The position numbers and the translations under genes were made by a program. A model generated the notes under the pieces. The model was not told the DNA's origin. It ran no database searches and worked only from the letters and a program-made list of their open reading frames with translations. DNA of 64,000 nt from Actinoallomurus soli. GTDB taxonomy: Bacteria; Actinomycetota; Actinomycetes; Streptosporangiales; Streptosporangiaceae. Position 1 is the stretch's first letter. The number at the start of each line of letters is the position of its first letter. Positions 1 through 64,000 of this stretch are shown here, piece by piece. The DNA is taken from NCBI RefSeq assembly GCF_024055715.1, contig NZ_JAMXMV010000011.1, positions 124,001 through 188,000 on the forward strand, in the 5' to 3' direction.

Positions 1-916
1 CGAAGCCGGCACGCGGGTACCGGACGGCGTCCAGGACGATCCGGCCGTGCTCGTCGTCGCAGGCGTTGCCGACGTGGAAGACGTAACACGGGTCGATGTC
101 GTACCAGCGTGTGGTGCCGCCGTCCCGGGGCATCACGCCGAGCCGTGCGCCGTACGCCTCGTCCCAGCGGTACGGCATGCCGGCGCCGAGGAGCTCCAGG
201 TCGAACACGACGGGCAGGTCGAGCCAGAGCACGTGCCGCTCGGTGACGGCGAAGTCGTGGATCATCGTGGGCCCGGGGACGTCCACGACCCGGCTCTCCA
301 CCAGTTCGCCGCGCGCGGAGAGCCGGTGGTAGGTGAGGTACGGCGGCGTGAATCCGTAGCCGAAGAAGTGCAGCTCCCCGGTGACCGGGTCCTCCTTGGG
401 GTGGGCGGTCATCGCGGTCGTCAGTCTGCCGCCGAAGTCGCAGGGCCCGACCGTCTCCAGCTCGGGTGTCATCTCGTACGGCAGGCCGACCTCGACGAGC
501 GCCAGGATGCGGCCGGCGTGCCGGATGACGCTCGTGTTGGCCGGCGTGGCGGTCAGGTCGACCCCCTCCGGTCCGGCGAACGGCGCTCCGTCGAGTCTGC
601 GGGTGCGGACCCAGCGGTTGCGGTACCACTCGGCGCGGCCGTCGCGCAGGCGCACGCCGTGCAGCATGCCGTCGCCGGTGAACCAGTGCCCCGGGTCGCG
701 GCCGGGCAGCGGGTTCGGGCCGTTGCGGAAGAAGCGGCCGGTCAGGTCGGCGGGCAGCGTGCTGGTCACCGGCAGGTCGACGGCGTCGGTCTCGTCGGCG
801 ACCGGGGCCCTGAGCCCGCTGAGGTGGTCCGGAAGGGTCAGCGTCGTCTCCAGAGCCGCCGGCTCGACGGCCGGTGCGCTCGCTGCGGGATGGGCTGTGG
901 CGGTCGGCTCGTTCAC
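1..916 (-). CDS. Carotenoid oxygenase family protein (C-terminus beyond window)
   Basis: The reading frame opens at a GTG at 914-916 and stays open to the window edge, so the protein is incomplete (305 residues seen). The family is iron-dependent carotenoid or stilbene cleavage dioxygenases with a seven-blade propeller. Visible family signatures are FFRNGPNPLP near residue 65, the HWFTGDGMLHG stretch, and two likely iron-ligand histidines in MIHDFAVTERHVLW and YVFHVGNACDDE. The GTG start overlaps the stop of the upstream membrane protein gene in a GTGA junction, so the two are probably translated together. The substrate is not readable; a soluble apocarotenoid or stilbene dioxygenase are both possible. 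Confidence 0.88.
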   Translation of the reverse strand, partial: MNEPTATAHPAASAPAVEPAALETTLTLPDHLSGLRAPVADETDAVDLPVTSTLPADLTGRFFRNGPNPLPGRDPGHWFTGDGMLHGVRLRDGRAEWYRNRWVRTRRLDGAPFAGPEGVDLTATPANTSVIRHAGRILALVEVGLPYEMTPELETVGPCDFGGRLTTAMTAHPKEDPVTGELHFFGYGFTPPYLTYHRLSARGELVESRVVDVPGPTMIHDFAVTERHVLWLDLPVVFDLELLGAGMPYRWDEAYGARLGVMPRDGGTTRWYDIDPCYVFHVGNACDDEHGRIVLDAVRYPRAGF

Positions 917-1479
917 CGGGCGAGGGCCTGGTGACGGGCGGCGACGGCCTTCGGGTAGCGGAGGGTGAACAGCGCGGGCAGAACGAAGGCCGCGACCTTG
1001 ACGATGATCACCGCGGCCGTGGCGTGCGGCGCCGCATGGGCCAGCAGCGCCAGCACGGCGCCCGTCACGGTGAACGCCGTCGCCCACACGGCGGTGATCA
1101 CGGCGTTGACCCGGTAGAACAGCGGGTTGTCGTGCATCTCCGGGGGCGTCATCGTACGGGCGATGCCCAGCGTGAAGGGGTGGCGTACGGCCAGGGAGCC
1201 CCACGCGACCAGGGCGAGCCACTCGTCGGACACGGCCGGTCCGTACGCGCCCAGCGGGGCCTTGGCGGCGGTGAACGCCGCGACGGCCAGCGCGCCGAAG
1301 AACACGACCGAGGTTGCCTCGATGATCAGCGCGTCCCAGGGCTTGCCGCGCCGGCGTTCGGCCGTCATGAGGGCCGCGGCCAGGACCGCACCGACGAGCG
1401 CGCCGTACCGCGAGTCGTGCGGCGTGCTGATCACGGCGAAGGCGATCCAGGGGAGGAAGGTGCGGAGGTAGCCGAGCAC
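913..1479 (-). CDS. Polytopic membrane protein, unknown function
   Basis: This is a 188-residue hydrophobic protein with about five or six membrane segments and a short basic tail. The GTG start at 1477-1479 is chosen because AAGGAG lies six bases upstream; a longer reading to 1587 would run through the divergent PadR promoter and operator. It has the look of small septation-protein-A-like membrane proteins, but I do not recognise the family with certainty. The stop overlaps the carotenoid oxygenase start by GTGA, so the two form an operon. The divergent PadR gene and the operator between them suggest that PadR controls this pair. Confidence 0.75.
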   Translation of the reverse strand: MLGYLRTFLPWIAFAVISTPHDSRYGALVGAVLAAALMTAERRRGKPWDALIIEATSVVFFGALAVAAFTAAKAPLGAYGPAVSDEWLALVAWGSLAVRHPFTLGIARTMTPPEMHDNPLFYRVNAVITAVWATAFTVTGAVLALLAHAAPHATAAVIIVKVAAFVLPALFTLRYPKAVAARHQALAR

Positions 1480-1504
1480 CGGGGGCTCCTTGAGTGATAT
1501 TCCT

Positions 1505-1550
1505 GTTGTGACATGTCGAAAGTAGAACCTCCAGTGGAGACATGTCAACA
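1505..1550. promoter_or_regulatory. Probable PadR operator (two GACATGTC palindromes)
   Basis: Two copies of the perfect palindrome GACATGTC lie at 1510-1517 and 1539-1546, with flanks that extend the inverted symmetry (TGTTGTGACATGTC against GACATGTCAACAG). The 29-bp centre-to-centre spacing is close to three helical turns. They sit between the divergent PadR gene and the membrane protein/carotenoid oxygenase pair, where an autoregulatory PadR site is expected. The assignment to PadR is inference from position. Confidence 0.6.
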
Positions 1551-1572
1551 GTGGAAGGTAAGCTCTGGGGTC

Positions 1573-2124
1573 ATGAGTCTCCGTCACGCCGTACTCGGAC
1601 TGCTGTCCTCAGGACCCGCCAGCGGCTATGACCTGCTGAAGATCTTCGAACTCTCGCTCGCGAACGTCTGGCCTGCCACCCAGAGCCAGCTCTACTCCGA
1701 ACTCGGCCGGCTCGCCGACGCCGGGTTCGTCGCCGTCGCCGCCGAGGGCCCGCGCGGCCGGAAGGAGTACGCGATCACCGACGCCGGCCGGGCCGAGCTG
1801 CGTCACTGGATGACCGAGGTCGAGCCGACGCCGTTCAACCGGAGCGACATGCTCCTGCGCGTCTTCTTCCTCGGCGAGCTCGACGCCGAGGAGGCCCGGG
1901 CCTACCTCCGCGGCCGGGCCGAGGCCGCGGACCGGCGGCACCGGGGGCTCGCCGAGCTACGGGAGGTCGTCGCGAAGGGCGACGACCCGCTGTCCGTCTA
2001 CGGCCTCATGGCCCTCGAATGGGGGCTCCGCTTCGCGGCCGTCCAGCGCGACTGGGCCGCGTGGGCCGAGCGGGAGCTCGACCGGATCCGCACGCCGGAG
2101 GACCGCCGCGAAGACCAGGGCTGA
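1573..2124 (+). CDS. PadR family transcriptional regulator
   Basis: A 183-residue protein. Residues 1-75 form the PadR winged helix (SLRHAVLGLLSSGPASGYDL, then SQLYSELGRLADAGFV and GRKEYAITDAGR), and the C-terminal part is the helical dimerisation domain. PadR proteins usually repress a neighbouring detoxification or metabolism operon until a phenolic or other ligand binds. The ATG at 1573 gives the usual family N-terminus; an upstream in-frame ATG at 1513 lies inside the first operator palindrome and is not preferred. The gene diverges from the membrane protein/carotenoid oxygenase operon, its likely target along with itself. Confidence 0.9.
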   Translation: MSLRHAVLGLLSSGPASGYDLLKIFELSLANVWPATQSQLYSELGRLADAGFVAVAAEGPRGRKEYAITDAGRAELRHWMTEVEPTPFNRSDMLLRVFFLGELDAEEARAYLRGRAEAADRRHRGLAELREVVAKGDDPLSVYGLMALEWGLRFAAVQRDWAAWAERELDRIRTPEDRREDQG

Positions 2125-2163
2125 CGGCTCTGCGACGATCGCACACGAGCGCAGCGCCGCGGA

Positions 2164-3033
2164 TCAGAGAGGGCGCATCAGCTCGTGGCAGGCGATCGCG
2201 GTGGCGGCCACCACGTTCAGGGAGTCGACGCCCAGATCCATGGCGCCGGCGCTCATCGGGATGCAGACCGGGTGGTCGGCCTCCCGCAGCCAGCGCGAGG
2301 ACAGTCCGTCGCCCTCCGTGCCCAGCAGCAGGGCGGCCCGCTCCCCCATCGGCGCCTTCTGCAGCGGGACGGCCGACTGGTCCGGCGTGAGGGCGAGCAG
2401 CGTGAAGCCCGCGGCGCGCAGGCCGGCGAGGCCGTCGTGCCAGTCGGTCATCCGCGCGTACGGGATGGCGAAGACCGCGCCCATCGACACCTTCACCGAA
2501 CGCCGGTACAGCGGATCGGCGCAGCGCGGGGACAGGATGACGGCCTCGACGCCGAGCGCCGCCGCGCAGCGGAAGATGGCCCCGACGTTCCCGTGGTCGA
2601 CCAGATCCTCCAGCACGAGGATCCGGCGCGGCCGCGCCCGGTCGCCCCGGCCGGCGTCGTCCTCCGGGACGTCTCCGGCGGGGCGGGCACCGGCCAGCAC
2701 GGCGGCGACCGAGGGCAGGGGCAGGCGTTCCATCGAGGCCAGGGCCCCGCGGTGCACCGCGAACCCGGTGATCCCCTCGACCACGTCGTCGTCGGCCACG
2801 TACACGGGGGCGTCGCCGAGGACATCCGCCAGCGGCTCCACCCACCGCCGCGCCATCAGCAGGGACCGCACCGGGTAGCCGGTGGTGACGGCCCGCCGGA
2901 TGACCTTCTCCCCCTCGGCCACGAACAGGCCGTGCTCGGCCTCCAGGCTCTTGCGCAGGTTCACGTCGCGCAGCCGCGTGTAGTCGGCGAGCCTCGGGTC
3001 GGCGGGATCGGTGACGGGGATCAGGCGGGCCAT
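2164..3033 (-). CDS. SpoU/TrmH family RNA 2'-O-methyltransferase
   Basis: A 289-residue protein of the SPOUT superfamily, which transfers methyl from S-adenosylmethionine to ribose 2'-OH in rRNA or tRNA using a knotted alpha/beta fold. The N-terminal 100 residues are a substrate-binding domain (NLRKSLEAEHGLFVAEGEKV). The catalytic domain shows motif 1 VDHGNVGAIFRCAAALG, motif 2 LLLGTEGDGLS and a motif 3 region around DSLNVVAATAIACHEL. The usual SLNVSVA is here SLNVVAATA. Start chosen at ATG 3031-3033, which gives the family N-terminus. The exact RNA target is not determined; it stands as its own unit. Confidence 0.9.
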   Translation of the reverse strand: MARLIPVTDPADPRLADYTRLRDVNLRKSLEAEHGLFVAEGEKVIRRAVTTGYPVRSLLMARRWVEPLADVLGDAPVYVADDDVVEGITGFAVHRGALASMERLPLPSVAAVLAGARPAGDVPEDDAGRGDRARPRRILVLEDLVDHGNVGAIFRCAAALGVEAVILSPRCADPLYRRSVKVSMGAVFAIPYARMTDWHDGLAGLRAAGFTLLALTPDQSAVPLQKAPMGERAALLLGTEGDGLSSRWLREADHPVCIPMSAGAMDLGVDSLNVVAATAIACHELMRPL

Positions 3034-3152
3034 GGCCTCAGTATCGCGGGCGCCCTCCACGCCGTCGGCTCCGGGCGTGCGCCCGGGCCGGCCGGCAGGC
3101 GATCGCGGGCGCTCCGCGAAGACGGCGTTCGGTGGATGCGCGGGCGGGTCGG

Positions 3153-4157
3153 TCAGGGCAGGCGCAGAACGGTGAACAGCGCCCGGTGGTCGCTGCGCGC
3201 CTGCCCATAGATCTTCACCCGCAGCACCGCGCAGCGCCGGTCGGCCAGCACGTGGTCGATGGTGATGGGCGGCAACGGCCGGAACGTCGGCACCAGGCCC
3301 TGCCCTCTCGCGTCCGCGGCGTCGACGTATCCGCTGTGGATGAGCCGCCGGAGCCGCGCGAGGTCGAGCGTGGCGTTGAAGTCGCCGGCGAGGATCCCGA
3401 CCTGGCCCCCGGGCGTGGCGCGGGGCAGCCGGGGGAAGTCGTGCTGCCACGCGTCGAGGTCCGGGCCGACCGGGGCGGGCGGGTGTACGGCCGTCATCCG
3501 TACGGGTGCGGTGCCGGGCACGGCGACGGTGGCGCTCGGCATGCCGGAGATCGTCGCCTGCCGGACGGGCGACGGGGTGAGCGGGTACCGCGAGTACAGC
3601 CCGATGCCCGCCGCGCCGGGCTGGGGGTCGAGGATCCGGTACGGGAAGAGACGCCCGATCCCCGCCGCGTCGAGGCGGGCGGCCGCCTCCGGCGTGAACT
3701 CCTCGACGCCGAGGACGTCGGCGCGGGTGCGCCGGGCCAGGTCGACGAGGGTCGCGTCGCCCGCCCTGCCGAACCGCAGGTTCGCGGTGAGGACGCGGAA
3801 CTCGGGCCCGCGCGCCCGCGGGGTGTCCCCGGCGACCGCGCGCGGCAGCACGATCCCCGCGAACACCACGGTGACCACCACCGCCGCGACGAACGCCGTT
3901 CGGTCCCGCACCAGGGCGGAGACGGTGAGCGGGACCACCATCGCGGCGAAGGCGTACGGGACGGCGGCCATCGCCGGGATGAGGACCGGCGCGAGGGAGC
4001 CGATCCGGTCGGCGCCGAACAGGCGGCCAAGCGCCCACAGCGCGAAGCAGGCGACGAGGGACCGCGCGACGATCGCCCGTCCCCGGCGGCGCGCCCGTGG
4101 CGGGTCGGTCACCGAGGCCGTGAGCGAGTCCGTCATCCGCGCCTCCCCCGTGCTCAT
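3153..4157 (-). CDS. Membrane-anchored endonuclease/exonuclease/phosphatase family protein
   Basis: 334 residues with three membrane segments near residues 28-45, 53-78 and 88-104, then an outer EEP-fold domain. Key EEP residues are visible: FRVLTANLRFGRAGD (Asn), LGVEEFTPEA (Glu), TAVHPPAP (His), LAGDFNATLD (Asp/Asn), ITIDHVLADRR (Asp/His) and the terminal ARSDHRAL (Asp/His). The fold acts on phosphodiesters or phosphate esters with a divalent metal. Because the domain follows the third segment it may act outside the membrane. The ATG at 4155-4157 has GGAGGAGAA just upstream. The substrate is unknown; extracellular DNA or phospholipid are possible. Confidence 0.87.
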   Translation of the reverse strand: MSTGEARMTDSLTASVTDPPRARRRGRAIVARSLVACFALWALGRLFGADRIGSLAPVLIPAMAAVPYAFAAMVVPLTVSALVRDRTAFVAAVVVTVVFAGIVLPRAVAGDTPRARGPEFRVLTANLRFGRAGDATLVDLARRTRADVLGVEEFTPEAAARLDAAGIGRLFPYRILDPQPGAAGIGLYSRYPLTPSPVRQATISGMPSATVAVPGTAPVRMTAVHPPAPVGPDLDAWQHDFPRLPRATPGGQVGILAGDFNATLDLARLRRLIHSGYVDAADARGQGLVPTFRPLPPITIDHVLADRRCAVLRVKIYGQARSDHRALFTVLRLP

Positions 4158-4581
4158 TCCGTTCTCCTCCACTCTGCCCGATCTCCCAGGTGGCGTGGCG
4201 GCGACGCGCGGCACGGGCGCCGGTGGGCATGCCGCCGAGGCCCGGCGAGGCGGATGCCGGGGAGCGTGGACCGACGGGAGCCGTAAGGCTCCTGGAAGGC
4301 CGGACCGAAAGCGCCCCGCGGCATGGCCGGAACATTGACGGGCGTACTGACAGGACGGGTCCACGGCGGGTGGGCCACGCTGTGAAGTGGTCGGCGTTCC
4401 GGCACGAGGGACCGGTGTTCCCGGCGGCCGGAGGCGTTCGCCGGCGGCCGCGTTCACCTGGGTGAGCGGGACCGAGAACCGGCGCCGGCGGGGCCGGGCC
4501 CGGCCCCCGGAGGACGATACTGGCGGGTATTCAAATGATCTTTACTCGGGTGACCTGCGGCATCGCGGTAAATGATCATCT
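4158..4581. other. Intergenic stretch without a gene
   Basis: About 420 bases between divergent genes. Most is very GC-rich with no coding signal I trust on either strand. The last 80 bases become AT-rich (GATCTTTACT, AATGATCATC) and lead into the candidate promoter of the VWA gene. Confidence 0.6.
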
Positions 4582-4610
4582 TTGTTACCAATTGCGAAGA
4601 CCGCTACAGT
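4582..4610 (+). promoter_or_regulatory. Candidate promoter of the SBP-VWA gene
   Basis: TTGTTA at 4582-4587 and TACAGT at 4605-4610 are separated by 17 bases, a good fit to a vegetative-type -35/-10 pair. They lie 44 bases before the GTG start of the downstream gene, inside the only AT-rich patch of the intergenic region. No transcript data support it. Confidence 0.5.
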
Positions 4611-4653
4611 TCCGCTCTAACACTCATCCCTGACGCCGCGAGATGGGACAGCT

Positions 4654-7134
4654 GTGAGCCGACGTCGTCGCAACGACATGCCCCCGGGTGACATGCCCGG
4701 CGACGGCCAGCCCTATCGAACGCCCCGAGACGGCGGCTCCCCGGGGAACCAGGCGCCGAGCGACGACCGGAGTCCCTTCGCGCCGCGCCGCCCCGAGTCG
4801 AGCGGTTCCCCGCAGGAGGTCCCCGGCGACAGCGGCGGCACGGGCGGGTACGGCGGCGGTCCAGGCGGCTACGGCGGCGGCCCGGCGGGCTACGGCACCC
4901 GTGGCCCGGGCGGATACGGCTCTTACACCGCACCCGGTCAGCAGGACCGGTACGGCACGGGCACCGGCTCCTACGGCGAACCCGGCGGACAGGATCGTCC
5001 CGGAACCGGCGCGGATCCCCGATCCGGCGCCGGCGAACGGGACCGTTACGGCACCGGCTCGTACGACTCCTCCTCCTACATCCAGGGCGGCGGGTTCTTC
5101 GGCAGGCAGGGCGGGGGCCTCCCCGGCCCGGGCGGCGGCTCCGGCTACGGCACCGGCCCCGGTTACAGCGGCGCGGGGTCCGGCTACGGCGGCACGGGAT
5201 CCGGCTACGGGTCGGGCCAGGGCATGGGCGGCCGCGACCGCGATCCGGGCAGGACCGGATCCGGTGGGCCGGGAGGCTCGGGCCACGGGGGCACGGGGTC
5301 CGGAGGCTCGGGCTACGGAGGATCGGGCCGGGGCGGCACGGGTGCGGGCGGGTCCGACGACGACCGCCCACGGTCCTCCGCTCCCGGCACGGGACGCCGC
5401 CGCGCCCAGCGCCGCCGTACGATCGGCGCGCTGGTCGGCCCGCTCGCGGGCGCGATCGGCCTGGCGATCCTCCTCGGCGCGGGGGTCTACGCGCTCGCCG
5501 ACGGCAGCAAGTGCGGCGGCACCCCGATCGACCTGAAGGTGGTCGCGGCACCCGACATCGCGCCGGCGGTCAGCGACATCACCAACTCGTTCAACGGCGA
5601 GCGGCACTCCGTCGACGGCAAGTGCGTGAAGGCGACGGTGAAGGCCGCCGACCCGGCGGGCACGACCACGATCCTGTCCGGTCAGGGGACCGTGCCCGGT
5701 GACGTGACCCCGGACGTGTGGATCCCGGACTCCTCGCTGTGGGTCACCCTCGTGCGCAGTTCGCCCAAGGGCGCGTCGAGCGTGGACACCACGCCGACGA
5801 GCGTGGCCGAGACGCCGCTCGTCGTGGCGACCACCAAGTCCTTCGCCAACAAGCTCAATGGTCAGGGCATCCGGCCGACCTGGGACATGCTGCTCAAGGC
5901 CACCGACGCCCTCGCCGCCGGCGCGGTCAGCAAGAACGACATGCTCCCGGCGAACTCCGTTCACCTGCAGATCCTCGACCCGACCCGGAACGCCGGCGGG
6001 CTCGGCGCGGTCGTCATGACCCGGATACTGCTGAAGGGCGACCCGCACGCCGACGCGATCTTCACTCAGATCGCACGGAAGGTGCAGAACAGCCTCTCGC
6101 CGAACACCCAGGCGCTGTTCGCCAGCTTCCACCGCAACCTGCACGGCCGGGCGCCCGTCGTCATCGCGCCGGAGCAGGCCGTCTGGAAGTACAACCGGGG
6201 GAGGCCGAGCGCTCCGGCCAGCGCCATCTATCCGAACGAGGGCATGCTCAGCCTCGACCACCCGTACACGCTGACGACCGACGACGACACGAAGGTCCGC
6301 GCGGCGCAGCTGCTGGAGAAGGCGATGAGCACCGAGCAGGCGCAGGTCGCGGTGCGCGCCCTCGGGTTCCGCACTCCGGACGGGCGGGCCGGCACCGGGT
6401 TCGGCGCGGCGAGCGGGGTGAGTCCGCGGATCCCCCGCGCGCTTCCGACGCCGGGGTCGAGCGACGTGACCGGGGTCATGCAGGCCTGGACGAAGCTGTC
6501 GCTGCGCACGCGGATGCTGACGCTTCTCGACGTGTCCGGGTCGATGGCGCAGCCGGTCGGCAAGGGCGTCACGCGGATGGAGGCGACCGCCCAGGTCGCC
6601 CAGGGCGGCCTCGCGATGCTGCCCGACGACACCGACCTGGGGCTGTGGACGTTCTCCACGAACCTCAGGGGGAACCAGGACTACCGGACCGAGGTGCCGA
6701 TCGGCCCGCTGTCCACCCGGCTCGGGTCGGGGACGCGCCGCCAGGCCATCCTCAGCGCGCTGGGCCGGCTCCGGCCGAAGCCCGACGGCAACACCGGGCT
6801 GTACGACTCGGTGCTGGCGGCGTTCCGGTCGATGAAGAAGACCTACAAGCCGGGCTACTACAACTCCGTCCTCGTGTTCACCGACGGCAAGAACGACAAG
6901 GTGAACGGCATCTCGCTGAACGCCCTCCTCCGGACGCTGAAGAAGGAGAACGACCCGGCCGCGCCGGTCCAGGTCATCTTCATCGGCTACGGCCCGGACG
7001 TGGACATGGCCGCCATGCAGAAGATCGCCGCCGAGACCGACGGCGCGGCGTACCAGGCGATGAAGCCGCAGGAGATCCAGACCATCTTCCTGGACACGGT
7101 GGCGCGCCGCATCTGCACGCCGGAGTGTCACTGA
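4654..7134 (+). CDS. Membrane-anchored substrate-binding / von Willebrand A domain fusion protein
   Basis: 826 residues in four parts: a basic start then a Gly/Tyr/Ser-rich disordered tract to about residue 245 (many GYG repeats), an RRRAQRRR-type basic patch and one membrane segment near 258-282, an extracellular periplasmic-binding-protein-like domain (about 295-560, beginning LKVVAAPDIAPAV), and a VWA domain (about 618-815) with the metal-site motif DVSGS at residue 626. No lipobox or cleavable signal is seen, so it is likely a single-pass protein with its bulk outside. Start is GTG 4654; only a weak GGGA precedes it. A strong terminator follows. It probably binds an outer ligand or protein partner. 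Its position before three outer-sensing sigma fusions may be functional, which is inference. Confidence 0.85.
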   Translation: MSRRRRNDMPPGDMPGDGQPYRTPRDGGSPGNQAPSDDRSPFAPRRPESSGSPQEVPGDSGGTGGYGGGPGGYGGGPAGYGTRGPGGYGSYTAPGQQDRYGTGTGSYGEPGGQDRPGTGADPRSGAGERDRYGTGSYDSSSYIQGGGFFGRQGGGLPGPGGGSGYGTGPGYSGAGSGYGGTGSGYGSGQGMGGRDRDPGRTGSGGPGGSGHGGTGSGGSGYGGSGRGGTGAGGSDDDRPRSSAPGTGRRRAQRRRTIGALVGPLAGAIGLAILLGAGVYALADGSKCGGTPIDLKVVAAPDIAPAVSDITNSFNGERHSVDGKCVKATVKAADPAGTTTILSGQGTVPGDVTPDVWIPDSSLWVTLVRSSPKGASSVDTTPTSVAETPLVVATTKSFANKLNGQGIRPTWDMLLKATDALAAGAVSKNDMLPANSVHLQILDPTRNAGGLGAVVMTRILLKGDPHADAIFTQIARKVQNSLSPNTQALFASFHRNLHGRAPVVIAPEQAVWKYNRGRPSAPASAIYPNEGMLSLDHPYTLTTDDDTKVRAAQLLEKAMSTEQAQVAVRALGFRTPDGRAGTGFGAASGVSPRIPRALPTPGSSDVTGVMQAWTKLSLRTRMLTLLDVSGSMAQPVGKGVTRMEATAQVAQGGLAMLPDDTDLGLWTFSTNLRGNQDYRTEVPIGPLSTRLGSGTRRQAILSALGRLRPKPDGNTGLYDSVLAAFRSMKKTYKPGYYNSVLVFTDGKNDKVNGISLNALLRTLKKENDPAAPVQVIFIGYGPDVDMAAMQKIAAETDGAAYQAMKPQEIQTIFLDTVARRICTPECH

Positions 7135-7242
7135 CCTGCGGAAATCCGGCGTGGCGCCCCGGAGCGCCGCGCCGGCCGAAAAAAATCCGGAATCTCTGTG
7201 AAATCCGGTGAACCTCCGTGGCCGCCGCTGCGTCTCTCTTAC

Positions 7243-7284
7243 GGAGGCCCGACGGGAGCGGGGCGTCGGGCCTCCTTCTTTTTT
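7243..7284 (+). terminator. Rho-independent terminator after the SBP-VWA gene
   Basis: GGAGGCCCGAC (7243-7253) pairs perfectly with GTCGGGCCTCC (7265-7275) over an 11-base loop and is followed by TTCTTTTTT. It separates the VWA gene from the first sigma fusion, so the latter needs its own promoter. Confidence 0.85.
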
Positions 7285-7325
7285 CTCCGGGGGCGCGTCC
7301 GACACCACACCTCCGGGAGGTCGCT

Positions 7326-8831
7326 GTGGCCGGTTGGCCCAGTCTCGGTCGCGTCGATGACCGCCGGTTGGCGCAGGAGCTGCGTGCCGGCGATGCCACC
7401 GCGCTCGCCCAGATCTACGACATCTACGCGCCCCGCCTGTTCGACTACTGTCACGCGCTGCTGCGGGACGAGAATCTGGCGGCGGAGGCGCTGCGCGACT
7501 CGCTGATCGTGGCACTCGCGCACATCGACGGGCTGCGGGAGCCGGAGCGGTTCCGCAGCTGGCTCTACGCCCTCGTGCGCAACGAGTGCGTGCGGCGGCT
7601 GCGCGATCCGCAGACGCCCGAGGACCGGCACCCCGCCGCCGAGGAGGCCGACGACGCGTTCCTCGACGCCGAGGAGCGCAACCGCCGCCTCGAGACCCGC
7701 AAGCTCGTGCACAGCGCGCTGGCCGGCCTGCCGGGCCGCCACCGCGAGGCCGTGGACCTCGCCGTCCGCCACGAGCTGGCCGCCGAGGAGCTGGCCGGCG
7801 TTCTGGGGATCTCCTCCCAGGAGGCTTTGGAGCTGGTGGCCGAGTCGCGCGACGAGCTCGACAACGCCCTCGCCGCCGCGATCATCGCCCGTACGGGGCG
7901 GGGCGACTGCCCCAGCGTCGCCGCGCTGGTGGACGAGCACGAGTGGCCGCTGCCGCCGGAGGTGTCCCGCAGGCTCGTCCGCCACATCGCCTCCTGCCCG
8001 ACGTGCCGGGACCGCCGCAAGCGCAAGGTCTCGACGAACCGGCTCATGCAGGTCATGCCGGTGGCCGCGCTCCCCGTGGAGCTGCGCGGCGTGGTCCTGG
8101 CGTCGGCGGCCCCGGACCTGTCCGAGGCCCGGGCTCGCGTCGCCCGGCGCGCGGAGCCGTTCGACGCCTGGGGCTGGCCGACCAGCCTGGACCACGTACG
8201 GCCGGCCCGCGACGACGACCGGCGCGGCGTTCCCCGCCTGTGGCCGGCCGTGGGCGCGGCCGCGTGCGTCCTCCTCGTCGCCGGGGCCGTCTTCCTGGTC
8301 ACGGGCGGCTCGTCCGCGCAGCACCCGTCGGGCGGCGCCCGCCGTCCGGTCGCCGCCGACACGGGCGCCTCCCCCTCCGACAGCCCACCGGCCGACGACA
8401 CCGGCGACTCCGGCTCACCGGACCCCACGCCGAGCGACACGACGCCCACCCCGACCCCGACGCGTACGAGCAGGACGCCCACTCCGACGCCGACGGCGAC
8501 CACGCGGAGGCCGGCGCCCACGCCGACGCAGACCCGGAGGCGCAGGTCGCCGCGGCCCGTGCCCGGCACGCTCGTGGTGGCCGCCCAGGGCTCGGACGAC
8601 GCGAAGACCGTCACGCTGACCGCCCGGAACGGCGTCGTCCGCTGGACGGCGAGCGCCGGACCGTACGTCACGATCGGCGGTCCCACCGGCGGCAAGCTCC
8701 CGCCGGGAGGGTCGGTCACGCTCACCGCCACCGCCGACAAGGCCACCGCCTGCGCGCAGGCGACGCCGGTCGAGCACGCGAGCGTCACCTTCACGCCGAG
8801 CGGTGCGGTCGCGCTGTCCTGGACCTGCTGA
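7326..8831 (+). CDS. Sigma/zinc anti-sigma-like/transmembrane fusion protein, paralogue A
   Basis: 501 residues. Residues 15-93 match sigma region 2 of ECF type (DATALAQIYDIYAPRLFDYC, then RFRSWLYALVRNECVRRL). Residues 122-178 match region 4 (ALAGLPGRHREAVDLAVRHE plus a helix-turn-helix). Residues 194-230 hold Cys195 and the HIASCPTC motif (His220, Cys224, Cys227), as in zinc-binding anti-sigma domains. A membrane segment lies near 304-326, then a Pro/Thr/Arg-rich stalk to about 415 and a beta-rich outer domain ending in a terminal Cys. The GTG at 7326 is set by GGGAGG five bases before it and by the VAGWP start shared with both paralogues. Sigma and inhibitor appear joined in one chain that spans the membrane, so release would probably need proteolysis; this is inference. 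Confidence 0.85.
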   Translation: MAGWPSLGRVDDRRLAQELRAGDATALAQIYDIYAPRLFDYCHALLRDENLAAEALRDSLIVALAHIDGLREPERFRSWLYALVRNECVRRLRDPQTPEDRHPAAEEADDAFLDAEERNRRLETRKLVHSALAGLPGRHREAVDLAVRHELAAEELAGVLGISSQEALELVAESRDELDNALAAAIIARTGRGDCPSVAALVDEHEWPLPPEVSRRLVRHIASCPTCRDRRKRKVSTNRLMQVMPVAALPVELRGVVLASAAPDLSEARARVARRAEPFDAWGWPTSLDHVRPARDDDRRGVPRLWPAVGAAACVLLVAGAVFLVTGGSSAQHPSGGARRPVAADTGASPSDSPPADDTGDSGSPDPTPSDTTPTPTPTRTSRTPTPTPTATTRRPAPTPTQTRRRRSPRPVPGTLVVAAQGSDDAKTVTLTARNGVVRWTASAGPYVTIGGPTGGKLPPGGSVTLTATADKATACAQATPVEHASVTFTPSGAVALSWTC

Positions 8832-8904
8832 ACGCCCAGGTCGGACGGAAAATCCGATCTGGGAGTGATCGGGTCCTTACGCAACGGGCGGCCGGAGTGC
8901 CAGG

Positions 8905-10599
8905 ATGCGGCCCATGACTCCTGACGTGGCCGCATTCCGATCCGCCCGCGACTTCCTGCTGGCGAACGCCGAGGACTACGAGACCGCCTACCGTGACTTC
9001 CGCTGGCCCGAGGTCGCCGAGTTCAACTGGGCGCTGGAGTGGTTCGACGGCGTGCTCGCCGCCGAGACCCCCGACCGTCTCGCGCTGTGGATCGTCGAGG
9101 AGGACGGCTCGGAGCTGAAGCTGACGTTCGCCGAACTCGCCGACCGGTCGAGCCGGGTGGCCGGCTGGCTGCGGGCTCAGGGCGTACGGCGGGGCGAGCG
9201 GATCCTGCTGATGCTCGGGAACCAGGTCGAGCTGTGGGAGACGATGCTGGCGGCGATGAAGCTCGGCGCCGTCGTCGTCCCGGCGACCACCCTGCTGACC
9301 CCCGACGACCTGCGCGACCGGATCGCCCGTGGCGGCGTCTCGCACGTCGTGACCGGGACGGCCGACACGGCGAAGTTCGCGGACCTGACGGGCGAGTGGA
9401 CGAGGATCTGCGTGGGCACGGCGGACGGCTGGCTCGCGTACGGCGACGCCTACGGGCACGAGCCGTACGACGCGGCCGGGACGACGACGAACGCCGGCGA
9501 CACGCTCCTGCTGTACTTCACCTCCGGGACGACCGCCCGGCCGAAGCTGGTCGAGCACACGTACGCGTCGTACCCGGTCGGGCACCTGTCGACGATGTAC
9601 TGGATCGGCCTGCGCCCCGGCGACGTCCACCTGAACGTCTCCTCCCCCGGCTGGGCCAAGCACGCGTGGAGCAACGTCTTCGCGCCGTGGAACGCCGGCG
9701 CGTGCGTGCTGGTCCTCAACTACGCGCGGTTCAGCGCCCCCGCGCTGCTGGAGGTCCTGCGGCGGTGCGAGGTGACGACGTTCTGCGCGCCGCCGACGGT
9801 GTGGCGGATGCTGATCCAGGAGGACCTGCGGTCCTGGGACCTGAACCTGCGCATCACCGTCGCGGCGGGCGAGCCGCTCAACCCGGAGATCATCGACCAG
9901 GTCCGCGAGCAGTGGGGGCTCACGGTGCGGGACGGCTACGGCCAGACCGAGACCACGGCGCAGATCGGCAACTCCCCGGGGCAGCCGCTGAAGCCCGGGT
10001 CGATGGGCCGTCCGCTGCCGGGGTACCGGATCGCGCTCATCGACCCGGTGAGCGGGGAGCCCGCCGACGAGGGCGAGGTGTGCATCGACCTGTCCGAGCG
10101 CCCGGTCGCGCTGATGGCGGGGTACCGCGACGAGTCCGGGCGGACGGACGAGGCGATGGACGGCGGGTACTACCACACCGGTGACGTGGCCTCCGTGGAC
10201 GCGGACGGCTACGTCACGTTCGTGGGACGCACCGACGACGTCTTCAAGGCCTCGGACTACAAGATCTCGCCGTTCGAGCTGGAGAGCGTGCTGCTGGAGC
10301 ACGAGGCGGTCGCGGAGGCCGCCGTCGTGCCCGCCGCCGACCCGGTGCGCCTGGCCGTGCCGAAGGCGTACGTCTCGCTGGCCGCCGGTCACGAGCCGAC
10401 GGCCGAGACCGCGCGCTCGATCCTGGCGCACTCCCGGCAGCGGCTGGCGCCGTACAAGCGAGTGCGCCGCCTGGAGTTCGGCGAGCTGCCGAAGACGATC
10501 TCCGGGAAGATCCGGCGGGTCGAGCTGCGCGGGCTGGAGGATGCGGACCGGCGCGCCGGTGAGTACCGCGAGGAGGACTTTCCGGACCTGAGGTCCTGA
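8905..10599 (+). CDS. AMP-binding acyl-CoA synthetase family protein
   Basis: 564 residues of the ANL superfamily, which activates a carboxylate as an acyl-AMP and passes it to CoA. Motifs in order: YFTSGTTARPK (P-loop; the usual Gly before the last residues is Arg here), DGYGQTET, YYHTGDVASVDADGYVTFVG, the hinge region RTDDVFKASDYKISPFELE, and the catalytic-lysine motif PKTISGKIRR near the end. The pattern is closest to acetyl/medium-chain acyl-CoA synthetases. The ATG at 8905 has GGAG seven bases upstream; ATG 8914 is a possible alternative. It sits between paralogues A and B of the sigma fusions but shows no domain link to them. Confidence 0.9.
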   Translation: MRPMTPDVAAFRSARDFLLANAEDYETAYRDFRWPEVAEFNWALEWFDGVLAAETPDRLALWIVEEDGSELKLTFAELADRSSRVAGWLRAQGVRRGERILLMLGNQVELWETMLAAMKLGAVVVPATTLLTPDDLRDRIARGGVSHVVTGTADTAKFADLTGEWTRICVGTADGWLAYGDAYGHEPYDAAGTTTNAGDTLLLYFTSGTTARPKLVEHTYASYPVGHLSTMYWIGLRPGDVHLNVSSPGWAKHAWSNVFAPWNAGACVLVLNYARFSAPALLEVLRRCEVTTFCAPPTVWRMLIQEDLRSWDLNLRITVAAGEPLNPEIIDQVREQWGLTVRDGYGQTETTAQIGNSPGQPLKPGSMGRPLPGYRIALIDPVSGEPADEGEVCIDLSERPVALMAGYRDESGRTDEAMDGGYYHTGDVASVDADGYVTFVGRTDDVFKASDYKISPFELESVLLEHEAVAEAAVVPAADPVRLAVPKAYVSLAAGHEPTAETARSILAHSRQRLAPYKRVRRLEFGELPKTISGKIRRVELRGLEDADRRAGEYREEDFPDLRS

Positions 10600-10731
10600 C
10601 GGTTTCGGTCACTCAGCGTCAGGTTTTCCTGCATGACGCAGAAAGTGATCACAGAGCGTTGCCCACTATGCCGCATTCGCCACCAAAACTGACCTATCAC
10701 CCCTTGATCGATGGCAGGATGCGTAAACCGA

Positions 10732-10750
10732 AGACGCCTTTGGGGCGTCT
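10732..10750 (+). promoter_or_regulatory. Leader hairpin before paralogue B
   Basis: AGACGCC (10732-10738) and GGCGTCT (10744-10750) form a perfect 7-bp stem with a 5-base loop, 36 bases before the GTG start. There is no T-run after it, so it is more likely a leader or protein-binding structure than a terminator. It lies in the AT-richer region that presumably holds the promoter. Confidence 0.4.
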
Positions 10751-10786
10751 GTGTCGCTTGTGGCAGGTGAGCAACGGGGAGGACAT

Positions 10787-12244
10787 GTGGCGGGGTGGCC
10801 GACGATCGACAGGGCCGAGGACCAGCGGCTGGCGCAGGCGCTCCGGGCGGGACACCCGACCGCCATGGCCGACATCTATGAGGCGTACGCGCAACGGCTG
10901 TACGACTATTGCCACGTACTGCTCCGCGATCAGGAGCTGGCCGCCCAGGGTCTGCACGACTCGCTGATCATCGTGCAGGAGCGGGGCTCGGCGCTGCCGG
11001 ATCCCCGGCTGTTCCGAGGCTGGCTGTACGCCGTGACGCGCGCCGAGTGCCTGCGACGCCGCGCCGAGACCGGAATTCCCGAGAACCGGCGGAAGGCGCG
11101 GGAGGCCGAAGGTCTCGTGGAGATCGACGAGTCGACCCGCCGGCTGGTGCACGCGGCGCTGATGGTGCTGAGCAGCGCACAGCGCGAGTTGCTCGATCTG
11201 GCGCTCCGACACGAGCTCGACCCGCACGAGCTCGCCGAGGTGCTGAACACGACGCCGCAGGACGTGACGTTGCTCGTCGAGCAGGCTCGAAACGACCTGG
11301 ACGACGCCTTCGCCGCCGTGGTCGTCGCGGCGACCGGGCGCGACGACTGCCCGAGCGTCCCCGCGCTGGCGGGCCCGGCGGACCGGCCGCTGGACGCCGA
11401 GGCCTGTGGCCGGCTGGCCCGCCACATCGGGAACTGCCCGATCTGCGGCCTGCGCGCGAATCGCAAGGTGGCGACCGCCCGGCTGCTGCACGCCATGCCG
11501 ATCGCGGCCGTGCCGGCCGGTCTGCGCGCGCGTGTGCTCGGCACCGTGACGCCCGAGCACGCCGACCTGCGGGCGGCGGTCGCGGGGCGTTTCGACCGGC
11601 CGCGGCCGGCGCCGCACGACGACGAGTTCGCCGAGAACGAGACCCGTCGCAGGGCCGGGATGTGGGTCGCCCTGGGAGCGGCCGCCTGCGCCGTGCTGGC
11701 CCTCACCGGGATCTTCCTCGTGCTCCCCGGCTCGGGCGGTAAGGCCGACTCCGGCGACCAGGCCGCCGCCGCACCGTCCAGCGGCTCGCCGAGCAGCGAT
11801 CCGTCCGAGTCCTCCCCCACCGGCCCGTCGCCGAGCAGGTCCGAGAAGCCGCACACGCCGACCCCGACACCCACCCCCACGCCGAAGAAGAGCAGGACCC
11901 CGAAGCCGGCGCACACCCTCGGCAGGCCCAGGACGACCGCTCCGGCCCCGGCGTCCTCCGCCCCACAGCCGTCGTCCACCACCGGGACGCTGACCGTGGC
12001 CGGATGCGACATGCGGTATTCCGGCCGCTGCAAGGTTCGGGTGACCGCCCACGGCGGTCCGGTGCACTGGGCGGTGAGCGGCACCAATGGGGCGGTCCAG
12101 GCCACCGGCGACGGCGACCTGGGCGCCGGAGACTCCGCGTACGTCACGGTCTCGCGGACCTACAAGGACTGGTGCTTCACCGAGAACACCGGGTCGGTGT
12201 CCTTCTCCCCGGGCTCGTCGGCCGACGTGCACTGGGACTGCTGA
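10787..12244 (+). CDS. Sigma/zinc anti-sigma-like/transmembrane fusion protein, paralogue B
   Basis: 485 residues with the same order as paralogue A: region 2 (about 15-92, IYEAYAQRLYDYCHVLLRD), region 4 (about 118-172, LSSAQRELLDLALRHELD), Cys188 plus RHIGNCPIC (His213, Cys217, Cys220), a membrane segment near 292-313, a Ser/Pro/Thr/Lys stalk with repeated TPTP, and an outer domain from about 400 with four cysteines starting GCDMRY and ending in WDC. Even cysteine number fits disulphides outside the cell. The GTG at 10787 has GGGGAGG four bases before it; an overlapping ATG two bases earlier is out of frame. It is closest in sequence to paralogue C, so the B/C duplication looks more recent. 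Confidence 0.85.
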   Translation: MAGWPTIDRAEDQRLAQALRAGHPTAMADIYEAYAQRLYDYCHVLLRDQELAAQGLHDSLIIVQERGSALPDPRLFRGWLYAVTRAECLRRRAETGIPENRRKAREAEGLVEIDESTRRLVHAALMVLSSAQRELLDLALRHELDPHELAEVLNTTPQDVTLLVEQARNDLDDAFAAVVVAATGRDDCPSVPALAGPADRPLDAEACGRLARHIGNCPICGLRANRKVATARLLHAMPIAAVPAGLRARVLGTVTPEHADLRAAVAGRFDRPRPAPHDDEFAENETRRRAGMWVALGAAACAVLALTGIFLVLPGSGGKADSGDQAAAAPSSGSPSSDPSESSPTGPSPSRSEKPHTPTPTPTPTPKKSRTPKPAHTLGRPRTTAPAPASSAPQPSSTTGTLTVAGCDMRYSGRCKVRVTAHGGPVHWAVSGTNGAVQATGDGDLGAGDSAYVTVSRTYKDWCFTENTGSVSFSPGSSADVHWDC

Positions 12245-12458
12245 CGCCTGTCGGCTCCGCACACCGACGCACCGGGTTTCGGCCACGCCCGGCGAGAACC
12301 TGCACGCTCCGCAACCGGCGGCGAAGCGTAGCCGGGCTTGACCACTTTCGTGGCGGAAGCCAGCCATGAGGCGGGTGTTAGTGGCAGTATTCGGGAACTG
12401 ATGGTGCGCCTGGGACATCTGGGCTCTGCGGGATGAATCGAGCAGTGGGGAGGGTGAC

Positions 12459-13937
12459 GTGGCCGGGTGGCCGAGCATCGACAGGGCCGAGGACCAGCGG
12501 CTGGCGCGGGCACTCGACGCCGGGGACACCAACGCCATCGCGCAGCTCTACGCCGCGTACGCGGAACGGCTGTTCGACTACTGCCACGTCCTGCTGCGCG
12601 ACCAGGACACCGCCGCGCAGGCCGTACACGACTCGCTGATCGCGGTGCGGGAGCGCATCGCCGCGCTTCCCGACCCCCGGTTGTTCCGGGGCTGGCTGTA
12701 CGCGACGACGCGCGCCGACTGCCTGCGCCGCCTTTCGCACGGCGAGCTCCCGGCCGAGCGCCGGCGGGCGCCGGAGACCGGTGCGGACGGCCTGGACCCG
12801 GCGACCCTCGAGTTCCTCCGCGCCGCGCTCGCGGTGCTGGAACCCGCCCAGCGTGAGGCACTCGACCTGGCGATACGGCATGAGCTGGACCCGCACGAGC
12901 TGTCCGAGGTGCTGGGAACGACGCCGCAAGAGACCTCCGTGCTCGTCGAGCAGGCGCGGGGCGACCTCGACGCCGCGTTCGCCGCGGTCGTCGTCGCGAC
13001 GACCGGCCGCGACCACTGCCCGACCGTTCCCGCGCTGGCGGGCCCGCCGGGCGAGCGGCTCGACGCGGAGCGGTGCGGTGAGCTGGCCAAACACGTCGCC
13101 GGCTGTCCGATCTGCGCCCTGCGCGTGAACGGTGCCGTCGCGACGGACCTGCTGCTGCGGGCCATGCCGGCCGCCGCCGCCCCCGCGGACCTGCGCGGGC
13201 GCGTCCTGGCCACGGCGTTCTCCCCCGAGCACGCTCAGACCCGGGCGACGATCGCGATGCGCTTCGCGCCCCCGCCGCCGCCCGCCGAGCCGGCGCCCGA
13301 GAAGCGGCGCCGCACGGCCACGCCCGTGTGGCTCGTCGGCGGGGCGGCCGCCTGCGCCGTCCTGCTCCTGTGCGGGTTCCTGCTCGTGTCCTCCGGGTCG
13401 GGCGGCTCGAACGGCGAGCGGCCCGCCGGCAGCGACGCCGCCGCGTCCGCCCCGGGCGGAACCCCGACCGACGACGGCTCGATGACCTCGCACGCGGCGA
13501 GCGCCACGCCCACCAAGTCGGGGACGCCGACGCCCACGCCCTCCGCCACGCCGAGCTCGCCGACACCGACACCGACGCCGTCGAAGTCCAAGCACGCCAG
13601 GACCGCCGCCCCGACCCACCACACCAGGCCGCCCGCCGGTCCCCCGCCGACGCACCCGAAGCCCCCCTCGCAACCGCAACCGGGCAGGCTCGTCGTCTCG
13701 GGGTGCAACATGGGCTACGGCTACTCATGCCAGATCACCCTGTACGCGGACGGTGGCCCCGTGACCTGGGCGGTCGTGGACACCTACCGCGTCAGCACCG
13801 GCGGCAGGGGGAACCTCGCCGCGGGCACGAGCACCTCCCTCTCCGTCAGCCGCGGCGACCGCTGCGGCCGGGGGCAGGGCTCGGTCACCTTCTCCTCGGG
13901 CGCCGTCGCCTACATCAGCTGGCGCTGCGGGTACTGA
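12459..13937 (+). CDS. Sigma/zinc anti-sigma-like/transmembrane fusion protein, paralogue C
   Basis: 492 residues: region 2 (about 15-92, LYAAYAERLFDYCHVLLRD), region 4 (about 117-172), Cys187 plus KHVAGCPIC (His212, Cys216, Cys219), a membrane segment near 285-308 (rich in Ala, Val, Leu and Cys), a stalk with many TPTPTPS units, and an outer domain with four cysteines starting GCNMGYGYSC and ending in SWRCGY. The GTG start at 12459 follows GGGGAGGG. The outer domain keeps the CxMxY and W-x-C pattern of B but differs between them, so the two may sense different things. Spacing to B is 214 bases, enough for its own promoter. Confidence 0.85.
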   Translation: MAGWPSIDRAEDQRLARALDAGDTNAIAQLYAAYAERLFDYCHVLLRDQDTAAQAVHDSLIAVRERIAALPDPRLFRGWLYATTRADCLRRLSHGELPAERRRAPETGADGLDPATLEFLRAALAVLEPAQREALDLAIRHELDPHELSEVLGTTPQETSVLVEQARGDLDAAFAAVVVATTGRDHCPTVPALAGPPGERLDAERCGELAKHVAGCPICALRVNGAVATDLLLRAMPAAAAPADLRGRVLATAFSPEHAQTRATIAMRFAPPPPPAEPAPEKRRRTATPVWLVGGAAACAVLLLCGFLLVSSGSGGSNGERPAGSDAAASAPGGTPTDDGSMTSHAASATPTKSGTPTPTPSATPSSPTPTPTPSKSKHARTAAPTHHTRPPAGPPPTHPKPPSQPQPGRLVVSGCNMGYGYSCQITLYADGGPVTWAVVDTYRVSTGGRGNLAAGTSTSLSVSRGDRCGRGQGSVTFSSGAVAYISWRCGY

Positions 13938-14032
13938 CCCGCCGGGTGACCGGCCGGCGCCGCCGGGTGGTCCCCGGCCATCGCCGCCGAGTGGCCATAC
14001 CGGTGCCGGGGCCGGGGCCGTACGGTCGGTCC

Positions 14033-14824
14033 ATGGACCTGCCTGCCGAGAAGGCGCTGCTGCGCGCCCTGCACGATGAGCACCCGGACGACCGGGGACT
14101 CCCCCTGATCCTGCCGAACGCCTGGGACGCCGTCAGCGCCCGCGTGCTCGTGGACGCCGGGTTCGCCGCGATCGCGACCGCCAGCGCCGCGGTGTCCGCG
14201 AGCCTGGGGTACGGCGACGGGGAGGCGGCGCCGTACGCGGAGATGTTCGCCGCGGCGGGCCGTGTGACCCGCGCCGTGGACGTGCCGGTGTCGGTCGACG
14301 CCGAGGCGGGGTACGGCCTGCCGCCGGCCGAGCTCGCCGACCGGCTGCGCGAGGCCGGCGCCGCGGGCTGCAACCTCGAGGACACCGCGCACGGCGCGCC
14401 GGGCGCGGGCCGCGTCCTCGCCGACGTGACCGCGCAGGCCGAGCGGATCGCCGCGCTGCGGGACGCCGACCGCGAGCTGTTCATCAACGCCAGGGTCGAC
14501 GTGTACGCCACGGGCGCGCTGCCCGGCGCGTCGGACGCCGAGCGTCTGGAGGAGGCCGTCGGCCGTGCCCGGGCCTATGTCGACGCCGGAGCCGACGGCG
14601 TCTTCGTCATCTCGGTCTCCGACGAGAAGGCCATCGCCGAGCTCGCCGACCGGATCCCCGCGCCGCTCAACGTGCTGTACCGGCCCGGCATGCCCTCCCT
14701 CGCCCGGCTCGGCGAGCTGGGGGTGCGCCGGGTGACGTTCGGGCCCGGACTGCAGCGGGCGACGCTCACACTCCTGGCCGGCCTCGCCGGGCGGCTCCAC
14801 ACCGGCGAGACCCCTGACCTGTGA
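14033..14824 (+). CDS. Isocitrate lyase / PEP mutase family protein
   Basis: 263 residues forming the PEP mutase-type TIM barrel. Visible are LILPNAWDAVSARVL at residue 25, the metal and substrate loop VDAEAGYG near 90, and NLEDTAHG near 117. The isocitrate lyase active loop KKCGH is absent, so it belongs with small family members such as oxaloacetate decarboxylases, phosphonopyruvate hydrolases or 2-methylisocitrate lyase-like proteins rather than true isocitrate lyase. It stands alone between paralogue C and the convergent phosphotransferase. No clear ribosome site precedes the ATG at 14033. Confidence 0.85.
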   Translation: MDLPAEKALLRALHDEHPDDRGLPLILPNAWDAVSARVLVDAGFAAIATASAAVSASLGYGDGEAAPYAEMFAAAGRVTRAVDVPVSVDAEAGYGLPPAELADRLREAGAAGCNLEDTAHGAPGAGRVLADVTAQAERIAALRDADRELFINARVDVYATGALPGASDAERLEEAVGRARAYVDAGADGVFVISVSDEKAIAELADRIPAPLNVLYRPGMPSLARLGELGVRRVTFGPGLQRATLTLLAGLAGRLHTGETPDL

Positions 14825-14857
14825 CGGCGGGCCCGATCCGCCGCGCGGATCGGTGAC

Positions 14858-15925
14858 TCAGCCCTCGTCGAGGGTGCGGTGGGCGCGGTCGAGGAGGATC
14901 GGCACGGACGCGCCGATCTGGTCGAAGCCCTCGCCCACCGTCGCCTTCTGGAGGTACCGGACGTGGATGCCCTCCAGCACCACGGCCAGCTTGAAGCAGC
15001 CGAACGCCACGTAGAAGTCCAGGTCGGCCAGGTCGTACCCGGTGGCCGAGGCGTAGCGGTCGGCGAACTCCCCGCTCGACAGGAAACCGGGCGCGGTCGT
15101 GACGGTTGAGCCGACGGGGATCGCGCCGCGCTCATCGTCGCCGGGATCGGTCCAGTAGACCAGCGTCAGCCCGAGGTCGGACAGCGGGTCGCCGAGCGTG
15201 GACATCTCCCAGTCGACGACCGCGGCGATCTCGGGTTCGGGCGTCAGGCGCACGAGCGCGTTGTCGAGGCGGAAGTCGCCGTGCACGAGGCCGCTGATCC
15301 CGTCGCCCGGCAGGCGGGCGGCGAGCCGCTCGACGAGCCGCTCGTACGACGCGCGCACGTCGTCGCCGGCGGTCGGGTCGGCGGGGAAGGACGCGTCCCA
15401 CTGCTTGCGCCAGCGGGCGAGCTGACGGGTCATGTACCCCTGCGGGCGGCCGAAGCCGGAGAGCCCGGCCTTGTCGACGTCGAGCAGGTGGATGGCGGCG
15501 AAGGCGTCCGCCAGGCGCTCGCTGAGGGCGCGGGCCTGCTCGGGGGTGACGTCGGCGGCGTCCTCGACGGTGCGCAGCACCCTGCCCTCGACGTGCTCCA
15601 TCACGTAGAAGGGCGCACCGATGACCTCCTCGTCCAGGCACAGCGCCAGCGGGGTGGGCACCGGCACGTCGCTGCCGGCCAGCGCGGACAGCACGGTGTG
15701 CTCCCGGCGCATGTCGTGGGCGGTGGGCAGCACGTGGCCGAGCGGCGGGCGGCGCAGCACGACGCGCCGGTCGCCGAGCCGGAGCAGGTAGGTCAGGTTC
15801 GACCGGCCTCCGGCGAGCATCTCGATGCCCGTGACGGGGGCGTCGCCGCCGGGCAGGTTGTCCGCCAGCCAGGACGACAGGCGCGGGACGTCGATCCCCG
15901 GCACTCCGGCCACCTGCTCGGCCAT
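14858..15925 (-). CDS. Aminoglycoside phosphotransferase-fold kinase (ACAD10-like)
   Basis: 355 residues with a protein-kinase-like APH fold: GGRSNLTYLL (ATP loop), RRPP with the lysine-equivalent region, the Brenner motif LVHGDFRLDNAL and the metal Asp in VVDWEMSTLGDP. In actinobacteria this subfamily resembles the N-terminal domain of ACAD10/11, which phosphorylates 4-hydroxy acyl-CoAs, rather than antibiotic resistance kinases. Two starts are equally good: ATG 15925 (GAAGGAGGTCTC upstream) and ATG 15943 (GGGGAGGGGCTC upstream), differing by six residues. It is convergent with the PEP mutase-like gene and no acyl-CoA dehydrogenase is adjacent. Confidence 0.85.
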   Translation of the reverse strand: MAEQVAGVPGIDVPRLSSWLADNLPGGDAPVTGIEMLAGGRSNLTYLLRLGDRRVVLRRPPLGHVLPTAHDMRREHTVLSALAGSDVPVPTPLALCLDEEVIGAPFYVMEHVEGRVLRTVEDAADVTPEQARALSERLADAFAAIHLLDVDKAGLSGFGRPQGYMTRQLARWRKQWDASFPADPTAGDDVRASYERLVERLAARLPGDGISGLVHGDFRLDNALVRLTPEPEIAAVVDWEMSTLGDPLSDLGLTLVYWTDPGDDERGAIPVGSTVTTAPGFLSSGEFADRYASATGYDLADLDFYVAFGCFKLAVVLEGIHVRYLQKATVGEGFDQIGASVPILLDRAHRTLDEG

Positions 15926-16251
15926 GAGACCTCCTTCGTCCATGAGCCCCTCCCCTTCGGTCCGCGGCGCACGGCCGGCCGGTCGCGCGCCGCTCAGCGC
16001 CCACCAGGTCGCGCGCTGCTCAGCGCCTATTAGAACGCGACTCGGGTCAGGGACGCCAACCGGCCCGGCTCCGACCGGATCCGGCCGGAGGAGGCAACGA
16101 AGAGTCACCAGGGGTAGGCATTCGACTCGTTGGGGTATCAGGAACTAGAAAGGTGACCGTCACCCTCAAATGCGCCTTAAGTAGGGCGAATTTCCCGATC
16201 AGCCGAAACACCATCCGGGCAAGGATCCGACCCGATGGAGGGGAACAGACC

Positions 16252-16941
16252 GTGGCCGACGCATGGCTGCCTGGCGCCGGACGCCTGCATACCGCGCATG
16301 ACGGTGGATCGCTCAAGGGCGGCGCGCCTCGTGCGGTCTGGCATACCAGCGAGAACGACCCGCGCCGGATCTCCGCCCGCTCGGTGGCCCAGCGCCTCGA
16401 GCAGCAGGGACAGAGCGCCCACCTCGTGTGGAACCCCTGCAGCGGCGAGATCCTGCAGATGGTGCCCGCCACGCGGGCCGCGTGGCTCCTTCCCGGCGAG
16501 GTGGGCCGCGAGGGCCGCGCCTGCGTCCAGATCGTCGTCGTCGGGCTCTCCCACGAGCCGTTCACGACGGGCCCCCTGAACGGCCTGGACAGGATCGTCG
16601 GGTGGCTCGACGGATGGCACGTGCCGCGCCGCTGGCCCGCCGGCCCGCCGCTGCCCCGGCCGGAGGCGTACGACGCCGTCCGCGGGCGCCGGCCCTGGGC
16701 GCGCGGCGGGCACTTCGGCGCGTCCCAGGTGCCCGGGGCGACCTCCTCCGATCCCGGCCGGATCGACACCTCGAAGATCACCGGTCCGGAGGCGCCGCTG
16801 GGGATTCCCCGGCCTCGGGTGGCGCCCGGTGAGGAGACCGCCGCGGCCGACCCCGACGCGCTGCTCAGCCGGCGGCAGCACGCGCCGGACCGGAGAGAGC
16901 CTCCCGGACCAGCGCACGTATCAGCGAACAGCCGCTCTTGA
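16252..16941 (+). CDS. N-acetylmuramoyl-L-alanine amidase-like protein
   Basis: 229 residues with the amidase_2/peptidoglycan-recognition pattern: first zinc His in AVWHTSEND, second in GGHFGASQVPG and an Asp in SSDPGRID, all three ligand positions being present. No signal peptide is seen, so it may be cytoplasmic, exported by other means, or phage-derived. The GTG at 16252 has GGAGGGGA eight bases upstream; the longer reading from 16153 includes a GGTGAC/GTCACC palindrome at 16152-16164 and is not preferred. Its last 77 bases overlap the end of the convergent MocR gene, so one tail may be mis-set or the overlap is real. Confidence 0.75.
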   Translation: MADAWLPGAGRLHTAHDGGSLKGGAPRAVWHTSENDPRRISARSVAQRLEQQGQSAHLVWNPCSGEILQMVPATRAAWLLPGEVGREGRACVQIVVVGLSHEPFTTGPLNGLDRIVGWLDGWHVPRRWPAGPPLPRPEAYDAVRGRRPWARGGHFGASQVPGATSSDPGRIDTSKITGPEAPLGIPRPRVAPGEETAAADPDALLSRRQHAPDRREPPGPAHVSANSRS

Positions 16942-18307
16942 CCTGCGCGAGCGTGGCGGCGCCATAGCCGATCTCGAGGCCGTGCACGGCCGGCGGCCCG
17001 CCGAACCGGCGTTCCATCGTGTCGAGCAGGACTCCGTGCTCCGCCGCGCGCTCGACGACCAGGGTCGCGGCGTCCGGCGGCAGTTCGAGGACGATGTGCA
17101 GCCCGGCGGTCTCTCCGCGGAGCGGAAGGTCGCCGAGCGCGTCCACCACGGCCGCCCGGCGCCGCGCGTACTCCGCCCGCATCCGGCGCACGTGCCGGTC
17201 CAGGTCGCCGCGCTCGATCAGGATGCGCACGGCCTCCTGAGGGACCGCCGCCGTACGGTCATTGACGCGCTCCCGCAAGGCCGTGATCGCCGCGACGAGG
17301 TCCGGGCGCGCCACCAGCCAGCCGACGCCGACGTCGGGCGCCAACGTCTTCGCGGTGGTGCCGAGGTAGACCGTCACCTCCGGATCCAGCCCGTACAGCG
17401 CGGGCAGCGGCGCCACGTCGTACCGGAACTCGCTGTCGTAGTCGTCCTCGGCGATCAGCGCGCCGTTGCGCCGCGCCCACGCCAGCAGCGCCTGCCGGCG
17501 TGGCACCGGCAGGCGGCCGCCGAGCGGGTACTGGTGCGACGGCGTCGTGTAGACGATGCGGAGCCCGTCGGGCAGCGCGTCGACGATCAGCCCGGACTCG
17601 TCCACCGGGCACGGCACCACCTCCGCGCCCCGCGTCGCAAGCGTCGCCCGCGCCTTGGTGTAGCCCGGTTCCTCGACGCCGACCCGGTCCCCGGGCCGCA
17701 GGACCACGGCTCCGAGGAGGTCCAGGCCGTTCGTGGCGCCCCGTGTGACCAGGACCCGGTCCACCGGGCACGAGACGCCCCGGCTGCGCCGCAGGTAGTC
17801 GACGAGCGCGGCGCGCAGGCCGGGCAGGCCCCGCGGGTCCGGCCGCCCGGCCGGCGTCACGGTCGCCGCCAGCCGCCAGGCGCGCCGCCACGCGGGCGTG
17901 TCCAGCCCGTGGGTCCAGGGGATGCCGGGTCGCAGGTCGATGACGGTCCCCTCGGCCGGCGACGGGTCGGCGGGCACCGGTCGGGCCGCGCGGAGGAACC
18001 CGCCGCTCGGCGGCGCGATGTCGGCGACGTACGTGCCCGATCCGTGCCGGCCCTCGATCCAGCCCTCGGCGTACAGTTGCTCGTACGCCTCGGTGACCAC
18101 GGTGCGGCTGACGCCCAGGGCGGACGCCAGTGCCCGGCTCGAGGGGAGCCGTTCGCCGGCCTTCAGGCGCCCCTCGGCCATCGCCGAGCGCAGCTGCCCG
18201 CCGAGCTGGACACTGAGCGGCGTCCCGGCCTCGCGATCGACGACGAGGGGCAGGTCGAAGTGGTCCCGCGACAAAGTGGTTCCCTTTTTCGGTGCGGAAG
18301 TGGCCAT
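16865..18307 (-). CDS. MocR/PdxR family regulator (GntR HTH plus aminotransferase fold)
   Basis: 480 residues: a GntR-type winged helix at about 20-95 (LRSAMAEGRLKAGERLPSSR, then ALGVSRTVVTEAYEQLYAEG), then a fold-type I aminotransferase domain with the PLP lysine region LGTTAKTLAPDVGVGWL and DDYDSEFRYD. Such proteins use PLP as effector and often control vitamin B6 or amino acid genes. ATG 18307 gives the longest start, but AAGTGG boxes then fall within codons 11-17. A TTG at 18272-18274 with AAAGGGA upstream is an alternative that begins LSRDHFDLPL and frees part of that DNA. It diverges from a PPOX-family flavoprotein gene, the likely target. Confidence 0.88.
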   Translation of the reverse strand: MATSAPKKGTTLSRDHFDLPLVVDREAGTPLSVQLGGQLRSAMAEGRLKAGERLPSSRALASALGVSRTVVTEAYEQLYAEGWIEGRHGSGTYVADIAPPSGGFLRAARPVPADPSPAEGTVIDLRPGIPWTHGLDTPAWRRAWRLAATVTPAGRPDPRGLPGLRAALVDYLRRSRGVSCPVDRVLVTRGATNGLDLLGAVVLRPGDRVGVEEPGYTKARATLATRGAEVVPCPVDESGLIVDALPDGLRIVYTTPSHQYPLGGRLPVPRRQALLAWARRNGALIAEDDYDSEFRYDVAPLPALYGLDPEVTVYLGTTAKTLAPDVGVGWLVARPDLVAAITALRERVNDRTAAVPQEAVRILIERGDLDRHVRRMRAEYARRRAAVVDALGDLPLRGETAGLHIVLELPPDAATLVVERAAEHGVLLDTMERRFGGPPAVHGLEIGYGAATLAQVKSGCSLIRALVREALSGPARAAAG

Positions 18308-18323
18308 ACCTGTCAGACCACTT
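18258..18323. promoter_or_regulatory. Repeated AAGTGG boxes, probable MocR/PdxR operator
   Basis: AAGTGG occurs at 18258-18263, 18274-18279 and 18298-18303, with an inverted CCACTT at 18318-18323. The contexts AAAGTGGTTC and (minus strand) GAAGTGGTCTGA are close to the AAAGTGGW(T)CTA motif known for corynebacterial PdxR. They lie at the junction of the divergent MocR and PPOX genes. Binding is inferred. Confidence 0.55.
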
Positions 18324-18342
18324 CGACCCTACCGTCGTGGCC

Positions 18343-19002
18343 ATGACCACTCCGCCGCCGTCCGAGGCACCCCCTGCCGCTTCCGCGCTCTCCGGCACCG
18401 AGCGCACCCGGATACGCCGCCTCTCCGAGCGCGCCGCCACCGACCGGCAGGCGCTGTACGACGTCCTCGACGCCGGGCGCATCTGCCACCTCGGCGTGAT
18501 CGTCGACGGCTCGCCGCGGGTCCTGCCGACGGGGTACGGCCGCGATGGGGACACCCTCTACCTGCACGGTTCGACGGGCGCCGCCAGCCTGAGGACGGAC
18601 GGCGAGATCTGCGTCACGGTCACCCACCTCGACGGACTCGTCCTGGCGCGCTCGCTCTTCCACCACTCGATCAACTACCGCAGCGCCGTGATCTACGGAC
18701 GGCCCCGGCCGGTCACCGACCCGGACGAGAAGCTCGCCGGGCTCCGCGCCGTGGTGGAGAACCTCAACCCCGGCCGCTGGAACGTCGCCCGCCTCCCCAC
18801 CCGCAAGGAGCTCGCCGCGACCGCCGTCCTCGCCCTGCCGCTCGACGAGGCGTCGGTGAAGCTCCGCCAGGGCCCGCCCGGGGACGACGAGGAGGACTAC
18901 GCGCTCGACGTCTGGGCGGGTGTGCTGCCGGTCCGGGAGGTCCTCGGCGGGCCGGTTCCCGACCCTCGGCTCCGGTCGGGGATCAGGTATTCCGAAGAGT
19001 GA
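18343..19002 (+). CDS. Pyridoxamine 5'-phosphate oxidase family flavoprotein (Nim-like)
   Basis: 219 residues with a split-barrel FMN fold. The core runs from about residue 40: LDAGRICHLGVIVDGSPRVL, then GRDGDTLYLHGSTGAAS and VTVTHLDGLVLARSLFHHS. This subgroup binds FMN or a related cofactor and is often annotated as nitroreductase or PPOX-class; true PNP oxidase activity is doubtful. The ATG at 18343 is used because it starts after the regulatory boxes. It is divergent from the MocR regulator, which supports a vitamin B6 or flavin-linked role under PLP control. Confidence 0.85.
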   Translation: MTTPPPSEAPPAASALSGTERTRIRRLSERAATDRQALYDVLDAGRICHLGVIVDGSPRVLPTGYGRDGDTLYLHGSTGAASLRTDGEICVTVTHLDGLVLARSLFHHSINYRSAVIYGRPRPVTDPDEKLAGLRAVVENLNPGRWNVARLPTRKELAATAVLALPLDEASVKLRQGPPGDDEEDYALDVWAGVLPVREVLGGPVPDPRLRSGIRYSEE

Positions 19003-19025
19003 TATGACCCACATACCCTGACCCC

Positions 19026-20498
19026 ATGACTCCTGCGGGCTGGTACCGCGATCCGTACGGCGATCCGGCACTTCTGCGCTGGTGGGACGGCCACCAGTGG
19101 ACCCAGACGACGCAACCGTTCGGCGGAGGCCCCCAGGCGCCCTGGGGCGGCGCGCCGACGTGGGCCCCGCCCGGCGGAGGGCCGCCGCCCCAGGAGCGGA
19201 CGGCCTCCGGCCCGGGCGAGCCCTCCGCGCGGGTGGAAGGGAACCCGGAGGCGGCCGGACTCGCGGCGCGGGCGGAGGAGAATCCGGACGCGAGCGAACC
19301 CGCAGCGCAGGCCGAGGGAGGCCCGGACGGGAGTGAACCCGCCGCAGGGGGCGAGGGAGCTCCGGACCCGAGCGGCTCCGCGGCGCGGACCGAGGACGGT
19401 CCGGACCCGAGCGGATTCACGGCGCGGACCGAGGGAGGCTCGGACTCGACCGGCCCCGCCCCGAGGGCCGAGGAGGGAGTCCCCGGCGCGGCCGGACCGG
19501 CGACGCAGGCATGGGAAGGCCCCGGCGGGAGTGTGCCGGCGTGGCAGGGCCCCGGTGGGAGCGGGCCGGCGACGCAGACGTGGGGCGGCCCAGGTACGGC
19601 GGCCGCCCCGCCCGCCTGGGGACAGGCGAGCCCGGATGCAGCTCCGGCCTGGCCGGGAGCGGGCCCGGGACAGACCTCCTGGCCGGGAGCGGGCCCGGGG
19701 CAGGCGGCTTGGCCCGAAGCAGGTCCGGGCCAGGCAGGTCCGGGACAGGCGAACTGGCCGGGGGCGGGTCCGGGACAGGCGGGCTGGCCGGGAGCCGGGC
19801 CGGGACAGGCGGTCCCGCCGCCGTGGGCCCACCCGGGACCGGAGGCCCGCCGAAGCCGCGGCCGGCTCCCCCTCCTGATCGGCGGCGGCGCCGCCGTTGT
19901 GATCATCATCACGGTCGTCGCGGTCCTCCTCGCCACGAACGTCTTCGGCGGGAGCGGCGACAAGACCGGCCGGTCACCGGTCGTCGCGACCATCACCGAC
20001 GCCCAGGCCGGCATCTCCTATCCCCGGCTCGGCGGAACGTGGCGGACCGAGACCGTCGCTCCGAGCGGCACCCTGGGCAAGCTCGGCTTCGACCAGGGCG
20101 AGACCGCCACCGTCATGGCCGACTTCCAGAACGGCCAGCCGTACCTCGCCAGCGTCTACAGCGGCGTCAGCACCGACATCTCCACCGACCCGCTGCAGAC
20201 CAAGGCCAAGACCGTGTTCGCGGCCCTGGAGCCGGCGGCCTACCCCGCCCACACCCGCCAGGACCTGGCCTCCGAGTCCCACCCCGTCGGCGGACACGAT
20301 GGCTGGCTCCTGAAGGTCCGGCTGACCTTCCCCCAGGCCGGGTCACAACACTGGAACTTCCGTACGGAGACGGCCGCGCTCGTGCTCGTCGACCGCGGGA
20401 ACGGCCAGGCGCCGGCGGAGTTCTACGTCTCGATTCCGGACAGTCACAAGCGCCAGGGCGACCTCGATCTGCTCCTGACCTCACTCAAAGTGTCCTGA
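19026..20498 (+). CDS. DUF2510 protein with long repetitive linker and membrane segment
   Basis: 490 residues. Residues 1-30 are a DUF2510 domain ([20 protein letters not shown], then QWT), common at the N-terminus of actinobacterial membrane proteins. Residues 40-275 are low complexity: Glu/Gly/Pro/Ala repeats (ARAEEGPDPSG type) that change to WPGAGPGQA units near 205-265. A membrane segment lies near 281-303, followed by an outer globular domain of about 180 residues resembling secreted lipoprotein-like domains of unknown function. No Shine-Dalgarno precedes ATG 19026. The gene is directly upstream of orn. Confidence 0.8.
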
Positions 20499-20518
20499 CA
20501 GGACTTATGGTGAAGGTC

Positions 20519-21115
20519 ATGAACGACCGGCTGGTCTGGATCGACTGTGAAATGACCGGGCTCGACCTGCGGCGCGATGCGCTGATCGAGATCGCCGCCC
20601 TGGTGACCGACAGTGAGCTCAACATCCTCGACGTGGGCATCGACCTGGTGATCAAGCCTCCCCAGGAGGCCGTGGAGCAGATGTCGAAGGTCGTGCGCGA
20701 CATGCACACGGCCTCCGGGCTGCTCGACGTGCTGCCCGGCGGCATCACCCTGGCGGAGGCGGAGAACCGCGTCCTGGAGTACGTCCGCTCCCACGTTCCC
20801 GGGGTCAAGAAGGCCCCCTTGTGCGGCAACTCCATCGCGACCGACCGGTCCTTCCTCGCTCGCGACATGCCCGCCCTGGACGCCCACCTGCACTACCGGA
20901 TGATCGACGTGTCGTCGATCAAGGAGCTGGCCCGCCGCTGGTACCCCCGGGCGTACTTCGCCAGTCCCGAGAAGAAGGGCGGCCACCGCGCCCTCGCCGA
21001 CATCACCGAGAGCATCACCGAGCTCCGCTACTACCGCGAGGCCGTGTTCGTGCCCCAGCCGGGACCGGACTCCGAGACGGCCCGCGCCATCGCGGCGAAT
21101 ATCGGTGACCGATGA
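20519..21115 (+). CDS. orn: Oligoribonuclease
   Basis: 198 residues of the DEDDh exonuclease family, which degrades 2-5 nucleotide RNAs (and pGpG) to mononucleotides. Motifs: Exo [13 protein letters not shown] (Asp, Glu), Exo II with [17 protein letters not shown], Exo [11 protein letters not shown] (His, Asp). Length and motif order match actinobacterial Orn closely. The ATG at 20519 follows GGTGAAGGTC and gives the [11 protein letters not shown] start typical of the family; ATG 20507 is a weaker option. tRNA-His lies directly downstream, an arrangement frequent in actinomycetes. Confidence 0.97.
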
Positions 21116-21162
21116 GGTCCCGAAAGCCGCTACACTTCATCACGCCGCCTCGTGCGGACATG

Positions 21163-21238
21163 GTGGGTGTAGCTCAGTTGGCAGAGCACCAGGTTGTGGT
21201 CCTGGGTGTCGGGGGTTCAAGTCCCCTCACTCACCCCA
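21163..21238 (+). tRNA. tRNA-His (GTG anticodon)
   Basis: A full cloverleaf can be drawn: acceptor GTGGGTG/CACTCAC, D-arm GCTC/GAGC, anticodon arm CCAGG-TTGTGGT-CCTGG with anticodon GTG, T-arm GGGGG-TTCAAGT-CCCCT, and encoded CCA at 21236-21238. A G at 21162 can serve as the extra G-1 of tRNA-His, opposite C at 21235. Confidence 0.97.
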
Positions 21239-21243
21239 AGATG

Positions 21244-21273
21244 AAGGCCCCGGCGCGTTCGCGCCGGGGCCTT
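21244..21273 (+). terminator. Terminator hairpin after tRNA-His
   Basis: AAGGCCCCGGCGC (21244-21256) pairs perfectly with GCGCCGGGGCCTT (21261-21273) around a GTTC loop. It has no long T-run, as usual in this GC range. Confidence 0.75.
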
Positions 21274-21361
21274 CGGCCTTCTCCGGTGCCCCACGGCCTT
21301 CGTCTCCCTTCCGACCCCGCCCGGCTCACGTCCCCCCGTGACCGCGTCCCCCGGAGGCAGG

Positions 21362-21913
21362 ATGAGTTCCGACGGTCCGCTGCCGCTCCGTGTCATGGTC
21401 GTCGACGGCGACCCGGCCCTGATCTCGTTGCTGCAGGACAGCGACGAGCTCGACGTGGTGAACGAGCCGGGTGAGCCCACAGCGCCCGGAGAGGCCCTGG
21501 AAGCCGCGGAACGCCTGAGACCGGATCTCGTGATCGTCGGCCCGGAGTTCGCGGCTCACGCGGCTCCTCTGAGCCGCAGGGTGCGCATCTTCGTGGTCTG
21601 TAACGAGCCCACCGCCGCGTCGGCGGCCCTCCGCGAGGGCGCGAGCGGCCATCTCACCCCTGACCGGTTCACCGCCCGCGAACTCCTCCAGGTCTTCCGC
21701 GACGCCGATCGCGCCGACCTCGACCTTTCCGCCCGCGAGGCCGAGGTCATGGACCTGATCGCCGGCGGCCGCTCCAACGGCGAGATCGCCCGGGAGCTGT
21801 TCCTCAGCGAGAAGACGGTCAAGAACCACGTGAACCGCATCTACGCCAAGCTCAGGGTCGGCTCACGGGCGGCCGCAATCACCCTCTGGCGGGCCCGCCC
21901 CCGACCCCGCTGA
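21362..21913 (+). CDS. LuxR family regulator with degenerate receiver domain
   Basis: 183 residues: a receiver-like domain (about 7-115) and a LuxR helix-turn-helix (about 122-180, [35 protein letters not shown]). In the receiver the acidic VVDGD remains, but the phospho-acceptor Asp position reads DLVIVGPEF and the conserved Lys position reads GHLTPD. It is therefore unlikely to be phosphorylated in the normal way and may bind a ligand or act constitutively. The ATG at 21362 has CGGAGGCAGG directly upstream. No histidine kinase is near, consistent with an orphan regulator. Confidence 0.87.
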
Positions 21914-21987
21914 CCAGGGCCGACGGGTGGTGGGTCATTCGATTCGCAACTAGGGCAAGGGTGCTGCTAGAGTTACGGACGTCGCAA

Positions 21988-22060
21988 GCGCCGCTAGCTC
22001 AATTGGCAGAGCAGCGGACTCTTAATCCGCGGGTTCGGGGTTCAAGTCCCTGGCGGCGCA
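21988..22060 (+). tRNA. tRNA-Lys (CTT anticodon)
   Basis: Acceptor GCGCCGC (21988-21994) pairs perfectly with GCGGCGC (22053-22059), D-arm GCTC/GAGC, anticodon arm GCGGA-CTCTTAA-TCCGC with anticodon CTT at 22021-22023, T-arm CGGGG-TTCAAGT-CCCTG, discriminator A. CCA is not encoded (CCC follows). Confidence 0.97.
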
Positions 22061-22067
22061 CCCGTCC

Positions 22068-22111
22068 GGCCTGGGCGTTCTCGGTTCCACCGAGAACGCC
22101 CAGTGTCTGTT
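22068..22111. repeat. 44-bp direct repeat, left copy
   Basis: These 44 bases, starting 8 bases after tRNA-Lys and spanning its terminator, are repeated without a mismatch at 40238-40281 in the same orientation, 18,170 bp away. The next roughly 39 bases are also similar (about three in four identical, for example TTTGGCG and TGGTTGCTC). It may mark the left end of an inserted or rearranged region. Confidence 0.85.
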
Positions 22112-22113
22112 TT
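22071..22113 (+). terminator. Terminator of tRNA-Lys
   Basis: CTGGGCGTTCTCGG (22071-22084) pairs perfectly with CCGAGAACGCCCAG (22090-22103) over a 5-base loop, then TGTCTGTTTT. It lies inside the 44-bp repeat that recurs at 40238. Confidence 0.85.
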
Positions 22114-23353
22114 GGGCCGGTTTGGCGACCATGGTTGCTCCGTGCTTGTTCGGATGCTTGATCTTGGTAATCCGACCCCGGGCACCGGCGGAACGGCGCG
22201 CGCCACCACGACCGGCAGCCCGCCCGCGAACCGGCCGGGGATTACCGATACGCCGGCCGAGGCGGCAGGCGACCAGCCGGCACGCCCCCACCTCTGGTGC
22301 AACCGAACATCCCCTCCCCCGCCAAGCCGCCTGCGGGGTGCACACCAGGAAGGCTCTCCAGCCCCGCGCAGACGGTCGCTACGGCGGCACCGAAGCCTTC
22401 GATGATCACAGCCTCAGCTCGGCGGCCCGGTAGCGCCGCTACGAGCGTCTGACCGAGCTCCAGCCCGGAGTAGACAGATCCGCGAACGCGCCAACCAGGC
22501 ATATGCCGATGGACTGCCTACGATCTGCCCAGGCCGACAACCATGAGCAGCGACCAGGGATCACGGCTTGCCGCCCTCGGTGCACACCTTCGACAGCAGT
22601 GATGACCTGCGACTTTCGAAATGTCCGAATCGACGTCAGCCCCGCTGCCTGCGGCTTCGAACCTGCGGATTAAAAGTCCACAGCCGTTCGAGAATTCCCT
22701 ACTCGAAGCGATACCGCGCCCTCTTTCGCAGTACCACTACATGTCATTTGGTCCGCGTTCGCCATCTTCTTAGCGATGCATCGGTCTGACGGCGTACCGG
22801 GTGCTGCCGAGCCGTGTCGCGACATCCGAGCGAACGCCGAGCAAACAATCCGGCCGTGGGGGCTGCAGCTCCTATGCTTGGAGGCGCTCGCTTCCGTCAC
22901 ATACGTCGGTGGACGCCCACGGTTTGGGACGAGCGTCTGTCAGGACGACGAGGGGGCTCGACTTACGCCAATCGCTCTCAACTCCAGGCCAGTCGACAGT
23001 CGAGCACGTACGTGAATACCGTCACCGGCGCTTTGGCCCTTGTTCGGAGGGCCGCGCCGATTCAATCTTTTCTAACCTGGTCGATCTCGTGGTTATCGAC
23101 GAGGCAGCCACGTGTCTTGTGGTTTCAGCGCGTGCAGTTGAAGTATCCGACCAGGAGTAGGCCGGCGGTGCGCGATTCGGTGAGGTAGGCGGTGAGCTGA
23201 TCTTAGATTTCGAATGATCCGTCACCGATCTTCGCGGCCACCGCGTCGGCGACAGTAGCGTGTCCGCTACTGGTCACCCAAATACGGTCGGGAGGGCCAC
23301 CCCAGGGCATTGAGGCGGTAAAATCCTGCTCAGCGGCGGAGAAAGGAGCGGGC
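22114..23353. other. Long stretch without an intact gene, lower GC
   Basis: About 1.24 kb downstream of tRNA-Lys with visibly lower GC than its surroundings. No frame shows convincing codon bias plus a start site. Two hints remain: a tRNA-Lys-like fragment on the minus strand at 22655-22679, and a minus-strand coding-like track at roughly 23155-23345 (containing PPDRIWVTSSGHATVADA) broken by a TAA, which may be a decayed gene. The rest looks like eroded accessory DNA. Confidence 0.5.
22655..22679 (-). pseudogene. tRNA-Lys-like fragment
   Basis: Read on the minus strand, this 25-base stretch contains GGACTTTTAATCCGCAGG followed by TTCGAAG. It matches the anticodon-to-T-arm part of the intact tRNA-Lys at 21988 with about four differences, one of which changes the anticodon from CTT to TTT. 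No acceptor or D-arm can be folded around it. It may be a leftover of a past integration at a lysine tRNA gene, or chance. Confidence 0.3.
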
Positions 23354-23992
23354 GTGGCGTTCCGCTATTATCTGTACGTCAGCGATGCCAAGGTTTCCAT
23401 GCTGCTGTCGCAGATCGACCCGGGTTGGTCACGCAAGCGGGTGACAGAGATGAACATCGGCCTAAAGATGGCTGGTGCCCGGCGCACCGTGGAAACCACG
23501 GGCACGGACCGCTTCGCCCGTCTGGAGCGGGTCCTGAACCATCTGGGGGATTTCGGCGATCTCGGCGATGTCGACGAACCTGGCCAGTTTGTGCACGGTG
23601 TACTGCCGATGCAGTGGGGTGCCATCGGAGACAATGACACCGTGTACTTCGGAGGGCACAGCGAGCGGACCGTCGTCGGGCTCGGTGGATCGGCGGGACA
23701 CGTGGTTAGCGGCGCGACTTCCGGAGGGCCGCCCCAGCCTCAGTTGAGCGCCTCGCTCGTCCCCGCGCTGCTGGACCGGCTCGCCGCGCTGGCGGCAGGG
23801 GATGAGCCTTCTGACGTCGACGCCCTGGGCGCCGTTGTACGTGCCAACTCCGCGCTCCGCGGTCCCGTCCAGACCGTGGAGTTTGTGGCGAAGCGCATGC
23901 TGTACGGCCCGTGCCCGTACCCTGAGCTGTATCCGCATAGCGATATGGCGGTGTTGCTCGGCAGTCCGCTCTACGTCGCCTTGGCGGAATGA
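23354..23992 (+). CDS. Conserved hypothetical protein (DUF7019-like)
   Basis: 212 residues, soluble, no signal peptide. The N-terminus FRYYLYVSDAKVSMLLSQID and the block VDEPGQFVHGVLPMQWGAI recall an actinobacterial family listed as DUF7019; I hold that with moderate confidence. GTG 23354 has AAAGGAG seven bases upstream. Its stop overlaps the start of the next gene in an ATGA junction, so the two are co-translated. Together they converge on the two-kinase operon, which points to a joint accessory function. Codon use is less GC-biased than in core genes. Confidence 0.75.
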   Translation: MAFRYYLYVSDAKVSMLLSQIDPGWSRKRVTEMNIGLKMAGARRTVETTGTDRFARLERVLNHLGDFGDLGDVDEPGQFVHGVLPMQWGAIGDNDTVYFGGHSERTVVGLGGSAGHVVSGATSGGPPQPQLSASLVPALLDRLAALAAGDEPSDVDALGAVVRANSALRGPVQTVEFVAKRMLYGPCPYPELYPHSDMAVLLGSPLYVALAE

Positions 23993-24735
23993 GGCGGCCA
24001 GGGCGGCGTGGGGCGCGCCCTGTCGAACCGCCGGTTTCGGAGCTGATCGACGCGACGACAGTCGTGATGCTGGATCTGGCGATCCATCCGCTGAGCCTGG
24101 TCGTTGATGCGGGCGGGGCCCGGATGCTCGCCGAAATGCCGGGCAGCGCACTGCACACCCGCAGCCGAGGCCCGTACACGCCAGATAACCTGCCGCCTGA
24201 GGCGGTGGAGACGGTCAAGTGGGTGGCGCTGCGCTGGTCGTGTCATCCGGACCCGCCCGAATTTACAGTCGAGGGCGGTGGAAGGTGGCCCCGGCTTTCC
24301 GCGCTGTTCACGGCCCGAGGTGTCCTGGTGACCTTCGTTGTGCCCGAGGACGCATCCGAGATGTACGCGCCCGAGCCAGGCCAGGCCGGAGTGGAGTTCC
24401 ACATCCGGCTGGCGCTGGAACAATTGGCTAAGTCCTTGCGCGCAGCCAGCCGGGAACTCGGCGGCGAACCCCCTGTTGCACTGTCACTCAGCTACTCGGC
24501 CGACCCGGACTACGAGGCGAAGGCAGCTCATGTCCCCGAGCCCTGGAAGCGCGCTATCCCCGAGGTCATGCCCACCATCAACGTCGACCGCAGCCAATGG
24601 TCGCGCAAACAGCGGGCGGCCCATGACAAGGCCTTGCGGGCCACCGGTTACACCGATCAACGGGTGGATCCGCTGCGCCATACGGGATTCGCGGTGCACG
24701 TCATCAGTTCATGCCTGCGCGATCTCGACGCCTAA
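23989..24735 (+). CDS. Hypothetical protein, partner of the DUF7019-like gene
   Basis: 248 residues if started at the ATG that overlaps the preceding stop (ATGA); internal GTG codons around residues 12-16 are alternatives. No membrane segment or known motif is visible. The C-terminal part is basic and aromatic (NVDRSQWSRKQRAAHDKALR, then VISSCLRDLDA). I do not recognise the family. It ends 16 bases from the end of the FHA kinase gene on the other strand. Confidence 0.7.
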   Translation: MRRPGRRGARPVEPPVSELIDATTVVMLDLAIHPLSLVVDAGGARMLAEMPGSALHTRSRGPYTPDNLPPEAVETVKWVALRWSCHPDPPEFTVEGGGRWPRLSALFTARGVLVTFVVPEDASEMYAPEPGQAGVEFHIRLALEQLAKSLRAASRELGGEPPVALSLSYSADPDYEAKAAHVPEPWKRAIPEVMPTINVDRSQWSRKQRAAHDKALRATGYTDQRVDPLRHTGFAVHVISSCLRDLDA

Positions 24736-24751
24736 GTCCGCGACGGCGCTT

Positions 24752-25990
24752 TCACAGGGTGATGTCCCGCAGGGCCAAGGCCAGTTCGTCCGCCGTACGA
24801 ACCGTGATACGGGGAGTGTCCGTCAAGGCCTCGTCGATCACCTTCGCCAACTGCGGCGGAACTGACGGGTCGCGGTCCCGTATTCGTACCACCGGCTCGC
24901 GCAAGGCGATGGCGACCGGGTCTCGGCCCAGCGGGAAGTCGCGTGGGGTGGCGCCAGTGAGCATCCAGTAAAGGCAGGCCGCCGTCGCCCAGATGTCGAC
25001 CTCCGGACCAACGTACTTATAGCTCACCAGTTGGACGCGGGGCGCGAAGGGAATCGTGCCGCCGAGCGCACCGGTCCGAGTGTGGCCGGACAGGCCCGCC
25101 CGCTCGAACGCTTTGGCCAAGCCGAAGTCCCCAAGCTTCACCAGAGGTCGGCCCTCTGGGCCCGTACCCGCCAGCAGGATGTTGGCGGGCTTGACGTCGC
25201 GGTGCACCAGGCCGCGGGCATGGGTGTTCTCCCCGTCCGGCTGCGGGCTGACTGGGAGGATGGCCTGGTGCGCGTGCGACAGGGCTGACAGCACTTGGCG
25301 CACGACAGCCAGTGCATCGACCCGCGGGATTTTGCCGCCATGCCGCGCGGCCAACTGTTCGAGGTTGCCTTCGGCGCAGTATTCCGTGGCGAAATACAAA
25401 GCATCGTCCTCATCGCCGGCCTCCTGGAACCTGACGATGTGCGGGTGTCGCAAGGCGCGGATACCCTCGACCTCGCGGCGGAAGGCGAAACGCGCGTTGT
25501 CGTCGACACGTCCGAAGGTCCACATCCGTTTCAGCGCTACCACCTGGCCGGAGTCCAGGTGGCGTGCGAGGTGGACGACCCCCTGGGAGCCACGGCCCAG
25601 TTCGCGGAGCAACTCGTAGCCCGGGGCCGTCACCGGTGCCGTCGGTTCCTCACCGGGCGCCGTCACATTGTCCTCGGTATCGATGACGCCGATCCGCAGC
25701 CGTACGTCTCCGATACGGACCTCGTCTCCGTCCGTCAATACCCACTCGGTAAGCCGGCCCAGCCGGTGGCCGTTGACGTGCGTACCGAAGCTGCTGCCTA
25801 GATCCCGCACTTGTAGCCGCGGTGGATCGACCGTGAGTCGGCAGTGCCGCCGAGACACGCTGCGGTGGTGGTCGGAGATCTTGATGTCGCACTCTTGCGA
25901 CCGGCCCACCAAACAGGTCGCCTGCTGGTCGAAGACGTACTCGGCTACGAAGGAGGCGGTGTGCACCTCGACGGTTACCCGTGGCCTCAT
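24752..25990 (-). CDS. FHA domain Ser/Thr protein kinase
   Basis: 412 residues. An N-terminal FHA domain (about 1-105) shows LVGRSQECDIKI, SVSRRHCRL, GSSFGTHVNG, the phosphothreonine-binding signature. The kinase domain (about 125-405) has the Gly loop LGRGSQGVVHLA, VALKRM, catalytic VHRDVKPANILL, DFGLA and the activation segment TIPFAPRVQLVSYKYVGPEVD. No membrane segment, so it is cytosolic. FHA placed before the kinase is unusual compared with PknB-like receptor kinases. ATG 25990 overlaps the stop of the WD40 kinase (ATGA), so the two are made together and may act in sequence, the FHA domain reading phosphothreonines on its partner. Confidence 0.9.
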   Translation of the reverse strand: MRPRVTVEVHTASFVAEYVFDQQATCLVGRSQECDIKISDHHRSVSRRHCRLTVDPPRLQVRDLGSSFGTHVNGHRLGRLTEWVLTDGDEVRIGDVRLRIGVIDTEDNVTAPGEEPTAPVTAPGYELLRELGRGSQGVVHLARHLDSGQVVALKRMWTFGRVDDNARFAFRREVEGIRALRHPHIVRFQEAGDEDDALYFATEYCAEGNLEQLAARHGGKIPRVDALAVVRQVLSALSHAHQAILPVSPQPDGENTHARGLVHRDVKPANILLAGTGPEGRPLVKLGDFGLAKAFERAGLSGHTRTGALGGTIPFAPRVQLVSYKYVGPEVDIWATAACLYWMLTGATPRDFPLGRDPVAIALREPVVRIRDRDPSVPPQLAKVIDEALTDTPRITVRTADELALALRDITL

Positions 25991-28900
25991 CGGTCACCGG
26001 CCTGCCCTGCCGTGAAGTCGTAGTCGTAGTCCAGCTCCCACAGGCGAACGGCTGGCCGCATGTCCGCCGAGATCAAATTGCGTCCGTCCGGGCTGAAGAT
26101 CACCCAGGCGACACGCTCGGGATGTCCTTCGAGCGTGTGTGCGCACTGTCCCGTCCGCACGTCCCACACCTTCAGAACCCGATTCTCCCTTGTGACCACG
26201 TGGTTTCCATCCGGACTCACATCGAATGCCGAACTGAACCCGGCCAGTTCACATATAGTGCGGCCGGTCTCCGTCTCCCACACCTCGACCTTAAGCACGC
26301 CCTGGGACACGCCGACCCGCCCATCCGCGCTCAGCGCCATCCCCTCAGCGTGCGTGGTGCGCTCATACAGCTGCCGCCGGTCCTCCACGTCGTAAGCCGA
26401 CAGTTGGCTGCCAGTATTGACGAACAATCGGCGACCGTCGGGGCTGAACCTCAGCTCCGCATTGCCCACGTCTAAGGGGAACGTAAGCCTCGGACGTCCG
26501 GTGTGCGTAGTCCACAGCCGACCGGTGCGGTCCCGCAGCCCGGCCGACGCGGCATAGCGGCCGTCGCGGCTAAGCCGGACCAGGCCCACAGGGCCGTCGT
26601 GCGCCACCATCGTGCGCTCATGGTGAGCAGGACCGGTGCTCTCCGCGCCCGCGCGATGATGGGCGCCTGGACGCAGCCGCCACAGGCACAGCGCTCCGCC
26701 TTCGTCGCCGACCAGTGCATACTGGCCGCTCTGGTCCATGGCAACGCGCTTGACCAGGCTGTGGTCACCGTACAACTGGCAGCGCCGGGTGCCGGTTTGC
26801 AGGTCCCACAGGTGTGCGGCCCCACCCCAATCTGCGGTGACAGCGATCCTGCCGTCCTCGGCGATCAGTACGGTGTGTGTTTTGGCCACCCGCTCGGGGA
26901 AGACGTGCAGGTGCTGTCCGGTCTGCAGCTCCCACATGTGGACGTGTCCGTCGGAGCCACCGGTGAGCGCCAGTTCGGCGTCATGGCTGATGCCGAGGCT
27001 GACGCTCTGGGTGAAGGCGAAGCCACCACTGAGGTCGTACCGCTGCCAGATGGCAAGCAGATTGGTACGCCGGCCGGCTTGGCGGCCTAGGCGTGCCCAC
27101 GTGGCCCGCAGTTCTGGGTGGCGTTCAAAGCCGGGGATCATGCGGGCGGACCGCAGTTCCTTGCTGGCCTCTGCGATCATGCCCTGCGCGGCCAGTGCTC
27201 CGGCGCGGTCGACGTGGTGTCTGACCCTCGTCTCGCTGTTCGTCATGGCGACTGCGGTGCGCGGCCTGGCGTAGTTCCATCCGGCGCGGAAGCCGGTCGG
27301 AGCGAGACGGTGGACCTGGATGCCGCCGTACGAATCACCTAGGACCGCAACCCGGCCGTCGCCGCTGAGGGCCACACGGCCGACTCGGAGCGGGACGACC
27401 ATGCCGTCCTGGGGTTCAGTCATGAGCTGAGTATCGATGGTGCGCAGACAGCGGCCGGTGCGTGTATCGAAGATACGCAGCGGCTGGCCGACATCCTTGC
27501 TCAGGGCCGCGGCGAGAAGGGCACCGCTGTCGAGGACGACCTCAGAGCGTTTCCCGAGCCGGTTGGGCGCGGTGCGGCGGACCCGGTCGGTCCTGGTCTC
27601 CCAGATGTGCACGTCGTGCATCAGGGAACCGGCCAGCAACGCATAGGCGCCGTCCGTGCTCAGGGCGACGCGGTCAATTCCTGTCGTATACCGGTCGGCG
27701 GATGTGACCAGCCGGTGCAGCGGCCGGGCTGCGGGAACATCCCAGGACACCACGGTGCCCTCGTCCGGATCCGCCGACACCGCGACGTTTCCGTCCTCGG
27801 ATAGCGCGATGGCGGTCACGATCGCGGGCGTGTGGTGGATCTGTGGCAGCGCCCGTCCAGTCTCCTGGTCCAGCTTCTGGTGAGACCGGGGCGGGTGTTC
27901 AAGGCTGCACAGCAGGCGTCCGCCACGTACGCTCCAGATCTTGAGTAGTCCGTCGTGGTGGGCGACCGCGGCACTGCCGGATCCGTTCAACGCGAGGGCG
28001 GTAACGCTCGTAACAGGCTCCCCCGCGAATGTGCGCAGGAGACCACCGCACGAGAGGTCCCACAGCTCGACCACGCCGTCCCTGCGTCCGACAAGCCCAG
28101 TGCGTCCGTCGGGGCTGATCGCGACCGCGGAGACGGATACCGGGGCCTTCGTGGTAGGGGCGGACAACCGCCACCGGCAGTGGTTCCGGGCCGTCTCCCA
28201 CACGCGAAGAAACCCATCCTCGCCACCGGTGAGCACCACCGAGCCATCTTCATTGACCGCGACGGCGGTCACCGATCCACGGTGCCCAGGCAGCCGCTCG
28301 GGACTGCGCGTTGGCTCGCGGCGGGCCAACTCGGCGCGCGCCGCCGCGGTTTCGGGGCTGTCCGGGGCGTTGGCGAGCAGGGCGCGCGCCGCATCGTCAT
28401 CGCCACGCTCGGTGTGCACCAATCCGAGCAGAATATCCGCCTGGGCGGATTCACCGAGGATCGCCTTCGTCGTTTGCAGCTCCGAGATGACGTCCTCGTC
28501 GGAAAATCTGCCCTGCCGCCAGCGGTAGAGAGCCCAGTTGTAGACGGTTGGCAGGTGGTGCGGATCCGTGTCCTTGGCCCTGCTCCAAAGCCGACCCGCT
28601 TCGTCAGCCCGGCCCAAGTCGAGCAGGGAGAGCGCCTGGTTGGACAGGCCGTCGGCGAGCAGGCTCGCGCCCTCCGGCCGGACGAGCGGGTACGGTGTCG
28701 CGGTGACGTCTGAATAGATCTCCGCCACCGCCGAGGCCAGCTCGTCCAGTTGGTGCGGACGCTGCTCCGAATCGACCTCGAAACACCGCCACAGCAACTC
28801 GGCGAGCGCAGGAGGCATCGAGGGCGCCCCGGACCTCAGCCCCCCCGACTCCAGGAAATCGGCGAATACCTTGGGCGCGGACTGCCCATACCGGCACGGC

Positions 28901-29613
28901 GGCCCGCCGGCGAACATCTCCAGGACGCACAGCGCCCATGACCAGACATCGGTGGCCCGGGTGAGGGCGACTTGCGTGCCGGAAGCCGCCTCCGCCTGCT
29001 CCGGCGAGCAGTACGCCGGTGTCATCCCACCCCAACTGGCCAGCAGGCTACGCCGTGTGGAAGCGGTGGTGCGCTCTCCGGCCACCGCGCGAGCACCAGC
29101 CAGTCCAAAGTCGGTGACCTTGGCCGTCCAGTCGGCGCCGAGCTCGACCATGACATTGGCAGGCTTGACGTCCTGGTGAATGAGGTCATGGCGGTGCGCG
29201 TGGTCGATACCCCAGGCGATCTGCACCGCCAGGTCCAGGATCCGGGCCAAGACACCGGCGTTGCTCCCGTCGTCACTCGCGTACAGCCGCCCGTCGCGGA
29301 CGACATCCGCGAGCGTCCCCCCGGCGATCCACTCGGCGAACACGCAAGGCACGTCCTCGATACGGCGGACATAGGCGCAGCCGACAACATGCGGATGCGG
29401 TCTGATGCCGACCCAGGTACCCGCCTCGCGCTCGAAACCGGCGCGGGCCGCGCCTGTGTCCGCCAGTTCGGGCCGTGGCACCTTGACGGCAAGATCGGTG
29501 TTCCAGCCGCGATGCCGGACGCGATACACCATCCCCATTCCGCCTTCGACGACGCCGAGGACGTCGTACAGCCCCAGGATGATTTGTCCCCGCTGCCATT
29601 GCCCCACCGTCAT
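25987..29613 (-). CDS. Ser/Thr protein kinase with double WD40 propeller
   Basis: 1208 residues. Kinase domain about 12-295 with VVEGGMGMVYRVRHRG, LAVKVP, catalytic loop LIHQDVKPANVMV (HQD instead of HRD), DFGLA and a PAYCSPEQAEA segment. A helical TPR-like linker runs about 305-425. Then two blocks of WD40 repeats, about 430-770 and 860-1205, separated by a helical insert near 775-855; each block is long enough for seven blades. Repeat marks include VVLTGGEDGFLRVWE and ALTGGSDGHVHMWE. Soluble. The start ATG 29613 lies inside an inverted repeat. Such kinases are thought to sense or scaffold protein complexes; a stress or conflict role is inferred from the accessory setting. Confidence 0.9.
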   Translation of the reverse strand: MTVGQWQRGQIILGLYDVLGVVEGGMGMVYRVRHRGWNTDLAVKVPRPELADTGAARAGFEREAGTWVGIRPHPHVVGCAYVRRIEDVPCVFAEWIAGGTLADVVRDGRLYASDDGSNAGVLARILDLAVQIAWGIDHAHRHDLIHQDVKPANVMVELGADWTAKVTDFGLAGARAVAGERTTASTRRSLLASWGGMTPAYCSPEQAEAASGTQVALTRATDVWSWALCVLEMFAGGPPCRYGQSAPKVFADFLESGGLRSGAPSMPPALAELLWRCFEVDSEQRPHQLDELASAVAEIYSDVTATPYPLVRPEGASLLADGLSNQALSLLDLGRADEAGRLWSRAKDTDPHHLPTVYNWALYRWRQGRFSDEDVISELQTTKAILGESAQADILLGLVHTERGDDDAARALLANAPDSPETAAARAELARREPTRSPERLPGHRGSVTAVAVNEDGSVVLTGGEDGFLRVWETARNHCRWRLSAPTTKAPVSVSAVAISPDGRTGLVGRRDGVVELWDLSCGGLLRTFAGEPVTSVTALALNGSGSAAVAHHDGLLKIWSVRGGRLLCSLEHPPRSHQKLDQETGRALPQIHHTPAIVTAIALSEDGNVAVSADPDEGTVVSWDVPAARPLHRLVTSADRYTTGIDRVALSTDGAYALLAGSLMHDVHIWETRTDRVRRTAPNRLGKRSEVVLDSGALLAAALSKDVGQPLRIFDTRTGRCLRTIDTQLMTEPQDGMVVPLRVGRVALSGDGRVAVLGDSYGGIQVHRLAPTGFRAGWNYARPRTAVAMTNSETRVRHHVDRAGALAAQGMIAEASKELRSARMIPGFERHPELRATWARLGRQAGRRTNLLAIWQRYDLSGGFAFTQSVSLGISHDAELALTGGSDGHVHMWELQTGQHLHVFPERVAKTHTVLIAEDGRIAVTADWGGAAHLWDLQTGTRRCQLYGDHSLVKRVAMDQSGQYALVGDEGGALCLWRLRPGAHHRAGAESTGPAHHERTMVAHDGPVGLVRLSRDGRYAASAGLRDRTGRLWTTHTGRPRLTFPLDVGNAELRFSPDGRRLFVNTGSQLSAYDVEDRRQLYERTTHAEGMALSADGRVGVSQGVLKVEVWETETGRTICELAGFSSAFDVSPDGNHVVTRENRVLKVWDVRTGQCAHTLEGHPERVAWVIFSPDGRNLISADMRPAVRLWELDYDYDFTAGQAGDR

Positions 29614-29633
29614 AACGTCAACTGTGCGTTATG
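29611..29633. promoter_or_regulatory. Inverted repeat over the WD40 kinase start
   Basis: CATAACG (29611-29617) and CGTTATG (29627-29633) are perfect inverted arms 9 bases apart. They cover the start codon of the WD40 kinase, so a bound protein or an mRNA hairpin here would block expression of the kinase operon. Confidence 0.45.
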
Positions 29634-30003
29634 GCCCGGCCACTTGACAACCGAGGTGCCCTGCACGCACCTATCGGAGCCATCAGTAAGGTGACGCGTC
29701 GATGGACTCCATACCGTCCGCCAAGTCGATCGAGCGGCTTGAGTCGAGCTCGACGAGGACTGCTCAGCGAAGATCCGCCTGCAGGCAGGCGGAATCGTCA
29801 CTGGCGCTACAGCACCTCGGTTACTTGTGGGTATCGCCAGTGACGGTTCCGATGTTCCTGACGGGCCGAAACCCCCCTGGTCGGAACGACAAGCGGTCAC
29901 CTCCCGGCCCGGAGGCCCGGTCAGCGGCCAACCCCGCGCCGCAGGGGAGCGACGCAGGGCCGGTGAACGCGTGTCGCGGGTCCGTGGCGGTCGTGGTGTT
30001 CGG
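29634..30003. other. Intergenic stretch with nested inverted repeats
   Basis: No gene seen. It holds a perfect hairpin CCGCCTGC/GCAGGCGG at 29775-29792 and, next to it, an 11-bp inverted repeat CGTCACTGGCG (29796-29806) and CGCCAGTGACG (29835-29845). These may be regulatory for the kinase operon or the scar of a lost mobile element. Confidence 0.45.
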
Positions 30004-30534
30004 TCAGATTCCCTTACCACAGTGCCAGGAGCTCTCTCGCCTTAGGTTGATGCATACTCGCGTTTTGTAGCCGCGACCGTCATAGTGCCAGCCAGTGTTT
30101 ACCTGGCCGCCATTTTTCACTAGGTAATAGTTCGAGATAAGTTTGTATTTTCCGCCGTTATGACTCCTTTCCAGTTTCATCCCGCATGAGGTGCTCGAGG
30201 AGTAAACGAGTCCTTGGGCATTCCAGCGGCCGCCGATCTTTTTCGTGTTGATCCAGCCCTTGCAGGTGCCGCGTTTGACGACGGACGCAGGTTCGAACCC
30301 GTCAGGATGAACGGCCGCTCCCCGCTGATTCGACGCGATCGGCTGCGACTTGCCGGGAATGGTGTAGGTCGGTGCCGTCGCCGCCATCATGGCAGCGACG
30401 ACCGCCGCTGGCCGATGAGTACCGCGGGCCGAGGCTACGACTTCCGCGGGGGCGGCAGCAGCCGTTCCGGTCAGCACCAGACCGGCGCCGGCGAATGCCG
30501 TAACGGCTAGCATGACTGTTTTTCGGGCGGACAT
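30004..30534 (-). CDS. Small secreted protein of unknown function
   Basis: 176 residues with a clear signal peptide (SARKTVMLAVTAFAGAGLVL, then TGTAAAAP, cleavage after the Ala run near residue 28-30). The mature part is basic and rich in Tyr, Trp and Gly, with four cysteines (KRGTCKGW, STSCGMKL, TRVCINL, SWHCGKGI) that suggest two disulphides. ATG 30534 is chosen for AAAGG upstream; a longer start (MTERC) is possible. Base composition is distinctly lower in GC than core genes, a sign of transfer. It diverges from an AraC regulator. The function is unknown; a small exported bioactive or inhibitor protein is one idea. Confidence 0.75.
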   Translation of the reverse strand: MSARKTVMLAVTAFAGAGLVLTGTAAAAPAEVVASARGTHRPAAVVAAMMAATAPTYTIPGKSQPIASNQRGAAVHPDGFEPASVVKRGTCKGWINTKKIGGRWNAQGLVYSSSTSCGMKLERSHNGGKYKLISNYYLVKNGGQVNTGWHYDGRGYKTRVCINLRRESSWHCGKGI

Positions 30535-30693
30535 TACGCACCTTTCGGTCATGGCGATATCGCCAACTTCAGAGTTTCCCACGATGTATCTGGTGAGATG
30601 ACTCTGATTGTCTACTGGAAGTCACCTGGAGGTCATTGGCGCTGAGCGCACGAGTCTTTGATGTTCAGAGCAACAGCGACGGGCGGTACTTCG

Positions 30694-31668
30694 ATGTTGG
30701 AGCAGCAGTGCAGTCTTGATCTACCGACTTCCGAACGGTTCGATTGGTGGTGCGATATGGCCGCTCAAGAGATCGTCCCCACCATCGTCCACAGTGACCG
30801 GCGAACCAATTTCTACGCGTCCGTAAAGCTCCTGCAGCTCGGGTCCGTGAACGTGTCAGAGCTTGAGTACGATGACATGGGCTCCACGCGCACTCCCCGG
30901 TTGATCCGGCAAGCCGATCCAGAGCGGTGGATGTTGGCCCTGGTCTCTAGAGGGTCCATGTGGGTCGAGCAAAGCCGCAGCCGTGCCGAGCCGTCACTCG
31001 GCGATCTGGTTCTCTATGACACGTCTCGCCCATTTCGATCGCAGATCCTGGACCAAGGCAGCCCATGCCGCACAGTCCTGCTACAGCTCCCTAGAAAAGC
31101 GTTGCCCCTCCCCGAACAGATGCTGCGAGCACAAGTGGCGCGGCCCATATCGTCAACGCGCGGCTCGGCAGCGCTCCTCAGCCGATTCCTGGAGGGGACC
31201 CTCGAACATGCCAAGACATTGACATCAGATGAATGCACCCGCCTGGAAGCGGTGATCATCGGTCTAATGACTACCGTCTTTGCGGCCGACGCGGAAGATC
31301 TGATACCTCCGCAGACCCGACAGCAGGCGCTCTTACAGCAGGTTAAGGCATTCGCACTCGGAAATTTGCATGACCCCCGCCTATCACCCACGATGATCGC
31401 TGCGGCACATCATATTTCGGTGCGGTACCTCCATCACCTATTCCACGAGGATGGGCAGAGCGTCGGTGAATTCATTCGCTGGCAGCGCCTGGAGCGCTGT
31501 CGCACCGACCTGGCCGACCCGCGGCTGATCAACCGGACCGTCACGGACGTGGGCGCACGATGGGGATTCCGGGACGCCGCCGTCTTCAACCGGGCGTTCA
31601 AAGCGGCGTACGGGATTCCTCCAGGTCAGCACCGCCGACGGCAAGCGCCGACACCGCCAGGGCCATGA
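30694..31668 (+). CDS. AraC family transcriptional regulator
   Basis: 324 residues. The N-terminal part resembles the AraC ligand-binding-like domain found in the actinobacterial group with the SERFDWWCDM start, and the C-terminal 100 residues hold the double helix-turn-helix (LSPTMIAAAHHISVRYLHHL, then DVGARWGFRDAAVFNRAFKA and the terminal YGIPPGQHR). ATG 30694 is chosen as the family-like start; 30661 is an alternative and neither has a strong ribosome site. The gene is divergent from the small secreted protein, a candidate target, and shares its lower GC. Confidence 0.85.
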   Translation: MLEQQCSLDLPTSERFDWWCDMAAQEIVPTIVHSDRRTNFYASVKLLQLGSVNVSELEYDDMGSTRTPRLIRQADPERWMLALVSRGSMWVEQSRSRAEPSLGDLVLYDTSRPFRSQILDQGSPCRTVLLQLPRKALPLPEQMLRAQVARPISSTRGSAALLSRFLEGTLEHAKTLTSDECTRLEAVIIGLMTTVFAADAEDLIPPQTRQQALLQQVKAFALGNLHDPRLSPTMIAAAHHISVRYLHHLFHEDGQSVGEFIRWQRLERCRTDLADPRLINRTVTDVGARWGFRDAAVFNRAFKAAYGIPPGQHRRRQAPTPPGP

Positions 31669-32039
31669 CAGCGCGTGAACCTACCGCCCCACCAAGCCGA
31701 CCGCGCCGGCGTCACCGTTCGCGGCTTCTCCTCTGCGCCATGTCGATCGGCACGGAATTGGTGGCGACCATCGAGCCTGCTCATCTGTCAAACAGCGCGG
31801 CGCCTTCGCACCACAGACGTGGGTCTGTCCAGCTAACCGTACAGTCCCCCAGGCGTCGATGTGCGTACCCCGGGGCTGGGTGAGCGGGTCGAGACCCTGG
31901 TTTCGTCCGCGTGTAGTGACACCGTTTGTCGATGAGTCTGGGCAACCTCCCTGATCGTCAGGCTGCCGTTTTCAGCAACGGCTAGGTCGTGTCGCTGAAC
32001 CGTTCGACGCGTCGGGTGGGGGCCGTATTCGATCAGGGG
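31669..32039. other. Stretch without a gene
   Basis: About 370 bases after the AraC gene. No intact gene. A minus-strand track (AENGSLTIREVAQTH) has a faint helix-turn-helix look, possibly from a lost recombinase or transposase, but it is too short to assign. Confidence 0.4.
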
Positions 32040-32904
32040 ATGTCGATCGTGTTGAGGACGCCGGGAGTCGACGAACTGGGCGAGGCTGTGCGCGCACTGC
32101 GGAAGTGGCAGTACGACGGGGCGCCGATGCAGTTGCATTCCGGGAGACCTCGGCTGGCACTGGCGGTTCGGCTCCCAAACGACGGCCGCGGCGGTGCGGA
32201 CCTGGGGCCGCGACGGACGGATTCTCGCAGTCGGGCTTGTGGATTCCGAGCTGGTGCGTCTGGCCGTCGCGCCCGAGGCTTGAGAGGACGATGAACTGGC
32301 CCGGCAGATGGCTGAGGACGTGACGCAGCCTGAACGCGGCGTTCTGCCGGAGGACAGGGCCTACGTCGAAGCGCGCTGGGGCGGACTGTTCCAAGAGTTG
32401 CTGCGGGAAGACGGATGGGAGCCCGACGAGCCGTGGATCCCGCTGTCACGCGGCCTCCGCGAGCCAGTGGAGGACTGTGGAGTCCGGATCGAAGTGATCG
32501 GTCCTGAGCAGGCCCATGTGCGGGCTGCGGTTCAGCGCGCGGCGTTCGACCGGTCGACGTTCACCGACGAGCGCTGGCACACGATGGCCGCCGGACTGCC
32601 GTACGCCGATGCCCGGTGTTCGGCCGCGTACGACGAACAGGGCGACGCGGTGGCGGCCACGACCGTGTGGTCGGCCGGCCCGGGAAAACCCGGGTTGCTC
32701 GAACCGCTGGGTGTGCACCGCGAACATCGCGGCCACGGTTACGGCACAGCGATCGCCGTCGCCGCTGCGGCCGCCCTCCAGGAGATGGGCTCGTCGAGCG
32801 CGATCGTCTGCACCCAGAGCTCCAACGCCGGAGCCGTCGCCACCTATCGGTCGGCCGGTTTCCAACAGCTCCCGGAAGTGCGGGACCTGCGCCGGAGTGC
32901 CTAG
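32040..32904 (+). pseudogene. GNAT acetyltransferase gene with frameshift and internal stop
   Basis: The first third reads in one frame (SIVLRTPGVDELGEAVRALR, to GAPMQLH) and then continues naturally only in the next frame (GDLGWHWRFGSQTTAAAV, RTWGRDGRILAVGL), with one extra base at about 32139-32145. A TGA at 32281-32283 then cuts this frame before the intact remainder from 32308. The last 198 codons carry a full GNAT domain with the acetyl-CoA loop VHREHRGHGYGTAIAVA and could still be made from ATG 32308. The gene is recently decayed; its 3' end touches an IS5-type remnant. Confidence 0.8.
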
Positions 32905-33045
32905 GGCTGTTGAGCCAGTACAGGTCTCGCGGCCAGATAGAGCGCGGCGTGATAGTTGCGGCAAGTCTTGTCGCTACGCCGCGCGATGGCCGCGCCATTG
33001 CCCGAGTTCGTTGAAGCAGCGCTCGACAACATTGCGGTCTTAGTG
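32903..33045 (-). pseudogene. IS5-family transposase C-terminal remnant
   Basis: On the minus strand the conserved end of IS5-type DDE transposases can be read: DRNVVERCFNELG, a frameshift, then AIARRSDKTCRNYHAALYLA and a stop shared with the end of the GNAT gene. Only about 45 residues remain and the frame is broken, so it is inactive. No intact terminal repeats can be paired. Confidence 0.75.
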
Positions 33046-33404
33046 ATGCTCTTGCCCTTTAGCTATCCGGCCACAGCACCGTCGTTCAATCTCACCGCGA
33101 TCACTCCCCTCGTCACCATGGCCGTCGCTCAAACCAACGCACAAACGTTGCTTGCTTCTTACGGTCACGGCCAAGAGCCCGATCACGCAGAGGGGGAATC
33201 AGTCGGTGAGGTCCCGCCGGTGCGCCTGCGCACTGCCAGGCTCACACGGCACGGTCGTCGGTCGACTGCGGCCATCGGGGCCTCGGCCTGCCGCTGCTCA
33301 TCCGTGAGCCGAGCGGAAGACCCGCTGGATCCCTCCTGATACCGCTGTGAAGAAGGGCTCTGGACTATTCGCGGAGGACCACGTGGCGGTTCTCGACCGG
33401 TTCG
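33046..33404. other. Stretch without a gene
   Basis: About 360 bases between the transposase remnant and the PQQ-propeller gene. I see no gene, RNA or strong structure in it; it is probably debris from past insertions. Confidence 0.4.
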
Positions 33405-34385
33405 TCATGTGGCCCGTAGGCCGTAGAGGGTGTTCTTGCCGATGGCGGTGGAGCAGGTGAGGATGAGGGTGCCGTCGCCGGTGGTGATGACCTGCTGCGG
33501 TTTGGTGGCGTGGTAGCTCCACAGCAGGCGTCCGGTTTCGGCGTGCAGGGCGTAGGTCATGCCGTAGTAACCGGTCAGGTAGACGACGCCATCGAACCGG
33601 CCGCACACGCCCTGGAAGGTCCCGCCGTCGAATCTCCAGCGTTCGTGGCCGTCGGTGACGTCCAGGGCGTGCAGTGTGTTGCCGCCGGCGTCGATGACAT
33701 ACACCGCCGAGTGATCCGCTACCGGTGCCGCGTCGCTCTGTCCGAAGGCGGTCTTCCAGCGGACCTGACCGGTTCTGGCGTCGAGCGCGTAGAACGGTGT
33801 GCCTTCCTGACCGCCCACGTACACGGCGTCGTTGGTGGCGAGCGGCTGGCCGAGGAGTCTGCCAGAGGCGTACTGCCAGCGCTGCTTGCCTGTGACCATG
33901 TCGATGGCGCAGACGTTCGGGGTGGTGGTCTCCGCGCCCTCTCTGAAGGTGACGGTCGTGTCGGAGACGCTGATCCAGGTGATGTCGCCGGCACCGGAGC
34001 CGCGTATCCATCGCCGGTGGCCGGTGGCCCGATCCAGGCACATCAGATTCGAGGAGCCGGCACCGTCATCGGCCCAGCCCGCCACAGCCGTGTCCACCAC
34101 GTTGAACAGGGTGAAGGGCGCCTCTGCGGACCACAGCCGCTTCCTGGTGGTGTCCTTGAGCGCGTAGAGCCGGGTATCGGTGGCCGCGTAGAGCGTGTTG
34201 CGGCCTTGGGCGACCGCGCCGATCACCGGCTTGTCGGGGGCGGTCCATCTCCAGCGTCGCGCGCCGGTCGCGGGATTCAGGCCGGAGAGCACATCACCGA
34301 ATTCACCTTCGGTCACCACGCGTCGTCCGCGTCTGACACCCGGGCGATCAGCTCCCTGATCGCGCCCCGCGCACGCGTCTCTCAC
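33405..34385 (-). CDS. PQQ-like beta-propeller protein, probably N-terminally truncated
   Basis: 326 residues made of repeated PQQ/pyrrolo-quinoline-type blades: NPATGARRWRW, DRATGHRRWIRG, DMVTGKQRWQYA, DARTGQVRWKT, DVTDGHERWRF, HAETGRLLWSY. No signal peptide, kinase or enzyme residues are visible. The first 22 residues are atypical and Arg-rich, so the true N-terminus seems lost. In actinomycetes such propellers often form the sensor half of Ser/Thr kinases, and this may be what remains of one. GTG 34385 is a formal start only. It lies 15 bases after the TetR gene on the same strand. Confidence 0.65.
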   Translation of the reverse strand: MRDACAGRDQGADRPGVRRGRRVVTEGEFGDVLSGLNPATGARRWRWTAPDKPVIGAVAQGRNTLYAATDTRLYALKDTTRKRLWSAEAPFTLFNVVDTAVAGWADDGAGSSNLMCLDRATGHRRWIRGSGAGDITWISVSDTTVTFREGAETTTPNVCAIDMVTGKQRWQYASGRLLGQPLATNDAVYVGGQEGTPFYALDARTGQVRWKTAFGQSDAAPVADHSAVYVIDAGGNTLHALDVTDGHERWRFDGGTFQGVCGRFDGVVYLTGYYGMTYALHAETGRLLWSYHATKPQQVITTGDGTLILTCSTAIGKNTLYGLRAT

Positions 34386-34400
34386 CTCATTTCCAGCGGG

Positions 34401-35057
34401 TCACTGGTGCTTTGGTGCCAGGAGACCGTCCACCACCAGTTTTGCCAGGGTCTCCGCCCGGGCAAGGCGGTCCGCGTGCTGCATGCGTTCGGGGCTGCCA
34501 AGGCGCCGCGCGAGAGGGTCACGGACCAGTCCCGACACGGGAGCGATGATGGCGAAGAACACGATGTCCGTCGGGACCCGAGTCATGCCTCCCGACGCCA
34601 TCAGCCTCTCGATGCTGGGCAGGACGAGGGCGAGCGTCGGCTCGATGTAACGCTCGTAGAGGTAGTCGAGCCGCTCGGTCTCTCGTGCGGACTCATCAGT
34701 CATCAACATGGCCAGGTACGGCTCGTCGATGCTGACCCGGTAGAACTCCATGACGAACTGCCGCACCACGTCCGCGTCGTCACTCCCGGGAGCCGGTGGC
34801 GCCATGTCCCTGAGTTGAGCGCCGAGCGCGGCATCCACCACCGCACGCCAGTAAGCCGCCTTGGAACCGTAGCGGTCGTTGATGAAGGTGGGTCCGACCC
34901 CGAGACGGCGCGCGAGCTCCCGCGCCGACGCCCGGTCGTATCCGAGCGTCGCGAACGCCTCCAGGCCCCGCTGCAGCACGTCCCGTTCCGCGGGCACCGC
35001 ACTGGAATCCGCCCTGGGACGGCCCGGGCGTCGGGTGGTACTCGGCTCGTCTCCCAA
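34401..35057 (-). CDS. TetR family transcriptional regulator
   Basis: 218 residues with the TetR helix-turn-helix at about 28-75 (ALGYDRASARELARRLGVGP-type segment: ASARELARRLGVGPTFINDR, then YGSKAAYWRAVVDAAL) and a helical ligand domain. The start TTG 35057 is preferred for GAGGAGG four bases upstream; an ATG two codons earlier is out of frame. It is divergent from the secreted lipocalin-like protein, and a 9-bp inverted repeat in the space between is the likely binding site. Confidence 0.88.
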   Translation of the reverse strand: MGDEPSTTRRPGRPRADSSAVPAERDVLQRGLEAFATLGYDRASARELARRLGVGPTFINDRYGSKAAYWRAVVDAALGAQLRDMAPPAPGSDDADVVRQFVMEFYRVSIDEPYLAMLMTDESARETERLDYLYERYIEPTLALVLPSIERLMASGGMTRVPTDIVFFAIIAPVSGLVRDPLARRLGSPERMQHADRLARAETLAKLVVDGLLAPKHQ

Positions 35058-35192
35058 CCATCCTCCTCAGCCGGCTGCGCAGGCGCCTGCCCGACAGTAG
35101 GACCAGCGTAGCCGTCACGATCTTCGCAGCTGAGCACCGCTAGGTCAGCACCACATCGCGGATCGGTGCAGCCCCTCCTGCCTGAACCTCGC

Positions 35193-35235
35193 TTGACACG
35201 GAGCGAGCAAGAGGTAATCCTACACATGTAGGATT
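35193..35235 (+). promoter_or_regulatory. Promoter overlapped by a TetR-type operator
   Basis: TTGACA at 35193-35198 and TAATCC at 35215-35220 (spacer 16) form a candidate promoter. Its -10 lies inside the inverted repeat AATCCTACA (35216-35224) CA TGTAGGATT (35227-35235), a perfect 9-bp dyad of TetR type. Binding would block this promoter. Confidence 0.6.
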
Positions 35236-35349
35236 TAATCCCGGGTCGCTCACAGGGCGCCCTGACGAAGCCATCCACACACCCCGGGTGGAGTATCCGC
35301 TCGCCCGCACTGCAGGTTTCCTTCCACCCGGCATTGTGACCTCGGATAG

Positions 35350-35366
35350 TACGAAACCATTTCGTA
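35350..35366 (+). promoter_or_regulatory. Second palindrome before the lipocalin-like gene
   Basis: TACGAAA-CCA-TTTCGTA, a perfect 7-bp dyad with a 3-base centre, lies 46 bases before the start of the secreted protein. Its sequence differs from the upstream TetR-type dyad, which suggests a second regulator. Confidence 0.5.
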
Positions 35367-35411
35367 GGCATTCGGGCTCCACCGGTTCAGGGGACCTCAC
35401 AAGGAGCCACT

Positions 35412-36485
35412 ATGCGTAAGACCACCGTCGGCGCGGCCGGCATCGCCGCCGCGCTCATCGCCTCACTCACCCTTCCCTCGGGAGGAACGGCTACGGCGAC
35501 GACCGCCGACTCGTCCGCAGCGCACCCCACCGCGCCCCAGAAGGGGCTGTCCGAGACCAGTGTCCCGGTCCTGGTCGATCCCGCCGCGAACCTCACCTAC
35601 GACCCCGACCAGCCCGACCAGTCCTGGTACCTGACCGCGCACGTGAGTGCAGGGGGCCACCGGTACGGCTTCCTGGGCCACTACCGCAACGGCGGCCTCG
35701 GCAAGCAGGGTGGCGCCATCTCGAGGGTGTCGGTGGTCAACGAGGACACCGGCTGGTACACGAGGTCGGAGATCCCCCTCCCCTTCGGCAAGGGCCTGTC
35801 CGATAAGCAGGGCGTGGACATCCACACCGACAACCTCACCTGGACCGGCGACGCCAAGGAGATGAAGCTGCACGCCAAGGTCCCCGAGGGAACCATCGAC
35901 GCCACGCTGCGCCCCCGCGGAAGCGTCCTTTACAACCTGGGGACGGGCTACTTCCCCATGTTCGGTGAGGCGAAATACTCCAACTACGAATACGCCCTGC
36001 CCACCGTGGAGACCTCCGGGACCCTCACCCTCAACGGCCGGACCGAGAAGCTCCGCGGCCAGTCCTGGCTGGACCGCCAGTGGGGACCCCTGCCCGACCT
36101 CAGCACCGGCAGCGCCTCCTGGTCCTGGATGAACCTCGACCTGTCCAACGGCGAGAAGGTCAGCGTCTGGAACCAGAAGTACGGCGACAAGACGAACAAC
36201 TTCGCGACCATCGTGAAGCCCGACGGTACCCAGACCGTCACCGAGGCGACCCTCACCCCCGACGAGTCCACCCGCTGGACCAGCCCGACCAGCGGCAAGA
36301 GCTACCCCACTCGCTGGAAGGTCAGCATCCCCGGCGAACACGCCAAGCTGAACGTCACCGTCTACGCCAAGAACCAGGAAATGCTGGTCCCCGGACCCGG
36401 CTACGAAGGCAGCGCCGCCGTCACCGGCACCTACGACCACCGCCCGGTCACCGGCACCACCTACATCGAACTCGCCGGAAAGTAG
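35412..36485 (+). CDS. Secreted lipocalin-like (AttH/CrtC-type) protein
   Basis: 357 residues with a signal peptide (about 1-32, KTTVGAAGIAAALIASLTLP) and a mature domain of the AttH/hydroxyneurosporene synthase-like lipocalin fold: DQSWYLTAHVSAGGHRYGFL, GRTEKLRGQSWLDRQWG, WSWMNLDLSNGEKVSVW. Family members bind or hydrate hydrophobic molecules; the catalytic role of this secreted form is unknown. The ATG follows AAGGAGCCACT. It is preceded by two palindromes and diverges from TetR, so ligand-induced expression is likely. A terminator follows. Confidence 0.82.
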   Translation: MRKTTVGAAGIAAALIASLTLPSGGTATATTADSSAAHPTAPQKGLSETSVPVLVDPAANLTYDPDQPDQSWYLTAHVSAGGHRYGFLGHYRNGGLGKQGGAISRVSVVNEDTGWYTRSEIPLPFGKGLSDKQGVDIHTDNLTWTGDAKEMKLHAKVPEGTIDATLRPRGSVLYNLGTGYFPMFGEAKYSNYEYALPTVETSGTLTLNGRTEKLRGQSWLDRQWGPLPDLSTGSASWSWMNLDLSNGEKVSVWNQKYGDKTNNFATIVKPDGTQTVTEATLTPDESTRWTSPTSGKSYPTRWKVSIPGEHAKLNVTVYAKNQEMLVPGPGYEGSAAVTGTYDHRPVTGTTYIELAGK

Positions 36486-36498
36486 CGTCGATCGGTCA

Positions 36499-36549
36499 AT
36501 GGCCCCGGCACCGCCCCATGAGGGTGGCGCCGGGGCCATCAGGGGGATA
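36499..36549 (+). terminator. Terminator after the lipocalin-like gene
   Basis: ATGGCCCCGGC (36499-36509) pairs perfectly with GCCGGGGCCAT (36539-36549), with further pairing possible inside the loop (ACCGCC with GGTGGC region). No T-run. The 280 bases that follow hold no gene I can support. Confidence 0.65.
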
Positions 36550-36828
36550 TCCCTCCAGGCGTGGAAATGATCTTGGCGGGTAGATGATCGACCAGGGAGA
36601 TCGCCCATCGAATTCGGGGGGATTCGAAGCCATGACCATGATCGAGGGGAATGACAGCGTCGGCCAGGCCGGGGCCGGCGTCGGCCCGATGGCGCCGATG
36701 CCGGGCGGTGGCCAGGATGTGCCGATCCGGGACCCGCGTGCCGACGCCGCCACGTCACCACCGCGGCGCGGCCCACGTGGCCTGCGGCCGAGAACCCTGC
36801 ACGTCCGTCCCGTCGGGCCGCGGCGTTC

Positions 36829-36981
36829 ATGAGTGGGCGCACGATCGCGTACTGCCGGATCTCGGCCCGGGACCAGAACCCCCAGCTGCAGCTCGACACG
36901 TTGCGCGAACACGGGTACACGCCGGGGTTGAGTAGTAGCGGTACAGCCATCAACGCCAAGCAGTCGATCTTGGGGGCCTAG
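36829..36981 (+). pseudogene. Serine recombinase N-terminal fragment
   Basis: A 50-codon frame whose first 30 residues match the start of resolvase/invertase serine recombinases (RTIAYCRISARDQNPQLQLD, then TLREHGY). The catalytic serine position of the family falls in this region (CRISARDQN). After residue 34 the sequence departs from the family and stops, so the catalytic core and DNA-binding part are gone. It is a remnant of a mobile element. Confidence 0.7.
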
Positions 36982-37038
36982 CAGGTCGGAGGCACGATCG
37001 TGGGGCCCTGATCCCGGGCGACGAGCTGCGACCTGGGG

Positions 37039-37503
37039 CTAGTCGGATTGGGGGCGCTGGTCGTCCGTGCCACGGCGGCGGGCTATGAGCTCGTCCTCGA
37101 TGCGCCGGAGAGTGGCGTTGACGATCTCGATGGTGTCGGGGTCGTCGACGATGCCCTGGAGGGTCCTGTCCCAGTTGTCGCGGAGGTACTGGAGATTCTG
37201 GTCGGCCTTCTCGGTGGGGTACAGACGTACAGCTCGGGCGTTGCGGTCGTCCACGACGCGGTCCACGAGGCCCCTCTTCTCCAGGCCGCGCAGTACCCGG
37301 CTGAAGTTGCTCGACGGAAGCAGGGTCGCCTCCGACGCGGCTCGCGCAGAGGTGCCGGGGTTGTGGTGGATGAACCGCATGACGCTGATCTCGATGGGCG
37401 TGCACGGCTCGAAGGCGGGATCGGCCGGGGGCCGCAGCTGCCGCCCCACGGCGAAGACCAGATCGGCCAGCTCGTGGAGGCTGGCGGCTTTGACATCGCT
37501 CAT
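37039..37503 (-). CDS. MarR family transcriptional regulator
   Basis: 154 residues. The winged helix is visible at about 40-105 (IEISVMRFIHHNPGTSARAA, LPSSNFSRVLRGLEKRGLVD, DDRNARAVRLYPTEK). MarR proteins are dimeric repressors released by small aromatic or oxidising ligands. ATG 37503 is 13 bases from a 28-bp double dyad, its probable operator. It diverges from an SDR oxidoreductase followed by a VOC protein, a common arrangement for control of detoxification. Confidence 0.9.
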   Translation of the reverse strand: MSDVKAASLHELADLVFAVGRQLRPPADPAFEPCTPIEISVMRFIHHNPGTSARAASEATLLPSSNFSRVLRGLEKRGLVDRVVDDRNARAVRLYPTEKADQNLQYLRDNWDRTLQGIVDDPDTIEIVNATLRRIEDELIARRRGTDDQRPQSD

Positions 37504-37516
37504 GCCGTGAGGATAT

Positions 37517-37544
37517 CTATTGCCCGATAGCTATCACTTGATAG
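37517..37544. promoter_or_regulatory. MarR operator: two abutting CTAT-N6-ATAG dyads
   Basis: CTAT-TGCCCG-ATAG (37517-37530) is immediately followed by CTAT-CACTTG-ATAG (37531-37544); the second is a full CTATCA/TGATAG dyad. The repeat lies just before the MarR start and upstream of the SDR gene, fitting two MarR dimers side by side controlling both. Confidence 0.7.
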
Positions 37545-37630
37545 TATCGAACTGTGAGCACGCCCCTGGCCCGAAGGCCGCGGCGCTACTTGCGGGCAAT
37601 CACCCCGACTCACGGATGAGGAAACCTCCC

Positions 37631-38368
37631 ATGGATGTCAACGGAGCCGTAGTGCTCGTGACCGGAGCGTCGTCGGGCATCGGAGCGGCCACCGCACGGG
37701 CTGCCTCCCGAGCCGGTGCGCGCGTGGTGCTCGCCGCTCGCCGCGAGGAGCGCATCCGGCAGCTCGCCAAGGAACTCGGCGAGTCGGTGGCCCTGGCGGT
37801 GCCGTGCGACGTGACGGACCGGGCCCAGGTCGAGGCGGCCGTCCGAGCCGCGGTCGAGAAGTTCGGGCGGATCGACGTCCTGGTGAACAGCGCCGGCCAG
37901 GGGCTGCAAGCCACCGTCGACGTCATCGACCCCGACGACTTCCGGGCCGTCCTCGAACTCAACCTCGTCGCACCCCTGGTCACGACGCAGGCGGTTCTTC
38001 CGCAGATGCGCAAGCAGGGGGCCGGGGCCATCGTGAACGTGGGCTCCGGCATCATCTGGTCGACGCTGCCGGGATCCGGCGGGTACTCCGCCTCCAAGGC
38101 CGCTCTCCAGAAGCTCTCGGCCATCGCCCGCGCCGAGCTCGCCGACGACGGCATCGCCGTGTCGATGATGTTCCCGTCGATCACCGAGACCGAGTTCGTC
38201 GGCACGGTCCGCGGCAACGTCGAAGACGCACTGCGAATGGAGGCTTCCAGCGGACTGGCGCCTCAGTCGCCCGAGGGAGCCGCCGACACGATCCTCGACC
38301 TGATCAGGAGCGGCGCCGAGCAGGCCGACCTAGTCCCGGAAGAGTACGGCGGCACGCTCAAGAGCTGA
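37631..38368 (+). CDS. Short-chain dehydrogenase/reductase
   Basis: 245 residues of the classical SDR family. NAD(P) motif TGASSGIGAA, NSAG-type motif (VLVNSAGQG), catalytic Ser (GSGIIWS), Tyr-x-x-x-Lys in GYSASKAAL. The residue pattern AARREERI after strand 2 suggests NADPH. The start ATG 37631 has GAGGAAA eight bases upstream; ATG 37616 would add five residues. Likely repressed by the divergent MarR protein. The substrate is not readable. Confidence 0.92.
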   Translation: MDVNGAVVLVTGASSGIGAATARAASRAGARVVLAARREERIRQLAKELGESVALAVPCDVTDRAQVEAAVRAAVEKFGRIDVLVNSAGQGLQATVDVIDPDDFRAVLELNLVAPLVTTQAVLPQMRKQGAGAIVNVGSGIIWSTLPGSGGYSASKAALQKLSAIARAELADDGIAVSMMFPSITETEFVGTVRGNVEDALRMEASSGLAPQSPEGAADTILDLIRSGAEQADLVPEEYGGTLKS

Positions 38369-38449
38369 CTCGCCGGCAGCCGAACATGTCCCGACGCACA
38401 CCATGGGGCCCGGCCAGGGCGCTGCGCCCCTCACACTGAAGGAGCCGTG

Positions 38450-38836
38450 ATGGCAAACGAGTTGAACCACATCATCGTCCACTGCCGTAACCGGCGAGAG
38501 TCCGCAGCGTTTCTGGCCGACCTGATGGCCGCCTCCGCCCCCGTCGACTGGGGACGATTCACCCAGGTCAACACATCGAACAATGTCGGCATCGACTTCG
38601 CCGACGACCTGATCCCCCCTGACCGCATCAACGAAAGCCACCTCGCCTTCCTCGTGACCGACGACGAGTTCGACACGATCCTGGCGCGCCTGAAGAAAGA
38701 CTCCGTGCCCTTCTGGCCAAACCCAATGAAATCCCGCGAAGGCGAGATCAACCACCTTTACGGCGGTCGTGGACTCTACACACTCGACCCCGGCGGCACG
38801 GTCCTGACCGAGTTCATCACCACGCCCTACGCCTAA
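38450..38836 (+). CDS. VOC/glyoxalase family protein
   Basis: 128 residues with paired beta-alpha-beta-beta-beta modules: LNHIIVHCRNRRESAAFLAD opens the first, and SHLAFLVTDDEFDTILARLK the second, ending GRGLYTLDPGGTVLTEFITT. Candidate metal ligands are His8, His64-equivalent and the Glu near the end (LTEFI). It may be a dioxygenase-like or lyase-type detoxification enzyme. The ATG 38450 follows AAGGAGCCGTG. It is 81 bases after the SDR gene on the same strand and probably part of the same MarR-controlled unit. Confidence 0.85.
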   Translation: MANELNHIIVHCRNRRESAAFLADLMAASAPVDWGRFTQVNTSNNVGIDFADDLIPPDRINESHLAFLVTDDEFDTILARLKKDSVPFWPNPMKSREGEINHLYGGRGLYTLDPGGTVLTEFITTPYA

Positions 38837-39320
38837 GAGATGCCGGCAATACCGCGTGAGGAACCCCCACCGCTACACCGGGCAGACCCCACTTCCCCGC
38901 CTTGGGGCCGGAGGCGATCACCCGTTGCCGGGCAGGCCGACGCCTGGTGCTCGTCGCCGGGGTCGCCCTCCTCCGACTCGCTGGCTCGCCCGAGCCCCGG
39001 AGGAAAACGCCAGAAGCCCGGCCCTTTCAGCCTGCCGGCCAGTCGGTAAGGAGGGCCGTTCGGAGTTCGGCGGCGGTGGGGGGATCGGCCCCGGTGCGCG
39101 TGCAGTTGATGCGGCCGCCGCCACAATGAGCGACGGATCGACCGGAATTTCCGCCTCCTTGTGCGCCGCCTCATACCCGGCCTGCCGGAGGCGCTCGGTT
39201 ACGTCAGCGTCGGAACCAGCAAGCCGTACCTGTGCGCCTTGCGGTCCCCAACGCTGGAGGCGGCTTGGTCATGGACCGATGTGCAGGTAGGGCGCGCAGA
39301 TGTCCGGGACGTCGGATTGC
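38837..39320. other. Gene debris, no intact gene
   Basis: No whole gene. A minus-strand coding-like track near 39050-39270 (GAQVRLAGSDADVTERLRQA, then GYEAAHKEAEIPVDPSLIV) lacks a start and is preceded by a stop, so it seems to be the tail of a lost gene. The rest has no feature I can support. Confidence 0.45.
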
Positions 39321-39482
39321 CTTCGCCCAGCCGTTCGTCGTGGCCTGGTCCAGATCGCCGGCTTCGAGGTCGAGCCACAAGGACTCGCCGGGCACGGGGT
39401 TTACGACGGACAGGAATCTGGCGGCCTGCGAGGCCGCTGAGGAGTCCTCCGGACGTGCGAAGTGATACGCGCCGTGGTGTCT
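39321..39482 (-). pseudogene. GH25 lysozyme-like fragment
   Basis: About 54 codons on the minus strand match the middle of GH25 muramidases as in phage endolysins: AYHFARPEDSSAASQAARFL, then SVVNPVPGESLWLDLEAGDL with the catalytic-type Asp-x-Glu (LDLEAG). Flanking sequence is out of frame on both sides. It is a remnant of a lysin or exported muramidase gene. The 300 bases on its higher-coordinate side hold nothing I can assign. Confidence 0.6.
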
Positions 39483-39785
39483 CGGCGGGAGGGGCGTTCC
39501 CACGCGGGACCGTCCTGGACACCCACTCCAAGTCCTGACCCGCGCTGCTGGACTCTCTCGACGAGTTGCGGGGCCGGGGCGTGCATTCATTGCGGCTGAG
39601 CAACGCCCGGCAAGATGCACAAGCGGATCGTGGGAGCTGTAAGACGTGCCCACGGGACGGCTCCGGATGCGGCCATGGCAGCGATAGCTGCCAGTCCGGT
39701 GGCGCGGGTCCGGGCGGGGCCGGCGTGCTCGGCGACGTTCAGCCGTCCATGCCGTCGTCTGCCCAGCCCTCCGGGGTGGGGGTGC

Positions 39786-40240
39786 GCCCATCGCCGCGGT
39801 CAGGAACGTCACCGCCCACCTGCGCGCCGCCTCGCCCGTTGCCGGGGCGGCGCAGGCGGTGGCGGGCTGCTGGTAGACCTCGGCCCGGTCGACGGCCGTG
39901 ACGGCGACGATGCCCCTCATCCGGAAGCGCAGTTCCTGCGGGGACAGGCCGGGCAGGATGCGTGCGAAGGCCGCGAGATAGCGCTCACGGAGCGCGTCCT
40001 GTGCGAGGCCGGCCCAGGCGCGCACTTCCTCGGAGGGGGCGCTCAGGATCCGCACGAGCAGCCGCGATGTCTGGGCACCGCCCTCGGCACCGGTCGGCAT
40101 CCCGTCGAACAGCGGGCCCACGAACGCCTCGACGAGCTCGTGGACGTAGGGGTCCTCGGTCCGGGCGAGGATGTCGTCGAGTCTGCTGCTCTGTGCGGCG
40201 TTGATGGGCTCGATCACACGGCGGGCGACCGCGGCCAGGC
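39786..40240 (-). pseudogene. TetR regulator lacking its DNA-binding domain
   Basis: On the minus strand the frame shows a TetR C-terminal ligand domain: AAVARRVIEPINAAQSSRLD, YVHELVEAFVGPLFDG, LLVRILSAPSEEVRAW, LGLSPQELRFRMRGIVAV-type helices. The family's N-terminal helix-turn-helix is missing; the frame runs directly into the right copy of the 44-bp repeat at 40238. The break therefore coincides with the repeat, and the gene seems to have been cut by the event that placed it there. Confidence 0.7.
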
Positions 40241-40281
40241 CTGGGCGTTCTCGGTTCCACCGAGAACGCCCAGTGTCTGTT
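40238..40281. repeat. 44-bp direct repeat, right copy
   Basis: Perfect copy of 22068-22111, including the tRNA-Lys terminator hairpin (arms 40241-40254 and 40260-40273). Here no tRNA precedes it; instead it truncates the TetR remnant. It probably marks the right end of the rearranged accessory region. The following 208 bases up to the isochorismatase-like gene have no feature I can support. Confidence 0.85.
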
Positions 40282-40489
40282 CTAGGGTCGTTTGGCGGCC
40301 GTGGTTGCTCTGCGGCTGCTCGCGTGCCAGATCGCGTCAATACCGTCCCCGGGCTCCGCCGGAATGACCCCCCGGGGTTCGGTGGAGGCTCTGGACGGTG
40401 GCGGCCCGGCTCGTTCCGATCGCGGCAGCCGGGCTGTCGGCTCCAGCGTCGCGGTTCGCTGGAGCACCGAAACCTACGATGAAGCCGCC

Positions 40490-41110
40490 CTATTGCGCGG
40501 AGCCGGGGCCTTCTGCCTCACGGTCATCATCCGCCTGCGGGCTGCTCGACCGGTGGGGCCCCGCGGACGGTGTGAAGCCGGCGCAGGACAGGACTTCGAA
40601 TCCCCGGCTGGGGAAGACGGCGTCCATGAAGAAGTCGTGCATCGCCGGATCGCCGTCGGCGCAACCGTCACGCAGCACGGTCACCTGGTAGCCACGGTCT
40701 GCCGCGTCGTAACACGTCGCAGCCACCATCGCGCTGGTCGCGACTCCGGCGATCGCGAGAGTGTCGACACCGGCCGCGCGGAGCACAAGGTCGAGGTCCG
40801 TGCCGGCGAACGCGCTGGCACGGCGCTTCAGCACGAGGACGTCCTCGTCGGCGACCGGCAGATCGATCGCGGTTCCGGCCGACCCCTCGTGGAAGGCGTC
40901 ACCGGCTTCGTAGAACGTCCTGAACATTTCGTTTCCCGGCGGCAAGTCGGCCCCGTTGCCCCGGAAGGCGAAGTGCACGAACACGACGAGAGCCCCGGCC
41001 GCGCGGACGCGCGGGAGGAGTTCGGTGAGCGGCGGCACGACTTGCTTGGCGAACGGGTAATTGCTCGTGATGCCCTGCTGGATGTCGCCGACGATCAGTG
41101 CGGTGGTCAC
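40490..41110 (-). CDS. Isochorismatase-family hydrolase
   Basis: 206 residues of the isochorismatase/cysteine hydrolase fold. Candidate catalytic Asp in ALIVGDIQQG and Lys in VLVLKRRASAF. The nucleophile position of cysteine hydrolases (T-x-x-C) reads ATSAMVAAT, with Met instead of Cys, so amidase chemistry of nicotinamidase type is unlikely and isochorismatase-like or altered activity is more plausible. GTG 41110 has GGGAG upstream. It follows the M20 gene on the same strand by 151 bases and ends the minus-strand arm of the LacI locus. Confidence 0.82.
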   Translation of the reverse strand: MTTALIVGDIQQGITSNYPFAKQVVPPLTELLPRVRAAGALVVFVHFAFRGNGADLPPGNEMFRTFYEAGDAFHEGSAGTAIDLPVADEDVLVLKRRASAFAGTDLDLVLRAAGVDTLAIAGVATSAMVAATCYDAADRGYQVTVLRDGCADGDPAMHDFFMDAVFPSRGFEVLSCAGFTPSAGPHRSSSPQADDDREAEGPGSAQ

Positions 41111-41261
41111 GACTGGCTCCCGTCCAACCTCTTCATCCGGCGTCCTGTGGTCAGCGGGACACCTGCTCCGGCGATCATGATAATCATCCGACCAGGGCGT
41201 TCCTCCCACGTGGGGCGGCATGGCTTCGGACCTGCCGTGCCGACCCGACCTCCGTGACCCG

Positions 41262-42416
41262 TCATCGATGGGGCGTGCGGATGAGCGAGCCGTCCCACGC
41301 GCGGAGCAGGTGGTGCAGCGCGGCGGCCGACTCGACGATCGCGGCCACCGAGCAGGTCTCGTCGGTGACGTGCGCCTGCTCGGGGTCACCGGGCCCGTAC
41401 ACGATCACCGCGGGGTCGCCGAGCTTGCCGGTGAGGACCGAGGCGTCGGTGAAATAGGTCGCGTACTCGGGCGGCCGTGTCGAGGAACCGGGCACGAGAA
41501 GCTCCATGACCCCCGTCACGTCCGCCGGGTCGGTGGCGACCCCCGGCAGGTCGACCAGCCGCTCGATGTCGACGCCCTCGCCGGAAAGACGGGTGATCTC
41601 GGCGACCGCGTCGTCGGAGCCGAAGCCGGGGATCGTACGGATGTCCAGGCACATCTCGGCGCGGTCGGGCACGAGGTTGGGCTGCGTACCCGCGTGGAAG
41701 GTGCCGACGTTCACCGTCGCGGGTCCGTACGCCGGGCTCACGGGCCAGCCTCGATATTCGTGGATCCGCGACGCCGCACCGGCGAGCGCGGCGAGCGCGT
41801 TGCGGCCCAGTTCCGGCCGGGAGCCGTGCGCGGAGATCCCAAGGGCGCTGACCTTGAGCCAGAGTGTGCCCTTGTGCCCGAGAACGAGCCGGTTGCCCGT
41901 CGGCTCGGCGACCATGAGCAGGTCGGTGGGGGTCAGCGAGGCCTCGTCGATCAGGGCGGCGCCGTCGCAGCCGGTCTCCTCGCCGAAGGTGAACACCAGT
42001 TGCACCGCGGTGTCGCCGGGACGTTCCCGGGCGGCGCGCACCGCGGCTTCGACCTGGCAGGCGACGCCCGCCTTCATGTCGCTGGCGCCGCGGCCGAGCA
42101 GCCGTCCGTCGCGGACCTCGCCGCTCATCGGGTCGAACGACCAGCCGGACTCCTCGGCGGGCACGGTGTCCAGGTGGCCGGTGAACGTGACCGGGATCCG
42201 CGGTGCCTCGGGTCCGAAGCGCGCGATGACGTTGGCCCTGCCCGGCAGCGGTTCGTCGACGCGGACGTCGAATCCCGCGTCGTCGAGCATGTTCGCGACC
42301 AGGTCGGCGGCCGGACGCTCACCACCGCCCCTGGTGTCGATGCGCACCAGCCGCCGCGCGAGCGCGAGCGCTCCGTCCTGCCCGGCCGCATCGACTGGTC
42401 CGGCTGATCCACCCAT
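41262..42416 (-). CDS. M20 family metallo-hydrolase (ArgE/DapE-like)
   Basis: 384 residues. Dinuclear zinc site residues are visible: TGHLDTVP (His, Asp), LLGRGASDMKAG (bridging Asp), FTFGEETGC (Glu base, Glu), VAEPTG (Asp/Glu) and the late His in GDPEQAHVTDE. A dimerisation domain is inserted at about 180-290. The family cleaves amide bonds of N-acyl or carbamoyl amino acids. The ATG 42416 has AGGAGG six bases upstream. It lies 26 bases downstream of LacI and likely shares its transcript. Confidence 0.9.
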   Translation of the reverse strand: MGGSAGPVDAAGQDGALALARRLVRIDTRGGGERPAADLVANMLDDAGFDVRVDEPLPGRANVIARFGPEAPRIPVTFTGHLDTVPAEESGWSFDPMSGEVRDGRLLGRGASDMKAGVACQVEAAVRAARERPGDTAVQLVFTFGEETGCDGAALIDEASLTPTDLLMVAEPTGNRLVLGHKGTLWLKVSALGISAHGSRPELGRNALAALAGAASRIHEYRGWPVSPAYGPATVNVGTFHAGTQPNLVPDRAEMCLDIRTIPGFGSDDAVAEITRLSGEGVDIERLVDLPGVATDPADVTGVMELLVPGSSTRPPEYATYFTDASVLTGKLGDPAVIVYGPGDPEQAHVTDETCSVAAIVESAAALHHLLRAWDGSLIRTPHR

Positions 42417-42442
42417 CCTCGGCCTCCTGATCAGTGCTGGGC

Positions 42443-43480
42443 TCACCGGCCCGGCCGGCGTGCCGCCCCCGCCCTGGTGCTGTCGCGCACCACGAGTGTC
42501 GGTACGAGCGCGATGCGGGCGGACGGGCCTCGGTCGGTGTCCCCGGCCCGGCTCGCCGCGGCCAGCAGCCGCACCGCCTCCTCGGCGATGCGGTCACGGG
42601 GCTGATCCACCGTGGTCAGCGCGGGCTCGCCGAGCCGCGAGAACTCGATGTTGTCGTATCCGGTCACCTGGACCTGATCGGGGACCGCGATGCCGTGCGC
42701 GCGGCAGGCGCGCGTGACCCCGAGAGCGATCAGATCGTCGGCGCACACGATCGCGTCCGGCATGTTCCCGGCATTGACGAGGCGGGCCGCGGCGGTCTCG
42801 CCCCAGTCGACGCTGTAGTCACCGAGGAAGACCTGATCAGGGTGGACGCTCATGCCCAGCTCCTCCGCGCGGCGCCGGAACCCGGCGAACCGCTGCTCGG
42901 TGGAGGAGTTGGTCATCAGGGAGCCGATGAAGGCCGCCGAACGCGCCCCGCCCTCATGGAGATGGTCCATGACCAGGCGCATCGCGGCGACGTCGTCCAC
43001 GCCCACCCAGTCGGTGTTGGTACCGCCGACGAACCGGTCGAGTTGTACCAGCGGCAGCCGGTCCGCCGTCTCCTGGACCGCGGGGCCGCTCTCGGTGCCA
43101 TGGCTCGGGCTGACGATGATGCCGTCGACGTTGCGCGCCGCGAGCGAGGACAGACGCCGGGCCTCGATCGCCGGGTCGGAGCGGGCATCGGAGAGGAACA
43201 GCTCCTTGCCCTCGCGTTCGAGCACGTGCTCGACGCTTTCCACCAGTGAGGTGAAGAACGGATTGGAGATGCTCGGCACGACCATGCCCACGGTGTCGGT
43301 CCGGCTGTTGCGCAGTGCCCGCGCGATGGGGTTGACCTGGTAGCCCAACTCCTCGGCCGCGCGCCGGACCCTGCGCTCCACCGCGGCCGAAACGGGTCCC
43401 TTGCCGGAGAGGACGCGGGACACCGTGGCCGTGGAGACGCCGGCGCGCTCGGAGACCTGGGCAATCGTGACGCGCTGCAA
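42443..43480 (-). CDS. LacI family transcriptional regulator
   Basis: 345 residues: N-terminal HTH (TIAQVSERAGVSTATVSRVL, then the hinge helix region IARALRNSRTDTVG) and a periplasmic-binding-like effector domain. The TTG start at 43478-43480 is forced by the frame and has GGAAGG upstream; it lies within an operator-like sequence (43476-43489), which implies autorepression. A near-identical site precedes the divergent BtpA operon. It is the likely repressor of the whole locus, released by the imported sugar or a product of it. Confidence 0.92.
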   Translation of the reverse strand: MQRVTIAQVSERAGVSTATVSRVLSGKGPVSAAVERRVRRAAEELGYQVNPIARALRNSRTDTVGMVVPSISNPFFTSLVESVEHVLEREGKELFLSDARSDPAIEARRLSSLAARNVDGIIVSPSHGTESGPAVQETADRLPLVQLDRFVGGTNTDWVGVDDVAAMRLVMDHLHEGGARSAAFIGSLMTNSSTEQRFAGFRRRAEELGMSVHPDQVFLGDYSVDWGETAAARLVNAGNMPDAIVCADDLIALGVTRACRAHGIAVPDQVQVTGYDNIEFSRLGEPALTTVDQPRDRIAEEAVRLLAAASRAGDTDRGPSARIALVPTLVVRDSTRAGAARRPGR

Positions 43481-43489
43481 TCGTTTACC
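43476..43489. promoter_or_regulatory. LacI operator at its own start
   Basis: TGCAATCGTTTACC matches the site before the BtpA operon (TGCAATCGATTACA) at 12 of 14 positions. It overlaps the TTG start of LacI. Confidence 0.55.
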
Positions 43490-43597
43490 TTCCCGACCCG
43501 CTCCGAGATGGGAGCGTCACTGATCAACAGCGACGAAGTCGAGTATAGACCCTTGACGTCCTGCGGATACGCCACCTACGGTTCAACCCAACTTCAC

Positions 43598-43611
43598 TGC
43601 AATCGATTACA
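43598..43611. promoter_or_regulatory. LacI operator before the BtpA operon
   Basis: TGCAATCGATTACA is a near-perfect dyad centred on CG, the usual form of LacI/PurR family operators. It lies 11 bases before the BtpA start, between promoter and gene, a repressing position. Confidence 0.7.
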
Positions 43612-43622
43612 CGAGGAGCGAC

Positions 43623-44510
43623 ATGGTGCGGGCCGCCGGAAGCGAGCAGGTACTGGGCGTGTTCCCTCCCAAGCCGAACGCGATCGAGGAGCTGTTCGGC
43701 ACTCCGAAGGTCGTCATCGGCGTGATCCACCTCCCCCCTCTGCCGGGCAGCCCGCACTACGAGGGCGTTTCACTCGATGAGATCTCCGTGTTCGCGATCG
43801 AGGAGGCGCGGGCGTACCTGGAGGGCGGCTGTCACGGGCTCATCGTGGAGAACCACTGGGACATCCCGTTCCTCAAGCCGGGCGAGCACGGCTACGAAAC
43901 CGCGGCGGCGATGGCCGTGGTGACCGACCGGGTACGGCACGCGCTGCTGGAGAACGCCGGTGGCCGTCTGGGCGTCAGCGTCCTGTCCAACGCCGCCGAG
44001 TGCTCGATCGCCTCCGCCTGGAGCGGCGGCGCCGGTTTCGTCCGGGTCAACCAGTGGGCCAACGCCTACGTCGCCAACGAGGGCATCATCGAGGGCCAGT
44101 CGGCGCACGCCACCCGCTATCGCAGCCGGATCGGCGCGGGCCCCGTCAAGGTCTTCGCCGACGTGCACGTCAAGCACGGCTCGCACTCGATCGTCGCCGA
44201 CCGCACGCTGGCCGAGCAGACCGAGGACGCCGAGTTCTTCGGCGCCGACGTGCTGATCGCCACCGGGTCGCGGACCGGCGACGCGGCCGCACTGGACGAG
44301 GTCGAGGGCATCGCCGCGAACACCACGCTCCCGGTCGTGATCGGCTCCGGCATCACCGCTGCCAACGTCGGTGGGCTGCTGCCCGCCTGCGACGGCGTGA
44401 TCGTCGCGTCGTCGGTGAAGGAGAACGGCCGCTGGTGGGGTCGCGTCGACACGGCCAAGGTCCGTGAGCTGACCGCCGCGGCGGTCAAGGCAGGCGTGGT
44501 CCTTCCGTGA
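43623..44510 (+). CDS. BtpA/SgcQ family protein
   Basis: 295 residues with the BtpA-type TIM barrel: GVIHLPPLPGSPHYEGVSLD, HGLIVENHWDIPFLKPG, GFVRVNQWANAYVANEGI, KVFADVHVKHGSHS and phosphate-loop-like VVIGSGITAANVGGLL. The family occurs both in photosystem I biogenesis (BtpA) and in sugar operons (SgcQ); here the sugar setting fits an enzyme for a phosphorylated sugar. The ATG follows ACGAGGAGCGAC. It is the first gene of the operon and overlaps PfkB by GTGA. Confidence 0.85.
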   Translation: MVRAAGSEQVLGVFPPKPNAIEELFGTPKVVIGVIHLPPLPGSPHYEGVSLDEISVFAIEEARAYLEGGCHGLIVENHWDIPFLKPGEHGYETAAAMAVVTDRVRHALLENAGGRLGVSVLSNAAECSIASAWSGGAGFVRVNQWANAYVANEGIIEGQSAHATRYRSRIGAGPVKVFADVHVKHGSHSIVADRTLAEQTEDAEFFGADVLIATGSRTGDAAALDEVEGIAANTTLPVVIGSGITAANVGGLLPACDGVIVASSVKENGRWWGRVDTAKVRELTAAAVKAGVVLP

Positions 44511-45466
44511 TCGTCTTCTGTGGCTACGCCAACACCGACCTGACCGTCCGCGTCCCGGTTCTGCCGGGACCCGGCGCTCGCGTGCAGGCCACAGGTGTCC
44601 AGTACGGCGAGGGCGGGATGGCGGCCAACGCGTCGGTGGCGGCGGCCAGGGTGGGGGCCGACGCGCGGTTCGCGGGTGTGGTCGGCACCGACCGGCTGAG
44701 CACGGCGTTCCTCGAGGCGCTCGCGGCCGAAGGCGTGGGTACGGCCTGGACGTCCCGCACGGCCGCGCTCACCACGGCGGTCATCCTGCTCACCCCCGAC
44801 GGCGAGCGCTCGATCATCAGCCAGGACGACGCCGTGGACACCGACCACATCGCCGAGGTGGTCCGGGTCGCACGCGAGGCGGGCGCGGGTTGGCTCTACC
44901 TCGACGGCTACCGCTTCCCCGAGGCGGCCGCCGTGCTGGCCGGCCCGCCGGGGCCGCGCGTGGTGGTGGATCTCGACGGCTGCGACGGGCCGGAGGCGAT
45001 GCGCGCCGCCCTGTCGGCCGCCGACCACGCGATCGGCGGCCGCGCGCAGGTCACCGAGTTCCTCGGCGACGACGCCGCCCTGGTCAGGGCCGCCGTGGAG
45101 CACCAGGTATACCTGGTGGTCACCGACGGTCCCCGGGGCTGGACGCTCCTGACGCCCGCAGGCGAACGCCACGGCGGCGAGGCCATCAAGGTGACCACGA
45201 TCGACGCGACCGGTGCCGGGGACTGCTTCGCCGGCACCTACTGCGCCGAGCTGGACCGGGGGACGTCGCCGCTACAGGCAGCACTTTTCGCCGCCGTCGC
45301 GGCCGGCCTGTCGTGCACCCGCCCCGGTGCCCGCGACGGCCTCCCCCGCCGGGAGACCGTCAGCGCCTACCTCGACACCCATCCCGAATCGCGATCCGGC
45401 ACGAAGGGCGGCCCCATCGCCGCTCACCTACCGGGCCCGGCCCCCTCCGAAGGAGAGGAGACATGA
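44507..45466 (+). CDS. PfkB (ribokinase-type) carbohydrate kinase
   Basis: 319 residues. Signature 1 region GEGGMAANASVAAARVGADA and signature 2 TIDATGAGDCFAGTYCAEL with the catalytic Asp in GAGD. It phosphorylates a sugar or nucleoside with ATP in the cytoplasm. The GTG start overlaps the BtpA stop (GTGA) and the stop overlaps the next start (ATGA), showing tight coupling. In this operon it would activate the imported substrate. Confidence 0.92.
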   Translation: MIVFCGYANTDLTVRVPVLPGPGARVQATGVQYGEGGMAANASVAAARVGADARFAGVVGTDRLSTAFLEALAAEGVGTAWTSRTAALTTAVILLTPDGERSIISQDDAVDTDHIAEVVRVAREAGAGWLYLDGYRFPEAAAVLAGPPGPRVVVDLDGCDGPEAMRAALSAADHAIGGRAQVTEFLGDDAALVRAAVEHQVYLVVTDGPRGWTLLTPAGERHGGEAIKVTTIDATGAGDCFAGTYCAELDRGTSPLQAALFAAVAAGLSCTRPGARDGLPRRETVSAYLDTHPESRSGTKGGPIAAHLPGPAPSEGEET

Positions 45467-46476
45467 TGCGACGCACGGTGACGGCCGTGGTCTCGCTCGG
45501 CCTGCTGCTGACGACGGTCGGCTGTGACGCGGCGGCCAGGCGCGAGATCGCCGCGGAGAAGAGGGCCACCGAGCAGGGGCCGCCCCCACCCGCGAAGATC
45601 GCCCAGTCCTGCAAGGTGAGCGGTCATACACCGAAGATCGGGATCGTCCCGATCAATCTTCAGGCGCTGTTCTTCAACCAGATCGACACCGGCGCGCAGA
45701 CGGTGGCGCGCAAGGCCGGCGCACAGGTGCAGATCGTCAACGGCAACGACGACTCCACCACCCAGGCCAACGCGATCGACGACCTCGTGGCCAACCACTA
45801 CGACGCGATCATCGTCGACGCAGTCGACACCGAGGGCATCAAGCCCGCGATCCGGCGCGCCAAGGCGGCCGGAGTGCCGGTCGTCGCCGTAGACGCCACC
45901 GTCGACGACCCAGCGGTCGCCACCCAGGTCGGCACGGCCAACGCCGAGGGAGGGAGGCAACTCGGCCAGGCGCTGCTCAAGATCACTGGCGGCCGCGGCG
46001 ACATCGGTGTGGTCGGCGCCCTCAACAGCACGATCCAGAACGAGCGGCAGAAGGGCTTCACCGACGCGGTCACCGCCAAGGGCATGAAGATCAAGAACGT
46101 GGTCGACGGGCGCAACATCCAGGAGAACGCCCAGACCGCCGCCGAGAACCTGCTCACCGGCGCCCCGGACCTGAAATACGCCTACGCCACCGGCGAGCCG
46201 GCCCTCATCGGACTGGCGGCCGCGGTCGTCAGCCAGCAGCGCACCAAGGACCTCAAGGTCGTCGGGTGGGACCTGTCCTCCCAGGCGGTGGACGGGCTGC
46301 GGGCCGGTTGGATCCTCGGCGTCGTGCAGCAGAACACCTTCCAGTTCGGCTACGACGCGATGAACGCGGCGATCGATCTGGCCTGCCACCGGACCGTACC
46401 CAGGAACATGCCGGTCCCGACCCAGATCGTCACCCCCGCCAACGTCCGGAACTACCTCTACTACCTGGAGAAGTGA
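45463..46476 (+). CDS. Sugar ABC transporter substrate-binding lipoprotein
   Basis: 337 residues. A lipoprotein signal (RRTVTAVVSLGLLLTTVGCD) has the acylated Cys at residue 21, with a slightly atypical lipobox (TVGC). The mature protein is a type I periplasmic-binding fold of the ribose group: IGIVPINLQALFFNQIDTGA, DAIIVDAVDTEGIKPAIRRA, VVAVDATVDDP. The ATGATG start follows AAGGAGAGGAGAC. It delivers substrate to the ATPase/permease encoded next. Confidence 0.92.
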   Translation: MMRRTVTAVVSLGLLLTTVGCDAAARREIAAEKRATEQGPPPPAKIAQSCKVSGHTPKIGIVPINLQALFFNQIDTGAQTVARKAGAQVQIVNGNDDSTTQANAIDDLVANHYDAIIVDAVDTEGIKPAIRRAKAAGVPVVAVDATVDDPAVATQVGTANAEGGRQLGQALLKITGGRGDIGVVGALNSTIQNERQKGFTDAVTAKGMKIKNVVDGRNIQENAQTAAENLLTGAPDLKYAYATGEPALIGLAAAVVSQQRTKDLKVVGWDLSSQAVDGLRAGWILGVVQQNTFQFGYDAMNAAIDLACHRTVPRNMPVPTQIVTPANVRNYLYYLEK

Positions 46477-47234
46477 TGAGCGATACCTCGCTGGTCACCC
46501 TGAGAGGGATCACCAAGTCGTTCGGCCCGGTGCAGTCACTGCGAGGCGTCGACCTCACACTTGCCCCCGGAGAGGTGCTCGGCCTCGTCGGTGACAACGG
46601 CGCCGGGAAATCGACGTTGATGAAGGTGCTGGCCGGGGCCATCCAGCACGACTCCGGCCAGATCACCGTCGACGGCCGCGACGTCCGCTTCGCCAGCCCC
46701 GCCGACGCGCGGCGCGAACGGATCGGCATCGTCTACCAGGACCTCGCCCTCTGCGACACCCTCGACGTCGCGAGCAACCTGTTCCTGGGGCGCGAGCCGC
46801 GTAAGGGCCCGTTCATCGACCGCAGGGCGATGCACGCGAAGGCCGCCGAGACCCTGTCGGAACTGCACGTCCGCGTGAAGTCGACGTATCAGGAGATCGG
46901 CCGGCTGTCCGGCGGCCAGCGGCAGGCGGTGGCCATCGCGCGGGCCGTGTCGTTCCAGCCGCGCGTGCTGATCCTGGACGAGCCGACCGCGGCACTGGCG
47001 GTCGCCGAGGTCCGCCAGGTCCTCAAGATGATCCGCGACGTCGCGAGCCAGGGGGTCGGGGTCATCTTGATCACCCACCGCCTGCAGGACCTCTTCGAGG
47101 TCTGCGACCGGATCACCGTGATGCATGAGGGCCGCAGCGTCGAGGACGAGCCGATCTCCGCGCTGGACATCGAGCGGCTCGTCGCCATGATCACCCGTTC
47201 GGGCAACGGGTCCGACACCAAGGAGGTGGCCTGA
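46476..47234 (+). CDS. Sugar ABC transporter ATP-binding protein (single domain)
   Basis: 252 residues with Walker A GDNGAGKST, Q-loop VYQDLALCDT, signature LSGGQRQ, Walker B VLILDEPTAAL and H-loop ILITHR. Unlike RbsA it carries only one nucleotide-binding domain, as FrcA does, so it should work as a homodimer. The start ATG overlaps the preceding stop by one base (TGATG). Confidence 0.95.
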   Translation: MSDTSLVTLRGITKSFGPVQSLRGVDLTLAPGEVLGLVGDNGAGKSTLMKVLAGAIQHDSGQITVDGRDVRFASPADARRERIGIVYQDLALCDTLDVASNLFLGREPRKGPFIDRRAMHAKAAETLSELHVRVKSTYQEIGRLSGGQRQAVAIARAVSFQPRVLILDEPTAALAVAEVRQVLKMIRDVASQGVGVILITHRLQDLFEVCDRITVMHEGRSVEDEPISALDIERLVAMITRSGNGSDTKEVA

Positions 47235-47235
47235 C

Positions 47236-48252
47236 ATGAGTGTCGAGGCCGTGCCGGCCCCCACCGTGCTCGCCGAGACCCCCGGCTGGTGGGAACGTTC
47301 GAACAAAGCGACCCTGGCCATGGCCGGCGTCACCGTCGTGCTGTTCCTCTGTTTCGGGATCGCCGCACCCAACTTCCTGACCTTCGGCAACATCTCCAAC
47401 CTGGCCACGCAGGTGGCGATCACCCTGATCGTCGCGGTGGCCATGACCTTCGTGATCACCACCGGGCAGATCGACCTGTCGGTGGGCTCCACGGTCGCGT
47501 TCGTCGCCACCCTCACCGCCGAGATGCTCCGCGCCGGATGGGACTCCTCCCTGGTGATCATCGCGGCGCTGCTGGCCGGGCTCCTCTGGGGCGCCGTCAA
47601 CGGCTGGCTGTCGGCGTACCAGAAGATCCCCCCGTTCATCGTCACCCTCGCCACCATGTCGGTGATCCGCGGCCTGGCGCAGCTGTGGACGAAGGGGTTC
47701 TCCGTGCCGATCGACCGGCGGCTGTACGTCGCCAGGATCGGTGCGGCGAAGTTCCTCGGTTTCTCCGCGCTGGCCTGGATCGCGCTGGCCGCGGTCGTGC
47801 TCGGAGCGGTGATGCTGTCCACGATGCGGTTCGGCAACTACGTCAACGGCATCGGCTCCCAGGAGGAGTCGGTCCGCCGCGCCGGCGTGAACACCGACCG
47901 AATCAAGATGATCACGCTGATGCTGGCCGGTCTGGCGGCCGGAGTGGCGGGTCTGCTCACCGCTGCCCGGCTGGGCTCCGGCTCGGCCAACTCCGGGCAG
48001 GGCTTCGAGCTGACCGTGATCGCCGCGGTCGTCCTCGGCGGCACGAACCTGTTCGGCGGCCGGGGGACAATGGTCGGCACGATCATCGGAGCGGTCATCA
48101 CCGGTGTGATCGCGAACGGCCTGACCCTGCTCGGCGTGAGCCCGTTCCTGACCCCGATCGTGACCGGTCTGGTGCTGCTCGCCGCGATCTGGATCAACCT
48201 GCGGGGCCGTACCATCGCCGACCTGTTCGCCCACCTGACCCGCAGGCCATGA
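47236..48252 (+). CDS. Sugar ABC transporter permease (ribose type)
   Basis: 338 residues with about eight to ten membrane segments and the family motif FVITTGQIDLSVGS, plus the later GLLTAARLGSGSANSGQGFE and LGGTNLFGGRGTMVGTIIGA typical of RbsC-like permeases. AAGGAGG precedes the ATG. The stop overlaps the next start in ATGA. Confidence 0.95.
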   Translation: MSVEAVPAPTVLAETPGWWERSNKATLAMAGVTVVLFLCFGIAAPNFLTFGNISNLATQVAITLIVAVAMTFVITTGQIDLSVGSTVAFVATLTAEMLRAGWDSSLVIIAALLAGLLWGAVNGWLSAYQKIPPFIVTLATMSVIRGLAQLWTKGFSVPIDRRLYVARIGAAKFLGFSALAWIALAAVVLGAVMLSTMRFGNYVNGIGSQEESVRRAGVNTDRIKMITLMLAGLAAGVAGLLTAARLGSGSANSGQGFELTVIAAVVLGGTNLFGGRGTMVGTIIGAVITGVIANGLTLLGVSPFLTPIVTGLVLLAAIWINLRGRTIADLFAHLTRRP

Positions 48253-49292
48253 CCGGCACCACGGTGACGACGGTGACCGGGCCCGTACCCAGCGCGGAAC
48301 TCGGCCTCACCCTCACCCACGAGCACCTGCGCAACGACGTGCGCAAGGCGGTCACGGCACCGGACGACCCGCGGCTGGGCTTCCTGCGCGACGCCCGGAC
48401 CACCCCGGCTCTGGCCTGGCTGCTGCGTGAGCAGCCGTACGCCTGCCTCGACCACTGCGTACTCGACGACCTCGACGCGATGCTGGCCGACCTACGCGCG
48501 TTCGCCTCCGCCGGGGGAGGCACGATCGTCGACGTCACACCAGGCGGCCTCGGTCGCGACCCGCTGGCGCTGCGTTCGCTCGCCGAGCGCAGCGGCCTGC
48601 GGATCGTCATGGGCTCCGGCTGGTACCTGCAGGCGCACCACCCGGCGCACCTGTCATCGGCCGGGGAACGCCGCCTCGCCAGGGAACTGGTGGCCGAGTT
48701 CACCGGAGGGGCCGACGGCACCGGGATCCTCCCGGGCGTCATCGGGGAGATCGGTGTGTCACCGGACTTCACCGAGGACGAGCACACGGCGTTGCGCGCC
48801 GCCGCGCGCGCCCAGCGCGAGACCGGAGTCCCTCTCTACGTCCACCTGCCCGGCTGGCAGCGCCGGGCGCATGAGGTCCTCGACATCGTGCTGGGCGACT
48901 ACGGGGTACCGCCCGGCGCCGTGGTGCTCTGCCACATGGATCCCTCGCACGACGCCCCCGACTACCAGTACGCGGTCGCCGACCGTGGTGTCTGGCTTGA
49001 GTTCGACATGATCGGAATGCCGTTCCGGTATCCGGGAGAGGGACAGTCCCCGGCACCGCACGAGACCGCGCGCGCCATCGCGCGGCTCATCGGACGCGGG
49101 CACGGCGAACGCCTGCTGCTCAGCCACGACGTGTTCCTCAAGAGCATGCTCACCACGTACGGCGGCAACGGTTTCCGGTACGTCCCGACCCTCTTCATCC
49201 CCCGGCTGGTCGAACACGGCATCGCCCCCGAGGTCGCCGAAGACCTCCTGCGAGCCAACCCCGCCCGGCTGTTCGACCATGCGGCGTCCTGA
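48249..49292 (+). CDS. Phosphotriesterase-family metallo-hydrolase
   Basis: 347 residues of the amidohydrolase superfamily. Metal-site residues: HxH in LTLTHEHLRND, a Glu bridging-ligand position in GVIGEIGVS (as in PHP-type members rather than the carboxylated Lys), His in PLYVHLPGW, His in VLCHMDPSHD and Asp in LLLSHDVF. The family includes lactonases and sugar-phosphate lactonases besides phosphotriesterases. In this operon a lactone or amide hydrolysis step in sugar breakdown is more likely than organophosphate turnover. Confidence 0.9.
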   Translation: MTGTTVTTVTGPVPSAELGLTLTHEHLRNDVRKAVTAPDDPRLGFLRDARTTPALAWLLREQPYACLDHCVLDDLDAMLADLRAFASAGGGTIVDVTPGGLGRDPLALRSLAERSGLRIVMGSGWYLQAHHPAHLSSAGERRLARELVAEFTGGADGTGILPGVIGEIGVSPDFTEDEHTALRAAARAQRETGVPLYVHLPGWQRRAHEVLDIVLGDYGVPPGAVVLCHMDPSHDAPDYQYAVADRGVWLEFDMIGMPFRYPGEGQSPAPHETARAIARLIGRGHGERLLLSHDVFLKSMLTTYGGNGFRYVPTLFIPRLVEHGIAPEVAEDLLRANPARLFDHAAS

Positions 49293-49335
49293 CCGAGCAC
49301 CGGTCCCGAACCACAAGAAATAAGGAGTACACACA

Positions 49336-50082
49336 GTGAGTCGCGTGCTGATCGCGGGCGAGAGCTGGATCACCCATTCCATCCACGTCAAGGGGGTGGA
49401 CTCGTTCACCACGAGTTCCTACGCCGAGGGCGTCGGGCCGCTGCGCCGCGCGCTGGAGAGCCGCGGACATGAGGTCGTGCATCTGCCGGCCCACCTGGTG
49501 CCCGCGCAGTTCCCCGGTGACGCCGCCGCGCTCGCCGAGTACGACGTGGTCGTGCTCTCCGACATCGGTGCGAACTCTCTGCAACTCTCCCCGGAGGTGT
49601 TCGAGCGGGCACGGCCGGGCGCCGACCGGATCGACGCGCTACGCGGCTGGGTCGGCGACGGCGGTGGCCTGCTGATGATCGGCGGCTACCTCTCCTTCAC
49701 CGGTTTCGAGGCCAAGGCCGCCTACCGCAACACCGTGCTGCACGACGTACTGCCGGTCGAACTGCTCCCCGAGGACGACCGCGTCGAACTGCCCGCGGGT
49801 GCGCGTCCGCAGGTCACCGGCGCGGGCCACCCCGCGCTCGGCGGAGTCACCGGCGACTGGCCGTCGCTCCTGGGCTACAACCGCGTCCGGACCCGGCCCT
49901 GGGCGGAGATCCTGGCCACGCTCAACGGCGACCCCCTGGTCGCCGTCGGCGACCACCTCTCGGGGCGTGTGGCCGTGTTCACCTCCGACTGCTCGCCGCA
50001 TTGGGCGCCGACGTCCTTCTGCGAGGAGTGGGACGGCTACGCCGACCTGTTCGGTGGCCTCATCGAGTGGCTCGCCCAGTGA
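49336..50082 (+). CDS. GATase1-like protein (putative glutamine amidotransferase family)
   Basis: 248 residues with the pattern of the family known as putative glutamine amidotransferase: RVLIAGESWITHSIHVKGVD, VVVLSDIGANSLQLSPE, GGGLLMIGGYLSFTGFEAKA, and the late HWAPTSFCEEW. The classical nucleophile-elbow Cys is not in its usual place (SDIGANS), so glutamine hydrolysis is doubtful; ThuA-like sugar chemistry is possible. GTG 49336 has AAGGAGTA ten bases upstream. It follows the phosphotriesterase-like gene in the same operon. Confidence 0.82.
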   Translation: MSRVLIAGESWITHSIHVKGVDSFTTSSYAEGVGPLRRALESRGHEVVHLPAHLVPAQFPGDAAALAEYDVVVLSDIGANSLQLSPEVFERARPGADRIDALRGWVGDGGGLLMIGGYLSFTGFEAKAAYRNTVLHDVLPVELLPEDDRVELPAGARPQVTGAGHPALGGVTGDWPSLLGYNRVRTRPWAEILATLNGDPLVAVGDHLSGRVAVFTSDCSPHWAPTSFCEEWDGYADLFGGLIEWLAQ

Positions 50083-50137
50083 GTGAGCGAGACGAAGGCG
50101 CAGTGCCTCCGACCACCTCCCCGAGGAAGGAAGGCTC

Positions 50138-50839
50138 GTGACCGAGCAGAGCCGGCGGATCGACGAGCGGAACACCCGCGGTCACTCCCGCGACGGGATG
50201 ATGAGCCGATCCCGGCGGCTGCTCGGCTCGTGCGCCGAGACCATGGAACGGGCGCTCGGCATGCGGTTCGTCGAGGAGGTCGCCGCCGGAACCATCGGCG
50301 ACGCGGCCTACGCCGACTACCTGGCGATCGAGGAGTCCTTCGTCGAGACGGCCGCCCGCCTGCACGGCCTGGCCGTGTGGGACGCCCCGGACCGGACGGC
50401 GATCGAACGCAACGCGCGGGCGGTCCACGCACTGACGACCGAGCAGGCGGACTACTTCCGCGCGGCCCGCGCCGCCTGGCCCGTCCCGGCCCGCCCTGAC
50501 GCGGTCTGGCGGGCGGGCGTGCTGTCGGAGTTCGCGCTGGCCGCCGCGCGTGAGGGCGGGTACCCGGCCGTGATGACCGTCCTCTTCGCCGCGGAGAGCT
50601 TGTATTCGACCTGGTGCACCCGCGCGCACGAGCAGGGCGATGTCCCGTCCGGACCGATCGGCGAGTGGGTGTCCCTTCACGCCGACGCGGAGTTCCGCGC
50701 CGGCGTGGACGCGCTCGCCGCACAGGTCGACGCGTTGCCCGACGACGTCCCGGACGAGTGCCTGGCCCGCTGGTTCAACGGAATGCTCGAAGCCGAGATC
50801 GCCTTCCACGACGCCGTGTTCCTCCACGAATCGGGGTGA
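50138..50839 (+). CDS. TenA/thiaminase II family protein (E-type)
   Basis: 233 residues, all-helical TenA fold: IGDAAYADYLAIEESFVETA, ALTTEQADYFRAARAAW, FAAESLYSTWC and the C-terminal Glu-bearing helix NGMLEAEIAFHDAVF. TenA salvages thiamine pyrimidine; members lacking the active-site Cys of the C-type, as appears here, have altered or unknown substrates. GTG 50138 follows GAAGGAAGGCTC. It is the last gene of the LacI-controlled run, so it may act on an aminated sugar or pyrimidine-type product. Confidence 0.82.
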   Translation: MTEQSRRIDERNTRGHSRDGMMSRSRRLLGSCAETMERALGMRFVEEVAAGTIGDAAYADYLAIEESFVETAARLHGLAVWDAPDRTAIERNARAVHALTTEQADYFRAARAAWPVPARPDAVWRAGVLSEFALAAAREGGYPAVMTVLFAAESLYSTWCTRAHEQGDVPSGPIGEWVSLHADAEFRAGVDALAAQVDALPDDVPDECLARWFNGMLEAEIAFHDAVFLHESG

Positions 50840-50934
50840 GACGGCCCGCCGCCCGGCGGCGGCACGCTGCGACGGGAATGGGTCGTGCACGGACCTGTCG
50901 GCGGCCGGGAAGCCGGCGTTCTCGACCGGGGCGC

Positions 50935-51040
50935 CGGTGGTGGAGGAGGCGGGCATGCTGGATCTCGGATTCGGCGACGGCGGCGACGCGCTCTGGCTCG
51001 CCGGCCAGGGGTGGCAGGTCACCGCCACCACGTCCTGCTC
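50935..51040 (+). pseudogene. SAM methyltransferase fragment
   Basis: About 33 codons resemble motif I of class I methyltransferases: MLDLGFGDGGDALWLAGQGW followed by QVTAT. The upstream and downstream parts have lost similarity, and the surrounding frame has no domain. A decayed methyltransferase remnant is the simplest reading. Confidence 0.55.
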
Positions 51041-51097
51041 ATCCGCCGCACCGTTGGTGACCGGACGGTCGTCGCCGCCGGAGGCGCGGACGAGCAA

Positions 51098-52006
51098 TCA
51101 CCCTGGAGTCGCCAGCGCGGTCCGTGCCAGGTCGCGTAGCCAGACGTGGGCGCGGTCGGTGTCGTAGCGCTGATGCCACGACAGGTACACCGGGGCCGGC
51201 GGCAGTTCGAGGGGCAGTGGGAGCAGGGCCACGCCGAGGTCCGCGGCCGCTGAGCGCGCGGTGGATTCGGGGGCTGTGGCAAGGAGGTCGGACCCGCGCA
51301 CGAACTCGAACGCGGCCGCCTGGGTGGGCGCGGTCGCCACCACGCGCCGGGTGAGGCCGAGCCGCGTGAGAGCGTCGTCGAAGGCGTTGCCGAGCGTTCC
51401 GCGCCGCGAGATGGTGATGTGCTCGGCCGCGGCGTACTGCTCGGCGGTGACGGCCTCGACACGGGTGAGCGGGTGCCCCCGCCGCACGACGATGACGTGG
51501 GGGCTCTCGGCCACCCGCTCGGCACGGATGTCGGACTCGGTACGGGGGTTCGCGTTGGCCTCGAGGTCGACCTCGCCGCGACGCAGTTCGGGAGTGTCGA
51601 TGCTCGACTCCGCGATGAAGCGCAATCGCACGCCCGGCGCCTGCTCGCGTACCGCCGCGAGTAGGGCGGGGCCGCCGCGGGCGACGAGTGAATCGTGCCA
51701 GCGGAGTGTGAAGGTGCGCTCCAGCGTGGTCAGGTCGAGGTCGCGGCTCGGCGCCAGCACGCCCTGGACCTGCTGCAGCAGTTCGTGCACCTGTTCCCGG
51801 ACGGCGATCGCGTACGGCGTCGGGGTCATCGTGCGCCCGGTGCGCACCAGGATCTGATCCCCCGTCGTGCGCCGGATCCGGCCGAGGCTTCGGCTCATCG
51901 CGGGGGCGGTGACGTGCAGGCGCTCGGCCGCTCCCGCCACGCTGCCCTCCTCGAGAAGCGCGTCGAGCGCGGCGAGCAGGTTCAGATCCAATTGCACGCG
52001 AGTCAT
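51098..52006 (-). CDS. LysR family transcriptional regulator
   Basis: 302 residues. N-terminal winged helix (LNLLAALDALLEEGSVAGAA, ERLHVTAPAMSRSLGRIRR) and a LysR substrate domain of NodD/PnbR-like type. The start ATG 52006 gives the MTRVQLDLNLL opening typical of this branch. It diverges from the inositol-phosphatase-like/NADP-binding pair across 125 bases, and probably activates them in response to a small effector. Confidence 0.92.
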   Translation of the reverse strand: MTRVQLDLNLLAALDALLEEGSVAGAAERLHVTAPAMSRSLGRIRRTTGDQILVRTGRTMTPTPYAIAVREQVHELLQQVQGVLAPSRDLDLTTLERTFTLRWHDSLVARGGPALLAAVREQAPGVRLRFIAESSIDTPELRRGEVDLEANANPRTESDIRAERVAESPHVIVVRRGHPLTRVEAVTAEQYAAAEHITISRRGTLGNAFDDALTRLGLTRRVVATAPTQAAAFEFVRGSDLLATAPESTARSAAADLGVALLPLPLELPPAPVYLSWHQRYDTDRAHVWLRDLARTALATPG

Positions 52007-52131
52007 CCTAGCCGTGCTTTACATGCAGTTGTGGTTAACGATGGGCCGGGCATACCGTCGAGAACACGGGCGCAACGAGCACGGTTCCGCCCGAACCACC
52101 TCCTCTCCTCTGCTCTGACGGGAGTACCGCC

Positions 52132-52959
52132 ATGCCCGAATCGATCCAGGACACCGCCACCGCCGCCGGGCCCGCGTCCGACGCCGACCTGCTCGCGCAG
52201 ACCGCGGCCGCCGTGCGCGCGGCCGGCTCGGTGCTGCGAGAGCGCTTCGGCGACGTGGTCCGCCACCAGACCCGGGACGAGCTGATGAGCGCGCTCGCCG
52301 CCAATGACGACGCGGCCCTCGACGTCCTTCGCCCCCGCCTCTCGCGCCTGCGCCCGGACGCCCGCTGGGTGGAGGAGGAGCTCGAGGGCGGGGCCCTGCC
52401 TCCCGGCGAATGGTGGGTCGTGGATCCGGCCGAGGGCAACGTCAACCATCTGCACGGCCTGCCGGAATGGGCGGTGACCGCCACCCTGGTGCGCGACAAC
52501 CAGCCGGTGCTCACCGCGGTCCACCTGCCGCTGACCGGCCAGACCTACACCGCGCTCGCGGGCGCCGGCGCTCACCTCGACGGCCTGCCGCTGCGCGTGT
52601 CCGAGACCACGACCCTCGGCCTGGGCATCGTGGCCACGAGCCAGGCCAGGCCGGACGAGGACGAGGCGACCGTACGGCGCGTCGGCGCCTCGATCACCGC
52701 CATGCTCCTCGACGCGCTCGTGGTGCGGACGTCCGTACCCGCGACCCTGCACCTGCTGAACGTGGCCGCCGGCCGGATCGACGCCTTCTGGCAGTTCGCC
52801 GGGGCCCGCGCGGACCTGCTCCCCGGCGCGCTGCTCGTCACCGAGGCCGGCGGACGGATCTCCGACGCCGAGGGCCGCCCCTGGACACCGGAGAGCGGGA
52901 GCCTCCTGGCCGCCGCGCCCGGCGTGCACGCCGAAGCCGTCGCCACGCTCTCCCGCTGA
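52132..52959 (+). CDS. Inositol monophosphatase-like protein with altered metal motif
   Basis: 275 residues with the IMPase fold, but the hallmark D-P-[IVL]-D-G-T-x-N reads VVDPAEGNVNHLHG: the second Asp is Glu and Thr is Asn. The EE motif survives as WVEEELEGG, and the C-terminal W-D motif region reads GARADLLPGALLVTEAGG. Activity is thus altered or lost relative to true IMPases. The ATG at 52132 follows a GACGGGAGTACCGCC leader. It is 41 bases before the NADP-binding gene and divergent from LysR, forming a small regulon. Confidence 0.8.
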   Translation: MPESIQDTATAAGPASDADLLAQTAAAVRAAGSVLRERFGDVVRHQTRDELMSALAANDDAALDVLRPRLSRLRPDARWVEEELEGGALPPGEWWVVDPAEGNVNHLHGLPEWAVTATLVRDNQPVLTAVHLPLTGQTYTALAGAGAHLDGLPLRVSETTTLGLGIVATSQARPDEDEATVRRVGASITAMLLDALVVRTSVPATLHLLNVAAGRIDAFWQFAGARADLLPGALLVTEAGGRISDAEGRPWTPESGSLLAAAPGVHAEAVATLSR

Positions 52960-53000
52960 CCGCCCACGAGGACCACGAACACCGGAAGGACCGGATCACC

Positions 53001-53597
53001 ATGACCACGATCGCCGTTCTCGGAAACGGCCGCGTCGGCGGCACCCTGGCCAGCGGCCTCACCCGGGCCGGGCATGAGGTGAGAGTGGCGGACCGCACGC
53101 CGGGCTCCGCCGCCGACGCGGCCCGGACGGCGCGGATCGTCATCAACGCCACGCCGGGCGACGGCTCGCTGGAACGGCTCGTCGCACTGCGCGAGGACCT
53201 GCGGGGAAAGATCCTCATAGACGTCTCCAACCCCACCGCCGACGGACCGGACGGGCTGCCCGCCGGCCTGCTCTACCCCGGTTCGAGCCTCGCCGAGCAA
53301 CTTCAGCAGGCGCTCCCCGGCACGCGCGTCGTCAAGACGCTCAACACGATGCTCTACCCGGTCATGACCGCGCCCGCCGCGCTCGGCAGGCCGCCCACCG
53401 CCTTCCTCTCCGGCGAGGACCCGGAGGCCAAGCAGGTCGTCCGGGGAATCCTCGCGGACCTCGGCTGGCACCAGGAGTGGATCATCGATCTCGGCGGCAT
53501 CGCGACCGCGCGGGCGACCGAGGCCGCGATCCTGTTCGTACCGCACGTGATCCGCTCCAGCGGATTCGCGCCCTTCGCGGTCTCGATCGCCCGCTGA
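53001..53597 (+). CDS. NADPH-dependent F420 reductase-like oxidoreductase
   Basis: 198 residues with an N-terminal Rossmann motif IAVLGNGRVGGTLASGLTRA and VADRT after strand 2, then IVINATPGDGSL, ILIDVSNPTAD and RVVKTLNTM, the order seen in F420:NADP oxidoreductase-like proteins. It probably moves hydride between NADP(H) and a deazaflavin or small substrate. AAGGACC lies upstream of ATG 53001. Co-directional with the IMPase-like gene. Confidence 0.87.
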   Translation: MTTIAVLGNGRVGGTLASGLTRAGHEVRVADRTPGSAADAARTARIVINATPGDGSLERLVALREDLRGKILIDVSNPTADGPDGLPAGLLYPGSSLAEQLQQALPGTRVVKTLNTMLYPVMTAPAALGRPPTAFLSGEDPEAKQVVRGILADLGWHQEWIIDLGGIATARATEAAILFVPHVIRSSGFAPFAVSIAR

Positions 53598-53641
53598 CGG
53601 CCCGATGCTCCTCTTCCTGACTCAGGTCCGTATTGGAGCCG

Positions 53642-55090
53642 TTACCTGGCGGTCGGCGGTGTGACGGCGGCGCCGGGGTGGACGCCGGTGGAGTAGACGG
53701 GTCCGGTGACGGCGCGGACGGGGCCGCCGGTGATGGGCAGGCCGCCGTTGGGTACGTACGTGGCCTCGTCGAAGGTGCTGCCGGAGGGCGCGTTCGCGAC
53801 CTCGACGGCCGGCCAGGCGCGTCCGCCGGTGACGGAGGTGGAGATGTAGTCGCCGACCATGCGGCCCTGGCTGGTGTCGGCGATCCACGACAGCGTCATC
53901 GGCCCGGCGACCTGGATGGGGGTGCTCCAGGTCGAGCCGCCGTTGGTGGAGGAGGTGTATCCGACGGTGAGCCCGCAGGTGGCGGCGGTGCAGTTCGCGG
54001 TCGGATAGCGGTAGTAGGTGAGGCCGAGCCTGGCGGTCGATCCGGAGGTCGCGCCGTCGACGCCGATGCCGGGGATGAAGTGGTCGCCCCCGTCGCTGGT
54101 GACGCGGGTGACGGGTCCCCAGGTGGTCTCGCTGGTCGACTTGCTCATCACGATGTCGTTGGCGGGGCAGCCGGACTGGAACCGGCAGTCCTGCCAGGCC
54201 ACGTACGCGGTTCCGGCCGCGTCGATCTCGGCGGAGGGCAGCGTCTCGGAGCGCAGGTCCCCGGCGACCTGATGGTCCTGAGCCGTGGCGACCAGCACCG
54301 TGGAGCTCCAGTTCGAGCCGCCGTTGGTGGAGCGGAACGAGCGGATCTGACCGCTGTTGCTCAGATACGGCACCAGAACGGTGCCGTTGGGGCGTACGAC
54401 GGGCTGACCGCCGAGGCCGGTGGCGCTGGTGGAGTGGACGGTCCAGGACGCGCCGCCGTTGCCGGAGGTCGCCATCTTGACGGCGTTACCGGCGCCGTTG
54501 TCGTCGAACTCGGTGTAGCAGGTGCCGTAGTACGGGCTGGAGGCGGTGTTGTCGCAGGCGATCCAGTTCTTGTCCAGGCTTCCGCCGGTGGCCGTGGTGA
54601 CCGGGTTGGTCCAGGTCAGGCCGCCGTCGGTGGACCGGCTCGTCACGACGGCCGCGCCGGTGACGCCACCGCTGTCGGTGAGCGCGAGCGAGGAGATCAT
54701 CCAGGTGTTGTGCCTGGCGTCGTAGGCGACGGACTCGTCACTCGTCCGGTCGTACGGGCCGTTGCCCTGGAACTTGGTGAGGCCGGGCAGGAACCCGTGG
54801 GTCCACGTGGAGCCGCCGTTGGTGGAGGTGGCGAATCCGGCTCCGGAGGCTCCTCCGTCGTAGAACCTGCCGACCTGGAACGCGGAGACGATGGTGCTGC
54901 CCGCGGAGAACGTGTCCGGCTCGACCTCGGTCCGGTGCTGGCTCGTGGTGTTGGTGTACGGGTCGGTGCTCACCTGGGTGAGCGCGACGTTCGCCGACGC
55001 CGGTCCACCGCCGAGAAGTAAGACCGCTGCCGCGATCGGGGCGGCGAGAGGGAGAGTCACGACTTTACGCGTGCGGAAACGCCGGCTCAC
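53642..55090 (-). CDS. Secreted BNR/sialidase-like beta-propeller protein
   Basis: 482 residues with a signal peptide (about 1-35, ending GGGPASA). The mature protein is a propeller with Asp-box-like motifs S-x-D/N-G-G-x-x-W: STNGGSTWTHG, STDGGLTWTN, STNGGSNWSS, STNGGSTWST. The Arg triad of true sialidases is not evident. GTG 55090 has CAGGAGG five bases upstream. It is divergent from a second BNR protein at 55351; both may act on outer glycans or simply be adhesion-type propellers. Confidence 0.85.
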   Translation of the reverse strand: MSRRFRTRKVVTLPLAAPIAAAVLLLGGGPASANVALTQVSTDPYTNTTSQHRTEVEPDTFSAGSTIVSAFQVGRFYDGGASGAGFATSTNGGSTWTHGFLPGLTKFQGNGPYDRTSDESVAYDARHNTWMISSLALTDSGGVTGAAVVTSRSTDGGLTWTNPVTTATGGSLDKNWIACDNTASSPYYGTCYTEFDDNGAGNAVKMATSGNGGASWTVHSTSATGLGGQPVVRPNGTVLVPYLSNSGQIRSFRSTNGGSNWSSTVLVATAQDHQVAGDLRSETLPSAEIDAAGTAYVAWQDCRFQSGCPANDIVMSKSTSETTWGPVTRVTSDGGDHFIPGIGVDGATSGSTARLGLTYYRYPTANCTAATCGLTVGYTSSTNGGSTWSTPIQVAGPMTLSWIADTSQGRMVGDYISTSVTGGRAWPAVEVANAPSGSTFDEATYVPNGGLPITGGPVRAVTGPVYSTGVHPGAAVTPPTAR

Positions 55091-55350
55091 GGCAACCTCC
55101 TGAACGCTGCGGCGCTGAGGCCGGCACGGGGCGGGGCCGGCGGGGTCACTCAGGCCGAGCGCCCCCAAATGTGAATCGCACCGGGTTTCGTGTCAATGGC
55201 CGACATCGGGGCCGAGGCTTCCTTTCCTTCTTTGACCACAGGCGGCCATTGGGGAACTCCGGGATTGTCCGTCCCTCACTGGTGGATCTACGTTCCGCCC
55301 GGGTGCGAATCTCGCGCCCCTCAGGCGAAGGAGCCTGATCGGAGGTAGGG

Positions 55351-57243
55351 ATGCGAAAACGTGGTGCCTTGAGCCTGGTCGCCGCAGGCGGCCTGCTCAT
55401 CGGCGGGCTGACCATGCTCATGCCGGGAGCGAACGCCGAGCCGTTCGGCTACGCGAAACTCAGCGCGGTCCAGAGACGACATGTCTCAGGGGCCCTGGCC
55501 GATGCGCTGGGCCCGCAAAGGCTGAAGAACAACGCGGTCACCGCCGCGAAGGCGACGGCCGCGTCCGGCTGCTACGGCAACCACGGCGACAACGTCAAGG
55601 TCAACCAGAACTGCATGAACATCTCCGACCCCGACCTGGCCGGGCGCGGGCAGGCACAGAACGAGACGTGGGTCGCGGTCAATCCGAACAACTCCAAGCA
55701 GGTCATCGCGACCTACAACGACTATCGCCGCGGTGACGGCACCTGTGGTGTCACCTACTCCCGCGACGGCGGACGTACGTGGGTGGACGCGACGGCCCCG
55801 AACGGGTTCGTCCGCGGCACGGCCTACGGCGACAAGCCCCGTGAATACTTCCAGTCCGGCGGGGACACTTCAGTGGCCTGGGACACGCGCGGGAACGCCT
55901 ACCTGTCGTGCCAGGAGTTCAAACGCGGCAACGGCGTCTCCCCGGACGCCGACCAGTCCAGCGGCTTCTACGTCTACCGCTCGACCGGATCCGGCGGGGC
56001 CTCGTTCAACTTCGCGGGCCGTCCGGTCGCCGAGCACGACGACACCGCCGGCGCGGGGAACTTCCTGCTCGACAAGCAGTTGCTGACGGTCGACGACCAC
56101 GTCCGCAGCCCCTACCGGGACCGCGTCTACGTGACCTGGACGACCTACCCCGAGGACGGCACCGCCTACATCTACGAGGCGTATTCCAGCGACTACGGCG
56201 AGCACTTCAGCGCCCCCGTGCTGGTCAGCTCCGACTCGGCGCTGTGCCCGCAGGGCTATGGCATCCCGACCCCGCACGGGCGCTGCAACGACAACCAGTT
56301 CTCCCAGCCGGTGACCGCTCCGGACGGGAGCCTGTACGTCGCGTGGGCGAACTACAACACCGCGAATCCCGGCAAGGACAATCGCTTCCAGGTCCTGCTC
56401 GCACGCTCGGTCGACGGAGGCAGGACCTTCTCCGCCCCCGTCAAGGCCACCGACTACTACGAGTTGCCCGACTGCGACACCTACCAGGGCGACGGCAAGG
56501 ACCCCGGCCGCGACTGCGTGCCGGAGAAGGGAGCCGGGACCGACTCGGTCTTCCGCGCCACCAACTATCCCAACGTCACGGTCGACCCGGCGGATCCCAA
56601 ACGCGTGGTCGTCACCACCGGCTCCTACATCAACCGCGACTCCAACGAGGCGGTCGGCTGCACGCCCGCCGGACTCACTCCCGCCGAGGAAGGTCTGGGC
56701 AGCCTGTACGACGGCGTCAAGAGCGGCGGATGCAACAACGGGATCGTGATCTCCAGTTCCACCGACGGTGGCGCCTCGTTCACCGGCACCGCCACCGACG
56801 TACGGAGACTGCCCGTCATCGGCGACAACACCGCACAGGCCCGCAGCGACCAGTACTGGCAGGGCACCGTCTTCAGTCCCCGCGGCACGCTCGTGACCGC
56901 CTACTACGACCGGGAGTACGGCTCGGACGAGAGCACCGGCTTCTCCGACGTCACCGTGACGACGTCCACGGATCTGACCCACTTCGCCAGCAGGCGGGTG
57001 ACCTCCTCCAGCATGCCGCCGCCGAGCCAGTTCAACGGTCAGTTCTACGGCGACTACATCATGGTCGACGCCACCGCCACGACCGCCTACCCGGTCTGGT
57101 CCGACACCCGTAACGCCGCCCTGTTCCCGTGCCCCGGGACCGGCACCCCCGGCAACCCGCCGAGGCTGTGCCGAGCCTCGGCCACCAACGCCTCGATCGC
57201 CAACGACGAGGACATCTACACCGCCGCGGTCCCCATCCACTGA
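55351..57243 (+). CDS. Large secreted BNR/sialidase-like protein
   Basis: 630 residues with a signal peptide (RGALSLVAAGGLLIGGLTML, cleavage after GANA). Asp-box-like motifs: SRDGGRTWVD, SVDGGRTFSA, STDGGASFTG. A Cys-rich, Asp-rich propeller (ETWVAVNPNN, DKQLLTVDDH, GQFYGDYIMVDATA) is typical of actinobacterial sialidase-superfamily proteins of unclear activity. The ATG follows CGGAGGTAGGG. It is divergent from the BNR gene at 53642 (260-base gap) and ends at a perfect palindromic terminator. Confidence 0.87.
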   Translation: MRKRGALSLVAAGGLLIGGLTMLMPGANAEPFGYAKLSAVQRRHVSGALADALGPQRLKNNAVTAAKATAASGCYGNHGDNVKVNQNCMNISDPDLAGRGQAQNETWVAVNPNNSKQVIATYNDYRRGDGTCGVTYSRDGGRTWVDATAPNGFVRGTAYGDKPREYFQSGGDTSVAWDTRGNAYLSCQEFKRGNGVSPDADQSSGFYVYRSTGSGGASFNFAGRPVAEHDDTAGAGNFLLDKQLLTVDDHVRSPYRDRVYVTWTTYPEDGTAYIYEAYSSDYGEHFSAPVLVSSDSALCPQGYGIPTPHGRCNDNQFSQPVTAPDGSLYVAWANYNTANPGKDNRFQVLLARSVDGGRTFSAPVKATDYYELPDCDTYQGDGKDPGRDCVPEKGAGTDSVFRATNYPNVTVDPADPKRVVVTTGSYINRDSNEAVGCTPAGLTPAEEGLGSLYDGVKSGGCNNGIVISSSTDGGASFTGTATDVRRLPVIGDNTAQARSDQYWQGTVFSPRGTLVTAYYDREYGSDESTGFSDVTVTTSTDLTHFASRRVTSSSMPPPSQFNGQFYGDYIMVDATATTAYPVWSDTRNAALFPCPGTGTPGNPPRLCRASATNASIANDEDIYTAAVPIH

Positions 57244-57252
57244 CCGGGCATC

Positions 57253-57278
57253 CGGGCGGGGCCGGCCGGCCCCGCCCG
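57253..57278. terminator. Bidirectional terminator palindrome
   Basis: CGGGCGGGGCCGG directly abuts CCGGCCCCGCCCG, a perfect 26-base palindrome. It lies between convergent genes ending at 57243 and 57291 and would serve both strands. Confidence 0.75.
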
Positions 57279-57290
57279 AGCCCCCGCCCT

Positions 57291-57731
57291 TCAGGGCCGA
57301 AGGTCCGTCACTCCCCTGCCGCTCACCACTTCGAGCGGCACGGAGACCTGGTCGTGTGCGATCAACCAAGTGCCGTCGACCTTCCGGAAGCAGAAGGTGG
57401 CCCGGACCCACATGCCGCTCGTCGCCGTCCCGTTCTTCAGCGTGCCGCTGAGCCGGCCGAAACCGTGCCCGAACGCGACGTCATCGCCCACGGTGATCGC
57501 CAGGTCGCGGACCTCATAAGTCACGTCCTGGAAGAAGGCGAAGACGTTCGCCCAGTTCCTCATCTTCGCCGCGGTCCCTACGTGCTGCAGCGGCGGATCG
57601 ATGTCGAAGGACACGACGTCCGTTGCGTAGAGTCGCTGCAGAGTTCCGAGATCCTTGGCCCGGATCCCGTCGACGATCTCGTCGACCCGCCGCCTGATCT
57701 CGGCTTCGTCCGCCTCGCGTTGCGTCGGCAT
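57291..57731 (-). CDS. SnoaL-like/NTF2-fold protein
   Basis: 146 residues with the NTF2/SnoaL alpha+beta cone pattern: EIRRRVDEIVDGIRAKDLGT, LYATDVVSFDIDPPLQHVG, WVRATFCFRKVDGTWLIAHD, DQVSVP. Such proteins bind or isomerise small molecules, and many act in detoxification. GGGAAGGGA precedes the ATG at 57731. It is the last minus-strand gene after the TPR-CHAT operon, separated by 71 bases, so it could be co-transcribed with it, though it has no domain link. Confidence 0.85.
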   Translation of the reverse strand: MPTQREADEAEIRRRVDEIVDGIRAKDLGTLQRLYATDVVSFDIDPPLQHVGTAAKMRNWANVFAFFQDVTYEVRDLAITVGDDVAFGHGFGRLSGTLKNGTATSGMWVRATFCFRKVDGTWLIAHDQVSVPLEVVSGRGVTDLRP

Positions 57732-57802
57732 CTCCGCCGTCCCTTCCCTCCGGTGTGCGGTTTCGGCTGCTCACCGGTACGACGACGCAGCGCTGCGGAA
57801 TG

Positions 57803-59218
57803 TCAGGCCTGCGGCTGCTGGCCTTCAGGCCGGTACCGGTAGGCGGGTGACAGCGGCAGGTCGCCTCGATAGAGGAAGAGACCGATCTCGTGCCAGAGCT
57901 CCCGTTCGGCGTGCAGGCTCTCCGGCGCCTGGAGCCCCATCGCCTGGATGACGAGACGCCGGTGAAGGTCGAATGCCGACCTGAGCTGGTCGGCGTAGGT
58001 GAGTGCGGCTTCGCAGGCGCCGGCGTATGCGCCGACGGACAGAGTAGTGATCCCGACAACGATCGCGATGGCCATCGCAGTACGCCTGACGATGGACTCG
58101 ACGCCCGCCGCGTCGGTGAGCGGTTCGCAGATCAACACCAACGCGATGGCGAGGAGTGCTGTCATCGCGGTCGCCGCGATGATGCGATGACGCAGGCGAA
58201 GGAGGCCGCAGGCGCCGATGAGAACGGCCGCGCATGCCGTCCAGAGCAGTGGACGCCCACTCAGTGACGCGTGGACGGCCGTCCAGATCGCCATCGGCAG
58301 CCCGGCCACCAGCAGGTAGGTGGCGAGGGTGAGCATCAGGTCCACTGATGCCTTGGCATCTTTGAGACTGGCGGCGAACGCGTCGGGCAGCAGAGGCTGG
58401 AGCCGGGACCAGATGACGACCGGGTCAAGGCCGTATCGGATGCGGGGATGCTGCTCTGCGGCCAGCAGGATGTTGCCGATCCTCGTGGGAACGACGTCGA
58501 CGGGTTCGTCGGGGTACAGCAGGAACAGGCGCTGCTGGATGAGCGCACGGCGCGTGCGCACCTCCCGCAGGCGTTGCTCCACGAGTTCCGTGGCGGTCGT
58601 GACCAGCGCCGTGAACCGGCGAAGGCTCGTATCGGTCTCCGTGCCGGCCAGCAGTGCTGCGAGAGCGGACAGGCGCGCGCCGATCTCCGGAAGAGCGGCC
58701 GCTGCCTCTTCCACGGGCAGGAGCGCCGTTCGGGCGAGGGCGTCCTCGATCGCCTGGAGCTCGTTCTCGGCGTCCCCCGCGTACGGTCTCCCGGTCACCT
58801 GTGGCCGTGGCAGCGCTTCGGCGGCCTGGCCGAGCATGGCCTCGATCTCCTCGAGACGATCATCGGCGTCCATGTCCTCCGCCCGCCGTTCGCGGTGCCG
58901 GCCCGCGAAGGCCCGGGCGATGACGGCGATGGGGCCCGTCCTGCTCCACCGTCCCTGGAAGACCTGATCCAGTCCTGGTCGCAGGTTGGTGAGGACGAAC
59001 GACCAGAAGGCCACGGCGATGAGAAGTCCGGCGATCAGGACCGCCTGGGCGACCCCCGTCTGGCCGCTCCAGAGTTTCACAGCGCCCCCCATGCCGCGAC
59101 CGGTCGACGCAACGATCACGATCACCGTCGTGAGGGTGACCAGGGTCGGCAGAAAGGTCGAAAGCAGGGCGCGCTTGTCGAAGTACCCGGTTACTTCTTT
59201 CAGGATGCTCGCGAACAT
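57803..59218 (-). CDS. Polytopic membrane protein of the TPR-CHAT operon
   Basis: 471 residues. Two membrane segments near the N-terminus (about 18-37 and 55-77), a long soluble middle region (about 80-300) rich in Glu, Arg and Leu with predicted helices, then about four segments (about 300-410) and a cytosolic tail. The block YPDEPVDVVPTRIGNILLAA, then EQHPRIRYGLDPVVIWSRLQ resembles a recurrent motif in actinobacterial membrane proteins of unknown function. The ATG abuts the preceding stop (TGAATG), so it is co-translated. It could be the substrate or the membrane effector of the protease; that is inference. Confidence 0.8.
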   Translation of the reverse strand: MFASILKEVTGYFDKRALLSTFLPTLVTLTTVIVIVASTGRGMGGAVKLWSGQTGVAQAVLIAGLLIAVAFWSFVLTNLRPGLDQVFQGRWSRTGPIAVIARAFAGRHRERRAEDMDADDRLEEIEAMLGQAAEALPRPQVTGRPYAGDAENELQAIEDALARTALLPVEEAAAALPEIGARLSALAALLAGTETDTSLRRFTALVTTATELVEQRLREVRTRRALIQQRLFLLYPDEPVDVVPTRIGNILLAAEQHPRIRYGLDPVVIWSRLQPLLPDAFAASLKDAKASVDLMLTLATYLLVAGLPMAIWTAVHASLSGRPLLWTACAAVLIGACGLLRLRHRIIAATAMTALLAIALVLICEPLTDAAGVESIVRRTAMAIAIVVGITTLSVGAYAGACEAALTYADQLRSAFDLHRRLVIQAMGLQAPESLHAERELWHEIGLFLYRGDLPLSPAYRYRPEGQQPQA

Positions 59219-59773
59219 TCAGCCGCCGTCCAGCTCCATGGCGCCGTGGAACCACACGCGCCGGCAGTCGGGGGGCCGGTCACCGGTCGAGCGCGGCAGC
59301 CGATACGAAGGTGGTGCACATTTACGGCAGACATAGCGGCGTGACGGCAGACTGGGCGCTGCGCCCAGGCGTTCCGATGTCTCGCCGAGCAGTTCGAGCG
59401 GCAGGGCGGCGGCGGCCTCCCTCCGGGTCAGAACGCCGTACGGCCGGCCGTCTCGTTCGACCAGCGCCCCGGGAATCCCCGGCAGGAGGCCGAGGAGCTC
59501 CGCCAGGTCCAGAAGCATGGACTCCTCCATCAGTTCACCGTCCGGTTCGACGGTGAGCAGGTGAGGGAGACGCCCGGCCTGGTCGGCCAAGGAGCCCGGG
59601 TGTTCGGCGAGGGACTCCAGTTCCGCCCGGGTCACGACGCTGAGGGGCCGATCCTCGGACAGGAGAACCGTCAGCGGCCGCAGGTCCGGCCTGCGCAGAA
59701 TGAGGGAGGCCGGATCGGCTGCGGACGTACAGGAGACGCTGTCGGGGATCACAGCGATTCGTACAGGGATCAT
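59219..59773 (-). CDS. CBS-like protein with C-terminal zinc-ribbon
   Basis: 184 residues. Two CBS-type beta-alpha-beta motifs are suggested by RPLTVLLSEDRPLSVVTRAE near 30-50 and GALVERDGRPYGVLTRREAA near 103-122. The last 45 residues have a Cys/His pattern YVCRKC ... PDCRRVWFHG that fits a treble-clef or zinc-ribbon. ATG 59773 overlaps the CHAT stop (ATGA); a TTG at 59785 is an alternative with TAGGAGA upstream. CBS pairs bind adenine nucleotides, so this may be a ligand sensor or adaptor between the protease and the membrane protein. Confidence 0.75.
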   Translation of the reverse strand: MIPVRIAVIPDSVSCTSAADPASLILRRPDLRPLTVLLSEDRPLSVVTRAELESLAEHPGSLADQAGRLPHLLTVEPDGELMEESMLLDLAELLGLLPGIPGALVERDGRPYGVLTRREAAAALPLELLGETSERLGAAPSLPSRRYVCRKCAPPSYRLPRSTGDRPPDCRRVWFHGAMELDGG

Positions 59774-62700
59774 TTCGCCTGCCAATCTCCTACGAGGATG
59801 AAGGCGGCCCAGTGATAGGGGTCCGCGAACGGGCGACGTCCGTAGTCGATGACGGGCGGGGCTTCCGCTTTGAGCCGCAACAGTCGCAGCCGCCGCTCGA
59901 TGGCGGCCGGCCGGGCGTCCGGCTCGGAGGCCAGGAGGTCCTCATAGCAGCCGATGGCGCGTGCCAGGTCACCGGCGCGTACGGACAACTGGGCGATGGC
60001 GAGGCGGGACTCACCGGGGTCGTTGTCCATGCGCGCCGCAACGCGTTCGATGGCTTCACCGATGGTGAGGTCCCTGATCCACAGCTGAGCCGCGCGCAGT
60101 GCCGCTGCGGCCTGCTCGGAGGAGTTGAGGAGCCGGTCGTAGAACTCCTCCATGAGCAGCCCGGTGGACAGGTCGTCGACCGCCCACAGGCTGACCACGA
60201 GGGATACCGCGCCGGCCGTCATGAAGGCCCGGGCGAGTCCCATCACCTCCTCGCCGGGCCAGTGCTCGCCCAGCCCGCTCTCGCACGCGCTGAGGGTGAC
60301 GAGGCGTGCGTTGAGCCGGAGATCGTAGACCTCTTCGGCGGTGAGCCAGGTCGCGGAGGTGTCGCCGAAGGCCACACCCGACAGGTTCGAGTATCCCTGG
60401 TCGAAATAGGCGTGGCAGGCGAGATGGATCACGTCGTGGTCGGGCCCGCCGGTCGCGGTGAGAAGGGCCTTGGTGGCGGACGCTCCGAGGTACGGCCGGG
60501 TGCCCAGCAATGCCGCCACCGCCCGTGCCTCGCTACGGGCATGGACGAGGTCGCTCCGGGAGTCGCCCACAACCAGTGCGGCCGACGTGCTCGATGGAGA
60601 ACGCTGCGCGTTGCGGGCCCGGCACTGGGCGAGGACCGACGCGCTCGGCAGATAACAGGTCGGGTTACGCTCGATCAGCGGCACGCCGTCCACGGTCACG
60701 GCGTGCAACGGCAGATGGTGCAATGGCCCGGCCGGCACGAAACAGACCAGGTCGCCGGGCTCGGAGGCGTCGCGGATCGCGTTGCTCAGCGGTGCCAGCA
60801 GCTCGCTGAGGCGGGTACCGGTCGTGGGCGTGCCGACGAGATCACGGGCCGCCGCGAGCAGATCCTGGTCAGGGGCGTCGAAGACCTCGGCCCGGACTCC
60901 CCCGTCCGCGGTCACCAGGAGAGCGAGATAGGCCTCATCCGCCAACGCCGCCATTTCGACGAGCAGGACTCGTGGCCCGCCGGGGTCCGTCTCCAGGAGC
61001 CGCCGGATCTCCTCCACCGTGCTCACCCGTCCGGCGACCGACTCGCGGGACCCGAGCGTGTGCTGCATGAGCCGCTGCTCCAATCCGCGCAGCGCCTGGC
61101 TCTCCTGGGATATCTCATCCGCGATGCGCTGGGAAGAGACCGGACGCTCGTCCCCGAGGTCGCGTCCCAGAGCCGCCAGCTCCCGCAGCGTCTCCGTCTC
61201 AGAACCGTTACCCGTGACCAGCGACAGCAGCAGTCTTCGGCGTTCGCGAGAGGCTTTCACGGCGGCGGCGAGTTCGGCGGCCCGCGCACCGTACAGGGGG
61301 TGTCCCACGGACAGGGTGTCCACGAACGCCCTGGCCCGGCCCCGTTCCATCAGCTCCAGCGCGGTGTCGATCCGGCCGGTCAACACCGCCGACGACACCG
61401 CCGTCCGGAGGAGGTGGAGGTGCCTCATCTGCCAGCCGATCCGGTCCTCTTCCGCCCGAAGCCGGCCGCGTACCCCGTCGTAGAGGTCGATCGCGTGAAC
61501 CAGCGCGTCCAGGGCCGCGGCGTGCCGGTCGAGGTGGGCCAGGCTGACACCGCGCAACCCGTGCCAAGCGGCGTGTTGCGCCAGCTGGCCGTCTGGGCCC
61601 GGAGGGTGATCGCTCAGTACCCGCAACGCCTCCTCATGCGCTTGACGAGTCTGCAGTGTGCTCGCCAGGTTGGCCGCGTTGATCGCTTTGTACCTGACCG
61701 GGACATTGTCCATCTGCAGCGTTTCTCGCAGGATCTGCTCCGCCCTGCCTTGATCTCCTTGGAGCAGCCTGATCGTGGCTTCGAGATTGGCGATCTCTAC
61801 CGCCTCGATCGTATCGTCCGGTTTCCGTACTCCTTTCAGCACTTCAAGGGCCTGCTCGTACTCCCCGGTGTCCCGAAGCAGTTTCACCGCGAGGATCTGG
61901 GAACTCCGCCGATGGACATCCACCATGATGTCTTCGACGCTTCGGAGCTGCTCGAGCGCCATCCGCTGATCACCGATACGGGCCGTGATATCGGCCCGTA
62001 GAACGCCGGCGAATGAACGTACGCTCTTCTGCACGGCCACAGAAAGCTCCATGTGGTCCATGTCGATGCCGATGAAGTCGCGGCCATCGCGCTCCACCTC
62101 TTCAGCCCGTCGCCGGGTCAGCTCGCTGCTGCTCCAGTTCGGCAGGTCCGCCAGATAGGGGAACACGGACTCGGCGGCCAAGAGGTGGTCCATCGCGCGT
62201 TGCACCTCTGAGCGGCGCAGGAGAACGTCCGCCAGCAACAGATCGACGTGGGCCGCGAATATCGGCAACTTCAAGGGAGTGAGCATCGCCCGTGCCGCCT
62301 CCAGCACCGTAGTGCTCTCCTCGAACATTTGGCGCGGATTCAGTTCGGCGTGATACCGCACGATACGGTCAAGGACCGGCTGCAGACCTGGGATGATCTG
62401 CAGCATCCGCACGAATGGCTCTGAGCCGGAATGGGTCACGGTCAGGAGCGCCTGCGATAGGTCCAGAATGCAGACCGCTTGCTGGAACAACCAGCGCAGT
62501 GCGTTCAGCGGCCGATCGTTACCCGGGGGCGCCGCCTCGACGGCGGCGATGAGATCGCGGAGACCGTCCAAGATCCGGCCCCCACTGAACGACCGGTTCC
62601 AGCCCTGCTCCTCGTCGCCATAAGCAGTGGTGACGTAGGCCATGCCGTGCAGCATCAACGCATGCCAGTCGTCGGGCCGTTGAGCCAGTACCCGCTCCAA

Positions 62701-64000
62701 CTCCTCCATGGCGGCGACCGGGCTGGCCTGATCCAGCAGCACGTGCGCCAGCACTCGCCGTGCCCGCGGATCGCCCGGATGCCGGGCGGTGAGCTCCCTC
62801 AGCAGCCGAGCCGCCGCGTCGAGACCTTCCTGGTCGAGGCCACCGGCCCGCATTCGTTCCAGAACGTCCACGGCAGGGCCGACCCGGTCGAGCGAGACCA
62901 GACATCCGGCCAGGGGCAGGTGGATCAGACGCTCGTCGAGCCCTGCCTCAACAGCCCTCGTGAACGCGCCCAGAGCCGTTCGGTGATCGCCTGCTTCGGA
63001 CAGGCGCATGCCAAGGACGGCCTGGAGGTCGGCGAACTGCGACAGCCGCTCGTCGGCGACGGCATCGCGCGCCGCCTGCAGAGCCCGCTCGGGGCCTTCC
63101 GTCTGTTCGAGCAGAGCCAGCCGTTCGACGACGACCGTGGTCATCAGATCGTCTGTCGGAACCTCCTCAAGGTAGGCCTCCTGCCTGCTCGTCGCGGGCC
63201 TCTCGGCCAGCCGGTCCTTCTCGGAGAGTGTCAGCTCCACGCAGGCGTCCATGTCCCTGAGAGCGTCCTGGAGCCGACCGACCTCGCGACGTATGCGGGC
63301 CCGGCTGACAAGATGTCGCGGCTCCTGCGGCTCCAGGCGTATCGCCTCGTCCACCGCTTGGAGCGCATCCTCGCGCTGCCCGAGCTCCAGCAGTGCCGCC
63401 GCCTTGATGACGTGGCTTGTCGCCCGCTCCGGGAGAACGGCGATGAAGCGGTCGAACAGGTCGACGGTCTCAGCGAACCGTCCCAGCCGGAAGGCCGCAT
63501 AGGCGCCGGCGAACAAGGCGGACTTGTCTTCGGGGACGATGCGGAGAGTGAGGTCTGCCATCGCGGCGGCCTGTTCGTACTGCTTCTCCTGATAGGCGGC
63601 GAGCGCGGTCGATCCGAGGGCGGCGGCCACGTCCTCCGGGGCCAAGGACTCCTCGATCTTCGGTAGCCCTCGATCCGCGTGCTCGAATTCGCACCATATC
63701 TGGACGAATTCCCGTGCGTGCTCGACCGCGCCCTCGAAGTCGGCCGATCTGCGGTCGAGCAGGACCAGGTTGACCAAGGCCAGAAGTTCGCCGTGGGCCA
63801 CACCGGCTGCGCGTGACGTGTCGCGCAGCAGCTCGAATGTCGCCCGGTATCCGGTCGCGTCTCCCACGTGGCCCTGGAGGTATCCCAACAGGGTGCTCAG
63901 CTCGGCGTGGACCACCACATCTTCGAACGTCCGGTCTTCACCGGACGCGACGAGCTCTTGGACGCCTTGCCGCAGAAGCGCTATCGCGGCGTCGATCCGG
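59770..64000 (-). CDS. TPR-CHAT protease (N-terminus beyond window)
   Basis: About 1409 residues are visible and the frame is open at the window edge. The first 1000 or so are helical TPR repeats (for example AAALGSTALAAYQEKQYEQA, AIRLEPQEPRHLVSRARIRR), followed by a CHAT domain of about 330 residues. The caspase-type dyad is intact: His in DVIHLACHAYF (codon 60412-60414) and Cys in LVTLSACESGLG (codon 60283-60285). CHAT proteases fused to TPRs act in bacterial conflict systems, as Csx29 does in Craspase. The stop overlaps the next start in ATGA, so it works with the CBS/zinc-ribbon and membrane proteins. The activating trigger presumably meets the TPR part. Confidence 0.92.
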   Translation of the reverse strand, partial: RIDAAIALLRQGVQELVASGEDRTFEDVVVHAELSTLLGYLQGHVGDATGYRATFELLRDTSRAAGVAHGELLALVNLVLLDRRSADFEGAVEHAREFVQIWCEFEHADRGLPKIEESLAPEDVAAALGSTALAAYQEKQYEQAAAMADLTLRIVPEDKSALFAGAYAAFRLGRFAETVDLFDRFIAVLPERATSHVIKAAALLELGQREDALQAVDEAIRLEPQEPRHLVSRARIRREVGRLQDALRDMDACVELTLSEKDRLAERPATSRQEAYLEEVPTDDLMTTVVVERLALLEQTEGPERALQAARDAVADERLSQFADLQAVLGMRLSEAGDHRTALGAFTRAVEAGLDERLIHLPLAGCLVSLDRVGPAVDVLERMRAGGLDQEGLDAAARLLRELTARHPGDPRARRVLAHVLLDQASPVAAMEELERVLAQRPDDWHALMLHGMAYVTTAYGDEEQGWNRSFSGGRILDGLRDLIAAVEAAPPGNDRPLNALRWLFQQAVCILDLSQALLTVTHSGSEPFVRMLQIIPGLQPVLDRIVRYHAELNPRQMFEESTTVLEAARAMLTPLKLPIFAAHVDLLLADVLLRRSEVQRAMDHLLAAESVFPYLADLPNWSSSELTRRRAEEVERDGRDFIGIDMDHMELSVAVQKSVRSFAGVLRADITARIGDQRMALEQLRSVEDIMVDVHRRSSQILAVKLLRDTGEYEQALEVLKGVRKPDDTIEAVEIANLEATIRLLQGDQGRAEQILRETLQMDNVPVRYKAINAANLASTLQTRQAHEEALRVLSDHPPGPDGQLAQHAAWHGLRGVSLAHLDRHAAALDALVHAIDLYDGVRGRLRAEEDRIGWQMRHLHLLRTAVSSAVLTGRIDTALELMERGRARAFVDTLSVGHPLYGARAAELAAAVKASRERRRLLLSLVTGNGSETETLRELAALGRDLGDERPVSSQRIADEISQESQALRGLEQRLMQHTLGSRESVAGRVSTVEEIRRLLETDPGGPRVLLVEMAALADEAYLALLVTADGGVRAEVFDAPDQDLLAAARDLVGTPTTGTRLSELLAPLSNAIRDASEPGDLVCFVPAGPLHHLPLHAVTVDGVPLIERNPTCYLPSASVLAQCRARNAQRSPSSTSAALVVGDSRSDLVHARSEARAVAALLGTRPYLGASATKALLTATGGPDHDVIHLACHAYFDQGYSNLSGVAFGDTSATWLTAEEVYDLRLNARLVTLSACESGLGEHWPGEEVMGLARAFMTAGAVSLVVSLWAVDDLSTGLLMEEFYDRLLNSSEQAAAALRAAQLWIRDLTIGEAIERVAARMDNDPGESRLAIAQLSVRAGDLARAIGCYEDLLASEPDARPAAIERRLRLLRLKAEAPPVIDYGRRPFADPYHWAAFILVGDWQAK

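Follow-up and report, generated by a model that had tools for sequence, protein, structure and literature searches.

Gene content and protein layout

The 64,000-nucleotide window (the whole stretch of Actinoallomurus soli DNA that was analysed) contains three paralogous genes, A, B and C, whose positions and common domain order, as proposed in a preliminary description, were confirmed by open reading frames, profile matches, orthologues and a structural model of B. The same description called the three genes tandem; B and C are indeed adjacent, but an acyl-CoA synthetase-like gene parts A from B. The features discussed below are the following.

4654-7134, + strand: SBP_bac_11 plus VWA surface protein, conserved neighbour of A (start position provisional)
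7208-7235, + strand: predicted ECF-type promoter of A, GTGAACC-N16-CGTCT
7243-7275, + strand: conserved leader hairpin of A, with loop GGAGCGGGG
7326-8831, + strand: gene A, 501 aa; sigma-2 and sigma-4, zinc anti-sigma domain, membrane helix, Pro-Thr stalk, Ig-like outer domain
7401-7607, + strand: sigma region 2 of A, residues 26-94 (over the Sigma70_r2 cut-off)
7773-7865, + strand: sigma-4 helix-turn-helix of A, residues 150-180 (mean net charge −6.6 over 8 A orthologues)
7908-8006, + strand: zinc anti-sigma ligands of A, C195, H220, C224 and C227
8914-10599, + strand: acyl-CoA synthetase-like gene, between A and B in Actinoallomurus
10723-10750, + strand: predicted ECF-type promoter of B, GTAAACC-N16-CGTCT
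10787-12244, + strand: gene B, 485 aa, layout as A
11654-11722, + strand: membrane helix of B, about residues 290-312 (282-312 in the AlphaFold2 model)
11978-12241, + strand: outer Ig/BACON-like domain of B, about residues 398-485
12459-13937, + strand: gene C, 492 aa, layout as A

Each gene starts with a GTG codon preceded by a purine-rich ribosome-site stretch, and all three products begin with VAGWP. Comparison with orthologues agrees with these starts and gives no support to longer reading frames from upstream starts (7218 for A, 10751 for B).

That a single chain combines sigma factor, zinc anti-sigma domain, membrane anchor and outer domain is supported by profiles, motif and model. Of the profile comparisons that had been suggested as a check, those with A passed for TIGR02937 (sigma70-ECF) and for Pfam Sigma70_r2, while B and C, and every match to region 4, stayed below cut-off: TIGR02937 scores were 58.7, 30.2 and 33.9 bits for A, B and C (cut-off 42.9), A alone of the three exceeded the Sigma70_r2 cut-off, and the region 4 models scored all three proteins under theirs. 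A profile built from A, B and C together found SigW in the PDB at 8.2e-10. The structure prediction proposed at the outset, carried out for B with AlphaFold2, gave a sigma fold like those of anti-sigma-bound ECF structures. Its mean pLDDT was 77.5, with values of at least 90 across most of sigma-2, sigma-4 and the zinc domain and block means of 77–83 at residues 91–120 and 76–79 at residues 221–240. As modelled, B is closer to some of the sigma factors solved with a bound anti-sigma (target TM 0.71 for SigW-RsiW and 0.77 for CnrH-CnrY) than to RNAP-bound ones (0.36 for 6dv9 and 0.43 for 6jbq); the closed arrangement is matched more weakly by AlgU-MucA, sigmaE-RseA and SigK-RskA (0.47–0.54).

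The Cys plus HxxxCxxC motif of ZAS domains is present in A, B and C, as had been noted, in the form C-x24-H-x3-C-x2-C (ligands C188/H213/C217/C220 in B and C187/H212/C216/C219 in C). Among the 76 fused sequences compared, 72 carry HxxxCxxC and 68 carry it together with the upstream Cys. Matches to zf-HC2 were sub-threshold for A and B and not listed for C, and the anti-sigma model NF052375 scored 30.7 bits for B and 33.7 bits for C (cut-off 100). The 15 residues before and after the membrane helix contain 5 and 2 Lys/Arg residues in A, 3 and 1 in B, and 4 and 1 in C, a bias that fits an N-inside orientation. Beyond the membrane, the Pro/Thr stalk of B is disordered in the model (pLDDT below 50). 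The outer domain, modelled separately, has nine strands in an Ig-like fold (pLDDT 92); its match to BACON_2 is weak, seen in five of the 18 members and reaching 6.7e-4 at best, and a literature search for BACON together with sigma factors gave none.

The outer domains had been said to differ among copies with like sigma parts. This holds by identity (outer domains: A-B 32%, A-C 41%, B-C 45%; sigma parts: A-B 51%, A-C 50%, B-C 68%), but the sigma part of A is only about half identical to those of B and C.

Relatives and upstream elements

Gene A is present as a single copy in all eight Actinoallomurus genomes, in a clade with support of 100/100. A B-type gene was found in 8/8 of the genomes searched and C in 3/8, and B and C are sisters within a duplicate clade confined to Actinoallomurus. 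A looks ancestral and is syntenic, while B and C arose by duplication within the lineage and another gene separates them from A; we therefore reject a description of the locus as three tandem copies. The class search for fused proteins gave at least 30/296, with seven candidates scored per genome.

The motif AACC-N16-CGTC lies upstream of each of the 12 genes tested in the A branch, 7 of 13 in the sister clade and 7 of 18 in the B clade, the last count including one gene with just 113 nt of upstream sequence (L045) and one with a 15-base spacer scored as a miss (L064); it was upstream of 0/30 fused genes from other branches. Five genes were set aside in this test (the second tandem gene of A. 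parmotrematis, L055, 9617; L074; the short L099 copy; L102; and L103), and its controls were simple dinucleotide-block shuffles. In 59 genomes of the family outside Actinoallomurus the motif occurs at 184 sites (21 for the reversed pattern), and 58 of the 59 have one match or more, so that it exists independently of the A/B/C branch. Its density is 0.93 per Mb in Actinoallomurus vs 0.46 in the other genera (66 observed, 32.8 expected; P 2e-7). Within 450 nt upstream, the motif was found at 0/30 sigma genes (the best 30 of 122 matches). Because it is enriched outside Actinoallomurus too, the sigma factor that reads the promoter of A and B is probably another one, of the envelope-stress type, and for the same reason the shared motif was rejected as proof of autoregulation.

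The leader hairpin of A is near-invariant among A genes and lies where the A message is predicted to begin. Its alignment (A7) was chosen with fixed inner arms, so the informative parts are the outer four pairs and the loop, which the selection pattern did not impose. A search of 6900-14200 against Rfam gave no match at E 0.1, and a plasmid collection searched with the A leader gave none; a scan of viral contigs with the hairpin pattern returned four matching stretches.

An acidic reader in sigma-4

The sigma-4 helix-turn-helix has a mean net charge of −6.6 in A, −4.8 in the kin of A and −6.3 in the B clade. The corresponding means are −0.4 in a deep fused branch, +0.8 in the sister clade, and +2.4 and +2.3 in other ECF factors of the genome (25 best-scoring and 38 further). 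The ranges are disjoint: −1 to +6 for these 63 ECF factors vs −9 to −2 for A, its kin and B. At the recognition-helix position whose Arg contacts DNA, Arg is found in 57/63 of the other ECF factors (22/25 and 35/38), in 18/22 members of the deep fused branch (one more has Lys) and in 12/12 of the SBP-VWA-linked sister clade, vs 0/8 in A, 0/5 in its kin and 1/18 in the B clade (1/26 for the A and B clades). The basic −35-reading helix in region 4.2 by which ECF factors are judged is thus lacking in the A and B clades, although helix charge is an indirect test of DNA reading.

The first 25 controls were left from the best 30 of 122 matches after five non-ECF rows were dropped. Those 30 are a biased sample; adding the 38 further over-cut-off matches, chosen apart from gene A and one match with an internal stop, left the outcome unchanged. 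The clade counts pass over 5 of the 76 fused sequences that fall in no named clade (L013, L074, the short L099 copy, L102 and L103).

Region 2 is altered in part: the D/Q/F positions of region 2.2 are changed in the A/B/C branch, and region 2.3–2.4 is still basic (mean +1.8 in A and +4.6 in the B clade). Across 11 orthologue pairs, dN/dS was 0.17–0.34 for sigma-2, 0.08–0.58 for sigma-4 and 0.49–1.03 for the outer domain, which by this sequence measure is evolving fast; for the 17-residue recognition helix it was high in B pairs (0.40–0.97). The purifying selection on sigma-2 and sigma-4 argues that the acidic sigma-4 is not a product of decay. A literature search for acidic residues in region 4.2 gave nothing relevant, and the charge change in the A/B/C branch is a new observation here. 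The overlapping promoters earlier proposed for the three paralogues are doubtful, since the basic residues of the sigma-4 DNA-reading helix have been lost throughout the branch.

Charge also varies in and after the zinc knuckle, from +5.2 in A and +2.7 in the B clade to +0.7 to +0.8 in the kin of A, the sister clade and the deep groups. The L012 type (+3.0) likewise has a non-basic sigma-4 reader and a basic zinc knuckle.

Known systems and possible outputs

The one-chain arrangement, first taken to be novel, corresponds to the ECF52 architecture already in print (PMC5826349; PMC8999054), where fused sigma/anti-sigma proteins are described for ECF48, ECF52 (including SCO4117) and ECF53. Set beside these groups by described layout, A, B and C have the ECF52 order of sigma factor, zinc finger, membrane segment and Pro-rich stretch. 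SCO4117 of Streptomyces coelicolor, compared by its description in PMC5826349, has the same elements and an outer domain in one actinobacterial chain; its outer domain, however, is a carbohydrate-binding module (smart00776) rather than Ig/BACON-like, and its conserved neighbour is atrA rather than the SBP-VWA gene of A. ECF48 and ECF53 are similar in that a zinc finger with one or two membrane helices is fused C-terminally, and proteolysis is expected for them (PMC8999054). IutY of Pseudomonas putida (ECF243) is also a membrane-bound, C-terminal anti-sigma fusion freed by proteolysis, but it serves iron cell-surface signalling, and the passage on it describes no zinc/Ig layout (PMC8999054). 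SigW-RsiW, which includes the nearest solved sigma factor by sequence and closely matches the model of B, differs in being two proteins and in the reader of SigW, which is still basic (KTRIHRGRE in the alignment).

We consider it somewhat probable that A, B and C belong, as derived members with a non-classical output, to this known actinobacterial one-chain kind. Layout, conservation, the charge change, the conserved promoter motif and hairpin, and synteny are read from the sequences; from there we infer a latch, signal, proteolysis and output as follows. The zinc anti-sigma domain would hold the N-terminal sigma fold in cis at the inner membrane face, and the Ig/BACON-like domain on its Pro/Thr stalk would sense a cue in the cell wall or beyond it. 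A signal may loosen the latch or trigger proteolysis, with A and B expressed from an ECF-type promoter, probably through a different envelope-stress sigma factor. The preliminary description had the factor held at the membrane and freed by proteolysis; the one-chain layout makes this a plausible route for release of the sigma part, but the proteolysis itself is conjectural. Site-2 proteases act in a known route of anti-sigma release, and the genome has genes of this type (M50) without a link to A, B or C. As the sigma-4 reader is acidic, the freed part probably would not read a −35 element classically; its output might come through changed promoter logic, for example sigma-2 with a −10 element, or the part might occupy a partner protein instead. 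The basic region 2.3–2.4 counts against this reading, being what a working sigma factor would need.

It is possible that the proteins are instead ordinary one-component sigma factors of the ECF52/53 type, cleaved on signal and reading their own AACC-N16-CGTC promoters in positive autoregulation. SCO4117, which shares this layout, works as an activator, and a strain that had the sigma part only showed activation of the SCO4117 gene itself (PMC5826349); yet the motif it binds was inferred only and overproduction of the protein failed. The promoter counts in the A branch (12/12) and B clade (7/18), the doubled motif density in Actinoallomurus and the retained basic region 2.3–2.4 suit such a factor as well. 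The acidic reader without its Arg, the changed region 2.2 and the matches in 58/59 other family genomes do not.

More doubtful is the specific proposal that, in the branch of Actinoallomurus, Actinomadura and kin, selection turned sigma-4 into an acidic, protein-facing surface, giving pseudo-sigma sensors, tethered in the membrane and with a rapidly changing outer domain, that would control other sigma factors instead of reading promoters; a general ECF promoter would switch them on, and in A the message would begin with the conserved hairpin.

We regard it as improbable that the sigma part is a pseudo-sigma that starts no transcription and instead plugs the zinc anti-sigma domain of its own chain, or acts as a decoy for other anti-sigma factors in the way that PhyR does for NepR. 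The signal would then alter the free amount of a real envelope-stress ECF sigma factor, and production of A and B from that factor's promoter type would make a feedback. PhyR, a response regulator of Alphaproteobacteria, is alike in having a sigma-like domain that works on an anti-sigma factor; a search of A, B and C against Pfam to E 0.5 gave no receiver domain. The selectively maintained acidic reader, the changed region 2.2 and the positive zinc knuckle of A, the B clade and the L012 type would agree with a plug or decoy, but the kin of A have the acidic reader without a basic knuckle, and region 2.3–2.4 is still basic. PhyR_sigma-like matches (E 0.11 for B and 0.024 for C, both below cut-off) and the fold likeness of the B model to PhyR-NepR (target TM 0.64) point the same way, although any sigma-like fold is expected to resemble PhyR.

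That A, B and C are chance reading frames or mis-annotated GC-rich artefacts, as the frequent overlapping frames on both strands of the window might suggest, is ruled out by conservation (relatives in 8/8 Actinoallomurus genomes), by selection (sigma-part dN/dS well under 1) and by profile and structure matches.

The consequences depend on the freed part. If it can still initiate transcription, a basic −35 reader is not required for a sigma factor to function, and ECF promoter recognition comes into question; if it cannot, these would be sensors in the membrane that derive from a sigma factor no longer used as such. Signalling from a sigma-like fold is known mainly as PhyR, in another phylum. 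The same question bears on the whole kind, as the published work on ECF52 leaves the DNA-binding motif unproven (PMC5826349). A, B and C offer three natural variants, beside a sister clade that has kept the basic helix, with which the output can be tested.

Layout and kinship of the fused sigma factors

The preliminary description had proposed three one-chain sigma/anti-sigma genes, and translation of the open reading frames together with domain searches (source assembly: 9.42 Mb in 60 contigs) confirmed their coordinates and their shared order of sigma-2, sigma-4, zinc anti-sigma domain, membrane helix, Pro/Thr stalk and outer domain:

7326-8831, + strand, gene A
10787-12244, + strand, gene B
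12459-13937, + strand, gene C

By profile, the sigma identity of these proteins is firm for A and less so for B and C; structure supports it. An AlphaFold2 model of B, built from a 20-row alignment, reached pLDDT values of ≥90 over most of sigma-2, sigma-4 and the zinc domain, and contains a helix at 282–312, then a disordered stalk, then a beta domain. Its top solved-structure matches were anti-sigma-bound ECF factors. The outer domain modelled alone (pLDDT 92) gave Ig/PapD-like domains as best PDB matches (E < 0.001 for VesB only), the Bacteroides xyloglucanase 3zmr being among the matches, and Pfam matched BACON_2 weakly to the outer domain in 5 of the 18 members, with 6.7e-4 as the best E value.

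A search profile covering the first 312–327 residues of A, B and C recovered kin in 23 of 41 genomes at E 1e-20 (own genome counted), including 8/8 from Actinoallomurus; a class-wide profile search at 1e-30 found kin in at least 30 of 296 genomes, a lower bound because seven candidates were scored per genome. HxxxCxxC is kept in 72 of the 76 fused homologues collected, and the upstream Cys as well in 68. Two A-like proteins (loci L078 and L039) have a changed HxxxCxxC zinc motif or none. A further protein, L013 (408 aa; match at G000:C57:354814-355116), joins sigma regions 2 and 4 to a membrane helix and a stalk, ends in a beta-like part and lacks a zinc motif; N-terminal-only matches of this kind occur in 7/8 Actinoallomurus genomes (E 1e-20).

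Such fusions are not all actinobacterial, since a Thermomicrobium roseum plasmid encodes a fused sigma/zinc anti-sigma/membrane protein (WP_012642865.1, 436 aa; L153:2459-3769). ECF52, a published fused group, is described as exclusive to Actinobacteria (PMC5826349); the T. roseum protein lies outside that phylum.

In a tree of 74 rows, A falls in a clade of eight Actinoallomurus rows, one per genome (support 100/100), with Actinomadura proteins near, and B and C fall in an 18-row clade restricted to Actinoallomurus (100/100), with a B-clade gene in 8/8 genomes and the C subclade in three. Synteny agrees with the tree: two Actinomadura loci carry a conserved surface-protein gene (SBP_bac_11 plus VWA; hereafter SBP-VWA), A and an APH-like gene in that order (one locus with a second A copy), and in Actinoallomurus an acyl-CoA synthetase-like gene (8914–10599 in the window), one or two B-clade genes and a PEP-mutase-like gene stand between A and the APH-like gene. 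This order was seen whole in 7/8 genomes and is split across two contigs in G001. In the sister clade, SBP-VWA is upstream of the fused sigma gene at 13/13 loci.

Charge and constraint in the sigma-4 reader

We aligned the fused sigma parts first with 30 other sigma genes from their own genome, among them 25 ECFs, and later with 38 more, and compared the sigma-4 helix-turn-helix (the ‘reader’). One recognition-helix position is Arg in 22/25 and 35/38 canonical ECFs of the two control sets, likewise in SigW by alignment, in 12/12 sister-clade proteins and in 18/22 of the deep fused branch (plus Lys in 1/22). This Arg is absent from A (0/8), A kin (0/5) and the L012 type (0/6; a small fused group, also poor in basic residues), and occurs in 1/18 of the B clade. 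Averaged over each group, net charge across the helix-turn-helix comes to +2.4 and +2.3 for the controls (range −1 to +6), +0.8 for the sister clade (−1 to +2) and −0.4 for the deep branch (−2 to +4), versus −4.8 for A kin (−6 to −4), −6.3 for the B clade (−9 to −2) and −6.6 for A (−8 to −6). Helix charge separates canonical factors from A plus B (P 6e-10) and also the deep branch from canonical factors (mean +1.8 vs +3.3, P 8e-6), although these Mann–Whitney values overstate independence because the rows are related. With the deep branch below canonical factors and A/B lower still, basic charge is somewhat reduced in the whole fused kind and much more strongly in the A/B branch. The extra 38-gene control strengthens this charge result. 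In region 2.2, A and B differ at the positions where ECFs mostly carry D, Q and F; their region 2.3–2.4 is still basic.

Values of dN/dS, estimated by a simple counting method for 11 orthologue pairs, were 0.17–0.34 for sigma-2, 0.08–0.58 for sigma-4 and 0.16–0.49 for the zinc domain, versus 0.49–1.03 for the outer domain; the stalk gave 0.20–1.04 and the 17-residue helix alone 0 to 0.97. On these values, the change in the reader is not decay.

The layout of A, B and C is already known. Searches of an open-licence library listed no paper on Actinoallomurus fused sigma factors, a BACON-type outer domain of a sigma factor, an SBP-VWA link with sigma factors or an acidic sigma reader; we regard as new the acidic reader, the Ig-like outer domain, the link to SBP-VWA and the leader described below.

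The promoter motif and the genes behind it

The motif GTRAACC-N16-CGTCT lies upstream of A and B across the genus, with small variations. It occurs genome-wide at 66 sites in eight Actinoallomurus genomes (8 for the reversed pattern) and at 184 sites in 59 genomes of other genera (21 reversed). The reversed pattern is not a perfect control, since coding DNA may often contain GTGAACC. Being enriched in those 59 genomes too, the motif is not private to A, B and C; its density is 0.93 per Mb in Actinoallomurus vs 0.46 in other genera (P 2e-7).

Within 250 nt upstream of fused genes, the core AACC-N16-CGTC was found for A (8/8), A kin (4/4 tested), the sister clade (7/13) and B-clade genes (6/12 at the locus, 1/6 elsewhere), being present upstream of B in the window and absent upstream of C. 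It was found in 0/7 of the L012-like genes plus L013 and 0/23 of the deep branch plus T. roseum; shuffled upstream sequences gave 0.004–0.006 per sequence. Had A activated itself, its promoter should have degraded once the reader was lost; the promoter is kept, and we therefore favour another, putative ECF factor as the protein that reads it. No gene for such a factor emerged among the 30 best-scoring sigma genes examined (motif in 0/30 within 450 nt upstream of the match).

Downstream genes were chosen mechanically from 53 site entries. Among the genes that recur in more than one species (loci L218, L220, L195, L204 and others), those for a CorA-like transporter, FG-GAP secreted proteins and a GIDE-like membrane protein were each seen in 4 genomes, and those for a Ser/Thr kinase and a CDP-alcohol phosphatidyltransferase-like protein in 2 each; Pfam was run on a single example of every kind. 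They form an envelope-type set and a candidate envelope regulon. At L191/L202, L192 and L221, four genomes share a 28-base promoter-pattern match that is the same throughout, even in its spacer, and that no clear gene follows; it is perhaps inside a conserved gene.

A hairpin in the leader of A

7243-7275, leader hairpin between the promoter and start of A, GGAGGCCCGACG-GGAGCGGGG-CGTCGGGCCTCC

A search of 341 family genomes, with inner arms fixed and loop free, returned 23 sites in 22 genomes. The loop NGAGCGGGG is present at 20 of them (19 genomes), and the hairpin with this loop is near-invariant across several genera; an A-like gene comes next at 18 of these 20 and SBP-VWA lies before at 19 (19 neighbourhoods surveyed together, the twentieth, G005:C64, taken from separate locus data). 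The outer pairs covary, with three pairs changed on both sides (8 cells), and are 97.6% paired vs ≤50.6% when slid, although the covariation score slid by +3 is almost the same (0.095 vs 0.097). In A. parmotrematis one extra pair is changed on both sides, with the loop unchanged. Fold stability is ordinary for the composition (z −1.7), and Rfam gave no match for the hairpin (window 6900–14200, E 0.1). The hairpin could be a leader element, could terminate the SBP-VWA transcript or could bind a repressor where transcription starts.

Two sites make up the exceptions. At L235 (G005:C42, ~51072) an orphan ECF-type promoter and hairpin occur without an A-like gene after or SBP-VWA before them (1.5 kb). 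At L244 (G024:C156, ~2510), where the next 1.5 kb holds no A-like gene, the SBP-VWA gene is followed by the hairpin.
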